Under the pieces are notes generated by a model. The model was not told the origin of the DNA. It did no database searches and was given only the letters and a program-made list of their open reading frames with translations. From positions 1 through 38,537 of the forward strand of contig JAKAYT010000011.1 in the NCBI GenBank assembly GCA_021826685.1: a DNA stretch of 38,537 nucleotides. The letters are read 5' to 3'. Positions 1 through 38,537 of the stretch are shown one piece after another. This stretch comes from Thermoplasmata archaeon (lineage in GTDB: Archaea > Thermoplasmatota > Thermoplasmata > Lutacidiplasmatales > UBA184). Made by a program: the position numbers and the translations under genes. Positions within the stretch are counted from its first letter, which is position 1; the number at the start of each line of letters is the position of its first letter.

Positions 1-112
1 TTCGTGGAGTTGTTCCACGCGGTCCCAGTCGACCACGGCAGGTCGAGGCAGGGTACCGTATTTCCTTCTTTTCCCCCGCCGGCGGGCCCGCTCGACGCGT
101 CGGCCGACTGGC

Positions 113-119
113 TTTTACC
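113..119 (+). promoter_or_regulatory. Candidate TATA box for rnz-hutI
   Basis: TTTTACC lies about 26 nt before the rnz ATG, the spacing expected for an archaeal leaderless or nearly leaderless transcript. A pyrimidine-rich run (TTTCCTTCTTTTCCCCC, about 60-76) just upstream could be the termination zone of a gene left of the window. Bases 1-141 otherwise show nothing recognisable. Confidence 0.3.
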
Positions 120-141
120 CCCGCCGGGGTGGGAGCCCGTA

Positions 142-1044
142 ATGGAGCTCACGTTCCTGGGGACCGCCGGCTCGTGGCCCACGAAGGAGCGATCGCCGAG
201 CGCGGTCGCCCTCCAGATGGATGGCGAGAGCGTTCTGTTAGACTGTGGTGAGGGCACCCAGCGCCAGTTCTTCCAGTCGAATGCGTCGTTCATGCGCCTG
301 CGGCGCATCTTCATCACCCATTTCCACGGGGACCACTTCCTGGGCCTACCGGGCCTCATCCAGACGATGTGCCTGAACAACCGCACCGAGCCGCTCGATG
401 TCTACGGCCCGTCGGATGCGAAGGAGATGGTCGGACGGGCCCTCCAGATGGGTTACTTCACCTTGCGGTTCCCGGTCCACATTCACGCGTTGTCCGCCGG
501 TGAGGAGGTGGTGCTCGACGGCTACTCGGTGCGGACGGGACAGACGAAGCACCCCGTTCCCTCCCTCGCCTACCGCCTTCAGGAGAACGAGAAGCGCGGA
601 AGGTTCGACGCCGAGAAGGCCCGGGCGATGGGCATCCGGGGCGCGGACTTCGGAAAGCTGGAGGCCGGCGAGTCCGTCCGAGTCGGGGATCGAACGATCG
701 CCCCTTCGGACCTCCAGGGCCCCCCGCGCCCGGGGCGGTCGGTGGTATACACCGGCGACACCGCCCCCACCGACGCCGTACGCGTGCTGTCCACCCATGC
801 GACCGTCCTCATCCACGAGGCGACGACCCTCGCCGAACTCGAGGGTCAGTCCAACGAGTGGGGCCACTCTTCGGCCCGCCAGGCCGCGACGATCGCGAAG
901 GATGCCGGCGTGGGCACCCTCATCCTGACCCACTTCTCCTCCCGGTATCCCGACGTCGAACCGCTCGAGGCCGAGGCGCGCGCGATCTTTCCCTCGACGA
1001 TCGCAGCTCGGGATCTCATGACCTATCTCATACGCCAACCATGA
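142..1044 (+). CDS. rnz: Ribonuclease Z (tRNA 3'-end endonuclease)
   Basis: A 300-aa metallo-beta-lactamase-fold nuclease that cleaves pre-tRNA 3' trailers to create the end for CCA addition. The N-terminus (MELTFLGTAGSWPT) is typical of RNase Z, and the zinc motif is at residues 60-65 (H60-F-H62-G-D64-H65). Later ligands are the Asp in VYTGDTAP, the HEAT segment and the His in LTHFSSRY. Length matches bacterial and archaeal short-form RNase Z (about 300 aa). The frame is open to the window start, but the family N-terminus begins at the ATG at 142. That ATG has a purine-rich GGTGGGAG just upstream and a TATA-like TTTTACC about 27 nt upstream. The stop overlaps the hutI start as ATGA, implying translational coupling, although the two functions are unrelated. 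Confidence 0.93.
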   Translation: MELTFLGTAGSWPTKERSPSAVALQMDGESVLLDCGEGTQRQFFQSNASFMRLRRIFITHFHGDHFLGLPGLIQTMCLNNRTEPLDVYGPSDAKEMVGRALQMGYFTLRFPVHIHALSAGEEVVLDGYSVRTGQTKHPVPSLAYRLQENEKRGRFDAEKARAMGIRGADFGKLEAGESVRVGDRTIAPSDLQGPPRPGRSVVYTGDTAPTDAVRVLSTHATVLIHEATTLAELEGQSNEWGHSSARQAATIAKDAGVGTLILTHFSSRYPDVEPLEAEARAIFPSTIAARDLMTYLIRQP

Positions 1045-2315
1045 TCCGGGCGGACCTGCTCGTCACGAACATCGGAGAGCTGGCGACCCTCGCGGAGGGA
1101 CCTATCCCCCGCACTGGCGCCGCGCTCGGGAATCTCGGGATCGTGCGGGATGCCGCCCTGGGGGTCCGGGACGGCAAGTTCGTGTACGTGGGATCGTCAC
1201 GGGGCGCCGCGCGCACCGTCCGCCTCGCCCGACGGGGCCGCCGGATCGACGCGCGGGGCGGCACCGTCCTCCCCGGGCTCGTTGATGCGCATTCGCATGC
1301 CGTCTTCGCCGGAGAGCGGTCGTTCGAGCTTCCGTGGAAGGTCGAGGGAGCGAGCTACGCCGAGATTGCCCGTCGGGGCGGCGGGATCCTGTCCACCGTG
1401 CGGACGACTCGGAAAGCTTCGGCCGCCGAGCTCCGGGACGCGACCGCCGGTCGGCTCGACCGGATGGCCACGGGCGGGGCCACGACGATCGAGGTGAAGT
1501 CCGGCTACGCGCTCGATCACGCCGGGGAGATCCGTCTCCTCGAACTCGTGCGGCGACTCGGGCGTCGGCGCGGCGCCCGCCTCGTACCTACCTACCTCGG
1601 CGCTCACGCGATCCCTCCGAATTTCCGCCGTCGCCCGAACGCCTACGTCGACGAGATTGTTCGGCGCACGCTGCCCGAGGTCGCGCGGCGGAGGCTCGCT
1701 CGCTTCTGCGACGTCTTCTGCGAACCCGGATACTTCTCGATCCGAGAGTCGGAACGGATCCTGCGCGTGGCGATCGCGCTCGGCCTCGGTGCGAAGATCC
1801 ACGCCGACGAGTTCGTCGCTTCGGGCGGAGCTCGGTTGGCAGCCCGCTTGGGAGCGCGCAGCGCGGACCATTTGCTGGCCGTTCGATCCGGAGACCTGCG
1901 CGCCCTGGCGCGAGCGGGTGTGATCGGGGTCCTGCTGCCGGCGACTCCCTTCACCACGATCGGAAGCCGGCCGAGCCCGGGCCGCGAGCTCGTCCGGGCC
2001 GGCGTGCCGGTCGCGCTCGGCAGCGATTGCTCGCCGAACTCGTGGGTCGAGTCGATGTCGCTCGTCCTCTCTCACGCCGTCTATGGCGCCCATCTTACGC
2101 CGGCGGAAGCGATCAGCGCGGCGACCGTCAACGCGGCGGCCGCTCTGGACGTCGCCGGGCGCGTCGGGATGATCGCGCTCGGACGCCCCGCCGACTTCCT
2201 CGTCTATGATCTCGGTTCCCCGGAGGAGATCCCGTACCGTATCGGGTCCGCGCCGGCGCAGATTTATCGTCAGGGAATTCGGATTTCTCCGCCGAGAATG
2301 GACCCTTACATCTAA
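1041..2315 (+). CDS. hutI: Imidazolonepropionase (histidine degradation)
   Basis: A 424-aa amidohydrolase-superfamily enzyme that hydrolyses 4-imidazolone-5-propanoate to N-formimino-L-glutamate, the third step of histidine catabolism. Metal-binding H84-S-H86 sits in the family context GLVDAHSHAVFAGER, followed by GGGILSTVR, EVKSGYALD, YLGAHAIPPNF, CEPGYFSI and KIHADEF. The catalytic Asp is D329 in GSDCSPNS. Length is normal (about 400-420 aa). The ATG at 1041 overlaps the rnz stop as ATGA. hutH, hutU and a formiminoglutamate hydrolase are not in this window, so the pathway is either dispersed or incomplete. The amidohydrolase family is certain; HutI itself is strongly supported by the combined motifs. 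Confidence 0.92.
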   Translation: MIRADLLVTNIGELATLAEGPIPRTGAALGNLGIVRDAALGVRDGKFVYVGSSRGAARTVRLARRGRRIDARGGTVLPGLVDAHSHAVFAGERSFELPWKVEGASYAEIARRGGGILSTVRTTRKASAAELRDATAGRLDRMATGGATTIEVKSGYALDHAGEIRLLELVRRLGRRRGARLVPTYLGAHAIPPNFRRRPNAYVDEIVRRTLPEVARRRLARFCDVFCEPGYFSIRESERILRVAIALGLGAKIHADEFVASGGARLAARLGARSADHLLAVRSGDLRALARAGVIGVLLPATPFTTIGSRPSPGRELVRAGVPVALGSDCSPNSWVESMSLVLSHAVYGAHLTPAEAISAATVNAAAALDVAGRVGMIALGRPADFLVYDLGSPEEIPYRIGSAPAQIYRQGIRISPPRMDPYI

Positions 2316-2319
2316 ATAT
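2313..2319 (+). promoter_or_regulatory. Candidate TATA box for the 71-aa repeat protein
   Basis: TAAATAT overlaps the hutI stop codon and lies about 36 nt before the ATG at 2354. That spacing gives a leader of roughly 10-15 nt, just enough for the GGTGAGGTCC ribosome-binding sequence at 2339-2348. A dedicated promoter would let this small gene be expressed independently of rnz-hutI. Confidence 0.45.
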
Positions 2320-2353
2320 CGGGCCTATTCTCTCGCCGGTGAGGTCCCTCGAT

Positions 2354-2569
2354 ATGGCGGAGCGAATTGGCAAGGAGCAGATCAAGCGAGAGAACGGATA
2401 CCTGTACTACCTCGGCAAGGACGGGTACCTGTGGAAGACGCCGACCAAGCTGAACAAGTCCGGGCGCAAGGGCAAGGTGGGCACGGAGAAGATCGCTCGC
2501 CAGGCCGGCTACATGTATTTCCTCGACAAGAAGGGGTACATCTCCCGCGCCCGGATGAAGAACGCCTGA
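2354..2569 (+). CDS. Small basic protein with two tandem repeats, possible DNA/RNA-binding protein
   Basis: A 71-aa lysine/arginine-rich protein built from two imperfect copies of one about 26-residue unit with a 37-residue period: residues 7-32 and 44-69. Both share the pattern E-x-I-x-R-x2-G-Y-x-Y-x-L-x-K-x-G-Y, with equivalent pairs I10/I47, G15/G52, Y16/Y53, Y18/Y55, G24/G61 and Y25/Y62. The aromatic strand-turn-strand pattern suggests two beta hairpins. No Cys and no membrane segment are present. A GTG at 2339 is in frame, but its bases form the Shine-Dalgarno (GGTGAGGT) of the ATG at 2354, so that ATG is chosen. A strong hairpin follows. I do not recognise a named family; small abundant chromatin protein or ribosome-associated factor are both possible inferences. 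Confidence 0.85.
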   Translation: MAERIGKEQIKRENGYLYYLGKDGYLWKTPTKLNKSGRKGKVGTEKIARQAGYMYFLDKKGYISRARMKNA

Positions 2570-2588
2570 ACGTCTCGACCACCTTTTC

Positions 2589-2618
2589 CCGGGGCCGTTC
2601 CGTCCGGAGCGGCCCCGG
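2589..2618 (+). terminator. GC-rich hairpin after the 71-aa repeat protein
   Basis: Perfect 9-bp arms CCGGGGCCG (2589-2597) and CGGCCCCGG (2610-2618) enclose a 12-nt loop, 20 nt after the stop codon. It is preceded by CCTTTT rather than followed by a T tract, so it may act as a 3' mRNA-stabilising or processing structure as much as a terminator. Confidence 0.4.
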
Positions 2619-2705
2619 CAGCCGTCCCCCGTTCGATGAGGAGGGTCGCCCTCGGAGTCCTCTCCGAGCGCGAGTTCATCTGTCGGTTCGGTCTGGACCG
2701 GCTCG

Positions 2706-2864
2706 ATGGTCTGTCGGAACGAGACGGACGATCCACGGAAGTGCGAGCGCTGCGGCGCCTTCCTGTGGGTGGCCGAAGAAGGACTCTATTGCGGAGAATG
2801 TGGAGTGCTGATGCCGTGCACCATGTACGTCAAGCCCGTCGAGCTCGCTCGTCCGGTGAACTGA
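2706..2864 (+). CDS. Small zinc-ribbon protein (52 aa)
   Basis: A 52-aa open frame starting ATG-GTC-TGT and ending TGA contains a clean zinc ribbon: C13-x2-C16 (KCERCGAF), then C29-x2-C32 (YCGECGVL), separated by 12 residues. An extra Cys sits at 38 (MPCTMY). This arrangement is typical of archaeal mini zinc ribbons that act alone or as subunits. The frame has no earlier in-frame start before the upstream stop at 2637, so the ATG at 2706 is the only choice. No strong Shine-Dalgarno is visible. It lies between the repeat protein and nrdJ, on the same strand. No specific function can be named. The spaced Cys pairs and uninterrupted frame make it unlikely to be chance. Confidence 0.62.
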   Translation: MVCRNETDDPRKCERCGAFLWVAEEGLYCGECGVLMPCTMYVKPVELARPVN

Positions 2865-3166
2865 GGAGCGTCCATCACGTTCCGGACGCGAAGCCCGCGT
2901 CTGTGTCCACCCATCGACCCGCGCACGGCTTCGCTGCAACGGCGTCCCCAAATACTAGAACGGGTCTCCGAGCGTTCGGAGGATTCACGACGGGTGTCCG
3001 ACCACGTGGCGCCCGCGTTCTATCGACCCACCGCCGAAGCTGAAACGCCCTCCCTTCGAGAGCGTTCCGGTAGGTCCGCGACGGCGTCTTAGAGCGGCGG
3101 GGTATCGTGGGTTTCCGGACCGGCACGCTGCCCACCCGGTTCCAGCGTCCTCCACCAAGAGGCCCC
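2865..3166 (+). other. 302-bp intergenic region before nrdJ, possible long leader
   Basis: No convincing gene is present. Two TATA-like sites can be seen: AAATACT at 2950-2956 and the weaker CTTAGAG at 3088-3094. Just after the first is a perfect 6-bp hairpin with a tetraloop (CTCCGA-GCGT-TCGGAG, 2966-2981). If the first promoter is used, the nrdJ leader would be about 190 nt. I looked for a cobalamin-riboswitch B12 box because NrdJ needs B12, and saw none. Confidence 0.4.
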
Positions 3167-5977
3167 ATGGCTGCATCGAAAAAGCGCGCATCCCCCATCC
3201 CCATCGCGGAAGACGCGGGCCCTTCGGCTCGCACCTACGGGGAGGAATCCATCCCCGTCCCGCGCCTCGTGCCGAAGGGCAAGACGGCGTTCGATACCGT
3301 GACGTGGCGGTCCCACGACGCGTTGATCAAGAACGCGGAGGGCAAGGTCATCTTCGAGCAGAAGGGGATCCGCGCCCCGACCGATTGGTCCGATACCTCG
3401 GTCAACATCGCGGCGTCGAAGTACTTCCGGATCATCCAGGGCCGCCGGGAGTCCAGCGTCGACGGGATGATCCGTCGGGTCTGCCACTGGATCGCCCAGC
3501 AAGGGCTCGCGCTCGGCTACTTCGACCTTCCCGAGGAGGCGACGACGCTGGAGGAGAGCCTCTCCTACCTGATGGTCCACCAGATGGCGGCGTTCAACAG
3601 CCCCGTCTGGTTCAACGTCGGCGTCCGGGAACCGCCGCAATGCTCCGCGTGCTTCATCCAGTCCGTCGCCGACGACATGGACTCGATCCTCGCCCTCGCG
3701 ACGAGCGAGGGCCGCTTGTTCAAGGGGGGCAGCGGCACCGGGACGAACCTCTCCTCCCTACGGGGCAGCCACGAACATCTCTCGGGCGGGGGGATCGCGA
3801 GCGGGCCGGTCTCGTTCATGCGGGCCTTCGACGCGATGGCCGGCGTGATCAAATCCGGCGGCACGACCCGCCGCGCGGCGAAGATGGTGATCCTGAACAT
3901 GGACCACCCCGACATCGAGGAGTTCATCGAGTGCAAGGTCAAGGAGGAGGACAAGGCCTACGCCCTCATCCGTGAGGGCTACAGCCCCAACTTCGACGGG
4001 ACCGATCCCAACAGCGCCTACGCCTCGATCGCCTACCAGAACGCGAACCACTCGGTCCGCATTCCCGACTCGTTCATGGAAGCGGTCCTCCACGACCAGG
4101 AGTGGAAGACGGTCGACCGGACCGACCACGCCGTCGCGGGGACCTATCGCGCCCGCGAGCTGTGGCGCAAGCTCGCCTACGCGGCCTGGCGCTGCGGCGA
4201 CCCCGGAGTCCAGTTCGATGACATCACAAACGACTGGCACACGAGCCCGATGTCCGGCCGCATCAACGCGTCCAACCCCTGCAGCGAGTACCTGTTCCTC
4301 GACGACACGGCGTGCAACCTCGCGTCGATCAACCTGATGAAGTTCCTCGATGCGAAGGGGCAGTTGGACATCGAACTCTTCCGGCGCGCCGTGCGCACGA
4401 TGATCGTGGCGATGGAAATCCTCGTCGACGCGTCGAGCTACCCGACCGCCGCGATCGCGCGGAACTCTCACGACTACCGGCCGCTCGGGCTCGGATACGC
4501 GAACCTGGGCTCGCTCGTCATGCACTACGGGTTCGCCTACGACTCCGACCCCGGACGCACCCTCGCGGGGGCGATCTCGGCGCTGCTGTCGGCCGAAGGG
4601 TACCACACGAGCGCGGAGATCTCCAAGCGCATGGGGCCGTTCTCGGGATTCGACAAGAACCGGGCTCCGATGCTCCGCGTGATGGGCAAGCACGGGACCG
4701 CCGCCGAGCGGATCCCGCTCAACGACGCGCGTCTGACGCCACTCGTGAATGCCGCGGTCGACCGCTGGCACGACACGAAGAAGGCGGGCGAGCTCTGGGG
4801 GTACCGCAACGCCCAGATCTCCGTCATCGCCCCGACCGGGACGATCGGGCTCCTCATGGGATGCGACACGCTCGGGCTCGAGCCCGAACTCTCCCTCGTG
4901 AAGGTGAAGAACCTCGTCGGCGGCGGCGTGATGAAGATGGTCAACCGGACCGTCCCGGACGCCCTTTCGAGCCTCGGCTACTCGGAGAGCGAGATCCGAG
5001 AGATCGTGAAGTACGTCGAGGAGAAGGGAACGATCGAGGGAGCCCCCGGGCTCGACCCGGAGGACCTTCCCGTCTTCGATTGTGCGCTCGCCCCTCCGGG
5101 CGGCCATCGCACGATTGCCCCCATGGGCCACCTGTGCATGCTCGGCGCGGTGCAGCCGTTCCTCTCCGGCGGCGCGTCGAAGACCATCAACCTCCCGAAC
5201 GACGCTACGGTCGAGGACATCGAGAAGATCTACCTGGAGGCTTGGCGTCTGGGTATCAAGTCGGTCGCGCTGTACCGCGACGGCTGCAAGGCTTCGCAGC
5301 CCTACGATACCACCCACGGCCGCGCGCCGAGCGGGCCGGTCGGTCCGGGGGGCGTCCGCACCCCGGTGCGCGAGCGGCTTCCGGATGAGCGGCGGGCGAT
5401 CACGCACCACTTCAGCGTGGGCGGGCACGATGGCTACGTGACCGTTGGCCTGTACCCGGACGGCCGCCCCGGCGAGATCTTCTTCCGCGTCACGAAGGAG
5501 GGGTCGACCGTCAACGGCCTCATGGACTCGCTCGGGATCTCGATGTCGATGGCGCTCCAGCACGGAGTGCCGCTCAAGGACCTCGTCCGAAAGCTCGCGC
5601 ACATGCGCTTCGAGCCGGCGGGGGCGACCAACAACCCAAAGATTCGTTTCGCGCAGTCGATCCCCGACTACGTCGCGCGGTGGCTGTCGCTGGAGTTCCT
5701 GACCGAGAACGACCGACGCTCGATCGGTCTCGAGGGCCACTCCGAGGGTAACGGGAACGGCAACGGGCATGCGACGACGGCCGCGGCCCCGTCGCCCAGC
5801 ACCGTGGTCAAGTTCGAGATCAAGCCGCTCGACTCGTTCGAGACTTCGGCGGCCGACGAGGGAAGCGGTCGGGCCATGGAGGATTCTCCGGCCTGCCCGG
5901 TGTGCGGTGGCATCATGGTCCGATCCGGCACGTGCTACGCGTGTCCGACGTGCGGCGCGACGAGCGGATGCTCGTGA
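3167..5977 (+). CDS. nrdJ: Adenosylcobalamin-dependent (class II) ribonucleotide reductase
   Basis: A 936-aa enzyme that reduces ribonucleotides to deoxyribonucleotides using adenosylcobalamin to make the active-site thiyl radical, so it needs no oxygen and no small subunit. The catalytic triad sits in N370-P-C372-S-E374, C372 being the radical Cys. The redox cysteines are C162 (SACFIQS) and C383 (TACNLASINL). Other class II motifs are NSPVWFNVG, GSGTGTNLSSLRGS, APTGTIGLLMGCD and YRDGCK. A TSCPD-type domain (about 730-860) precedes a Cys-rich C-terminal tail (CPVCGG, CYACPTCGATSGC) that fits disulfide re-reduction or zinc binding. An in-frame GTG at 3107 would add 20 non-conserved residues, so the ATG at 3167 is chosen. 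No intein is present, although archaeal and bacterial RNRs often carry one. Confidence 0.95.
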   Translation: MAASKKRASPIPIAEDAGPSARTYGEESIPVPRLVPKGKTAFDTVTWRSHDALIKNAEGKVIFEQKGIRAPTDWSDTSVNIAASKYFRIIQGRRESSVDGMIRRVCHWIAQQGLALGYFDLPEEATTLEESLSYLMVHQMAAFNSPVWFNVGVREPPQCSACFIQSVADDMDSILALATSEGRLFKGGSGTGTNLSSLRGSHEHLSGGGIASGPVSFMRAFDAMAGVIKSGGTTRRAAKMVILNMDHPDIEEFIECKVKEEDKAYALIREGYSPNFDGTDPNSAYASIAYQNANHSVRIPDSFMEAVLHDQEWKTVDRTDHAVAGTYRARELWRKLAYAAWRCGDPGVQFDDITNDWHTSPMSGRINASNPCSEYLFLDDTACNLASINLMKFLDAKGQLDIELFRRAVRTMIVAMEILVDASSYPTAAIARNSHDYRPLGLGYANLGSLVMHYGFAYDSDPGRTLAGAISALLSAEGYHTSAEISKRMGPFSGFDKNRAPMLRVMGKHGTAAERIPLNDARLTPLVNAAVDRWHDTKKAGELWGYRNAQISVIAPTGTIGLLMGCDTLGLEPELSLVKVKNLVGGGVMKMVNRTVPDALSSLGYSESEIREIVKYVEEKGTIEGAPGLDPEDLPVFDCALAPPGGHRTIAPMGHLCMLGAVQPFLSGGASKTINLPNDATVEDIEKIYLEAWRLGIKSVALYRDGCKASQPYDTTHGRAPSGPVGPGGVRTPVRERLPDERRAITHHFSVGGHDGYVTVGLYPDGRPGEIFFRVTKEGSTVNGLMDSLGISMSMALQHGVPLKDLVRKLAHMRFEPAGATNNPKIRFAQSIPDYVARWLSLEFLTENDRRSIGLEGHSEGNGNGNGHATTAAAPSPSTVVKFEIKPLDSFETSAADEGSGRAMEDSPACPVCGGIMVRSGTCYACPTCGATSGCS

Positions 5978-5985
5978 TGTACGTC

Positions 5986-6004
5986 GCGGAGGGCGCTCCG
6001 CTTT
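5986..6004. terminator. Hairpin terminator between convergent nrdJ and MFS gene
   Basis: GCGGAG (5986-5991), loop GGCG and CTCCGC (5996-6001) are followed by TTT on the plus strand. They occupy the 28-bp gap between two convergent stop codons, so the structure could serve both transcripts. Confidence 0.45.
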
Positions 6005-6005
6005 C

Positions 6006-7700
6006 CTAGCGAGAGTCGGTCTCTTCCGGCAGGATAACCCGGGGGTACGGTCCGGCCGCAACCCCGGTCGCGGCCGGCGCATCGCTGCGCGTTCCGTCCG
6101 TCGCGAACTTGTAATTGCGCAGGAACAGGCTGCACACTAGGCCGAACAGCGCGATCGCGGCCAGGACGATGAAGACCCACTGGAACGCTGCGACGGTGTA
6201 CACCGGTTGGGTTCCGATCGGGGGCGGGTAGGTGACGTAGCGCGCAACGTACGAGGCGATGATCGAGCTGACCAGCACCGGCCCGATTGCGCTGCCGAGG
6301 TTCCGGAACGTCTGGTTCATCCCGGTCTGAACCCCGAGCTCGGCCGGCCCGACGCTCAACACGATCACGTTCGACATCGAGATCAGGATGCCTACGGTTC
6401 CCACGAGCACGAGCGCCGGAGCGACGACCAGGATCACCGGAACCGGTTGTGGGATGTTGAAGGGAGGCAAGGAAGGGGACAGGGTGGAGAAGCGACCGAG
6501 TTGGAACGCGGGGTTGGCGTACTGCGTGAGCAAGAGCGCGCCGAGGGCGCTCAGGCCGAAACCCAGGATCATGATCGGCTTGGGGCCGTACTTCGAGGTC
6601 GCCCGGCCGAGAGGCATCCCGAGGGCGAGCATCGCTCCCGCAGCCGGGAGCGCGAGGATTCCCATCCACAGCTCCGACTGGCCGAATCCCGTGATGCTCT
6701 CGAGGGGGGTGTACGGGAGCTCGAGGAGAATGACGAGCCCGGTGAAGATCAGGAACATCGCGAGCCCGGCGACGACCCCGTTGATATTGCTGACGAGAAT
6801 GTTGCGCGCCTTCAGCGATTTCAGCCGGATCACCGGGAAGCGGGCCCGCAGCTCCCACCACGCGAAGAACGCGAAGAGGATCGCGGCGAGGATCAGGAAC
6901 TCGGGCACGCCCCATGGTACGGGTCCGATCACTCCGCCGGTGAAGCTGAAGAACGGCCAGTACGTCGACTCGGTGATCCCGAGCATCAGCATCGTGAGGG
7001 CGAGCCCCAGCGAGGCGATCCCGGGTAGGTCGAGAGACTCCGCCGTCTTCGTCGGCGACTCGCGCAGGATGTACCCCGCGAGGATCGGTAGGCCGACCGC
7101 GAACGGGATCACGGTGTGGTAGGTGAGCTGCCAGCCGTAGTCCTGCGCGATCCAGCCACCCAGGACCAGTCCGACGCACGCCCCGCCGGCGAACATCGCG
7201 CTGATGATCCCCTGGGCGCGTCCGACTTCCTTCGCCGGGAAGAACTCGGGAATCATGGCAAAAGCGAGGGGGAACATCCCCATCCCGATCCCTTGAACCG
7301 CGCGGGCCGCGATCAGGAGGTAGATCTGGTCGCGCACGCTGACGCCGAGCGCCGCTCCGATGTCGGGAGTGAATCCGGCGATCGACACGGCGACGGCGTA
7401 GACGCCCATCGCGACGAGGAGCATCCTCTTCTTACCGTAGATGTCGCCGAGCTTCCCAAATACCGGTGTCGCGACGACCCCGACCAGAAGGTAGGCGGAG
7501 AGGATCCAAACGACCGTCGAGTCCGGCGGGTAGTTGAAGAACGTGACGAAATTGTTGAAGGCCGGGAGCACCATCGTCTCGACGTAGGTGACCATCAGCG
7601 CCATCCCGGCGAGGATGATCAGCATGTTGCGGGCGGAGCGCGGGTGGTAGGCCTGTCCGCCGGCCGCCGTCATGGCCCCTGGGCCCGCGCTCTCGCTCAC
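6006..7700 (-). CDS. MFS drug/solute exporter, DHA2 (14-TM) type
   Basis: A 564-aa polytopic membrane protein of the major facilitator superfamily. About 14 hydrophobic segments and this length point to the DHA2 (EmrB/QacA-like) proton-antiport exporters. MFS motif A is visible in the first cytoplasmic loop (GKLGDIYGKKR, about residues 82-92). The next helix region contains a second signature (ARAVQGIGMG), and the motif-C region is rich in Gly/Ala (FAGGACVGLVLGG). The chosen GTG at 7700 has GGGAG about 10 nt upstream; an internal ATG at 7673 is the alternative and would remove nine residues. The substrate cannot be told from sequence. It is monocistronic and convergent with nrdJ. Confidence 0.88.
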   Translation of the reverse strand: MSESAGPGAMTAAGGQAYHPRSARNMLIILAGMALMVTYVETMVLPAFNNFVTFFNYPPDSTVVWILSAYLLVGVVATPVFGKLGDIYGKKRMLLVAMGVYAVAVSIAGFTPDIGAALGVSVRDQIYLLIAARAVQGIGMGMFPLAFAMIPEFFPAKEVGRAQGIISAMFAGGACVGLVLGGWIAQDYGWQLTYHTVIPFAVGLPILAGYILRESPTKTAESLDLPGIASLGLALTMLMLGITESTYWPFFSFTGGVIGPVPWGVPEFLILAAILFAFFAWWELRARFPVIRLKSLKARNILVSNINGVVAGLAMFLIFTGLVILLELPYTPLESITGFGQSELWMGILALPAAGAMLALGMPLGRATSKYGPKPIMILGFGLSALGALLLTQYANPAFQLGRFSTLSPSLPPFNIPQPVPVILVVAPALVLVGTVGILISMSNVIVLSVGPAELGVQTGMNQTFRNLGSAIGPVLVSSIIASYVARYVTYPPPIGTQPVYTVAAFQWVFIVLAAIALFGLVCSLFLRNYKFATDGTRSDAPAATGVAAGPYPRVILPEETDSR

Positions 7701-7735
7701 GTGGAGCGTTCTCCCGACCTGCGCGGGAGTTCTTC

Positions 7736-7748
7736 ATCGGATAATGGT
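7736..7748 (-). promoter_or_regulatory. Candidate TATA region for the MFS gene
   Basis: On the minus strand this AT-rich patch reads CATTATC within a GC-rich background, about 40 nt before the GTG at 7700. That placement suggests a leader of about 15 nt containing the GGGAG ribosome-binding sequence. Confidence 0.3.
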
Positions 7749-7789
7749 TGCTTTCGACCTATCGAGGGTCGGAACGCGAAGGGAAAGCT

Positions 7790-8182
7790 TCATCGGAGGG
7801 CGTAGCGCGCGAGGGCGATCAGGTCCGGGATCCCGATCGGAGCGACCGGCGCGCGGTGCGCCGGCCAGGTCGCGACCAGGGCCCCTTGGGGGAACCGTTC
7901 GTCCTGTCCGGCCTCGAGGGAGGATAGGGCGGGGGCCGAAGCGGCGCGGTCGATCTCCAGCAGGAGGACCAGCGCTCCGACCGGCCCGGAGTCCACCAGG
8001 ATCGCGTAGGCGTTCCGTCCCTTCGGCCGACGCTCGACCCGCGCCTCCTCTTCGTGCAGGTGCGCGATCCGGGCCCGAACCCCTCTCGGGGCTCCGGGTG
8101 CCGTGCGCCAAGCGATTCGCGCCGCTTCCGCTTCGAGTCGAGGACGCAACGGGTCGTCCGAGGGAAGGATCGGCGGGCTCAC
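7790..8182 (-). CDS. Hypothetical protein co-translated with the DUF2400 gene
   Basis: A 130-aa protein whose GTG start overlaps the stop of the upstream DUF2400 gene as GTGA (8182-8179), a strong sign of translational coupling. It has no Cys, no signal peptide and no transmembrane helix. The centre (about 65-80, NAYAILVDSGPVGALVLLLEI) is predicted beta-rich, the region before it (about 40-58) is charged with several Glu and Arg, and the C-terminus (IPDLIALARYAL) is helical. I do not recognise a family. Its tight link to a probable base-excision-type protein suggests a partner or accessory role in nucleic-acid repair, but that rests on position only. Confidence 0.72.
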   Translation of the reverse strand: MSPPILPSDDPLRPRLEAEAARIAWRTAPGAPRGVRARIAHLHEEEARVERRPKGRNAYAILVDSGPVGALVLLLEIDRAASAPALSSLEAGQDERFPQGALVATWPAHRAPVAPIGIPDLIALARYALR

Positions 8183-9051
8183 GATGCCTCCCGCGCGGAG
8201 CGCCACATCCGGCAGTCCGGCCGCACCACGCATGGGCCGCACACGGTGATGTCCCGTCGCTTCGGGCAATCTCCGCTGATCCCGGTGTGGCACAGGACGA
8301 AGTCGAAGCGGATGGGGTCGACCGGATCGATCCGACGCAGGGCGGCCGTGACCTCTTCGACGGTCGCCCAGGTCCGCGTCCGTCGCTGGGTGAGGCCCAG
8401 GTGGTAGGCGATCCAGAAGACGTGCTGGTCCAGCGGTACTCGTAGCTCGTTCATCGGCACCCGCGTCCAGATGCCGAAGTCCGGGAACTGGTCCCGCACC
8501 ATCCAGCGCAGGTACAGCGTCAGGCGTTTGGCCGGACTGTGGTGGGGGTCGAGCGGGCTCGGGAAGAGGGCGCGGTAGCCTCGCGGGGCTCTCGAACCTC
8601 CGCCCGGGCCCCGCAGGGCCCGGGCGAGGGCATCGATCCCGCTCGCGAAGTCGTCCTTTCCCATTCCCTCGAGGAAGACGTCCTCGAGCGAGTCGTAGGA
8701 GTCGTAGATCGCATGGAGTCGGCGGGCGAGGTGGGCCATCTGGTCCCCTCGGATCCACCGGTGACGGAACGTCCGCCACGGATCCGGATCTCCGCCAACG
8801 CGCACCGTGGCGACGAGATCGCCGCCGGCGAGAGCGACCAGCGTGCGGATCGACCCCCGGATCGCCGTAGTGTTCCCGATCGCGAGCGTGGCGCCGTAGA
8901 GAGCGGTGACCTCCGCATGACGACGATCCGTGCTGTACGTCCGAATCTCTGCGATGGGATCGTCCGAAAAGGAGCGCGGGAACGGGAAGCGATCGTAGAG
9001 CGTCGCGAGGTGGGCGGCGAGCTCCGGGCTCGGACGGTGCGCTCGTACCAC
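8179..9051 (-). CDS. DUF2400/TIGR02757-like protein, HhH-GPD-related, with Fe-S-type Cys tail
   Basis: A 290-aa protein with the hallmarks of the DUF2400 (TIGR02757) family: RLTLYLRWMVR, DFGIW, VPLDQHVFWIAYHLGL and LRRIDPVDPIRFDF. VPLDQHVFWIAYHLGL parallels the VDTHVxRxxxRLGL segment of HhH-GPD DNA glycosylases. The C-terminus holds C262-x8-C271-x2-C274-x5-C280, very close to the C-x6-C-x2-C-x5-C [4Fe-4S] loop of endonuclease III. Upstream in-frame starts exist to 9183 but would overlap the divergent GNAT gene. A TAAA box sits about 26 nt before the GTG at 9051, supporting a leaderless start there and a family-like length. The function is unproven; a base-excision or nucleic-acid-binding role is inferred. 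Confidence 0.8.
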   Translation of the reverse strand: MVRAHRPSPELAAHLATLYDRFPFPRSFSDDPIAEIRTYSTDRRHAEVTALYGATLAIGNTTAIRGSIRTLVALAGGDLVATVRVGGDPDPWRTFRHRWIRGDQMAHLARRLHAIYDSYDSLEDVFLEGMGKDDFASGIDALARALRGPGGGSRAPRGYRALFPSPLDPHHSPAKRLTLYLRWMVRDQFPDFGIWTRVPMNELRVPLDQHVFWIAYHLGLTQRRTRTWATVEEVTAALRRIDPVDPIRFDFVLCHTGISGDCPKRRDITVCGPCVVRPDCRMWRSAREAS

Positions 9052-9075
9052 GGATCCGGAAGGTCGGATCCCCGC

Positions 9076-9083
9076 GTTTACGG
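9076..9083 (-). promoter_or_regulatory. Candidate TATA box for a leaderless DUF2400 transcript
   Basis: Minus-strand CCGTAAAC centred about 26 nt upstream of the GTG at 9051. It is the only AT-containing patch nearby and helps choose that start over the in-frame codons further upstream. Confidence 0.38.
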
Positions 9084-9151
9084 TTGCGTACGGGCCGGAA
9101 CGACGCCGCAGACCTCTTCGATGGACCCGCGCTCTGGCGGGAGGGAGCGCG

Positions 9152-9976
9152 ATGACGGGCGAGTCCACGGTCCGTGCCGGCATCGATCGGGACTGGCTCG
9201 CGCATGCGGTCCGAGTAGAACCCGTGCTGCACGCGTTGGCGGCGTGGGACGTCGCCTGGGAACCCGAGCGAGTCCGGGTCTATTCCTGCGGACCCGAGCG
9301 TTCACCGCAGGGATACCTCCTCATTTGGCTGGGAGAGCCGGCCCACCCGGTCGTCCATTGGGTGGGGGACCCGAGGATCACCCGAGCCCTCGCCGAATAC
9401 CTGCCTCCGCGCCCGCTGACCGTCGGGGGGTCCGCCGAATGCGTGGCGATCGTGGAAGCCGCCCGAGGGCCGGTGCGTTGGTCGCTCATCGATCGGTTGA
9501 TCGCGCGACCCACCGCCGAGGTCCCCGGGAGTGGGGACCCTCGGGTGCGGATCGTGGGAGCCGAGGACGCCCCCTCGATTCGGGACTGGGCCGCCCATCA
9601 CGAGGACGCGTTCGTGCAAGGCTACGCACAGTTCCAATTCGACCCGGAACGTCGCTTCGTTTGGGCCGCGTGGGACGGGTCCCGGCCGATCGGGATCGCG
9701 TTCGCGTCGGTCCGGCTTCCCGAGGTATGGGTCCTCAACGGGATCTTCGTCGAGGAATGCGCCCGCGGTCAGGGGTTGGGGCGAGCCCTCACCGCCTTCG
9801 GAATGGAGGCGGCCCGACGCGCGGGAGCCCCCGCCGCGCTCAATGTCCGGGAGGAGAACCTCGGGGCGCGACGCGTCTATGATCGGCTCGGATTCGAGTC
9901 CGTGGACCGGATCGCCTGGATTGAGGCGGCCGAGCCGCCGACCGTTCCCCGAACGAGGGAGAGCGACGACCGTTAG
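9152..9976 (+). CDS. GNAT-family N-acetyltransferase, two-domain
   Basis: A 274-aa protein whose C-terminal half (about 130-260) is a GNAT domain. The acetyl-CoA pyrophosphate loop is visible as ARGQGLGRAL (R-x-x-G-x-G), and the following helix and strand (PAALNVREENLGARRVYDRLGFE) carry the usual Asn and Tyr-Arg-Leu-Gly-Phe features. The N-terminal half (about 1-120) looks like a degenerate second GNAT-like or family-specific domain with no acetyl-CoA motif. The ATG at 9152 is preceded by GGGAGGGAGCGCG, a clear ribosome-binding sequence. The gene ends one base before the strong Shine-Dalgarno of the downstream family X polymerase, so the two are probably co-expressed. The acetyl acceptor is unknown. 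Confidence 0.88.
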   Translation: MTGESTVRAGIDRDWLAHAVRVEPVLHALAAWDVAWEPERVRVYSCGPERSPQGYLLIWLGEPAHPVVHWVGDPRITRALAEYLPPRPLTVGGSAECVAIVEAARGPVRWSLIDRLIARPTAEVPGSGDPRVRIVGAEDAPSIRDWAAHHEDAFVQGYAQFQFDPERRFVWAAWDGSRPIGIAFASVRLPEVWVLNGIFVEECARGQGLGRALTAFGMEAARRAGAPAALNVREENLGARRVYDRLGFESVDRIAWIEAAEPPTVPRTRESDDR

Positions 9977-9986
9977 GAGGGGGTGA
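9976..9986 (+). promoter_or_regulatory. Strong Shine-Dalgarno for the family X polymerase
   Basis: GGAGGGGGTGA directly follows the GNAT stop codon and ends 3-4 nt before the ATG at 9990. It is unusually complementary to the 16S rRNA 3' end compared with other genes in the window, and fixes the start at 9990 rather than the in-frame ATG at 10005. Confidence 0.6.
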
Positions 9987-9989
9987 ACC

Positions 9990-11732
9990 ATGCGCCTCTC
10001 GGCCATGGTCTCTAACACGGAAGCCGCCGAGCTCCTTCGGTCGATCGCCGACCTGCTCGATCTCCAGGGGGAGAAGTTCAAGCCCGAGGCCTATCGCCGG
10101 GCCGCTCGGTCCATCGAGTCCCTTCCGGAACCGATCTCGAAGTATGCCGATCGCGGCGAACTGCGCGCAATCCCGGGGATTGGCGAAGCGATCTCGGAGA
10201 AGCTGACCGAGTTCCTCGCCACCGGCCACCTAGGATACCTGGATCAGCTCCGGACCGAGATACCCACCGGCGTCGTCCAGCTGATGCGGCTACCCGGCAT
10301 CGGCCCTAAGACGGCGCGGCGCCTCTGGATCGAGTTCCAGATAGAGAGTCCCGCGGCGCTCCGAGCGGCGATCGACGCAGGGCGGCTGTCCGCAGCGAAA
10401 GGGTTCGGCGAGCGCAAGATCGCCCAGTTCCGTGAGGCGGCGGGAGCCCGACCGGCCGGGGCCCGCACCCCGATCGCCGAAGCATGGCCTCGAGCCCAGC
10501 GGCTGGTCGCCGCGATCCGCGAGCACCTGACGGGAGAGGAACGGGCCGAGATCGCCGGGAGCCTGCGTCGATGCCGGGAGACGATCGGCGACGTGGACCT
10601 TCTGGTGGGGAGCCGGCGGTCCTCGGAAGTCTTCGACCGTATCGCCCAAGGACCCGATGTCTTGGACGTCCTGCTGCGGGGCGACACCAAGATGACCGTG
10701 GTCCTCGAGGGGGGGCTGCAGGTGGACGTGCGGGTGGTCGACCTCGAGTCATACGGCGCCGCGCTCGTCTATTTCACCGGTTCCAAGGACCACAACGTGC
10801 GATTGCGCACGCTCGCCAAGGACCTCGGGCTCAAGGTCAATGAGTACGGCGTCTATCGCGGCGAGCGGCGGATCGCCGGCCGAACGGAGTACGATGTCTA
10901 CGACGCCATCGGCCTGAGCTGGATCCCGCCGGAAATGCGCGAGGACCGCGGCGAGATCGACCTCGCCACCACGGATTCGGTCCCTCGGCTCGTCGAGCTC
11001 GCGGACCTGCGGGGGGATTGGCACGGTCACCTGGCGGCCGATACGACCCCGGACGACCTCGATCGAACTCTCGCCGAGGCCCGACGGCGTCGGCTCGACT
11101 ACGTGGGCGTCCTCGTGCACGGAACGGACGATAAGGGTCACCCGGCCGAACTCCCTGCGGAGACCCGCCAGCGCCTCGCCGTTCGTCGGGAACGGCGACG
11201 GCCCGGCGAGGCGCAGGTGCTCGTCGGTGCAGAGTTCGCGACCGTCACGGACGGAGAAGCGGACCGAGGGGTCGACTTCCGAGTGTTGCGAGCCCAAGGA
11301 CCCCCGCCTCCGGCGCCACAACGTCTCGGGACCGGCTGGCGCCTCGTCAGCCACCTCGGACCGGCGCCGGACAAGGCGGCGGAGCGAGAGCATTGGGAGG
11401 GGTGGCTCGCCTTCGCGGCCTCCCACGGCCTCTGGGTCGAGGTGGGACCCGGCCCGGAACGGCTCGACTCGGACGGGGCGCGCGAGCTGTTGCGACGGGG
11501 CGGGGCCCTTCACGTCGCCACGGGCTTCGACCGACCGACCGAGGATCCGACCGGACCCATCTCGCTCGGGTTCGCGCGGCGGGCCTGGGCGAAAGCGTCC
11601 GACGTGGGCAACGCGCTCCACCTCGCGGATCTCGACTCGCCGGCGTCCGCACGCCCCGGTCAGGACGCGACCATGCGCTCGAGCGCCCGACGCGCGCGCT
11701 CGGCCACGTCCGGCCGCACGTCGATCTCGTAG
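9990..11732 (+). CDS. polX: Family X DNA polymerase with a degenerate PHP domain
   Basis: A 580-aa repair-type polymerase. The order is an N-terminal 8-kDa-like region with two helix-hairpin-helix motifs (IPGIGEAISEKL, LPGIGPKTARRL), then a palm with the catalytic Asp pair in IGDVDLLVG and the third Asp in LQVDVRVVD. The fingers/thumb region contains YFTGSKDHNVRLR, and a C-terminal PHP domain begins at D343-W-H345-G-H347. In the PHP part H345, H347 and a Glu (GAEF) persist. The DHS motif has become V376-H377-G378, the AHP motif is SHL, and the late TDAHS motif is TGFDR, so metal-dependent 3'-5' exonuclease activity is doubtful. The last 24 codons overlap the convergent nadA 3' end antisense, an unusual tail that could be real or reflect a lost stop. 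It follows the GNAT gene by 13 bp. Confidence 0.9.
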   Translation: MRLSAMVSNTEAAELLRSIADLLDLQGEKFKPEAYRRAARSIESLPEPISKYADRGELRAIPGIGEAISEKLTEFLATGHLGYLDQLRTEIPTGVVQLMRLPGIGPKTARRLWIEFQIESPAALRAAIDAGRLSAAKGFGERKIAQFREAAGARPAGARTPIAEAWPRAQRLVAAIREHLTGEERAEIAGSLRRCRETIGDVDLLVGSRRSSEVFDRIAQGPDVLDVLLRGDTKMTVVLEGGLQVDVRVVDLESYGAALVYFTGSKDHNVRLRTLAKDLGLKVNEYGVYRGERRIAGRTEYDVYDAIGLSWIPPEMREDRGEIDLATTDSVPRLVELADLRGDWHGHLAADTTPDDLDRTLAEARRRRLDYVGVLVHGTDDKGHPAELPAETRQRLAVRRERRRPGEAQVLVGAEFATVTDGEADRGVDFRVLRAQGPPPPAPQRLGTGWRLVSHLGPAPDKAAEREHWEGWLAFAASHGLWVEVGPGPERLDSDGARELLRRGGALHVATGFDRPTEDPTGPISLGFARRAWAKASDVGNALHLADLDSPASARPGQDATMRSSARRARSATSGRTSIS

Positions 11733-12574
11733 CGGTTGAGCTGCAACGCGTCCCGCACGTCCGCGAGATGGGTCTTCTTCATGAACGGGCAGATCGCGCC
11801 CGCGTCGACCGGGGTGAACCGGGTCGTGGGATTGAGCTGCCGCATCCGGTGCAGGATACCGACCTCCGTCGCGACCAGGACCTCGGGCGCCTTCGTTTCC
11901 TTCGCGAAGCGGACCATGCCGTCGGTCGACAGGACCTCGTCCACGTGGGGGAGTGCCTCGGAAGCGCACCCGCACTCGGGGTGGGCGATCAGGGGGGCGC
12001 CGGGGTGCTCGGAGCGCAGGTGGGCGATCATCTCGGGCCGAATCCGGCCGTGCACGTGGCAGTCCGCTGGCCACAGGTGCATCGTGCGCGGCGTCCGGCC
12101 GGTCTGCGTGCGCACGTAATCGCCGAGGAGCATGTCGGGGAGGAAGAGGATCTCCCGATCGGCCGGGATCGAGTTGACGACCCGGATCGCGTTCGAACTC
12201 GTGCAGCAATAGTCGCTCTCCGCCTTCACCTCGGCCGAGGTGTTGACGTAGGAGACGACCACGGCACCGGGGTGCTCGGACTTCCACGTACGCAGCTGTT
12301 CCGCGGTGATCGCGTCGGCGAGGCTGCAGCCGGCCGTGAGATCGGGAAGAAGGACCGTCTTCGTCGGGTTGAGGATCTTGGCGGTCTCAGCCATGAACCG
12401 CACCCCCGCGAAGACGATCACCTGCCGGTCCGTCTCCATCGCCTGTCGGGAGAGGTAGAGGGAGTCGCCCACGTAGTCCGCGATGTCCTGGACCTCGGGG
12501 AGCTGATAGTTGTGGGCGAGCAGCACGGCATGGCGTTCCTCCTTCAGCCGGCGCACCTCCTCCTCGACCGACAT
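11660..12574 (-). CDS. nadA: Quinolinate synthase A (NAD biosynthesis)
   Basis: A 304-aa enzyme that condenses iminoaspartate with dihydroxyacetone phosphate to quinolinate, using an oxygen-sensitive [4Fe-4S] cluster. The three cluster cysteines are C83 (TAGCSLAD), C172 (ADCHVHG) and C262 (GAICPFMKK). Other family motifs are LAHNYQLPEVQDIADYVGDS, VSYVNTSAEVKA, CCTSSNA and HPECGC. The ATG at 12574 is preceded by GAGGTG at the right distance. An in-frame GTG at 12580 is part of that ribosome-binding sequence and is rejected as the start. It is the last gene of the minus-strand operon, 36 bp after nadC. nadB or aspartate dehydrogenase, which supplies the iminoaspartate, is not in the window. Confidence 0.96.
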   Translation of the reverse strand: MSVEEEVRRLKEERHAVLLAHNYQLPEVQDIADYVGDSLYLSRQAMETDRQVIVFAGVRFMAETAKILNPTKTVLLPDLTAGCSLADAITAEQLRTWKSEHPGAVVVSYVNTSAEVKAESDYCCTSSNAIRVVNSIPADREILFLPDMLLGDYVRTQTGRTPRTMHLWPADCHVHGRIRPEMIAHLRSEHPGAPLIAHPECGCASEALPHVDEVLSTDGMVRFAKETKAPEVLVATEVGILHRMRQLNPTTRFTPVDAGAICPFMKKTHLADVRDALQLNRYEIDVRPDVAERARRALERMVAS

Positions 12575-12610
12575 CGGCACCTCGCTACCGAAAACAGCCC
12601 GCAGGGCCTC

Positions 12611-13501
12611 TTAACTCGACGGTGGAGCGCGGGCGACCAGTTCGAGGTGGAACGGGAGCGCCGCCGCCGAATGGGTGAGGGCTCCGATGCTCACGGCGTC
12701 CGCGCCCACCCGTCGGTATTGCCCTACGCGTTCCGGAGTGATCCCACCGGAGAGCTCGATGAACACCCCGCGACGCAGGCCGGCCCGATCGAGCGCTCGG
12801 ACGATCGCCCGGGCCGTGGTAGGGGGAGCGTTGTCGATCAGGATCGCTCGCACCCCCGCGCGGGCGACAGCGATCGCCTCGCGCGCGGTGCGGACCTCTA
12901 CCTCAACCCGCATCGCGGAATCGCGTGCGAGCGGCAGGCGTGCCAGAGCGCGGGGCAACGGGAGGAGGGCGAGATGGGTGTTCTTCACCAGGATCGCGTC
13001 GGAGAGATCGCGACGGTGTGGGCGTCCCCCACCGTCGACGATCGCCTTCTTCTCGAGGTCCCTCAGGCCGGGCAGGGTCTTACGGGTCCCCCAGACCTCG
13101 AGCGGGGGACGGGCGCGCCGGCCGGCCGCGACGGCCCTCGCGGTGGCGGTCGCGACCCCCGACAGGTGCATGAGATAGTTGAGCAGGGTCCGCTCGGCTC
13201 CGAGGATCGCGCGGGCGCGCCCGCGCAACCGCAGTACCTCCGTCCCGGGCCGGACGGCAGACCCGTCGGCCCGCGCGCGCACGACGACCAGACCGGCCCG
13301 GCGCGCGACCTCTCGGGCCGCCGACATTCCCGAGAGCACTCCGCGGGCCTGAGCGATCACCCGACCCTCGACGGGGGCCGCTCCGATGCCGAGCGCCCTC
13401 GTCGTCCGATCGTGCCGGAAGCGGTCCTCGTCGAGCGCCGACGCGACCGCTCGGGCGAGCTCGGAGGGGTGCGGCCCCCGGACCGAACCCTCGCGGTTCA
13501 T
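12611..13501 (-). CDS. nadC: Nicotinate-nucleotide pyrophosphorylase (quinolinate phosphoribosyltransferase)
   Basis: A 296-aa enzyme that converts quinolinate and PRPP to nicotinate mononucleotide, CO2 and PPi, the step directly after NadA. Family motifs are ERTLLNYLMHLSGVATAT, the substrate-binding GTRKTLPGLRDLEKKA, GGGRPHRRDL and DAILVKNTHL, then VEVEVRT, LIDN, IELSGGI and GADAVSIGALTHS. The ATG at 13501 overlaps the gcvT stop as ATGA, which decides the start against upstream in-frame codons. Downstream nadA completes a nadC-nadA pair. Confidence 0.95.
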   Translation of the reverse strand: MNREGSVRGPHPSELARAVASALDEDRFRHDRTTRALGIGAAPVEGRVIAQARGVLSGMSAAREVARRAGLVVVRARADGSAVRPGTEVLRLRGRARAILGAERTLLNYLMHLSGVATATARAVAAGRRARPPLEVWGTRKTLPGLRDLEKKAIVDGGGRPHRRDLSDAILVKNTHLALLPLPRALARLPLARDSAMRVEVEVRTAREAIAVARAGVRAILIDNAPPTTARAIVRALDRAGLRRGVFIELSGGITPERVGQYRRVGADAVSIGALTHSAAALPFHLELVARAPPSS

Positions 13502-14679
13502 TTCGGCGGATGGGCGGCCGGTACGAACGGGAGCGGAGTGACCGCGGCCGGCACCCATCTTCCTCGAAGCTCGAGCTCCACCACCGTGCCGGGCCGCGTC
13601 AGTTCCTTCGGAAGGTACGCGAGCGCGATGCCCACATGCAGGCTTGGTGACAGGCCCCCGCTGGTGAGCGTGCCAATGGCCACGCCGTCGTGGCGAATCG
13701 GGGTCCCGTGGCGTGGAATGGCCCCCGGCTCCGTCACCGTCAGCCCCACGAGCCGCTCGGGGGTCCCCTCGGCGACCTCCTTGTCAATGGTCGGTCGGCC
13801 CACGAACGGGTGGTCGAGCTCGACGAACCGTTCCTGGCCGGCCTCGATCGGAGATCGGTCCCGCGAGAACTCCTGCCCGGAAAGAAGGAAGCCCTTCTCC
13901 AGCCGGAGCGTGTCGCGCGCGCCCAGTCCGCACGGGACCGCGCCCGCACGGGTGAGGGTCTCGGCGATCGGGATCGCGCGCGGGCCGGGGACGTACAACT
14001 CGTAGCCGAGCTCGCCCGTGTAGCCGGTCCGGCTCACGAAGATCCCGTGCGCAAGGTCGTCGGGGATCGCGCCTCCGACGATCCCTTCGGAGGGGGTTCC
14101 CGAGGGGGGCGGGTCCGGATAGAAGCGGCTCGTGTAGAACTTGAGTGGGGCCAGCGACCAATTCAGCTGGGTCTCAAGGAGACGACGGGAGCCCGGTCCC
14201 TGCACCGCGAGGATCGTCACCGCGCCGTTCCACCGGCGGATCGTCACGTCCGGGTGGCGATGCTGCTGGAGGATCGACTCGATCTCGAACGCACGTCCCG
14301 CGTTCGGAACCGCGAGGAAGGTGCGCACCGGAGATGTCCCGCGGTCGAGCCGAGTGATCAACAGGTCATCGACGATGTGGCCCGTCAGCTCGAGGAAGAA
14401 CGTGTAGTGCGCCTGGCCCGGCACGAGGCGCTCGACGTTGGCGGTCGTCCGACGCGACAATAGGGCCGCGGCCGTGGAGCCCTCCACGGTGAGGATGCCC
14501 ATGTGTCCGACGTCGAAGAACCCGACGCCCGAGCGGACGGCGGCGTGCTCGGCGAGGATGCTGGAATAGTAGAGCGGCATCTCCCATCCGTTGAACGGCA
14601 CGAAGTGCGCTCCGTGCGCGACGTGGAAGTCGTACAGCGGGGTTCGCAGCAGGGGTGCCGCGGTAGGCCCGGCGTTCAT
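13498..14679 (-). CDS. gcvT: Aminomethyltransferase, glycine-cleavage T-protein family
   Basis: A 393-aa folate-dependent enzyme that moves the aminomethyl carbon of glycine from the lipoylated H-protein to tetrahydrofolate, releasing ammonia. Recognisable segments are TPLYDFHVAHGAHFVPFNGWEMP at the N-terminus, FFDVGHMG, the Asp-containing VDDLLI loop that contacts folate, VSRTGYTGELGYELY, and CGLGARDTLRLEKGFLLSGQE. Length is normal for GcvT. The ATG at 14679 overlaps the purP stop, and the gene stop overlaps nadC. gcvH and gcvP are not here, so function as the glycine-cleavage T-protein, rather than a stand-alone folate-binding YgfZ or demethylase-like relative, is likely but not proven by context. 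Confidence 0.9.
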   Translation of the reverse strand: MNAGPTAAPLLRTPLYDFHVAHGAHFVPFNGWEMPLYYSSILAEHAAVRSGVGFFDVGHMGILTVEGSTAAALLSRRTTANVERLVPGQAHYTFFLELTGHIVDDLLITRLDRGTSPVRTFLAVPNAGRAFEIESILQQHRHPDVTIRRWNGAVTILAVQGPGSRRLLETQLNWSLAPLKFYTSRFYPDPPPSGTPSEGIVGGAIPDDLAHGIFVSRTGYTGELGYELYVPGPRAIPIAETLTRAGAVPCGLGARDTLRLEKGFLLSGQEFSRDRSPIEAGQERFVELDHPFVGRPTIDKEVAEGTPERLVGLTVTEPGAIPRHGTPIRHDGVAIGTLTSGGLSPSLHVGIALAYLPKELTRPGTVVELELRGRWVPAAVTPLPFVPAAHPPK

Positions 14680-15833
14680 GTAACGATCTCCGGGAGGCGG
14701 CCGGTGTCCAGCGCGAGCCGGATCTCGCGAGCGATGCGACGCCCGGTGCTCATCGGCTCGTGGTAGAGCGCGTTGCCATACGGGTGGCCTAGGGAGAGGT
14801 GGATGTTCGTGCCGCCTCCGATTCGGACCGCGACGTCGAAGACGGTGAGGTGGCCGTTCCGGTCGATGCAGGTCTGGAGGCAGAACGGCCCGACGATCCC
14901 GGGCGGGTAACGCGTCCGGCTCGCGTCGACGAATCTCTCGCCAAGGCGGAACGCCTCCTCCAGGATCGATTCGCGCACGGTCAGGCTCCCGTGGCCCACG
15001 ACCGTGTACTCGGGAATCCGCATCCCCGGGGGAAGCTCGAGCTGTTGGTCGGCCGGCAGGCGAACCATCCCGTCGAGGTTGCTCTCCCGGCGCTCGTCCA
15101 CGCCGAGAAGCTCCAAGCCCTCCGAACGGGGCGCGAGCGGCGAAAAGAAGAAGTTGAAGTTGAACACCGGCCCGAGCACGTATTCCTCGATCCGCGCGCC
15201 GTCGAGGTCGTCGCGCGCGATCGTTCCCTGCGCGAGGAGCTGGTCGGACTTGCGTTGGTACTCCTCGAAGCTCGCCGCGGTGAAGAACCCGCGCTCCAGG
15301 CGTCGGACCGCATGCGGAAGCTTCACGATCACGAGGCGATCGATCGCGTGCGGGTCGACGATCGGTCGCGGGATCGGGATGTCGGCCGACTCGAGGAGGG
15401 TGTAGTAGTTCTCCCGCTCGCTCCGTTCCTCGATCCGGAGCATCGAGCGGGATCCGACGATCGGCACGCGAAACTCGGACTCGATCGTGGGCAGCGGAAC
15501 GTAGGAACTGAACGCTCGGTTCGGCACGAAGAGGACGCCGCGGTGACGCATGCGCTCCTGCTCGGCGGCCGCGGCGAGGTCCCGAAACTTCGGGTAGGTC
15601 CAGACCTCGTCGACGCATCCGCGCGCCGACCGCCCTGGTGCGGCCGGTCGCGTCGCGAAGTACCGGGAGTACGTCGCCTCTCGACCCCGTTCGCTCAGGA
15701 TCAGCGTCGTGAAGCCCTCGTGCCGCGCTCCGTCCGCAATGTCGAGGGCGGAATGGGAGCCGACCGCGCCGATCCAGGGACGGTCCGGGTAGGAGTCGAG
15801 GAGACCGCGGATCTCCTCCGGTTCCAGCGACAT
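14676..15833 (-). CDS. purP: FAICAR synthetase, archaeal formate-dependent purine enzyme
   Basis: A 385-aa ATP-grasp enzyme that makes 5-formamidoimidazole-4-carboxamide ribotide from AICAR, formate and ATP, replacing the folate-dependent PurH step in many archaea. Typical PurP features are GSHSALDIADGARHEGF at the N-terminus, FNFNFFFSPL, LELLGVDERRESNLDGMVRLP, RESILEEAFRLGERFVDAS, PPGIVGPFCLQT and EPMSTGRRIAREI. The ATG at 15833 lies 9 bp after the molybdenum subunit stop, and the stop overlaps gcvT. PurP consumes free formate, a point of interest because it sits between a molybdenum hydroxylase and a one-carbon enzyme. Confidence 0.93.
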   Translation of the reverse strand: MSLEPEEIRGLLDSYPDRPWIGAVGSHSALDIADGARHEGFTTLILSERGREATYSRYFATRPAAPGRSARGCVDEVWTYPKFRDLAAAAEQERMRHRGVLFVPNRAFSSYVPLPTIESEFRVPIVGSRSMLRIEERSERENYYTLLESADIPIPRPIVDPHAIDRLVIVKLPHAVRRLERGFFTAASFEEYQRKSDQLLAQGTIARDDLDGARIEEYVLGPVFNFNFFFSPLAPRSEGLELLGVDERRESNLDGMVRLPADQQLELPPGMRIPEYTVVGHGSLTVRESILEEAFRLGERFVDASRTRYPPGIVGPFCLQTCIDRNGHLTVFDVAVRIGGGTNIHLSLGHPYGNALYHEPMSTGRRIAREIRLALDTGRLPEIVT

Positions 15834-15842
15834 GCGGACGGG

Positions 15843-18038
15843 TCACGTCCTCAGAAGTTTAAGATGCCGGGCGAGCCGCTCCCCGGTCATCGGGAGTTCG
15901 GTGGGCCCTTCTCCGCACGCGTCGCGCACCGCGTTGGCGATGGTCGCGGGCACCGGGATGATCGGAGGTTCCCCGAGGCCTTTCGCACCGAACGGCCCGG
16001 CGCCGAGGAATCCTTCGATGAAGTGGACCTCGATCGGAGGTACTTCGGCCAGGGTCGGAATCCGGTAGTCGACCAGCCCCGGGTTCTGTAGCACGCCCTC
16101 CGGGCTCCAGAGGCCCTCCTCGGTCAGCGCGGTCCCAAGCCCCATGACAATGCCGCCCTCGACCTGAGCCTTGGCCGTCTCGAAGTCCACCACTCGTCCC
16201 GCATCGTGGAACGCCGCGTACCGGACCACGCGCACGGTACCGAGTTCAGGGTCCAGCGCGACCTCGGCGACGTGCGCGGCCCCGGTGAAATCGGTGTACG
16301 GGTAGAACGTCCCGTCGAGGACCCGAAGGGCGTCGAACGACCCGGCCACTCCGTAGTGCGTGCCGTACGTCGTGAGACCCCCGTTCTCGATCTCCTCTCG
16401 GCGGAGAATCTCGCGCACCGGTCGGAAGACCCCGTCGACCTCGACGGCCAGCTCCGAGCCTTGAACCGTGAGTCGGATTGCTCCTTCGGGAGCGTCCGTT
16501 CGTTTCGCCAGCTCCGCCCGAAGCTCCCGCGCGGCCTTTTCGACGGCTTGACCGAGGGCACCCAGAGTACGGCTGCCCCACACGCCCGAGTCGAACGGAG
16601 CGGTCGCGGTGTCGCGGTAGTCGACCTCGATCCGCTCTCGGGGGATTCCTAGGACGACCTCGGCCACCGCCGCCAGCCCCCGGATCACGCTCCCGCTTCC
16701 GATCTCAGGTTCGCCCTGCACGATCCGCAGGCGCTCGGGTTGTAGGAAGAGCCGGGCTTCTCCTCCGGCACCCGTTCCGGTCGACCAGAAACCGGCCCCG
16801 ACCCCAATCCCATGATTCTCGGGGAGGCGTTCTCTCCATTTCCTCGCCCGCGCACCGGCTTCGGCGAGGCACTGCGAAAGGCCGAACGGTCCGACCGTCT
16901 GGCCCAGATGCGTCAGGTCCCCCGGGAGCCAGACGTGCCGCCGGCGGAACTCGACGGAGTCGACCCCGAGGCGTTGGGCGAGGTGGTCCATGTGCGATTC
17001 CGCCGCGAACGCGCATTGCGGAGCGAGCGGAGCGCGGTGGGGTCCCAGCGGAGGCTTGTGCGTGCGCAAGGCGATCCCCTCCAACTCGATCGCGGGGACC
17101 CGGTAGGGTCCCACCGTGAAACCGACCCCATAGCCGGTGGCGAAATCTCGCCCGGGAAGGCTGGATCCGGCGTCGACCTTCCAGAGAACGCGCCGGCCGA
17201 CGATCGTGCCGCCTCGGACCGCGCTCGACAGCCGAATGAGCGAGGGGAGGGTCGATCGTCCCAGGAGGAACTCCTCCCGATAGGTGAGCGCGAGCCGGAC
17301 AGGTCGACCGCTCGCATGGGCCAATACCAACGCATACGGTTCCACGAGCGAAGATCCCTTCCCGCCGAATCCGCCTCCGACCCACGTTCCTTCGACGACG
17401 ATCTGCGACTCGGGGATCCCCAGCATCGCGGCGAGGTCCTCGCGCACCCCGAACGGGCTCTGGGTCGAGGTGCGGACGAACCACGTTCCATCGTCCCGGA
17501 TCTCCGCGATCGCGGCGTGGGGCTCGAGCGCCACCTGCGACACCGAGTTCGTCCGGTACGTCTCCGTCAGAACGAAGTCGGCGGTCCGGAACACCCCGTC
17601 CAGATCGCCGTATCGTGCGTGAACGTGACCGATCACCTCGGGTTTCGGGCCTATCGCGGCCTCGTCGATGCTCTCGACGGCCGGGTGCTGGCGCGTTTCG
17701 ACCTTCACGGCTTGGGCCGCCCGACGGGCGACTTCGAGGGTGGGTGCCGCGACGGCGGCGATTGGCTGGGCGTGGTACTGGATCGTCGTGGACGGGAAGA
17801 TCGGTCGTTCCGGGTCGGTCGGCACGCCCGGGAGAAGTCGGGGGAGGTCCTCGGGGCCGATCGCGGTCACGCCGGGGATCGCCCGCGCCGCGGTGAGATC
17901 GATCGAGCGGATCGTGCCGTGGGGGATCGGCGCGAGAACGAGGGCGCCCCAGAGCATTCCCGGGCTCTCGATGTCCGTGCCGTAGAGGACCGCGCCGCGT
18001 GCCTTCGCCAGCGCGTCCGAGCGCACGGCGTAGCTCAT
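15843..18038 (-). CDS. Molybdenum hydroxylase, large Mo-cofactor subunit (xanthine dehydrogenase family)
   Basis: A 731-aa catalytic subunit of the xanthine oxidase/CO dehydrogenase family, which hydroxylates carbon centres of heterocycles or aldehydes using water. The molybdopterin-binding loop GGGFGGK is at 221-227, and the catalytic Glu is E690 in GAKGLGE near the C-terminus. The active-site loop reads HRAPLAPQ followed by CAFAAESHMD. It resembles the RAPGAPQ form of xanthine-type enzymes with Gly changed to Leu, and lacks the AYxCSFR motif of true aerobic CO dehydrogenase. The ATG at 18038 overlaps the 2Fe-2S gene stop. Gene order FAD, Fe-S, Mo equals coxM-S-L. Substrate unknown; purine, nicotinate or aldehyde are possibilities given the purP and nad neighbours. 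Confidence 0.9.
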   Translation of the reverse strand: MSYAVRSDALAKARGAVLYGTDIESPGMLWGALVLAPIPHGTIRSIDLTAARAIPGVTAIGPEDLPRLLPGVPTDPERPIFPSTTIQYHAQPIAAVAAPTLEVARRAAQAVKVETRQHPAVESIDEAAIGPKPEVIGHVHARYGDLDGVFRTADFVLTETYRTNSVSQVALEPHAAIAEIRDDGTWFVRTSTQSPFGVREDLAAMLGIPESQIVVEGTWVGGGFGGKGSSLVEPYALVLAHASGRPVRLALTYREEFLLGRSTLPSLIRLSSAVRGGTIVGRRVLWKVDAGSSLPGRDFATGYGVGFTVGPYRVPAIELEGIALRTHKPPLGPHRAPLAPQCAFAAESHMDHLAQRLGVDSVEFRRRHVWLPGDLTHLGQTVGPFGLSQCLAEAGARARKWRERLPENHGIGVGAGFWSTGTGAGGEARLFLQPERLRIVQGEPEIGSGSVIRGLAAVAEVVLGIPRERIEVDYRDTATAPFDSGVWGSRTLGALGQAVEKAARELRAELAKRTDAPEGAIRLTVQGSELAVEVDGVFRPVREILRREEIENGGLTTYGTHYGVAGSFDALRVLDGTFYPYTDFTGAAHVAEVALDPELGTVRVVRYAAFHDAGRVVDFETAKAQVEGGIVMGLGTALTEEGLWSPEGVLQNPGLVDYRIPTLAEVPPIEVHFIEGFLGAGPFGAKGLGEPPIIPVPATIANAVRDACGEGPTELPMTGERLARHLKLLRT

Positions 18039-18508
18039 CTCACGGCCTCCCGGGCGCGCTGGGCGGCTCGTCGGATCGAGACGTACCCCGTACAACGGCA
18101 CAGGTTCCCCTGGAGGTCCTCCTCGAACCCCGCGAGGTCGCCGGCGGCTCCCCGCTCGTGGAGGAGCGAGGCGAGCGCCATCACGAACCCGGGAGTGCAG
18201 TACCCGCACTGAGACGCCCCCTCGTCGGCGAACGATTGCATGATCCGAGCGCCGACATCCTCGGCGGCGAGGCCCTCGATGGTGGTGACCTCGCTTCCTG
18301 CGACTTCGTGCGCGAGCGTCAGGCAGCTCAGGACGCTCGCTCGGTCGACGAGGACGGTGCACGCGCCGCAATTCCCCGTGCGACAGCCTTCCTTGGTTCC
18401 TTTGAGCCCGAGGCGCCAGCGAAGGGTGTCCAGTAAACGCTCCGACTCCGGAATCGGGGACAGGTCGACCGATGTCGCGTTGACGGTGAAGGAGGGAGCG
18501 GTCGTCAC
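18035..18508 (-). CDS. Molybdenum hydroxylase, 2Fe-2S subunit
   Basis: A 157-aa electron-transfer subunit with two [2Fe-2S] clusters. The plant-type cluster uses C42, C47, C50 and C62 (CRTGNCGAC ... C). The second, helical-domain cluster uses C100, C103, C136 and C138 (CGYC ... CRCTG). This is the standard CoxS/small-subunit layout and length. The GTG at 18508 overlaps the FAD-subunit stop as GTGA, and its own stop overlaps the Mo-subunit ATG. It passes electrons from the Mo site to the FAD subunit. Confidence 0.93.
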   Translation of the reverse strand: MTTAPSFTVNATSVDLSPIPESERLLDTLRWRLGLKGTKEGCRTGNCGACTVLVDRASVLSCLTLAHEVAGSEVTTIEGLAAEDVGARIMQSFADEGASQCGYCTPGFVMALASLLHERGAAGDLAGFEEDLQGNLCRCTGYVSIRRAAQRAREAVR

Positions 18509-19371
18509 GGTGCCGGCCCCCGGGGGGCCGCGGTTCGGATCGCGAGGAGAGCTCGCCGGGCCAAGACCGCGACGATGTGACGGCGGTACTCTTCGGTCCC
18601 TCGACGATCCGTAGCGAAGGGAGAAAGCTTCCCCGCGAGCTCGGCCGCCGAGCGGACCTCGTCGTCCGTGGGAGGACGAGAACGCAACGCTTCTTCGGCC
18701 GGCAGGATCCGGACCGGCCGCGGCAGGACGTCGCCGACGGCGATCCGATAGTACCCTTCCGAGGGGGAACGCGCGACCGCCACGCCGACCTGCGAGATGT
18801 CGTTGACCGGACGTACCCGCTGCCAATGGTAGGCGCTCGGGCGTGCCTCGGGGATCCGCACCGCGCGCACGAGCTCGCCGAAGGCGAGCCTCGGTCGCCG
18901 GGAGTCGGAGAGGAATGCGTCGACCGGGGTCCAGCGGGACCCGTGGGGCCCGACGACCTCGACTTCGGCATCCAGCGCGAGGAGGATGGGCGACAGGTCG
19001 GAGGTCGGCGCGCTGCGCACGAGGTTGCCTCCGAGGGTCGCTCGATGGCGCAGGGCGACGCTCCCGACCGCACGAACGGCTTCCCAAAGCCCGGGGATCC
19101 GCTGGCGGATCCGCGGCTCCACCTCGAGCGCACGCAGCGGCAGGGTGCTGCCGATCGTCAACGAGTCGCCGGACCACTCGAGGAATTTCCAGGGAAGGTA
19201 GCGCAAGGAAACGACGCGGCGGGGGGCGATGCGCGCGCGGTCGATGTCGAGGAGCAGATCGGTCCCGCCGGCCAGGACCGCCACCCCTTCGGGGGAGGCG
19301 GTGCGCAGCTCGGCGAGCGCTTCGTCCGTGCTTCGCGGGTGCACGAGGTCGAACGGCGCCATCGGGGGCAT
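18505..19371 (-). CDS. Molybdenum hydroxylase, FAD-binding subunit
   Basis: A 288-aa flavin subunit of the same three-part hydroxylase (CoxM-like). The two FAD-binding loops are visible: AGGTDLLLD near residue 35 and ATLGGNLVRSAPTSD near residues 110-125. It passes electrons to an external acceptor. Three starts are clustered (GTG 19374, ATG 19371, ATG 19362). ATG 19371 is chosen because GGGG lies immediately upstream, though 19362 would fit a leaderless transcript from a GATATC patch at about 19387. It is the first gene of a seven-gene minus-strand operon ending with nadA and is divergent from the winged-helix regulator. Confidence 0.9.
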   Translation of the reverse strand: MPPMAPFDLVHPRSTDEALAELRTASPEGVAVLAGGTDLLLDIDRARIAPRRVVSLRYLPWKFLEWSGDSLTIGSTLPLRALEVEPRIRQRIPGLWEAVRAVGSVALRHRATLGGNLVRSAPTSDLSPILLALDAEVEVVGPHGSRWTPVDAFLSDSRRPRLAFGELVRAVRIPEARPSAYHWQRVRPVNDISQVGVAVARSPSEGYYRIAVGDVLPRPVRILPAEEALRSRPPTDDEVRSAAELAGKLSPFATDRRGTEEYRRHIVAVLARRALLAIRTAAPRGPAP

Positions 19372-19427
19372 CACCCCGTTGGGCGGGATATCGTCTCGCC
19401 GACCAGGAGGGGGCGGTCCGGCTCCGG

Positions 19428-19435
19428 CTTTTTAT
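19428..19435 (+). promoter_or_regulatory. TATA box of the winged-helix regulator
   Basis: CTTTTTAT, the most AT-rich patch in the divergent region, lies about 30 nt before the ATG at 19462. Transcription would begin within a few bases of the start codon, giving a nearly leaderless mRNA. Confidence 0.55.
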
Positions 19436-19438
19436 CTG

Positions 19439-19455
19439 CTCGGTCGCTGACCGAG
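19439..19455. promoter_or_regulatory. Perfect palindrome, candidate operator
   Basis: CTCGGTC-GCT-GACCGAG is a perfect inverted repeat with 7-bp arms and a 3-nt centre. It sits between the TATA box and the regulator start codon, exactly where a bound dimer would block RNA polymerase or TFB. Autoregulation by the adjacent winged-helix protein, perhaps with control of the divergent hydroxylase operon about 70 bp away, is the natural inference. Confidence 0.5.
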
Positions 19456-19461
19456 GGACGG

Positions 19462-19983
19462 ATGGGGTTCGATCTCTCGCTGCGGTACAGCACGCCGCTC
19501 ACTCCGATCGCGGATGTCGACGAGGTGCTCGGAGAGTTCCTTCGCCTCGTCGGGTACCTTCCGAACGGCGAGGAGGGCCGCGGTACCGAAGGGCCCGTGG
19601 GCGAGAGTCTTGCCTACCGGCTGGTGCGTCAGTGCTTCCTAGGGGAGCCCAGCCGGGCGTGGCAGCCGGACGAACTCGCCGTGACGCTCAAAACGACGAG
19701 GCCCACCGTCTATCGGCACATCAACAAGCTCAAGTCGCTCGATCTTCTCGAGGAGGTCGGCGTGCCGAGCCGGCGGGACCATGGTGGGGGGCGCAAGGCC
19801 TACCGGCTGCGCTACGGCAACATCGCCCGCGCATGGGATTTCACCGAAGCCCACGCCCAGAACGCACTGCGACGGTATCGCGAGACCGTGAACCATCTCC
19901 AGACGCTCATCGATCAAGGGGCGGCGGTCCCGCCGGCCGCGAAGACCGTACCCCGGGCCGCGGCGCGCGGAGGCGGCCGATGA
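19462..19983 (+). CDS. Winged-helix transcriptional regulator
   Basis: A 173-aa protein with a central winged helix-turn-helix at about residues 70-120. WQPDELAVTLKTTRPTVYRHI gives the recognition helix, and the wing region GGGRKAYRLRYG follows. The helical C-terminal segment (about 128-155, HAQNALRRYRETVNHLQTLI) is suited to dimerisation. No metal site or ligand domain is evident. It is divergent from the molybdenum hydroxylase operon, has a palindrome overlapping its own promoter, and overlaps the next gene as ATGA. It is probably a local regulator; whether it controls the hydroxylase operon is inference. Confidence 0.82.
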   Translation: MGFDLSLRYSTPLTPIADVDEVLGEFLRLVGYLPNGEEGRGTEGPVGESLAYRLVRQCFLGEPSRAWQPDELAVTLKTTRPTVYRHINKLKSLDLLEEVGVPSRRDHGGGRKAYRLRYGNIARAWDFTEAHAQNALRRYRETVNHLQTLIDQGAAVPPAAKTVPRAAARGGGR

Positions 19984-20288
19984 GCTCGTCCTCCTACGGT
20001 GCGGAGAAGGAACGACGGGCCCCTAACCTCACCGTGGGCTCGCGGGTGCGGATCATCTCGGCCGGGTCGGACGACACCGGCCTCGTCTCGGAGGGGATCT
20101 ACCGCGGGCTCGTCAGCATCGGAGGCGACAACATCCTCGCGATCGAGCTCGGCGGAGAGGGCGAAGAGAAGGGGCGGACGCGCCTCATCGCGACGGCCGC
20201 GACCTGGGTGATCGACATCCTCGAAGCGAAGGACGAAGAGGAGAAGCGCGCGGACAAGCCGTCGTCCACTCCCGAGTACTTTCGCTAG
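19980..20288 (+). CDS. Hypothetical protein co-translated with the regulator
   Basis: A 102-aa soluble acidic protein starting at the ATG that overlaps the regulator stop. Residues about 17-75 alternate beta-type segments (VGSRVRIISAG, GIYRGLVSIG, NILAIELGG, TRLIATAATWVIDIL), resembling a small SH3- or Sm-like barrel. The C-terminus is charged and probably disordered (EAKDEEEKRAD). No Cys and no membrane segment are present. I do not recognise the family. Translational coupling suggests it works with the regulator, perhaps as a co-regulator. It converges on aceA with a 10-bp gap. Confidence 0.75.
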   Translation: MSSSSYGAEKERRAPNLTVGSRVRIISAGSDDTGLVSEGIYRGLVSIGGDNILAIELGGEGEEKGRTRLIATAATWVIDILEAKDEEEKRADKPSSTPEYFR

Positions 20289-20298
20289 CTACGGATCG

Positions 20299-21648
20299 CT
20301 ACGTCGTGGTCCCCGGAGCCGAGCCGCGGGTCGGCCGCGGGCTCCCCTCCGCCGGATCCTTGGCCCGCCCTGCAGGGGACGAACGGAACTGCTGCGCCTC
20401 GGTTGAGCCTTCGAGCGCGAGCGTCGACGTGAGTCCGCCGGAGAGGACCTGGGCGACGTCGTCGAAGTAGTCCGTCCCGACGAAACTCTGGTGCTTGACC
20501 GCACGGTACCCGGATCCCTCGACGGCGAACTCCTCCTCCTGGAGGTCGGAATAGGCGAGCATCCCGCGGGTCTTGTAGTCCGCCGCGAGCCGGAACGCCG
20601 AGAGGTTCACGGCGTGGAATCCCGCGAGCGTGACGAACTGGAACTTGTAGCCGAGCTGGGCGAGGTCCGACTGGAACCGACCGATCTCCTGCTCGCCGAG
20701 CCGGCGACGCCAGTTGAACGACGGAGAGAGGTTGTAGGCCAGCAACTTGCCCGGGTACCTCGCGTGGACGGCGTCCGCGAAGGCCCGCGCCTCGTCGAGA
20801 TCGGGGCCCGACGTCTCGAACCAGAGCATGTCGGCGTACGGAGCGTAGGCGATCCCGCGGGCGATCGCCGAGTCGATCCCCGGGCGGATCCCGAAGAATC
20901 CTTCGGTCGTACGCTCCCCGGTGATGAACTCCTGATCCCGGGGATCGACGTCGCTCGTCAGGAGCTTCGCGGAGTGGGCATCGGTGCGTGCGATGATGAC
21001 CGTAGGGACGTCCAGAATGTCGGCGGCGAGGCGGGCCGCCCATAGCTTCTGGTTGAACTCGCGCGTCGGGACAAGGACCTTGCCCCCCATGTGCCCGCAC
21101 TTCTTCACCGAGGCGAGCTGATCCTCGATGTGCAGGCCGGCGGCCCCGGCTTCGATCAGCGCCTTGGTGAGCTCGAAGACGTTGAGCGTGCCACCGAACC
21201 CGGCTTCTGCGTCGGCGACAATCGGGGCGTACCAGTAGGTGGCCCCTGCACCGGACGCGTGCTGCTTTTCGTCCTGGCGACGGAAGGCATTATTGATTCG
21301 ACGAACCAAGGTCGGCATGCTGAGCGCGGGATAGAGGCTCTGGTCCGGGTACGTTTGGCCCGCGTCGTTGGCATCGGCCGCGACCTGCCAGCCGCTCGCG
21401 TAGATGGCCAGGAGGCCCGCCTGCACCATCTGGACGGCCTGGCTCCCGTTCATCGCGCCCAGCGCCGGGACGTACTCTTCGTTCTCGAGCAGTTGCCAGA
21501 GCCGGCGCGCACCGACGTCGGCGAGCGTATGCTCGATCCGGATCGAACCCCGCAGGCGTGCGACGTCCTCGGGGCGGTACGGTCGCTGCGTGCGCTTCCA
21601 GCGCGCCGCCTGGGACCAATCGTCCGCGAGCTCTTTCGCGTCCTTCAT
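20299..21648 (-). CDS. aceA: Isocitrate lyase (glyoxylate bypass)
   Basis: A 449-aa enzyme that splits isocitrate into succinate and glyoxylate. The catalytic motif K182-K-C184-G-H186 is followed by MGGKVLVP, and the metal/substrate segments [23 protein letters not shown] and [10 protein letters not shown] are intact. The C-terminal region includes [11 protein letters not shown] and [11 protein letters not shown]. Length matches bacterial-type isocitrate lyases (about 430-450 aa). The ATG at 21648 overlaps the aceB stop as ATGA, so synthase and lyase are made together. The last about 30 residues are a Pro/Ser/Thr-rich tail with little conservation. Confidence 0.96.
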
Positions 21649-23285
21649 GAGGGGTCCGCCGGAACCGTCGGCTCCAGTACACGGTAGGCCGAGTTGGTAA
21701 AATACTCTTGGAAGGCCGTACTCGCCACCAATCCTTCCATCAGACCCGCGGCCGCCGCGATCGTGGAGGTCGGCCCCCCCTCCCGGGTCCGCTCCGCGCG
21801 CACTCGCTGCGCCTCCGTGGCGATCGCCTCGACGATGTAGGGGATCGTGACCGCTTCGCCCGAAGCGAGGCGGACCCTTCGATGGGCCCACTGCCAAAGC
21901 TGGGCACGAGCGATCTCGACCGTGGCGGCATCTTCCATGCGGTGATCGATCGGAACGCATCCGACCCCTCGCAACCACGACTCGAGGTAGCGAACCGCCA
22001 CTCGGACGTTCGTTCGGATCCCGTCCTCGGTCACGGGTCCGACGGGGATCTCGAGGAGATCCTCGGGACGGACGGGCTCGGGGAGAGGACGACGGTCGAT
22101 CTGGTTCGGTCCGGGCATCCGGGCGTCGAAGGCGCGTTGCGCGACCGCGACGAGCCCGGGGTGGGCGACCCACGTACCGTCGTGGCCGAGGGCCACCTCG
22201 CGCTCCTTGTCCGCGAGGACGGCCGCCATCGCCGCCTCGTTCGCCGAAGGGTCCGACCGGAGGGGGATCTGCGCCGCCATTCCGCCGATCGCGTGCGCGC
22301 CACGTCGGTGACATATTCGGATGAGGTGGCGGACGTAGGCGCGTAGGAAGGGCCGGTCCATCGTGAGCTCCGAGCGATCGGGAAAGATCGCCGACGCGTC
22401 GTCCCGGAACTGCTTGAGGAAGCTGAAGATGTAGTCCCAACGGCCGCAGTTCAGCCCGGCGGAGTGCTCGCGAAGGGCATACAGAATCTCCTCCGCCTCG
22501 AAGACGGCGGGCAGGGTCTCGATCAGGACCGTCGCGCGAATCGTCCCGCGCGGGAGCCCCCCGCGGTCCTCGCTGAACCGGAAGACGTCGTCCCAGAGCT
22601 CGGCCTCGGGAAAATGCTCGATCTTGGGCAGGTAGAAGTACGGGCGGTGGCCCCGCGCGACCAGTTCGCGCGAGGTATGGAAGAAGTAGATCCCGAAGTC
22701 GAAGAGGCTCGCCGAGACCGGCCGGCCGTCAACCGTTACGTGGCGTTCGTCCAGGTGCCAACCGCGAGGACGGACGAACAGCACGGCCGGGCGGTCCCCA
22801 AGAGTGAGACGTACCCCGTCGGGACCGACGTCCTCGATCGTTCCTCGGACGGCGTCGATGAGGTTCGCTTGTCCCTCGACCGTCCGTGCCCACACGGGAG
22901 AGTGCGAGTCCTCGAAGTCCGCCATGTAGACGCGGGCGCCGGAGTTGAGCGCGTGGATCACCATCCGCCGATCGGTGGGTCCCGTGATCTCGACACGTCG
23001 GTCGACGATATCGTCCGGAGGGGGCGCGACATTCCACTCTCCCTCTCGGAGGGCACGCGTCGCTTCGGGAAAGGACGGCCGATGCCCTCGGACGAGGTCC
23101 TCGTGAAACCGTGCGCGGTGGGCGAGGAGCTCTTGGCGGCGATCCTCGAAGCGCGCCGCGAGCTCGCCGACGAAGCGAAGAGCGTTCGGCGTCAACACGT
23201 CATCCGCTGCAAGCACGGGCGGCCCGACGACACGCAGGCGGTCCGGGAACGCCGCGTCGACGGGCCGGTTGGGCGAGCCGTCCAT
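21645..23285 (-). CDS. aceB: Malate synthase A (glyoxylate bypass)
   Basis: A 546-aa enzyme that condenses glyoxylate and acetyl-CoA to malate. It has the A-isoform length and motifs: [75 protein letters not shown] and GGMAAQIP, with [11 protein letters not shown] near the acetyl-CoA site. The ATG at 23285 lies about 35 nt after a minus-strand AATTTA box, so a short leader is expected. It is first in an aceB-aceA operon. Together the two allow net growth on acetate or fatty-acid-derived acetyl-CoA. Confidence 0.96.
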
Positions 23286-23315
23286 AGGACACCGACCGAC
23301 CGATAGGCATACGGG

Positions 23316-23324
23316 CCTAAATTC
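23316..23324 (-). promoter_or_regulatory. Candidate TATA box for aceB-aceA
   Basis: Minus-strand GAATTTAGG is centred about 35 nt upstream of the aceB ATG, predicting a leader of about 9 nt. It lies in the short gap between aceB and the tRNA gene. Confidence 0.42.
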
Positions 23325-23355
23325 CGTCGGGTCCCGCCCGGCACTCCCGGCGGGA

Positions 23356-23455
23356 CGGGCTTGCTGGGAGTTTCGTCACGGATTCCACCGCGATTTCGAA
23401 CCCAGGTCGTTGGCTTCGAAGGCCAACAGGATAGTCCAGACTACCCCACAAGCCC
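23356..23455 (-). tRNA. tRNA-Arg (anticodon UCG) with a T-loop intron
   Basis: The minus strand folds as a complete tRNA once 25 nt are removed. The acceptor stem GGGCTTG/CAAGCCC has discriminator G and no encoded CCA. The D-arm contains the conserved AGTCTGGA stretch with GG. The anticodon stem TTGGC/GCCAA has loop CTTCGAA, giving U33 and anticodon UCG (reads CGA, Arg). The T-stem is CTGGG/CCCAG. As encoded, the T-loop is 32 nt long; excising positions 23394-23370 leaves the canonical CTGGGTTCGAATCCCAG. The gene lies 10 bp after polC, with a TATA-like AAATAC about 26 nt upstream, inside the polC 3' end. The only weak point is the D-stem (G-U at 10-25, U-U at 13-22), which is acceptable in archaeal tRNAs. 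Confidence 0.85.
23370..23394 (-). other. tRNA intron at position 59/60 with bulge-helix-bulge motif
   Basis: A 25-nt intron. Around it the RNA forms the substrate of the archaeal splicing endonuclease: outer helix CTGGG/CCCAG (the T-stem), then a 4-bp central helix TTCG/CGAA. A 3-nt bulge AAA lies on the 5' side and a 3-nt bulge ACT on the 3' side, with an inner stem TCGCGG/CCGTGA (one G-U pair) capped by TGGAAT. Cutting after the second base of each bulge removes exactly 25 nt and restores a 7-nt T-loop. Confidence 0.82.
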
Positions 23456-23464
23456 GCAGGCGCG

Positions 23465-26400
23465 TTAGCGGGGCTCGCGTATTTGGGGGTTGTCGTGCGA
23501 CGGGCCGGCGGCGTCGGTCGCTGCGAACGACTCGAGCGTCGTTTGCTCGTCCGAACCGGGGAACAGGGTTCCGAGCGACTGCGTCAGGATCTCGACGCGC
23601 TGGCGCAGGTACGGAGGCACACCCTCGGCGGCGCCCAGGTGCGCGCTCAGGGCGAGGTACTTCCGGATCATGCCTTCGTAGACCGTCGGCAGGAGCTCCC
23701 CATCGCACGGGCTCGATCCGCGCCCGACGGCGGTGCATCGGCCCGAGAGAGGAGGTCGTCGGTAGCTCGTTCCGCAGGTCTTGCATCGGAACTTCTGCGT
23801 CGCGAAGCTGCGCAGGTTTCCCATCGCGTCGGGCAGGAAGTGCGTGGTCAGTATGCTCGCGATCGCTTCGGCCGCATCGACCGACCGGATCTGGTTCATC
23901 AGCGTCACCGACTGTTCGACCATATCGCTCATCGCGCGTCCGTCGCGACCGGCCGATCGGACCGGGCCACGGGCGATGTCGCGTGTATCGTGCGTGAAGG
24001 CGTAGAGATCGAGGGTGTGCGCGCCGCCGAGCCGGTGACCGACGGTGTCGAAAAGTGCCTCGACGTCCTTCGCGTTCGCCCGCCGCGCGGCGGCCCGGTA
24101 GAACTCGAGCGGGTAGCGGTCATTGAGGTCGAGGTGATGCGCCTCCTTGTCGACCTCGGTCGCGTCCAGGCGCGTCGTGAGGACGAGCGGCTTGTCCATC
24201 ATCGCCCCGCGCGTCTCGGGCAGGTACGCTCGGGAGAAGTTCAGCAGAGCGTCCAACAGGAGGGTGACGGAGTCCTCGTCGCCGTCGCAGTTCCGTCGCT
24301 TGGCCGCGTGGAAGATCGGGTGCGCGAAGCACGCCTCGGCCTCGGAGAAGCCGATGATGCGGCCCGCGACCGCGCCCGACGTGTGCGGCGCGAGGGCCGC
24401 GACGACCGCCCCGACGAGGTCCTCCGGGACCCGGGCCCGGTAGAAAGGGCTGAGCCCGTAGAGGTGGACGAGCTCGTCGTCGAGGAATTGGGACAGATGG
24501 AGGAGATACCGGCCGCACGATCGCGCCACGATGATGTCCTGCGGCCGCAGCTCGACCAGCTGATCGCTCCGTTCGAGCGGTCGGCCCGCCCAATCCTGGG
24601 TGTAGCCGAGCTCGCGGAGGCGCGCGATCTCCGTACCGATCTCGATTGGGCGGAAGTGGGTGAGCGGCAGGTCCATTAGGTCGAAGCGCGCGGTACCATC
24701 CTGGTAGACCGAGATCGCGTGCTCCGCCCGTAGGATGGCCTTTTCGATCGGTTCGGGGGTATGCCCCGCCGAAGTGAGTCCCTTGACTCCCTTGACCTGG
24801 GGGACGCGGTTGAGCCGGAGCCGTTGCAGCGCATCCCCCCAGAGTTCGTCGACCGGGAACGCGACCTGGATGGTGGTCCCGTTCGCTACCGTGTGCGCTC
24901 CGCAGGAACACCGGGGCCAGACCGAGCTCCGGGAGCACACCGGACATAGCCGGACCCCGAGTTGCGTCTGGACGGGCTGGCCCTTCATCGCGCGTCGGAC
25001 CGCCTCTCCGACGGATCGCGAGGGGCCCCCGGCCTCGCCCACGGGGAAGAGGCCGTGGACGTTCGGCTGCATCTTGCGCTGGTACGCTTTCTCGGGTCGA
25101 CCCACGCGTGCACCGACCCGGGAAGGGCTGCGAGGCATGACGGTCGCGCCGGCGAGCCGGCTCACGTAGGCGAGCGGATCCGGGTCGACCGGGTCGAGAA
25201 GGGTCTTGCGTACGAGGAGGCCGCCGACGATCTCGAGGCCGAGCGTGCCGACGAGAGCCTCGCTGGTTTCGGGCTCGCCGAGCACTTGTCCCGTAGGCCC
25301 ACGCGTGTGCAGGAACCCCAGGCGGGCGAGCAGCTCGCGCCAGACCTCGTCCCAAGGAAGCTCGAGCCGCCCGTCCCGCCAGGCCCCGGATCGCTCGACC
25401 TGCTCCGCGAGGGCCCGGATCTCCGCACTCGTGAGATCGTGCCAGAAGAGCAGCCACCGCGGGTGCAGTGGTACGCGGTAGCGTCGGGCGAGGGCGAGCG
25501 ACACGGCAAAGCTCTCCGCCCCCGCTCCCTCGGTCGCCGGCGCGCCCGCGGCGCGCAGCTCCTCTTCGTGCCAGTCCACCGTATAGGTTCCCGGCACGAG
25601 CGCGCGGTTGTTCTCGAGAAATTCCCCATAGGCGACGAGGATTTCCCCCAGATCGACGATCCGACGGATCTGCGGAAGGAGCGCTTCGGCCCGATCGACA
25701 TCGTGGACCGCCGTCACCGTACCATCGGAGAGTTCGACGATCGGCCCTTCGAGCAGATCGCAGATACCCATCGCGGCCGCCTTGCCCGGGTACTCGAGCT
25801 TGAGCTGGGTCCCGACGGCCACGAAATGCCGAAGAAGGACCATCGTCGCCGGGTTGATCGCGCACGCCGCGAGGCCCGTAGTTCGTGCGCGGCCGTAGAC
25901 GAGCCGAAACCCACCGGGCCGGTTCGGGTGCGCGAGGATCGGTCGCCCACCGACGCCGGCGTCGGCGAGGTACTTCGCCACCGAGCCGTCCTCCTCGTGC
26001 GCGGTCGAGTGCCCGAGATCGTTCAAGAACTCCCAATCTGGGATGGCGAGTTTGTCGACGATCCGTTTGATCTTCGAAGCCTTCTGACACATCCCTTCCG
26101 CGATGACGAGGCAGGCACCGCCGCGGATCCCGTTCGTCTTCACGCGATCGAGATTGCGGAACGCGCTGACCTCGGCGTCGCCCTCCGTCGCCTCGCCCGA
26201 AATGCAGACAGGAACGTGCCGCACGACCGTCGAGATCTCCTCGGGTGTCGGGACGTACTGGAGGTGCTGGAAATGCTTGTAGAGAGGGATCTCCTCCTGG
26301 TAGCGCCCGATCTCCTCGTGCGACGCACGGTAGGCAGCGAGGTGGAGGTCCCGGCGGATCACGTCGGCGAGCAGCACGCTCAGTGCCTGGGCGGTGCCAC

Positions 26401-26884
26401 CGGCCGCGCGGATGGGGCCGGCATAGTACAATTCGATGAACCTTCCCTCGGGGCCGTCGACGAGGTGGACCTCGGCGAGTCCCTCGAGCGGGGCGACGAG
26501 AATCCCTTCGGTCAGGATCGCGAGGCCGACACGCAGGGCGGCTTCGACACGTCGGGCGACACTCCCCGGCCGGCTCGTGTCGCTCGCGAGACGGCGGGCG
26601 ATCGCCACCGCCACCTCCTCCCGCGGCATCGCCCGGGCGAGGGTGCGGATCTCGTCGGCGATCCCATCGATGCCGAGGTGGGCCAGCAGCTTCTCGACCC
26701 GGCTCGCCATGTCCTGGGCACGGGGAATCTCCGGACGGGTCTCGGGGTCGATGCCGAGGCTGCGGGCGCGCTCGGCCACGGAATAACCCCGTTCGATCTC
26801 GCCCTCGATCGCCCGGAAATACGCTTCCACACCAGGGCCAAACGGGCGAGACCGATAAGGACCCGGCCACCACGCGTCGCCCAC
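23465..26884 (-). CDS. polC: DNA polymerase D (II) large catalytic subunit DP2
   Basis: A 1139-aa archaeal replicative polymerase subunit. It starts with the DP2 N-terminal domain (YFRAIEGEIERGYSVAERARSLG). The catalytic Asp motif NCDGDEDSV is at 865-873 (D867 and D869). Conserved blocks include ELYYAGPIRAAGGTAQALSVL, GIRGGACLVIAEGMCQKA and RMGRPEKA-like GARVGRPEKAYQRKMQPNVHGLFP. Zinc clusters appear at CPVCSRSSVWPRCSCG and FRCKTCGTSYRRP with a later Cys pair. Length is typical and no intein interrupts it. The start is GTG 26884; a minus-strand TATATGA at about 26930 supports a promoter with a short leader. DP1 (polB) is not in the window. Confidence 0.95.
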   Translation of the reverse strand: MGDAWWPGPYRSRPFGPGVEAYFRAIEGEIERGYSVAERARSLGIDPETRPEIPRAQDMASRVEKLLAHLGIDGIADEIRTLARAMPREEVAVAIARRLASDTSRPGSVARRVEAALRVGLAILTEGILVAPLEGLAEVHLVDGPEGRFIELYYAGPIRAAGGTAQALSVLLADVIRRDLHLAAYRASHEEIGRYQEEIPLYKHFQHLQYVPTPEEISTVVRHVPVCISGEATEGDAEVSAFRNLDRVKTNGIRGGACLVIAEGMCQKASKIKRIVDKLAIPDWEFLNDLGHSTAHEEDGSVAKYLADAGVGGRPILAHPNRPGGFRLVYGRARTTGLAACAINPATMVLLRHFVAVGTQLKLEYPGKAAAMGICDLLEGPIVELSDGTVTAVHDVDRAEALLPQIRRIVDLGEILVAYGEFLENNRALVPGTYTVDWHEEELRAAGAPATEGAGAESFAVSLALARRYRVPLHPRWLLFWHDLTSAEIRALAEQVERSGAWRDGRLELPWDEVWRELLARLGFLHTRGPTGQVLGEPETSEALVGTLGLEIVGGLLVRKTLLDPVDPDPLAYVSRLAGATVMPRSPSRVGARVGRPEKAYQRKMQPNVHGLFPVGEAGGPSRSVGEAVRRAMKGQPVQTQLGVRLCPVCSRSSVWPRCSCGAHTVANGTTIQVAFPVDELWGDALQRLRLNRVPQVKGVKGLTSAGHTPEPIEKAILRAEHAISVYQDGTARFDLMDLPLTHFRPIEIGTEIARLRELGYTQDWAGRPLERSDQLVELRPQDIIVARSCGRYLLHLSQFLDDELVHLYGLSPFYRARVPEDLVGAVVAALAPHTSGAVAGRIIGFSEAEACFAHPIFHAAKRRNCDGDEDSVTLLLDALLNFSRAYLPETRGAMMDKPLVLTTRLDATEVDKEAHHLDLNDRYPLEFYRAAARRANAKDVEALFDTVGHRLGGAHTLDLYAFTHDTRDIARGPVRSAGRDGRAMSDMVEQSVTLMNQIRSVDAAEAIASILTTHFLPDAMGNLRSFATQKFRCKTCGTSYRRPPLSGRCTAVGRGSSPCDGELLPTVYEGMIRKYLALSAHLGAAEGVPPYLRQRVEILTQSLGTLFPGSDEQTTLESFAATDAAGPSHDNPQIREPR
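23479..23484 (-). promoter_or_regulatory. Candidate TATA box for tRNA-Arg inside the polC 3' end
   Basis: Minus-strand AAATAC centred about 26 nt before the first tRNA base, within the last codons of polC. It would let the tRNA be transcribed independently of polC. Confidence 0.4.
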
Positions 26885-27060
26885 GCCGGCGCCACGCCTG
26901 CGTGCCCGTCGCCCGACCCGGGAGAGGCGTCATATAGGCCATCCTTTTGACCGACGAGGCGGAGGCGTCCGCCGGTGGGCCTTGGCCCACGAACTGCCCC
27001 TCCGCTCGCAGCCGGGGGACCAATGACGCCTACCTGTCCGGAAAGGGAAGGTAGGCAAAG
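26885..27060. promoter_or_regulatory. Divergent promoter region between polC and the Ehr operon
   Basis: This 176-bp region contains an AT-rich patch (CATATAGG on plus, TATATGA on minus, about 26931-26938) that could serve either direction. It also holds a perfect hairpin GTGGGCC-TT-GGCCCAC (26975-26990) and the inverted repeat described separately, next to the Ehr start codon. Confidence 0.4.
27029..27055 (+). promoter_or_regulatory. Inverted repeat covering the ribosome-binding sequence of the Ehr operon
   Basis: CCTACCT (27029-27035) and AGGTAGG (27049-27055) are perfect 7-bp arms separated by 13 nt. The right arm is also the likely Shine-Dalgarno, ending 5 nt before the GTG at 27061. In mRNA the hairpin would hide the ribosome-binding site, and as DNA it could be an operator. 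Confidence 0.4.
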
Positions 27061-28017
27061 GTGGACGCCGCATCGGTAGTAATCGTCGTGCTCCAGGCGG
27101 GCACCGTACTGCTCCTCGCGCCGCTGGTCGCAGGAATCGCGGCCCGTTGGAAGGCGTGGACGGAGTCCCGCCGGGGTCCCCCGATCCTCCAGCCCTACCT
27201 CGACCTCGCGAAGTACCTGCGCAAGGAGACCGTCGTTCCCCGGGGGGCCTCGTGGCTCTTCGTCGGCGCGCCGTTCGTCGCCTTCGCGGCCTACGCCACA
27301 ATCTCGGTTATCCTACCGATTGTGACGCCGTACCCGATCCCGGTCGCTCCGCTCGCCGACTTCCTCGGCGGGGGGCTCCTCTTCGGGCTCGCGGGCGCAG
27401 TCACGCTGCTCGCGGCGATCGACTCGTCGAGCAACTATCCAGCGCTCGGCGCGAGCCGTTCCGTATCGTTCACGGCGTTCGCCGAGCCGACGCTCATCGT
27501 CGTCTTTTTCGGCGTCGCGCTGATAACCGGGACGAACAACCCGTACACGACCAACAACGTCCTCGCCGCATCGTTCGCGAGCTACGTCAGTCCCACGCAC
27601 CTGCTGGTGATGGCGGCATTCTTCCTATTGCTCCTGTTCGAGACCGGCAAGCTTCCGGTCGAGAGCGTCGGACTCTCCGAACTTGGCATGCTCGACGACG
27701 GCCGCACCTTCGAGCACTCCGGCCGCCTGCTTGGCCTCTTTCGCTGGAATAGCTGGATGAAGCAGTTCCTGCTCTTCTCGGTCTTCCTCAACGTATTCGC
27801 GCTACCGTGGGGGATGCTGAGCGCGTCGACGGTACCGGCGGCGCTCGCAAACGTCGTGATCCTCCTGGGAAAAATGCTCGTCCTGGTCGCGGTGATGGTC
27901 GTCCTCGAGGCGACACTTGCCAAAGTCCGCCTGTTCAAGGTCCGCGACTTCCTCGCGCTCTCCTTTTCACTCGCAGTCCTCGCGGTCTTCGCCTTCGCCG
28001 TCCTCGGAGGAGCGTAG
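27061..28017 (+). CDS. Ehr complex membrane subunit, HyfC/HycD/NuoH-like
   Basis: A 318-aa membrane protein with about eight hydrophobic helices, homologous to the NuoH/HyfC subunit that connects the hydrophilic arm to the ion-pumping arm. Characteristic segments are GPPILQPYLDLAKYLRKETVV after the first helix, GASRSVSFTAFAEPTLIVVFF, and LFETGKLPVESVGLSELGMLDDGRTFEHSGR, the acidic loop near the quinone or electron-transfer site. The GTG start is preceded by AAGGTAGG. It is first of six genes with spacings of 3-6 bp or overlaps. The family is certain; the assignment to a hydrogenase-4-type complex follows from its neighbours. Confidence 0.92.
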   Translation: MDAASVVIVVLQAGTVLLLAPLVAGIAARWKAWTESRRGPPILQPYLDLAKYLRKETVVPRGASWLFVGAPFVAFAAYATISVILPIVTPYPIPVAPLADFLGGGLLFGLAGAVTLLAAIDSSSNYPALGASRSVSFTAFAEPTLIVVFFGVALITGTNNPYTTNNVLAASFASYVSPTHLLVMAAFFLLLLFETGKLPVESVGLSELGMLDDGRTFEHSGRLLGLFRWNSWMKQFLLFSVFLNVFALPWGMLSASTVPAALANVVILLGKMLVLVAVMVVLEATLAKVRLFKVRDFLALSFSLAVLAVFAFAVLGGA

Positions 28018-28020
28018 GGG

Positions 28021-28671
28021 ATGGACACCACCGGGACGGTCGAGGGGCTCCTAGGCCTCGGAATCCTCCTCAGCGCGCTGTACCTGCAGAGCGAGTCGTT
28101 CATCGACCCGCTGGCGAGCGGTATCGCCGTCCAATCGCTGCTCGTCGCCGGCCTCATCGGCTGGCTCGCCTACGCGAACGGGAGTCTCGAGCTCGCGGTC
28201 GTCGCGCTGCTCGTCCTCGGGGTCCGGGCGATCCTAATCCCGATCCTCCTCCGCCGGCAAATCCGAGCGTTTCGCTGGCGCGCCCGGGAGCTGCGGGCGG
28301 CACAGCGCGTCACGGGTCACGCACTCGCGGCCGTCGCGATCGCGATCGTTGCCTGGTTCATCTTCCAAGAGACGCTCGCGCCGTTCCTGCCTCCAATCCC
28401 GGGGGTCGCCCTCCCGTTTGTCCTCCTCGCGGAGGGGCTTTTGATGCTCGCGACCCGGACGAACACGCTGGTCCAGGTAATCGGCTACCTTGAGGAGGAG
28501 AACGCAATCGTCTACGCCGGCGTGCTGTTCGTCGTCGCCTTTCCGCTCCTGATCGAGACCGTCGTCTTCCTGGACGTCCTCGGCGTCGTTCTCGTCTCGA
28601 TCATCCTTTCGATCCAGCGGAACGTCTTCGGGGCCCCGGAGGAGGAGGCTTTGGAGGAGCTGACCGGATGA
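28021..28671 (+). CDS. Ehr complex membrane subunit, HyfE/NuoK-like
   Basis: A 216-aa membrane protein with about six helices. The C-terminal half carries the HyfE/NuoK-like signature VIGYLEEENAIVYAGVLFVVAFPLLIETVVFLDVL, with Glu residues buried in helices that are candidates for proton translocation. It starts 3 bp after HyfC-like and ends overlapping the next gene as ATGA. The short acidic C-terminal tail (PEEEALEEL) is cytoplasmic. Confidence 0.88.
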   Translation: MDTTGTVEGLLGLGILLSALYLQSESFIDPLASGIAVQSLLVAGLIGWLAYANGSLELAVVALLVLGVRAILIPILLRRQIRAFRWRARELRAAQRVTGHALAAVAIAIVAWFIFQETLAPFLPPIPGVALPFVLLAEGLLMLATRTNTLVQVIGYLEEENAIVYAGVLFVVAFPLLIETVVFLDVLGVVLVSIILSIQRNVFGAPEEEALEELTG

Positions 28672-30098
28672 ACCCCTCCGACCCTCTCCTCTGGCTCACA
28701 GTCGTCCTGGTGGCGCCGATCGCCGGGGCGCTCCTCCCGCTCGGTTTCGGCGTCGTCGGCGCGCGCCGTGCGGCTCGCGCGGCCTCGGTGGTCGCATGGG
28801 TTGGCGCGGCGGCGTTGCTCGTACTCGGCGCGAACGCCCAGTGGGGCGCCTACTTTGGGATCGACTCGGTCAGCGACCTCTTCCTCTTCGTCGTCGCATC
28901 GATCTACGCCCTGTCGACGTGGCACTCGCGCGCGTACCTGGCGGCGATCCACGCGCCGTTCCTGACGTCACAGCGGTATTACGCGCTGCTCGGCGCCTTC
29001 GCCTTCGCAATGCTGCTTACGCTCTCGGTGAGCGACCTCGGTCTGATGTGGATCGGAGTCGAGGGAACGACGATCGCGAGCGCGCTCCTCATCGTGCTCG
29101 AACGGCGTCCGGCGAGCGTCGAAGCGGCGTGGCGCTACACGCTGATCGCCTCCGCCGGCCTCTCGATCGCGCTGTTCGCGCTGATCCTGCTCTACGGCAC
29201 GACCGGCACGCTGAACGCCTTCGAGCTTGCCGCGCACCCGCTGCCGCTGACGGCCCCGATTGCCTTCGCGGTGTCGCTCGCGCTCATCGGATACGGGACG
29301 AAGGTGGGGCTCTTTCCGATGCACACTTGGCTTCCGGACGCGCATTCGGAAGCCCCCTCCCCGATCAGCGCGCTGTTCTCAGGCGTGCTGCTCCCCACCG
29401 CGCTCTACGCCTTCCTCCGGGTCTACGACGTCGTGGCCGCTCCGGTGCCAGCGACCCTCTACGGTCTCGTGGTCGTCGTCGGTCTCGCGACGGCGGTCGT
29501 CGCCGCCTTCCTATTGCAGCGCCAGCGTTCGTACAAACGCCTTTTCGCCTATTCGAGCATGGAGATCATGGGTCTCGCCGTCGTGGGCGTTGGCCTCGGT
29601 GGAATCGCGCTGTACGGCGCGCTCGTCCTTGTGGTCGCACACGCCTTCGCGAAGTCGGCGGCGTTCTACACCTCGGGCAACGTGCTGCGGCACACCGGCA
29701 CGACGCGTATGGAGGAGGTGCGCGGCCTGCGCACGCGCCTTCCCTGGACTGGGGCGACCTGGGCGGCGAGCGCGGCGGCCGTCACCGGCGCCCCGCCGTT
29801 CGGCACCTTTCTGGGCGAGGTGCTGATCCTCACCGGCGCTTTCGCGCTCGGCCAGTACGCGGTCGCGGCGGCGCTCGTCGTCGTGATCGTCATCTCGTTC
29901 ATCGGGGTCAACTGGCAGATCGGCCGGATGGTTTTCGGCTCGGAAGATCGGGAGGCGGCGCGTGAGGCCGAGCCGATCCGGGATCTCGGGATTCCCTGGC
30001 TCTGCCTTGGGGTTACCGTCGCGATTGGCGTCGCGAGCCTGCCATACCTGGCGCCGGCGATACGGGCCGCGGCCATGTCGCTTGGAGGAAGCTTGTGA
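28668..30098 (+). CDS. Ehr complex ion-pumping subunit, HyfF/NuoM-like
   Basis: A 476-aa antiporter-type membrane protein with about 14 helices. The conserved Glu of helix TM5 is E132 (LMWIGVEGTTIASA), and the Lys of TM7 is K212 (GYGTKVGLFPMHTWLPDAHSEAPSPISALFSG). Both are essential for proton pumping in complex I homologues. The TM12 region contains AKSAAFYTSGNVLR. The ATG overlaps the HyfE-like stop, and the stop overlaps the large-subunit GTG. This is one of two pumping subunits in the operon. Confidence 0.93.
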   Translation: MNPSDPLLWLTVVLVAPIAGALLPLGFGVVGARRAARAASVVAWVGAAALLVLGANAQWGAYFGIDSVSDLFLFVVASIYALSTWHSRAYLAAIHAPFLTSQRYYALLGAFAFAMLLTLSVSDLGLMWIGVEGTTIASALLIVLERRPASVEAAWRYTLIASAGLSIALFALILLYGTTGTLNAFELAAHPLPLTAPIAFAVSLALIGYGTKVGLFPMHTWLPDAHSEAPSPISALFSGVLLPTALYAFLRVYDVVAAPVPATLYGLVVVVGLATAVVAAFLLQRQRSYKRLFAYSSMEIMGLAVVGVGLGGIALYGALVLVVAHAFAKSAAFYTSGNVLRHTGTTRMEEVRGLRTRLPWTGATWAASAAAVTGAPPFGTFLGEVLILTGAFALGQYAVAAALVVVIVISFIGVNWQIGRMVFGSEDREAAREAEPIRDLGIPWLCLGVTVAIGVASLPYLAPAIRAAAMSLGGSL

Positions 30099-31414
30099 GC
30101 CCGGCCCCGTTCGACGTCGCGCGAGGTTCGGCGTTCCGCCCCTCCGACCGCACGGCGCTCGCCTACGTTTCCCGCGACGGCGCGCTCGCGCTGTACAACG
30201 ATTACGCGACGCACCGCTCGACGCTCGTCCACGAGCCGGTGCTGAGAGGGGAGGATCTCGAGGTGCGAGCACGCTGGCGCGGCGCCGCGCCGGGGCCCCG
30301 GACGGTGTCGGTCGGTGGGCGGGTCCAGGGTTACGGCGTCTTCACGTTCCCGTACGGGCCCGTAGCGATGGGCACTGCGGAGGCCGGGGCGTTCGACCTC
30401 GTGACGTACGGGGAGCGGATTCTCGAGCTCGTCCCGACCGTCGGCTACAAGGACCGGGGAATCGAACAGGCTGTCGTCGGGCGTACGGTCGAGGATGCGG
30501 CACTCTGGGTCGAGAGGCGGGCCGGCGTCTTCGCTCTCGCCCACGTCTCGGCGTTCCTGGCAGCAGCGGAAGCGGCCGCCGGACGTTCCGTTCCCGAGCG
30601 GGAGCTGTGGCGCCGGGCGCTGGCCCAAGAGCTCCAGAGGATCCAAGCACACCTCCGCCTCCTCGCTCGCGTCGCCGATGGGGCCAGCCAGAACGTCGGA
30701 GCGGCGCAGGTCCACGCGCTCGAGGAGGAACTCCTCCGGGCGATCTCGCGATGCTTCGGGCATCGCTGGGGGTTCGGGGCCCTCCTACCGGCGCACCCGT
30801 CGGACCGGCTCGACCGCAACGGGCGCACGGAGCTCGCGGATCGGCTTGGCCGGATCTCCCGAGGATTCAACGGACTGTGGGAGACGTTCCTCACCTCACG
30901 GACGTTCATCGATCGGATTCAGGGCACCGGGACGGTCCCAGCCGCGGAGTCCGTCCGATGGGCCGCGGTCGGCCCCACGTTGCGCGCCTCGTCGATCGCC
31001 TGGGACGACCGACTACGCCAGCCGAGCGTGCCGTACACCGATCTCTTCGTCCCGCTCGCGACGGAGGCGAACGGCGACGCGCTCGCTCGCGTCCTCGTCC
31101 GCCAGGAGGAGATCCGTGCGAGTTTCCTGATGCTCGAGCAGATGCTCGAACGCTGGGAGGGTGTGGGCGCCGGTGAGGTGATTCCCTCACCCGGGATCGC
31201 TCCCAGCCGGGGCATCGCCCGCGTGGAGGCCCCGAACGGGGATCTCGTCTACGACGTCACGATCGCCGATGGGCGCGTCGCCTCCCTCCAGAGCCGGAGC
31301 CCGAGCGAGGCGAACTGGCCCGTGATGGCGCTGAGCCTGCGTGGCGCGGTGTTCACGGACTTCGTGTTCTCGCTCGAGAGCTTTGGTTCGTCGTTCGCCG
31401 AGACGGATGGGTAA
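30095..31414 (+). CDS. Ehr complex large subunit: NiFe-hydrogenase/NuoCD-like without nickel ligands
   Basis: A 439-aa fusion of a short NuoC-like N-terminal domain (about 1-105) and a NuoD/HycE-like domain. In real [NiFe] hydrogenases the metal is held by a CGxC near VER and a DPCxxC at the C-terminus. Here the first motif is VERR-A143-G-V-F146-ALAH, and the second is SLES-F430-G-S-S433, so all four cysteines are gone. Other scaffold segments remain (YGPVAMGTAEAG, TVGYKDRGIEQ, ELQRIQAHL). The start is GTG with GGAGG 6-7 nt upstream, overlapping HyfF-like. Loss of nickel ligands with otherwise good conservation matches the Ehr family and argues against H2 chemistry. Confidence 0.88.
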   Translation: MSPAPFDVARGSAFRPSDRTALAYVSRDGALALYNDYATHRSTLVHEPVLRGEDLEVRARWRGAAPGPRTVSVGGRVQGYGVFTFPYGPVAMGTAEAGAFDLVTYGERILELVPTVGYKDRGIEQAVVGRTVEDAALWVERRAGVFALAHVSAFLAAAEAAAGRSVPERELWRRALAQELQRIQAHLRLLARVADGASQNVGAAQVHALEEELLRAISRCFGHRWGFGALLPAHPSDRLDRNGRTELADRLGRISRGFNGLWETFLTSRTFIDRIQGTGTVPAAESVRWAAVGPTLRASSIAWDDRLRQPSVPYTDLFVPLATEANGDALARVLVRQEEIRASFLMLEQMLERWEGVGAGEVIPSPGIAPSRGIARVEAPNGDLVYDVTIADGRVASLQSRSPSEANWPVMALSLRGAVFTDFVFSLESFGSSFAETDG

Positions 31415-31420
31415 GGGACG

Positions 31421-32167
31421 ATGACGAGTTGGATCCGCCACTCAGCCGCGCGCGGAATCCTGACGAGCCGCTACCCAGACCGGGCGGCGACCGACGAGGA
31501 ACTCCCAGAGGCCGGGCGCACCCCGACCGCCCATCCGGAAGAGCTCGCGCGCCTGTCGGATGGGGAGCGGTCGCTCTGCCCCACGGGTGCGATCCGGGAG
31601 CAGGCGGTCGACCAGGGACGCTGCATCCGGTGCGAGCGCTGCTTCGCGTTCGGCCTTCGCCCGTTGGGGTCGCCAGCGATGAACGTCGGGACGCGCGAGG
31701 AGCTCCGGGAAAGCGCGGGTCTGGCCGATCGGCGACCGACGTCGGTGGCGCCGTTCGGCACCTCCCTGCACGTCTTCATGATCGACGTCGGCAGCTGTCA
31801 CGCGTGCAACGCCGAGGTCCTCGCCCTCGGCACGCCGTACTACGACCTGAACCGGCTGGGCCTCTTCTTCACGAACTCTCCCCGGCACGCCGACGTCCTC
31901 GTGGTCGTCGGGGTCCCGACCCCTGAGATGGTGGAGCCTCTGCGGCGGACGTACGAAGCGATGCCGGGACCGAAGGCAGTCCTCGCCGTTGGAGCCTGCG
32001 CGATCGACAGGGGAATCTTCGCCGACGGTCCGCGGACGGGATCGTCTGTCGGTGAGATCGTCCCAGTGGACCTCTACGTCGCTGGTTGTCCTCCGCCTCC
32101 CGTCGCGATCCTCGAGGGAGTCCTTGCCCTCGCCGGGCGCGGAGCGACGCCAGAGGAGAGACGGTGA
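31421..32167 (+). CDS. Ehr complex small subunit: half-ferredoxin fused to NuoB/HyfI-like
   Basis: A 248-aa fusion. Residues about 45-80 are a remnant of a ferredoxin: C53 (LCPTGAI), then C68, C71 and C74 (CIRCERC), exactly the four ligands of one [4Fe-4S] cluster. Residues about 115-240 are the NuoB/HyfI domain, with cluster N2-type ligands C126 and C129 (GSCHACNAE), C193 (GACAIDRG) and C223 (AGCPPPP). It receives or delivers electrons beside the metal-free large subunit. The ATG is 6 bp after the large-subunit stop, and its stop overlaps HyfB-like as GTGA. A separate HyfA or HyfH ferredoxin is absent, consistent with this fusion replacing it. Confidence 0.88.
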   Translation: MTSWIRHSAARGILTSRYPDRAATDEELPEAGRTPTAHPEELARLSDGERSLCPTGAIREQAVDQGRCIRCERCFAFGLRPLGSPAMNVGTREELRESAGLADRRPTSVAPFGTSLHVFMIDVGSCHACNAEVLALGTPYYDLNRLGLFFTNSPRHADVLVVVGVPTPEMVEPLRRTYEAMPGPKAVLAVGACAIDRGIFADGPRTGSSVGEIVPVDLYVAGCPPPPVAILEGVLALAGRGATPEERR

Positions 32168-34194
32168 TCGATCCCGGCAGCGTTGTCTTTCTCGCGGCGG
32201 TGGCTGCGCTCTTCGCCGCGGCGCCCGTCGCGTTCGTGCGACGGCGCGCAGGCTACACCCTCTCGCTCGCGGGAAGCCTCCTCGTGGTCACGGCCGCCAC
32301 GTGGGCACTCGCCGTCGGCCCGTTCACCGTCGTGAGCTGGACCGGGGTGCTCGGCTCGGACGTGAGCCTGCGGCTCGACGCGCTCTCCGCGTTCTTCGTG
32401 CTCGTCGCCGGGATCGTCTGGACCGCGACGTCGTTCTATTCGATCGGGTACGATGACGAGCCGAGCGCCGGACTCGCCGTCTCCTACGCGCTGACCCTCG
32501 GATCGATCGCAATCCTGATCACGGCGACGGACTGGCTCCTCTTCCTCGCGGCGTGGGAGGCGATGACCCTCGCCGCGTACTGGATGATTCTCGAGGCTCT
32601 CGGGCGGCCATCCCGGGTCTACTCGGCCGCGTTCGTCTTCCTCGCCTTCGGCGAAGCGAGCACGCTTCTGGTCGCGGTCATGATCGCAGCCACCTACTCG
32701 ACGACCGGCACGTTCGCGATGACCGCGATCACGGTCGCCGGTCCTCTCGCCTCCGTGATCTTTGTCGCCGCGGTCGTCGGCTTTGGCCTCAAGATGGGCG
32801 TCGCGCCGTTCCACATGAGCGAATGGTTGCCGATTGCCCACTCCTCAGCCCCGTCCAACGCCTCGGCGGTGCTCAGTTCGACTCTGACGCTCGCCGGCGT
32901 CTACGGTCTCTTCCGCGTGGTGACGCTCCTGCCCACCGGCCCCAGCTGGTGGGGGGCGCTCTTGCTCGTCATCGGAGCGGTCTCGGCGCTCCTAGGCGCA
33001 ATCTTCGCCTCGGTCAGCGAGCACGCGAAGGGCCTGCCGGCGTACAGCACGATTGAGAACAACGGCCTCATCCTCGTGGCGCTCGGCATCGCGCTCGTCG
33101 CTCGGGCCCAGGGCCTTCCGACACTCGCGACGTTCGCGTTGTACGCCGCACTATTCCAGGCGTTCGCCCACGCGGTCACGAAGGCGGCGCTTTTCCTCTT
33201 CGCCGGAGACGTCGAGCGAACGATGCGCACCTACGATCTCACTCGCGTCCGGGGTGGCCTGAAGGACGCTGATCAGCTGGCGAGTGGCGCCTCGGTCGTC
33301 GCCGCGCTCAGTCTCGCGGCCGCGCCTCCGCTTGCAGGGTTTGTCAGCGAGTGGATGATCTTAGAGTCGCTCTTCCAGTCCTACCAGTTCGGTCAGCCGA
33401 CACTCGAGTTCATCGGCCTCCTCTCCGGCGCGATCGTAGCGCTCGCCGCTGGCCTCGTCCTGGTCGCGATGCTGAAGTTCATCGGCTTCACCGCGCTCTG
33501 GAAACCGACACACTCGGCGGGAGCCGTCCCTGCCCGGGGACTCGCGGCCCCGATCGCGGCCCTCGCCGGCGTAGTCGTGGCGCTGGGGGTGCTCGCGCCG
33601 TGGGTTCTCGTCTTCGTAACACCGACCGCCTCGCAGCTGCTCGGCACGACGGCAATCGCGCCGATCGGCGGATTGCTCGCAATCCCGACCGGTTGGTCGA
33701 TCATCTCCACGACCCCGGCACTTTCGATGTTCGGAATCCTTTCCCCTCCGGCGATATCGATCGCGCTCGCGGTCGGCGCGCTGCCGGCGATTGCTTACTA
33801 CGCTGCAGGTCGCCGGCGCGCGCTCCGGCGGGCCGACGCCTGGTCCGGCGGGAGGGCCCCTCCGAGGACGAGCGAGACGTACACGAGCTTCGGCTACAGC
33901 ACGGGGATGCGGATCATGCTCCACAGCATCCTCGGCACGCGCGAGATACGCCGGAGCGCGGGTCCATTGGGGACGATCTCCGAAATCCGTAGCCCGGAAA
34001 CGTACGACGTCGAGCTCGAGGTCCTGGACGTCTTCAAGTCCTTCTACGACGTGCTCGTGCGACTCGTCGGCGGAACGGCGGTCGCCCTTCAGCGGGCGAT
34101 CATGCCTGGCCGCGTCGGGCGCTACCTCGCCTACATCCTCAGCATGACGCTGATCGTGATCGTCTACGTCGCAATCGCCTTCGGGCCGCGGTAG
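32164..34194 (+). CDS. Ehr complex ion-pumping subunit, HyfB/NuoL-like
   Basis: A 676-aa antiporter-type subunit with 14 or more helices. The TM5 Glu is in FLAAWEAMTLAAYW, and the TM7 Lys in GFGLKMGVAPFHMSEWLPIAHSSAPSNASAVLSS. Further markers are STIENNGLI and FAHAVTKAALFLFAGDVER. An extra C-terminal region (about 570-676) ends in a last hydrophobic helix, as in HyfB. The GTG overlaps the small-subunit stop. It ends 19 bp before the convergent UspA gene. Together with the HyfF-like protein it gives two potential H+ or Na+ channels per complex. No HyfD (NuoN) gene is present. Confidence 0.92.
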   Translation: MIDPGSVVFLAAVAALFAAAPVAFVRRRAGYTLSLAGSLLVVTAATWALAVGPFTVVSWTGVLGSDVSLRLDALSAFFVLVAGIVWTATSFYSIGYDDEPSAGLAVSYALTLGSIAILITATDWLLFLAAWEAMTLAAYWMILEALGRPSRVYSAAFVFLAFGEASTLLVAVMIAATYSTTGTFAMTAITVAGPLASVIFVAAVVGFGLKMGVAPFHMSEWLPIAHSSAPSNASAVLSSTLTLAGVYGLFRVVTLLPTGPSWWGALLLVIGAVSALLGAIFASVSEHAKGLPAYSTIENNGLILVALGIALVARAQGLPTLATFALYAALFQAFAHAVTKAALFLFAGDVERTMRTYDLTRVRGGLKDADQLASGASVVAALSLAAAPPLAGFVSEWMILESLFQSYQFGQPTLEFIGLLSGAIVALAAGLVLVAMLKFIGFTALWKPTHSAGAVPARGLAAPIAALAGVVVALGVLAPWVLVFVTPTASQLLGTTAIAPIGGLLAIPTGWSIISTTPALSMFGILSPPAISIALAVGALPAIAYYAAGRRRALRRADAWSGGRAPPRTSETYTSFGYSTGMRIMLHSILGTREIRRSAGPLGTISEIRSPETYDVELEVLDVFKSFYDVLVRLVGGTAVALQRAIMPGRVGRYLAYILSMTLIVIVYVAIAFGPR

Positions 34195-34213
34195 CTCCGG
34201 GGTGGGGGTCCGA

Positions 34214-34645
34214 CTATGGGACGACGAGCACGGGCTGCTCGGCCGGGGTGAGGAGCGAGTTCGACACCGACCCCAGCCATGCCTTGGAAGCCGGGCCGAG
34301 CCCTCGGGTGCCGACGACGACTAGGTCGGCGCCGACCTCCTTCGCGACCGAACGGAGGAGCTCGGCGGCCGGCCGGTCTCGCTGGACGGCGGTGAAGGGG
34401 ATCGAGGCGCCCGCGGCCCGTTCGGCCCATCCCGCGACGGCCGCGGCAATCGCCTGCTCGACCGACACCGACTCCTCCTCCGTCGCCGGCTCGACCTGCT
34501 CGGGATCGCGCTCCTGAGCGTGGACGAGGTAGATTCGCCCGCCCCCGGCCCGGGCAATCTCGAGGGCGAGAGACATCGCGCGCCCGGCGGCCGGCGACCC
34601 ATCGAACCCGACGACGATCGCGCGGGGGGAGGGCGTGCCGCTCAC
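34214..34645 (-). CDS. Universal stress protein, UspA family, ATP-binding type
   Basis: A 143-aa single-domain UspA protein. The first strand and acidic residue (AIVVGFDGSPAAGRAM) and the nucleotide loop G-x2-G-x9-G-S (GTRGLGPASKAWLGSVSNSLL) are both intact, so it should bind ATP. The C-terminus PAEQPVLVVP is typical. The GTG at 34645 overlaps the stop of the upstream gene as GTGA, implying the two are made together. Its role is general stress adaptation; no specific partner is known from sequence. Confidence 0.93.
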   Translation of the reverse strand: MSGTPSPRAIVVGFDGSPAAGRAMSLALEIARAGGGRIYLVHAQERDPEQVEPATEEESVSVEQAIAAAVAGWAERAAGASIPFTAVQRDRPAAELLRSVAKEVGADLVVVGTRGLGPASKAWLGSVSNSLLTPAEQPVLVVP

Positions 34646-35103
34646 GGGGCGCCCCTGCGCGGAAGGTAGCGTTCCGTCGCGACCGAGGTCGCGGGCGACG
34701 GAGGCGGCACCGCCCGGCGCGACGTGCGAAGGATCGACTCGAGGGCCTTCACACGGCGCGCGAGCAGTGCGTTCTCGCGAAAGTACTCGGAGGCTCGGAA
34801 GTGCGACTCGGCCTCCGCTCCCGAACTATCGGCGAGGGCCCTCGCGAGCTCGGCGATCCGTTCCTCGGCGCTTTTCGCGGAGATCGGGGGTTTCACCGGC
34901 TCCGGCAGGAGCCGAGCGATCGTCACCAGCCAGTGGTAGAACTCCTCCGGGCCGACCTCTTGTAGGTCGATCCATGGTCGCAGCGCGGCCACCACGCCCG
35001 GCGGGGGCGGCCCCCAAGGTGCCTCGCGCGCGGACGCTTCGGGCCAGTCCTCCGGCCGTTGGTCGCGTCCCGCGTCCCCTTCGGATCGTTTCCCCTGGGT
35101 CAT
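34642..35103 (-). CDS. Hypothetical protein co-translated with UspA
   Basis: A 153-aa soluble protein. The N-terminal 40 residues are hydrophilic and Pro/Gly-rich. The middle (about 42-70, LRPWIDLQEVGPEEFYHWLVTIARLLPEP) and a long charged helical stretch (about 78-130, with a heptad-like Leu/Ala pattern) suggest a helical or coiled-coil protein. No Cys and no membrane helix are present. The ATG has a strong AAGGAGGAG immediately upstream. I do not recognise a family; it may be a regulator or partner of the UspA protein it precedes. Confidence 0.72.
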   Translation of the reverse strand: MTQGKRSEGDAGRDQRPEDWPEASAREAPWGPPPPGVVAALRPWIDLQEVGPEEFYHWLVTIARLLPEPVKPPISAKSAEERIAELARALADSSGAEAESHFRASEYFRENALLARRVKALESILRTSRRAVPPPSPATSVATERYLPRRGAP

Positions 35104-35201
35104 CTCCTCCTTCCCCAGGGGTCATCGGCCCGGTGGCGGTTCGCGACCCGTTCGGATCGCGGGCTGACCCCACAGCCCATCCGTGATACGGCCGCTCCCG
35201 A

Positions 35202-35208
35202 GATAAAC
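35202..35208 (+). promoter_or_regulatory. Candidate TATA box for the small membrane protein
   Basis: GATAAAC about 60 nt before the ATG at 35265, in the divergent gap with the UspA operon. It predicts a leader of about 35 nt. Confidence 0.3.
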
Positions 35209-35264
35209 GCTGGGGAGGCGGTCCCGACCCCCTTCAAGTAGAGCGCCGGCTCTTCCGACTCGCC

Positions 35265-35882
35265 ATGCGCACTGTGACCCTCGCCGTCGGCATCGTGGCG
35301 TTGGTGCTCGGGGCGGGGCTCGTCGCGTTGAGCCTGTACTCCGGGCTCGCGCCGACAGGAGCCACGGCTCCCCCGGGACACGCTCTGACCCTCACGCCGT
35401 CGACGATCGGACCGCTTCGGGCGACCGTACGATGGACCGACGCGGGAGCGAACGACACCGTCTACGTCACCAGCGCTCCCGTTTCGTGCAGTTCCCCGAC
35501 CGGCGTCGTCGCGCGCGGGCTCGGGAACAACGGCTCGCTCTCGCTCGGGATGAACCCCGGGACGACGTACTATCTTTTCGGATGCACCGGCGCCGGCGGG
35601 GTCGTCCAACCGCACTTCACCTACACGCTCCTCGGGTTGACGATCTACCTCCTCCTCGGTATCTTCCTCCTCGCCGCGGGGGTCTTCATGCTGCTGATCG
35701 CGGTGCGACCCGCGGGACCGGCGGAGACAACGCCACCCGCGATGGAGGAGCCGGCGAGCCCACCCCCTACCCCCTCGAGCCCTGCGATGCCGGAGAACAT
35801 GCGGGTGCCTCCCATCTTCGATGAGGCGCCCGACGCGGATACTTCGTCCGCTCCGACTTCGCAGCCGCCTACCGCACCCTGA
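35265..35882 (+). CDS. Small membrane protein with extracellular domain and Pro-rich tail
   Basis: A 205-aa protein with an N-terminal hydrophobic segment (about 5-26), an external beta-rich domain of about 95 residues with two cysteines likely to form a disulfide (VSCSSP and FGCTG) and sequons NDT and NGS, a second transmembrane helix (about 121-147, LLGLTIYLLLGIFLLAAGVFMLLIAV), and a cytoplasmic or exposed tail rich in Pro, Ser and Thr with no predicted fold. The layout suggests both ends in the cytoplasm with a loop outside. I do not recognise a family. Its function is unknown, and it is not obviously operonic. Confidence 0.78.
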   Translation: MRTVTLAVGIVALVLGAGLVALSLYSGLAPTGATAPPGHALTLTPSTIGPLRATVRWTDAGANDTVYVTSAPVSCSSPTGVVARGLGNNGSLSLGMNPGTTYYLFGCTGAGGVVQPHFTYTLLGLTIYLLLGIFLLAAGVFMLLIAVRPAGPAETTPPAMEEPASPPPTPSSPAMPENMRVPPIFDEAPDADTSSAPTSQPPTAP

Positions 35883-35968
35883 GCAGGGCCCATGGATCCG
35901 AGATTGTCCCCGAAACCGGCGAAGTCCCGGGTCGGAGCCATTTACGGCTGCCCGCGAGTGGAGCGAGC

Positions 35969-36532
35969 ATGATTCGACCGCCCGGACGTCGTGGCGCCGT
36001 CCTGACGCCGGCGCAGGCCCGGGCGATCTACGCCTACAACGAGCGCCTCTTCGAACGGTACGTCCGCCGAATCCGTCGCCTGCCCGAGCGAGCGGTCCAC
36101 CGGCGGGAGGGGATCGGGCACCGGACGCTCTTCGGTACCCTCGTGCACATCCTGAACGTCCACGAGGTCTGGGTCGGGTACATCGTCCAGGGACGGACCT
36201 CGAACCCCGAGCTCGAGACCCTGTTCTCGGATCCGACGCGTCAGCCGAAGGACTGGGCCGGCTTTCGTACCTACGACCGAAGGGTCTGGAGGACCGTGAA
36301 CCGCTACTTGGAGGGTGTTAGCCCGCGCGCGCTCGCGCGACCCGTCCACGCCTCCTGGATGCCGGGCCGCTACGCCGCGGCCGACGGGCTCCTCCAAGCC
36401 ACATTCGAACAGGCGCATCACCTCGGCGAGATCATCGGTGTGATGTGGCAGCACGATCTCGCGCCGCCCGAGATGACGTGGGTCCGCGTCGGGCCAACGA
36501 CCGCATCGGGCCGGACGTCGGCGAGAGGTTAG
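35969..36532 (+). CDS. DinB/DfsB-family four-helix metalloprotein
   Basis: A 187-aa protein of the DinB-like helical-bundle superfamily, which usually binds one divalent metal through three His. Here the first His is H60 in LFGTLVHILNVHEVWVGYI, and the other two are in the late helix EQAHHLGEIIGVMWQHD. The spacing and hydrophobic pattern match the family (usual length 150-180 aa). Known relatives include thiol transferases for bacillithiol or mycothiol and many uncharacterised stress proteins. The substrate is unknown. The ATG at 35969 follows GAGCG; the gene appears monocistronic. Confidence 0.82.
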   Translation: MIRPPGRRGAVLTPAQARAIYAYNERLFERYVRRIRRLPERAVHRREGIGHRTLFGTLVHILNVHEVWVGYIVQGRTSNPELETLFSDPTRQPKDWAGFRTYDRRVWRTVNRYLEGVSPRALARPVHASWMPGRYAAADGLLQATFEQAHHLGEIIGVMWQHDLAPPEMTWVRVGPTTASGRTSARG

Positions 36533-36541
36533 CACACGGTC

Positions 36542-36549
36542 CAATATCC
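36542..36549 (+). promoter_or_regulatory. Candidate TATA box for the surface glycoprotein
   Basis: CAATATCC, just after the DinB stop, about 70 nt before the ATG at 36617. It predicts a leader of about 45 nt that includes GGTAGAAGGAACG before the start. Confidence 0.38.
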
Positions 36550-36616
36550 ACGGACCATCGAGAAACGAGTGACTATCTGCCCTTCGAGTGTGGGAGGGGG
36601 CGAGGTAGAAGGAACG

Positions 36617-38011
36617 ATGTCGACTCATTCTGCGCTACGAGCGACGGTTCGCGGCCCGTTGGTCGTGGGTACGGTACTCGCGGTTCTCGTTGCGAGCCTG
36701 TTCGTGGCGCCGGCCCTAGGGCTCGGAGGTAACCCCGCGGCCCAGGCGGTGCCGCTCCCCTCGTTGGCGGGGAGCTTGGCGTCGGGGTCGTACGGCAACG
36801 TCACCAACACGACGTTCAACGGGACCGTATTCGGCGGCGTGTACTACGGCAATGCGAGCTATGGGTTTGTCGTGAACGAAACCACTACCAACGTGAGCGC
36901 CAATGTCTCCGCGGTCCACTATCAAGAGACGGTCGGGATCTATTTCCACCTCGAATTCTGCCGGCCCAACTGTTCGGCCCCGGTCGAGACGGCCAACATC
37001 ACCTACGTTGCCTCGGAGGTCCACGATAGCTGGGCGAACCTGACCGACAACGCGACCGTCACCGTGTACAACGGATCGTCCCGCTTCGAAGGAGAGAACC
37101 GGACTGGCACGCCGGCCACGGCGATCGGACTGATCAACGCGACCACGCAAAGCCGCTCTCACGACTCCGGGGCCATGTACGTCACGGTCGAATCCACACG
37201 CACCAATGGCACCAATGCGACCCCCCCAACGCCCCGCACGTACTCGGTGGTGGCGGACGGGACCTTCGCCTCGAACTCGAGCGTCGCGTTCAACCCGGCG
37301 CTGGGCCTCTACCCGACCGGGAACCTGACCCGGGGCGAGCTCTGGTCCAGCACCGCCGCGTACAGCCTGGCCGGCGCGTGGACCGCCCAGTGGTCGATCA
37401 ATGTCTCGCTCCCGCACATCTCGGGAACCTCGACCGGCGGCGTCCACGGCTCGATCGGACCTCTCTCGGGCAACGTGACCCTCGTCGGGCAGAGTGGCTC
37501 GGACTGGGGGCATGTCGACGGAGACCATGCCGCGATCGTGCGGTTTGGTCTCAACACGCGGAACCTCGAGATGATCGGACCGTACGTGGTCGACGGCGCG
37601 GCGTCGGCGAGGGCTTGGGGCCAGGGGTGGGGCGGATCGTGGTCCAGCGTGGCGTTCGCCAGCGCGAGCGCCTCGCTCGGTCCGACGTACCTTCCGGTCT
37701 CGTTCGGTGGCAGCGTACGCGACCCGATGTCGGGCGTGACGTTCTCGGCGGCAGCGACGGACGCTTCGGGCGTCTCGGGCTTTGCCCAGAACGGGATCGC
37801 CCCTCAGACGGAGAATGCGCACCCGATGACCGCTAGCTCGGCGGGAACTACCGCCGCCTGCCTCCAGACAGGTTCCTGCTCGTCCGGCAGTACCTCGAGC
37901 CCGTCGCCATCGATGTTCGAGAGTGCGACGACCGCCTGGATCGTAGTAGGTGTGGTCGTGGCGGCCGTCGCGGCAGGAGCGATCGCGGTCGTACTGCGCC
38001 GACACCCATAG
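36617..38011 (+). CDS. Secreted, heavily N-glycosylated surface protein with C-terminal anchor
   Basis: A 464-aa extracellular protein. It has an N-terminal signal sequence (hydrophobic core about 15-34, VVGTVLAVLVASLFVAPALG), a long Thr/Asn/Ser/Gly-rich ectodomain and a C-terminal transmembrane anchor (about 438-458) followed by RRHP. About 20 Asn-x-Ser/Thr sequons lie mainly in the first 270 residues (e.g. NVT, NTT, NGT, NAS, NET, NVS), far above chance, pointing to dense N-glycosylation as in archaeal S-layer and pilus-associated proteins. The later region (about 270-420) is Gly/Ser-rich beta. The ATG at 36617 has AAGGAACG upstream. No enzyme motif is visible; S-layer, adhesin or pseudo-pilin-associated roles are all possible. 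Confidence 0.85.
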   Translation: MSTHSALRATVRGPLVVGTVLAVLVASLFVAPALGLGGNPAAQAVPLPSLAGSLASGSYGNVTNTTFNGTVFGGVYYGNASYGFVVNETTTNVSANVSAVHYQETVGIYFHLEFCRPNCSAPVETANITYVASEVHDSWANLTDNATVTVYNGSSRFEGENRTGTPATAIGLINATTQSRSHDSGAMYVTVESTRTNGTNATPPTPRTYSVVADGTFASNSSVAFNPALGLYPTGNLTRGELWSSTAAYSLAGAWTAQWSINVSLPHISGTSTGGVHGSIGPLSGNVTLVGQSGSDWGHVDGDHAAIVRFGLNTRNLEMIGPYVVDGAASARAWGQGWGGSWSSVAFASASASLGPTYLPVSFGGSVRDPMSGVTFSAAATDASGVSGFAQNGIAPQTENAHPMTASSAGTTAACLQTGSCSSGSTSSPSPSMFESATTAWIVVGVVVAAVAAGAIAVVLRRHP

Positions 38012-38162
38012 GTCGAGAGCCGGGAACCGCCCGTTCCGTTCTTCGGGATAGCGTATAGTGTCAGACGAGGAGTTCGTGTTCTTCGGGTCTCGTGGCTAAA
38101 GGGTCTCTTGCAGCTAGGATCGAGTCGTCGGCCGCTCGACTCGGCCATTACCGGTATCATCA

Positions 38163-38215
38163 CCACAAGCACGAGTCCAAAGGCCTTGTGGCTAAAATGC
38201 CCCTCTGTCGCTAAA
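38163..38215 (+). repeat. 53-bp direct repeat, copy 1
   Basis: It starts CCACAAGCACGAGTCC and ends TCTGTCGCTAAA; it differs from copy 2 by one base (C for G at 38203). The period between copies is 76 bp, leaving a 23-bp spacer. Confidence 0.9.
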
Positions 38216-38232
38216 TTCACTCCTTGACGGGA

Positions 38233-38273
38233 TTTTAGCCACAAGCACGAGTCCAAAGGCCTTGTGGCTAAAA
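38233..38273. repeat. Inverted repeat with 13-bp perfect arms
   Basis: TTTTAGCCACAAG (38233-38245) and CTTGTGGCTAAAA (38261-38273) are exact reverse complements around a 15-nt spacer. The arms contain two of the GTGGCTAAA units in opposite orientation. Confidence 0.85.
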
Positions 38274-38291
38274 TGCCCGTCTGTCGCTAAA
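38239..38291 (+). repeat. 53-bp direct repeat, copy 2
   Basis: Same unit as copy 1 with one mismatch. It is followed at once by a further GTCGCTAAA unit. Two copies with one 23-bp spacer do not make a CRISPR array. Confidence 0.9.
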
Positions 38292-38388
38292 ATCGGGTCG
38301 GGTGTCGCTAAAATCGGCCGTCGCAGGGTTTAGCCACAGGCGCGAACGGACCGGAAGGTTTCTAGGGTAGTACGTATTGCGTATCTTC

Positions 38389-38537
38389 ATGAGCGAGGCG
38401 TCCTCGATAGAGTGGACGGATTCGACTTGGAACCCGGTAACGGGGTGTACGAAGGTCAGTCAAGGCTGCAAACACTGCTACGCTGATCGGTTCGCAGAGA
38501 GGTTTCGCGGCGTCCCAGGTCATCCGTTCGAGCAAGG
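38389..38537 (+). CDS. DUF5131 (phage Gp37/Gp68-like) protein, truncated by the window edge
   Basis: The first 49 codons of a gene cut by the right end. The N-terminus [16 protein letters not shown] then [19 protein letters not shown] is diagnostic of the DUF5131 (Gp37/Gp68) family: start near IEWTD, a Cys in VTGC, and a C-x2-C in GCKHCYA, thought to bind an iron-sulfur cluster in a radical-SAM-like way. Members are found in phages, plasmids and mobile islands, often beside three-Cys-motif partner (TcmP) genes. The ATG at 38389 has only weak upstream signals (TTTCTAGG at about 38359). The rest, and any partner, lie outside this window. Confidence 0.85.

Follow-up and report, generated by a model that had tools for sequence, protein, structure and literature searches.

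The tRNA-Arg(UCG) gene and its intron

The stretch of DNA that was analysed (38,537 nucleotides, hereafter "the window") carries on its minus strand a tRNA-Arg(UCG) gene, located between the gene of the DNA polymerase D large subunit (DP2) and the gene of malate synthase A; the T loop of this tRNA is interrupted by an intron, with a bulge-helix-bulge (BHB) motif at the borders. The features of the locus are as follows:

23465..26884, minus strand: DP2, upstream of the tRNA and co-directional with it; 9 nt separate the end of its stop codon from the tRNA
23480..23486, minus strand: TATA-like CCAAATA, within the 3' end (last codons) of the DP2 gene; AAATA starts 29 nt upstream of the tRNA
23356..23455, minus strand: tRNA-Arg(UCG) gene, 100-nt precursor (permissive Rfam search, fold, ARAGORN on the spliced form, placement by hand)
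23395..23455, minus strand: 5' exon, positions 1-59, 61 nt, first part of the precursor
23417..23419, minus strand: anticodon TCG (ARAGORN on the spliced sequence, and placement)
23397..23400, minus strand: 5' strand of the central helix, i.e. T-loop bases 54-57 (TTCG), paired in 29 of 29 copies
23394..23396, minus strand: 5' bulge AAA, predicted cut after the second base (placement and BHB cutting rule)
23370..23394, minus strand: intron at 59/60, 25 nt (alignment, covariation and placement)
23388..23393, minus strand: 5' strand of the inner helix h' (both sides changed in all six pairs, n = 29 copies)
23376..23381, minus strand: 3' strand of the inner helix h' (covariation in the same 29-copy alignment)
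23372..23375, minus strand: 3' strand of the central helix (CGAA), internal to the intron (sequence reading and alignment)
23369..23371, minus strand: 3' bulge ACT, predicted cut after the second base (placement and BHB cutting rule)
23356..23369, minus strand: 3' exon, position 60 to the discriminator, 14 nt
21645..23285, minus strand: malate synthase A, downstream of the tRNA

In a BHB motif, cleavage occurs after the second base of each 3-nt bulge. The motif of the tRNA-Arg(UCG) precursor is strict: a central helix of 4 bp lies between two 3-nt bulges, with the T stem (CTGGG/CCCAG) as the outer helix and six pairs, one of them G-U, in the inner helix. The preliminary description of the window had placed here a tRNA-Arg(UCG) with a 25-nt T-loop intron, the removal of which joins 23395 to 23369; these coordinates are correct to the base, the TTCG/CGAA helix and the bulges AAA and ACT are seen as it claimed, with the minimum-energy fold in agreement, and the identity of the gene is borne out by ARAGORN, which calls tRNA-Arg(tcg) in the spliced sequence but not in the unspliced one, so that a complete tRNA is restored by the removal of the intron. 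The warning that standard scanners may miss the gene was justified for two common tools: ARAGORN finds zero tRNAs in the whole window, Rfam yields zero matches in the window at its cut-off, and the unspliced gene reaches 18.8 bits in a permissive Rfam search, against a cut-off of 29. Such a poor score, together with the blindness of ARAGORN to the gene, would also suit a tRNA pseudogene disrupted by a chance insertion, a reading to which we return with the alignment of the genus.

The lowest-energy fold of the precursor (window positions 23358-23456) combines the cloverleaf with the predicted bulge-helix-bulge, at -42.4 kcal/mol (z -3.6), and 1 of 200 shuffled sequences folds as well. When random 25-mers of the window were placed at the intron site, 58 of 200,000 gave both a 4-bp central helix and six inner pairs; when the two strands of the window were scanned for a T stem, TTCRA, a central helix and at least five inner pairs, the tRNA-Arg(UCG) site was the only one returned. 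A precursor fold of this stability would also be at home in a tRNA that keeps the insert, as an extended T arm, in its mature form; against this, the bulges occur exactly where cutting restores TTCGAAT, the tRNA-Arg(TCG) of four genomes (G043, G082, G062 and G422) has no insert, and an insert retained in the T loop would disturb the contact between the D loop and the T loop, all of which makes a retained insert highly improbable.

The order of the exons is normal, the 3' half not being located upstream of the 5' half, and the gene is therefore not a permuted tRNA. CGA, the codon that corresponds to the anticodon, accounts for 57 of the 3,580 codons of five open reading frames of the window. 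The TATA-like element probably serves as the promoter of the tRNA gene; AAATA occurs about 29 nt upstream of the tRNA in 28 of 29 loci of the genus.

Conservation of the intron in the genus

We have searched for the tRNA-Arg(UCG) gene in 61 genomes, i.e. the host genome and its relatives, and of the 37 genomes that belong to the genus, 30 have a strong match, the host included; the other seven genomes of the genus are 57-80% complete. Our alignment comprises the 29 full-length copies (L031-L059), one further copy (L060) being excluded as cut by a contig end. The survey of sister genomes, which had been proposed as a check, found the intron kept in 29 of the 29 aligned copies, with a length of 23-34 nt. 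The mean pairwise identity is 96% in the exons and 61% in the introns, where it falls to a minimum of 17%. The central helix is paired in 100% of the cells of the alignment and varies on one side only, the other strand being the T loop; the inner helix is paired in 90.2% of the cells, and all six of its pairs have changes on both sides. Across the whole structure, 46 double-change cells are counted versus 14.0 in shuffles, with 0 of 500 shuffles as high, and 0-15 are counted on sliding the pairing partners. A D-stem pair assumed at columns 13-25 has no standard pairing in any of the 29 copies.

These observations bear on two alternative readings. A pseudogene would not be expected to keep exons 96% identical over 29 genomes, or its inner helix through compensatory changes; in addition, a second tRNA-Arg(UCG) gene, sought as the preliminary description had suggested, is absent from the 36 tRNA genes located in the 90%-complete host genome, and the point of insertion is shared with 11 other tRNAs of that genome, so that we attach next to no probability to a broken gene. 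An intron with a function of its own, for example as guide RNA or as a site for a protein, would agree with its presence in every aligned copy of the genus; its sequence, however, is free, its length varies, and what is kept is mainly the pairing, which leaves a separate function very unlikely as well. The reading that we consider close to certain is that of a working tRNA-Arg(UCG) gene, the strict-BHB intron of which would be cut out by the splicing endonuclease, with ligation of the exons, as part of a larger set of T-loop introns in the Thermoplasmatota.

Introns of the other tRNA genes in the host genome

The host genome (G000) is a MAG of 1.39 Mb in 60 contigs, 90% complete, in which the window is contig C44. 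The preliminary description expected a euryarchaeal host, and the lineage, Thermoplasmata, is euryarchaeal in the older sense; from a genus shared with listed members, the host would belong to the Lutacidiplasmatales, described as the former Terrestrial Miscellaneous Euryarchaeota Group (PMC9287336). An intron scan with strict pairing missed most T-loop introns in tRNAs with a TTCA loop, and a covariance model, R1, followed by a script based on the T stem, was therefore used; R1 was built from 13 sequences, six of them Arg(TCG), and leans towards that tRNA. The Rfam tRNA model and R1 combined located 36 tRNA genes: 32 in a first search, 24 of them found by the Rfam model at its cut-off, and one and three more in two later searches.

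In total, 17 of the 36 genes contain 18 introns: 12 in the T loop, four in the D loop and two in the anticodon loop. The T-loop introns are all located at 59/60, in Arg(TCG), Glu(CTC), Gln(CTG), Arg(TCT), Asp(GTC), Gly(TCC), Asn(GTT), Ala(GGC), His(GTG), Ser(GGA), Lys(TTT) and Leu(TAG); the genes of tRNA-Gln(CTG) and tRNA-Leu(TAG) adjoin each other (C41:108697-108981). ARAGORN finds 11 of these 12 tRNAs when spliced and three when unspliced: Leu(TAG) is missed even after splicing, while Lys(TTT) is found over a partial span only, owing to its second intron. The central helix is perfect in five of the 12 (Arg(TCG), Gln, Asp, His and Lys) and has one mismatch in seven, six of the type A57-G and one C-C. 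In four (Gln, Asp, His and Ser), only 0-1 contiguous pairs of the inner helix adjoin the 3-nt bulge, and the BHB is relaxed or shifted.

A BHB can be drawn for the D-loop introns of Met, Lys and Arg(GCG); in Pro(TGG), the D-loop intron is recognised by length only, the motif scan having found no BHB. The four D-loop loci (L017, L027, L137 and L237) are located on contigs C32, C22, C14 and C27. Lys(TTT) has two introns, in the D loop and in the T loop, and the same combination in tRNA-Lys was noticed in G018, G001, G029 and several other families. The anticodon-loop introns are one of 35 nt in Tyr (gta), found by ARAGORN with introns allowed, and one of 37 nt in a class II tRNA that is Leu(TAA) by the 37/38 rule and Ser(tga) by ARAGORN; the motif scan found no convincing BHB for either. 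Several anticodons, e.g. those of Cys, Trp, and Ser GCT and CGA, were not found in G000, which may reflect the incompleteness of the genome or harder intron patterns; in G018, T-loop introns are present in Ser(GCT) and, by eye, also in Ser(CGA) and Leu(TAG).

Distribution across the Thermoplasmatota

Of 400 genomes from the class that were searched with R1, 159 had a match at E <= 1e-13. Family f1 accounts for 95 of these (70 of the same genus as the host and 25 from six other genera), each with 2-8 R1 matches among the best nine candidates per genome, and probably no f1 genome is without a match, the first non-matching genome in the kinship-ordered table being located outside f1. E-values by themselves did not suffice for a count across the class: the intronless tRNA-Arg of G043 reached 70.9 bits (E 2.3e-14), and for this reason, outside f1, only sequences that had been read were counted.

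T-loop introns were read in 10 of 11 genomes of one set (f1, f2, f3, f5, f6 and f16), the eleventh, G044 (f8), having only matches of 73-75 nt and no T-loop intron among the matches listed. In a second set they were read in 19 of 22 genomes (f5, f8, f9, f11, f12, f13, f18, f20, f21, f22, f23, f25, f28 and f33), and were not seen in G043, G051 and G062. Altogether, 19 families of the class, f1 included, have T-loop introns. In nine genomes of f15 and f19, all 18 matches at E <= 1e-10 are 73-75 nt long, without a T-loop intron. A search of the phylum with R1 found matches at E <= 1e-14 in 95 of 395 genomes, 14 of them outside the class; nine of these 14 were inspected, and all nine contain T-loop introns. 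By this comparison of sequences, the intron of tRNA-Arg(UCG) is one of a set of T-loop introns spread across the Thermoplasmatota.

Separately, in G038 (f3) several tRNAs combine an anticodon-loop intron with a T-loop intron of 13-14 nt (L088, L101, L160, L161 and L164-L166), and Arg(CCG) in L166 has a long D loop besides.

Similarity of introns in different tRNAs

In one genome, G416, the T-loop introns of different tRNAs (L274, L291 and L317) are similar to each other: the identity is 94% between Asp(GTC) and Arg(CCT), 84% between Glu(CTC) and Arg(CCT), and 82% between Asp and Glu, while 300 shuffles reach 74%; the fourth intron compared, of Gly(TCC), is dissimilar (55-61%). The D arm and the T stem of the Arg tRNA differ from those of Asp and Glu, and intron transfer is therefore the simplest reading; these introns look like copies between tRNA genes. 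In G000, the best pair of introns is 71% identical, versus 73% in 40 shuffles. Genomes of f37 and f55 have, by eye, a similar T-loop intron hairpin of the type TGCAACTTG...AAGTTGC in several isotypes (L275, L276, L279, L296, L303 and L314), a likeness that perhaps reflects older copying.

The splicing endonuclease

The splicing endonuclease of G000 is encoded by a single gene, the one reading frame of which holds two PF01974 units; by unit count it is alpha'2-like. In the C-terminal unit, the segments FRAY, HARYLV and VRK are taken by us as keeping the catalytic Y, H and K. Compared with structure 3p1y, which we take to be the enzyme of A. fulgidus into which a CSL was inserted, the G000 enzyme has no insertion at the CSL loop, and an insertion at this place is found in 0 of 44 aligned Thermoplasmata endonuclease genes. 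The A. fulgidus alpha'2 enzyme (1r0v and 2gjw) matches the G000 protein in one stretch over most of it; the lowest E-value among solved structures belongs to 5x89 of M. kandleri, in three stretches, an enzyme described as heterotetrameric (PMC6379350). Two units are present in 16 of 16 genomes of one set, the first unit of G051 being weak and below the cut-off. In another set, of 29 genomes, 27 have two units (weak in G051, G055 and G059), G062 has one and G147 none.

Of the 44 genes (L079 and 43 other loci), 40 have an insertion of about 10-14 residues in the N-terminal unit, commonly of the form PRGG-x-P-x-K-x-PS-xx-W, but variable, e.g. in f8 and f11. Those that lack the full insertion are the genes of G051 (f15), G062 (f19), and G042 and G055 (f6); f15 and f19 are both without the full insertion and without a T-loop intron in the genomes tested. 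There are two exceptions to this agreement: G042 of f6 lacks the full insertion and has one T-loop intron, and G044 of f8 has the insertion, with only 73-75-nt matches listed. As an explanation of the T-loop introns, the insertion thus offers a correlation only, broken by f6 and by G044, and shared descent may account for it.

Comparison with known intron systems

Position 59/60 is listed among the sites of noncanonical tRNA introns (PMC4090602). The same paper describes Euryarchaeota as having introns in fewer than 10% of their tRNA genes, one in each and canonically located, a pattern that it connects with alpha4 or alpha'2 enzymes; canonical euryarchaeal introns at 37/38 thus come with the enzyme type that G000 has by unit count. 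Noncanonical introns are described as almost exclusive to Crenarchaeota, Thaumarchaeota, Nanoarchaeota, Korarchaeota and three methanogens of the Euryarchaeota having some as well (PMC3218864); newly found ones are described as mostly from Crenarchaeota and Thaumarchaeota, one of the two intron models having also used Euryarchaeota (PMC8450103).

There is a likeness with the Thermoproteota (Crenarchaeota): the motif, the 59/60 position and the tRNAs with two introns are like those of G000, which has many noncanonical introns, with several in one tRNA, as in the Thermoproteales; similar introns in different tRNAs are seen in G416, but not in G000. The host differs in phylum, in having the T loop as the commonest site (12 of 18 introns) and in its enzyme: crenarchaeal enzymes are described as heterotetramers with CSL (PMC6379350), whereas G000 has a single two-unit gene and no CSL insertion. 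ARMAN-1 and ARMAN-2 are also acid-loving archaea with noncanonical introns outside the Crenarchaeota; their epsilon2 enzyme is described as having three units and an ASL loop (PMC12397907), in contrast to the two units of G000, where no insertion occurs at the corresponding place. CSL and ASL are presented as the basis of broad endonuclease specificity (PMC6379350, PMC12397907). In reviews, relaxed and noncanonical introns are associated with heterotetrameric or three-unit enzymes that have a special loop, and the alpha'2 enzymes of Euryarchaeota are regarded as strict. The Asgard Atabeyarchaeia and Freyarchaeia likewise have very many tRNA introns, often noncanonical, but are of a different phylum, with introns in 92-95% of tRNA genes according to PMC11291895, versus 17 of 36 in G000. 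In Methanohalarchaeum (Methanonatronarchaeia), euryarchaeal but of a different class, tRNA-Pyl is reported with one or two BHB introns (PMC9071458). The permuted tRNAs of Thermofilum and Cyanidioschyzon (PMC3218864) have their junction at 59/60, as here, while the exon order of our gene is normal.

No description of T-loop introns in Thermoplasmata or Thermoplasmatota was found in the open literature by title or start of abstract, among the matches listed, although earlier notice may exist in subscription papers, supplements or tRNA databases; the open papers on intron-containing tRNA that mention Thermoplasmata describe no T-loop introns at those mentions. The Lutacidiplasmatales study used tRNAscan-SE, and its main text does not contain the word "intron" (PMC9287336). 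The intron had been called unusual for such a genome: this holds by the literature, but T-loop introns are common in the lineage to which the host belongs.

Interpretation

In the mechanism that we propose, T-loop bases 54-57 and the 3' portion of the intron would pair, forming a strict bulge-helix-bulge on the T stem; the splicing endonuclease would cut both 3-nt bulges of the precursor, and a tRNA ligase would join A59 to U60. Expression, cutting and ligation are thus predicted from the gene and its motif. The homodimeric endonuclease of Ferroplasma, another member of the Thermoplasmata, reportedly cuts minimal BHB substrates (PMC8707768), so that a strict motif outside 37/38 need not trouble an enzyme of this type. 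While the motif of tRNA-Arg(UCG) is itself perfect, a strict enzyme should cut the relaxed T-loop introns of G000 poorly, and the mismatched central helices of seven of its 12 T-loop introns conflict with the published enzyme-intron rule.

The near-invariant TTCRA of the T loop would supply one strand of the central helix, and an intron with a fitting 3' end would thus suit many tRNAs and might spread among them. A broader possibility, which we put forward tentatively and think rather less probable than its opposite, is that the T-loop introns are mobile, with TTCRA as both landing site and half of the motif, that they are copied from tRNA to tRNA, and that the two-unit endonuclease has become permissive through the N-unit insertion, which would be the third solution to have arisen independently, alongside CSL and ASL.

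Taken singly, the tRNA-Arg(UCG) gene is a well-supported case of an intron kind already known. What appears to be new, as judged from the open literature, is a widespread intron set centred on the T loop, with signs of copying in one genome and a supposedly strict two-unit endonuclease that usually has an insertion of its own. The T-loop introns of the Thermoplasmatota provide fresh material on the movement of tRNA introns, and they matter for annotation, since Rfam lists 24 of the 36 tRNA genes of G000 and ARAGORN recovers three of the 12 excised T-loop precursors unspliced. With a large euryarchaeal lineage that has a two-unit enzyme, neither CSL nor ASL, and mostly T-loop introns, many of them imperfect, the enzyme-intron rule becomes directly testable; if the mobile reading were true, the rule by which alpha'2 enzymes restrict introns to strict 37/38 motifs would be false in a large part of the phylum.
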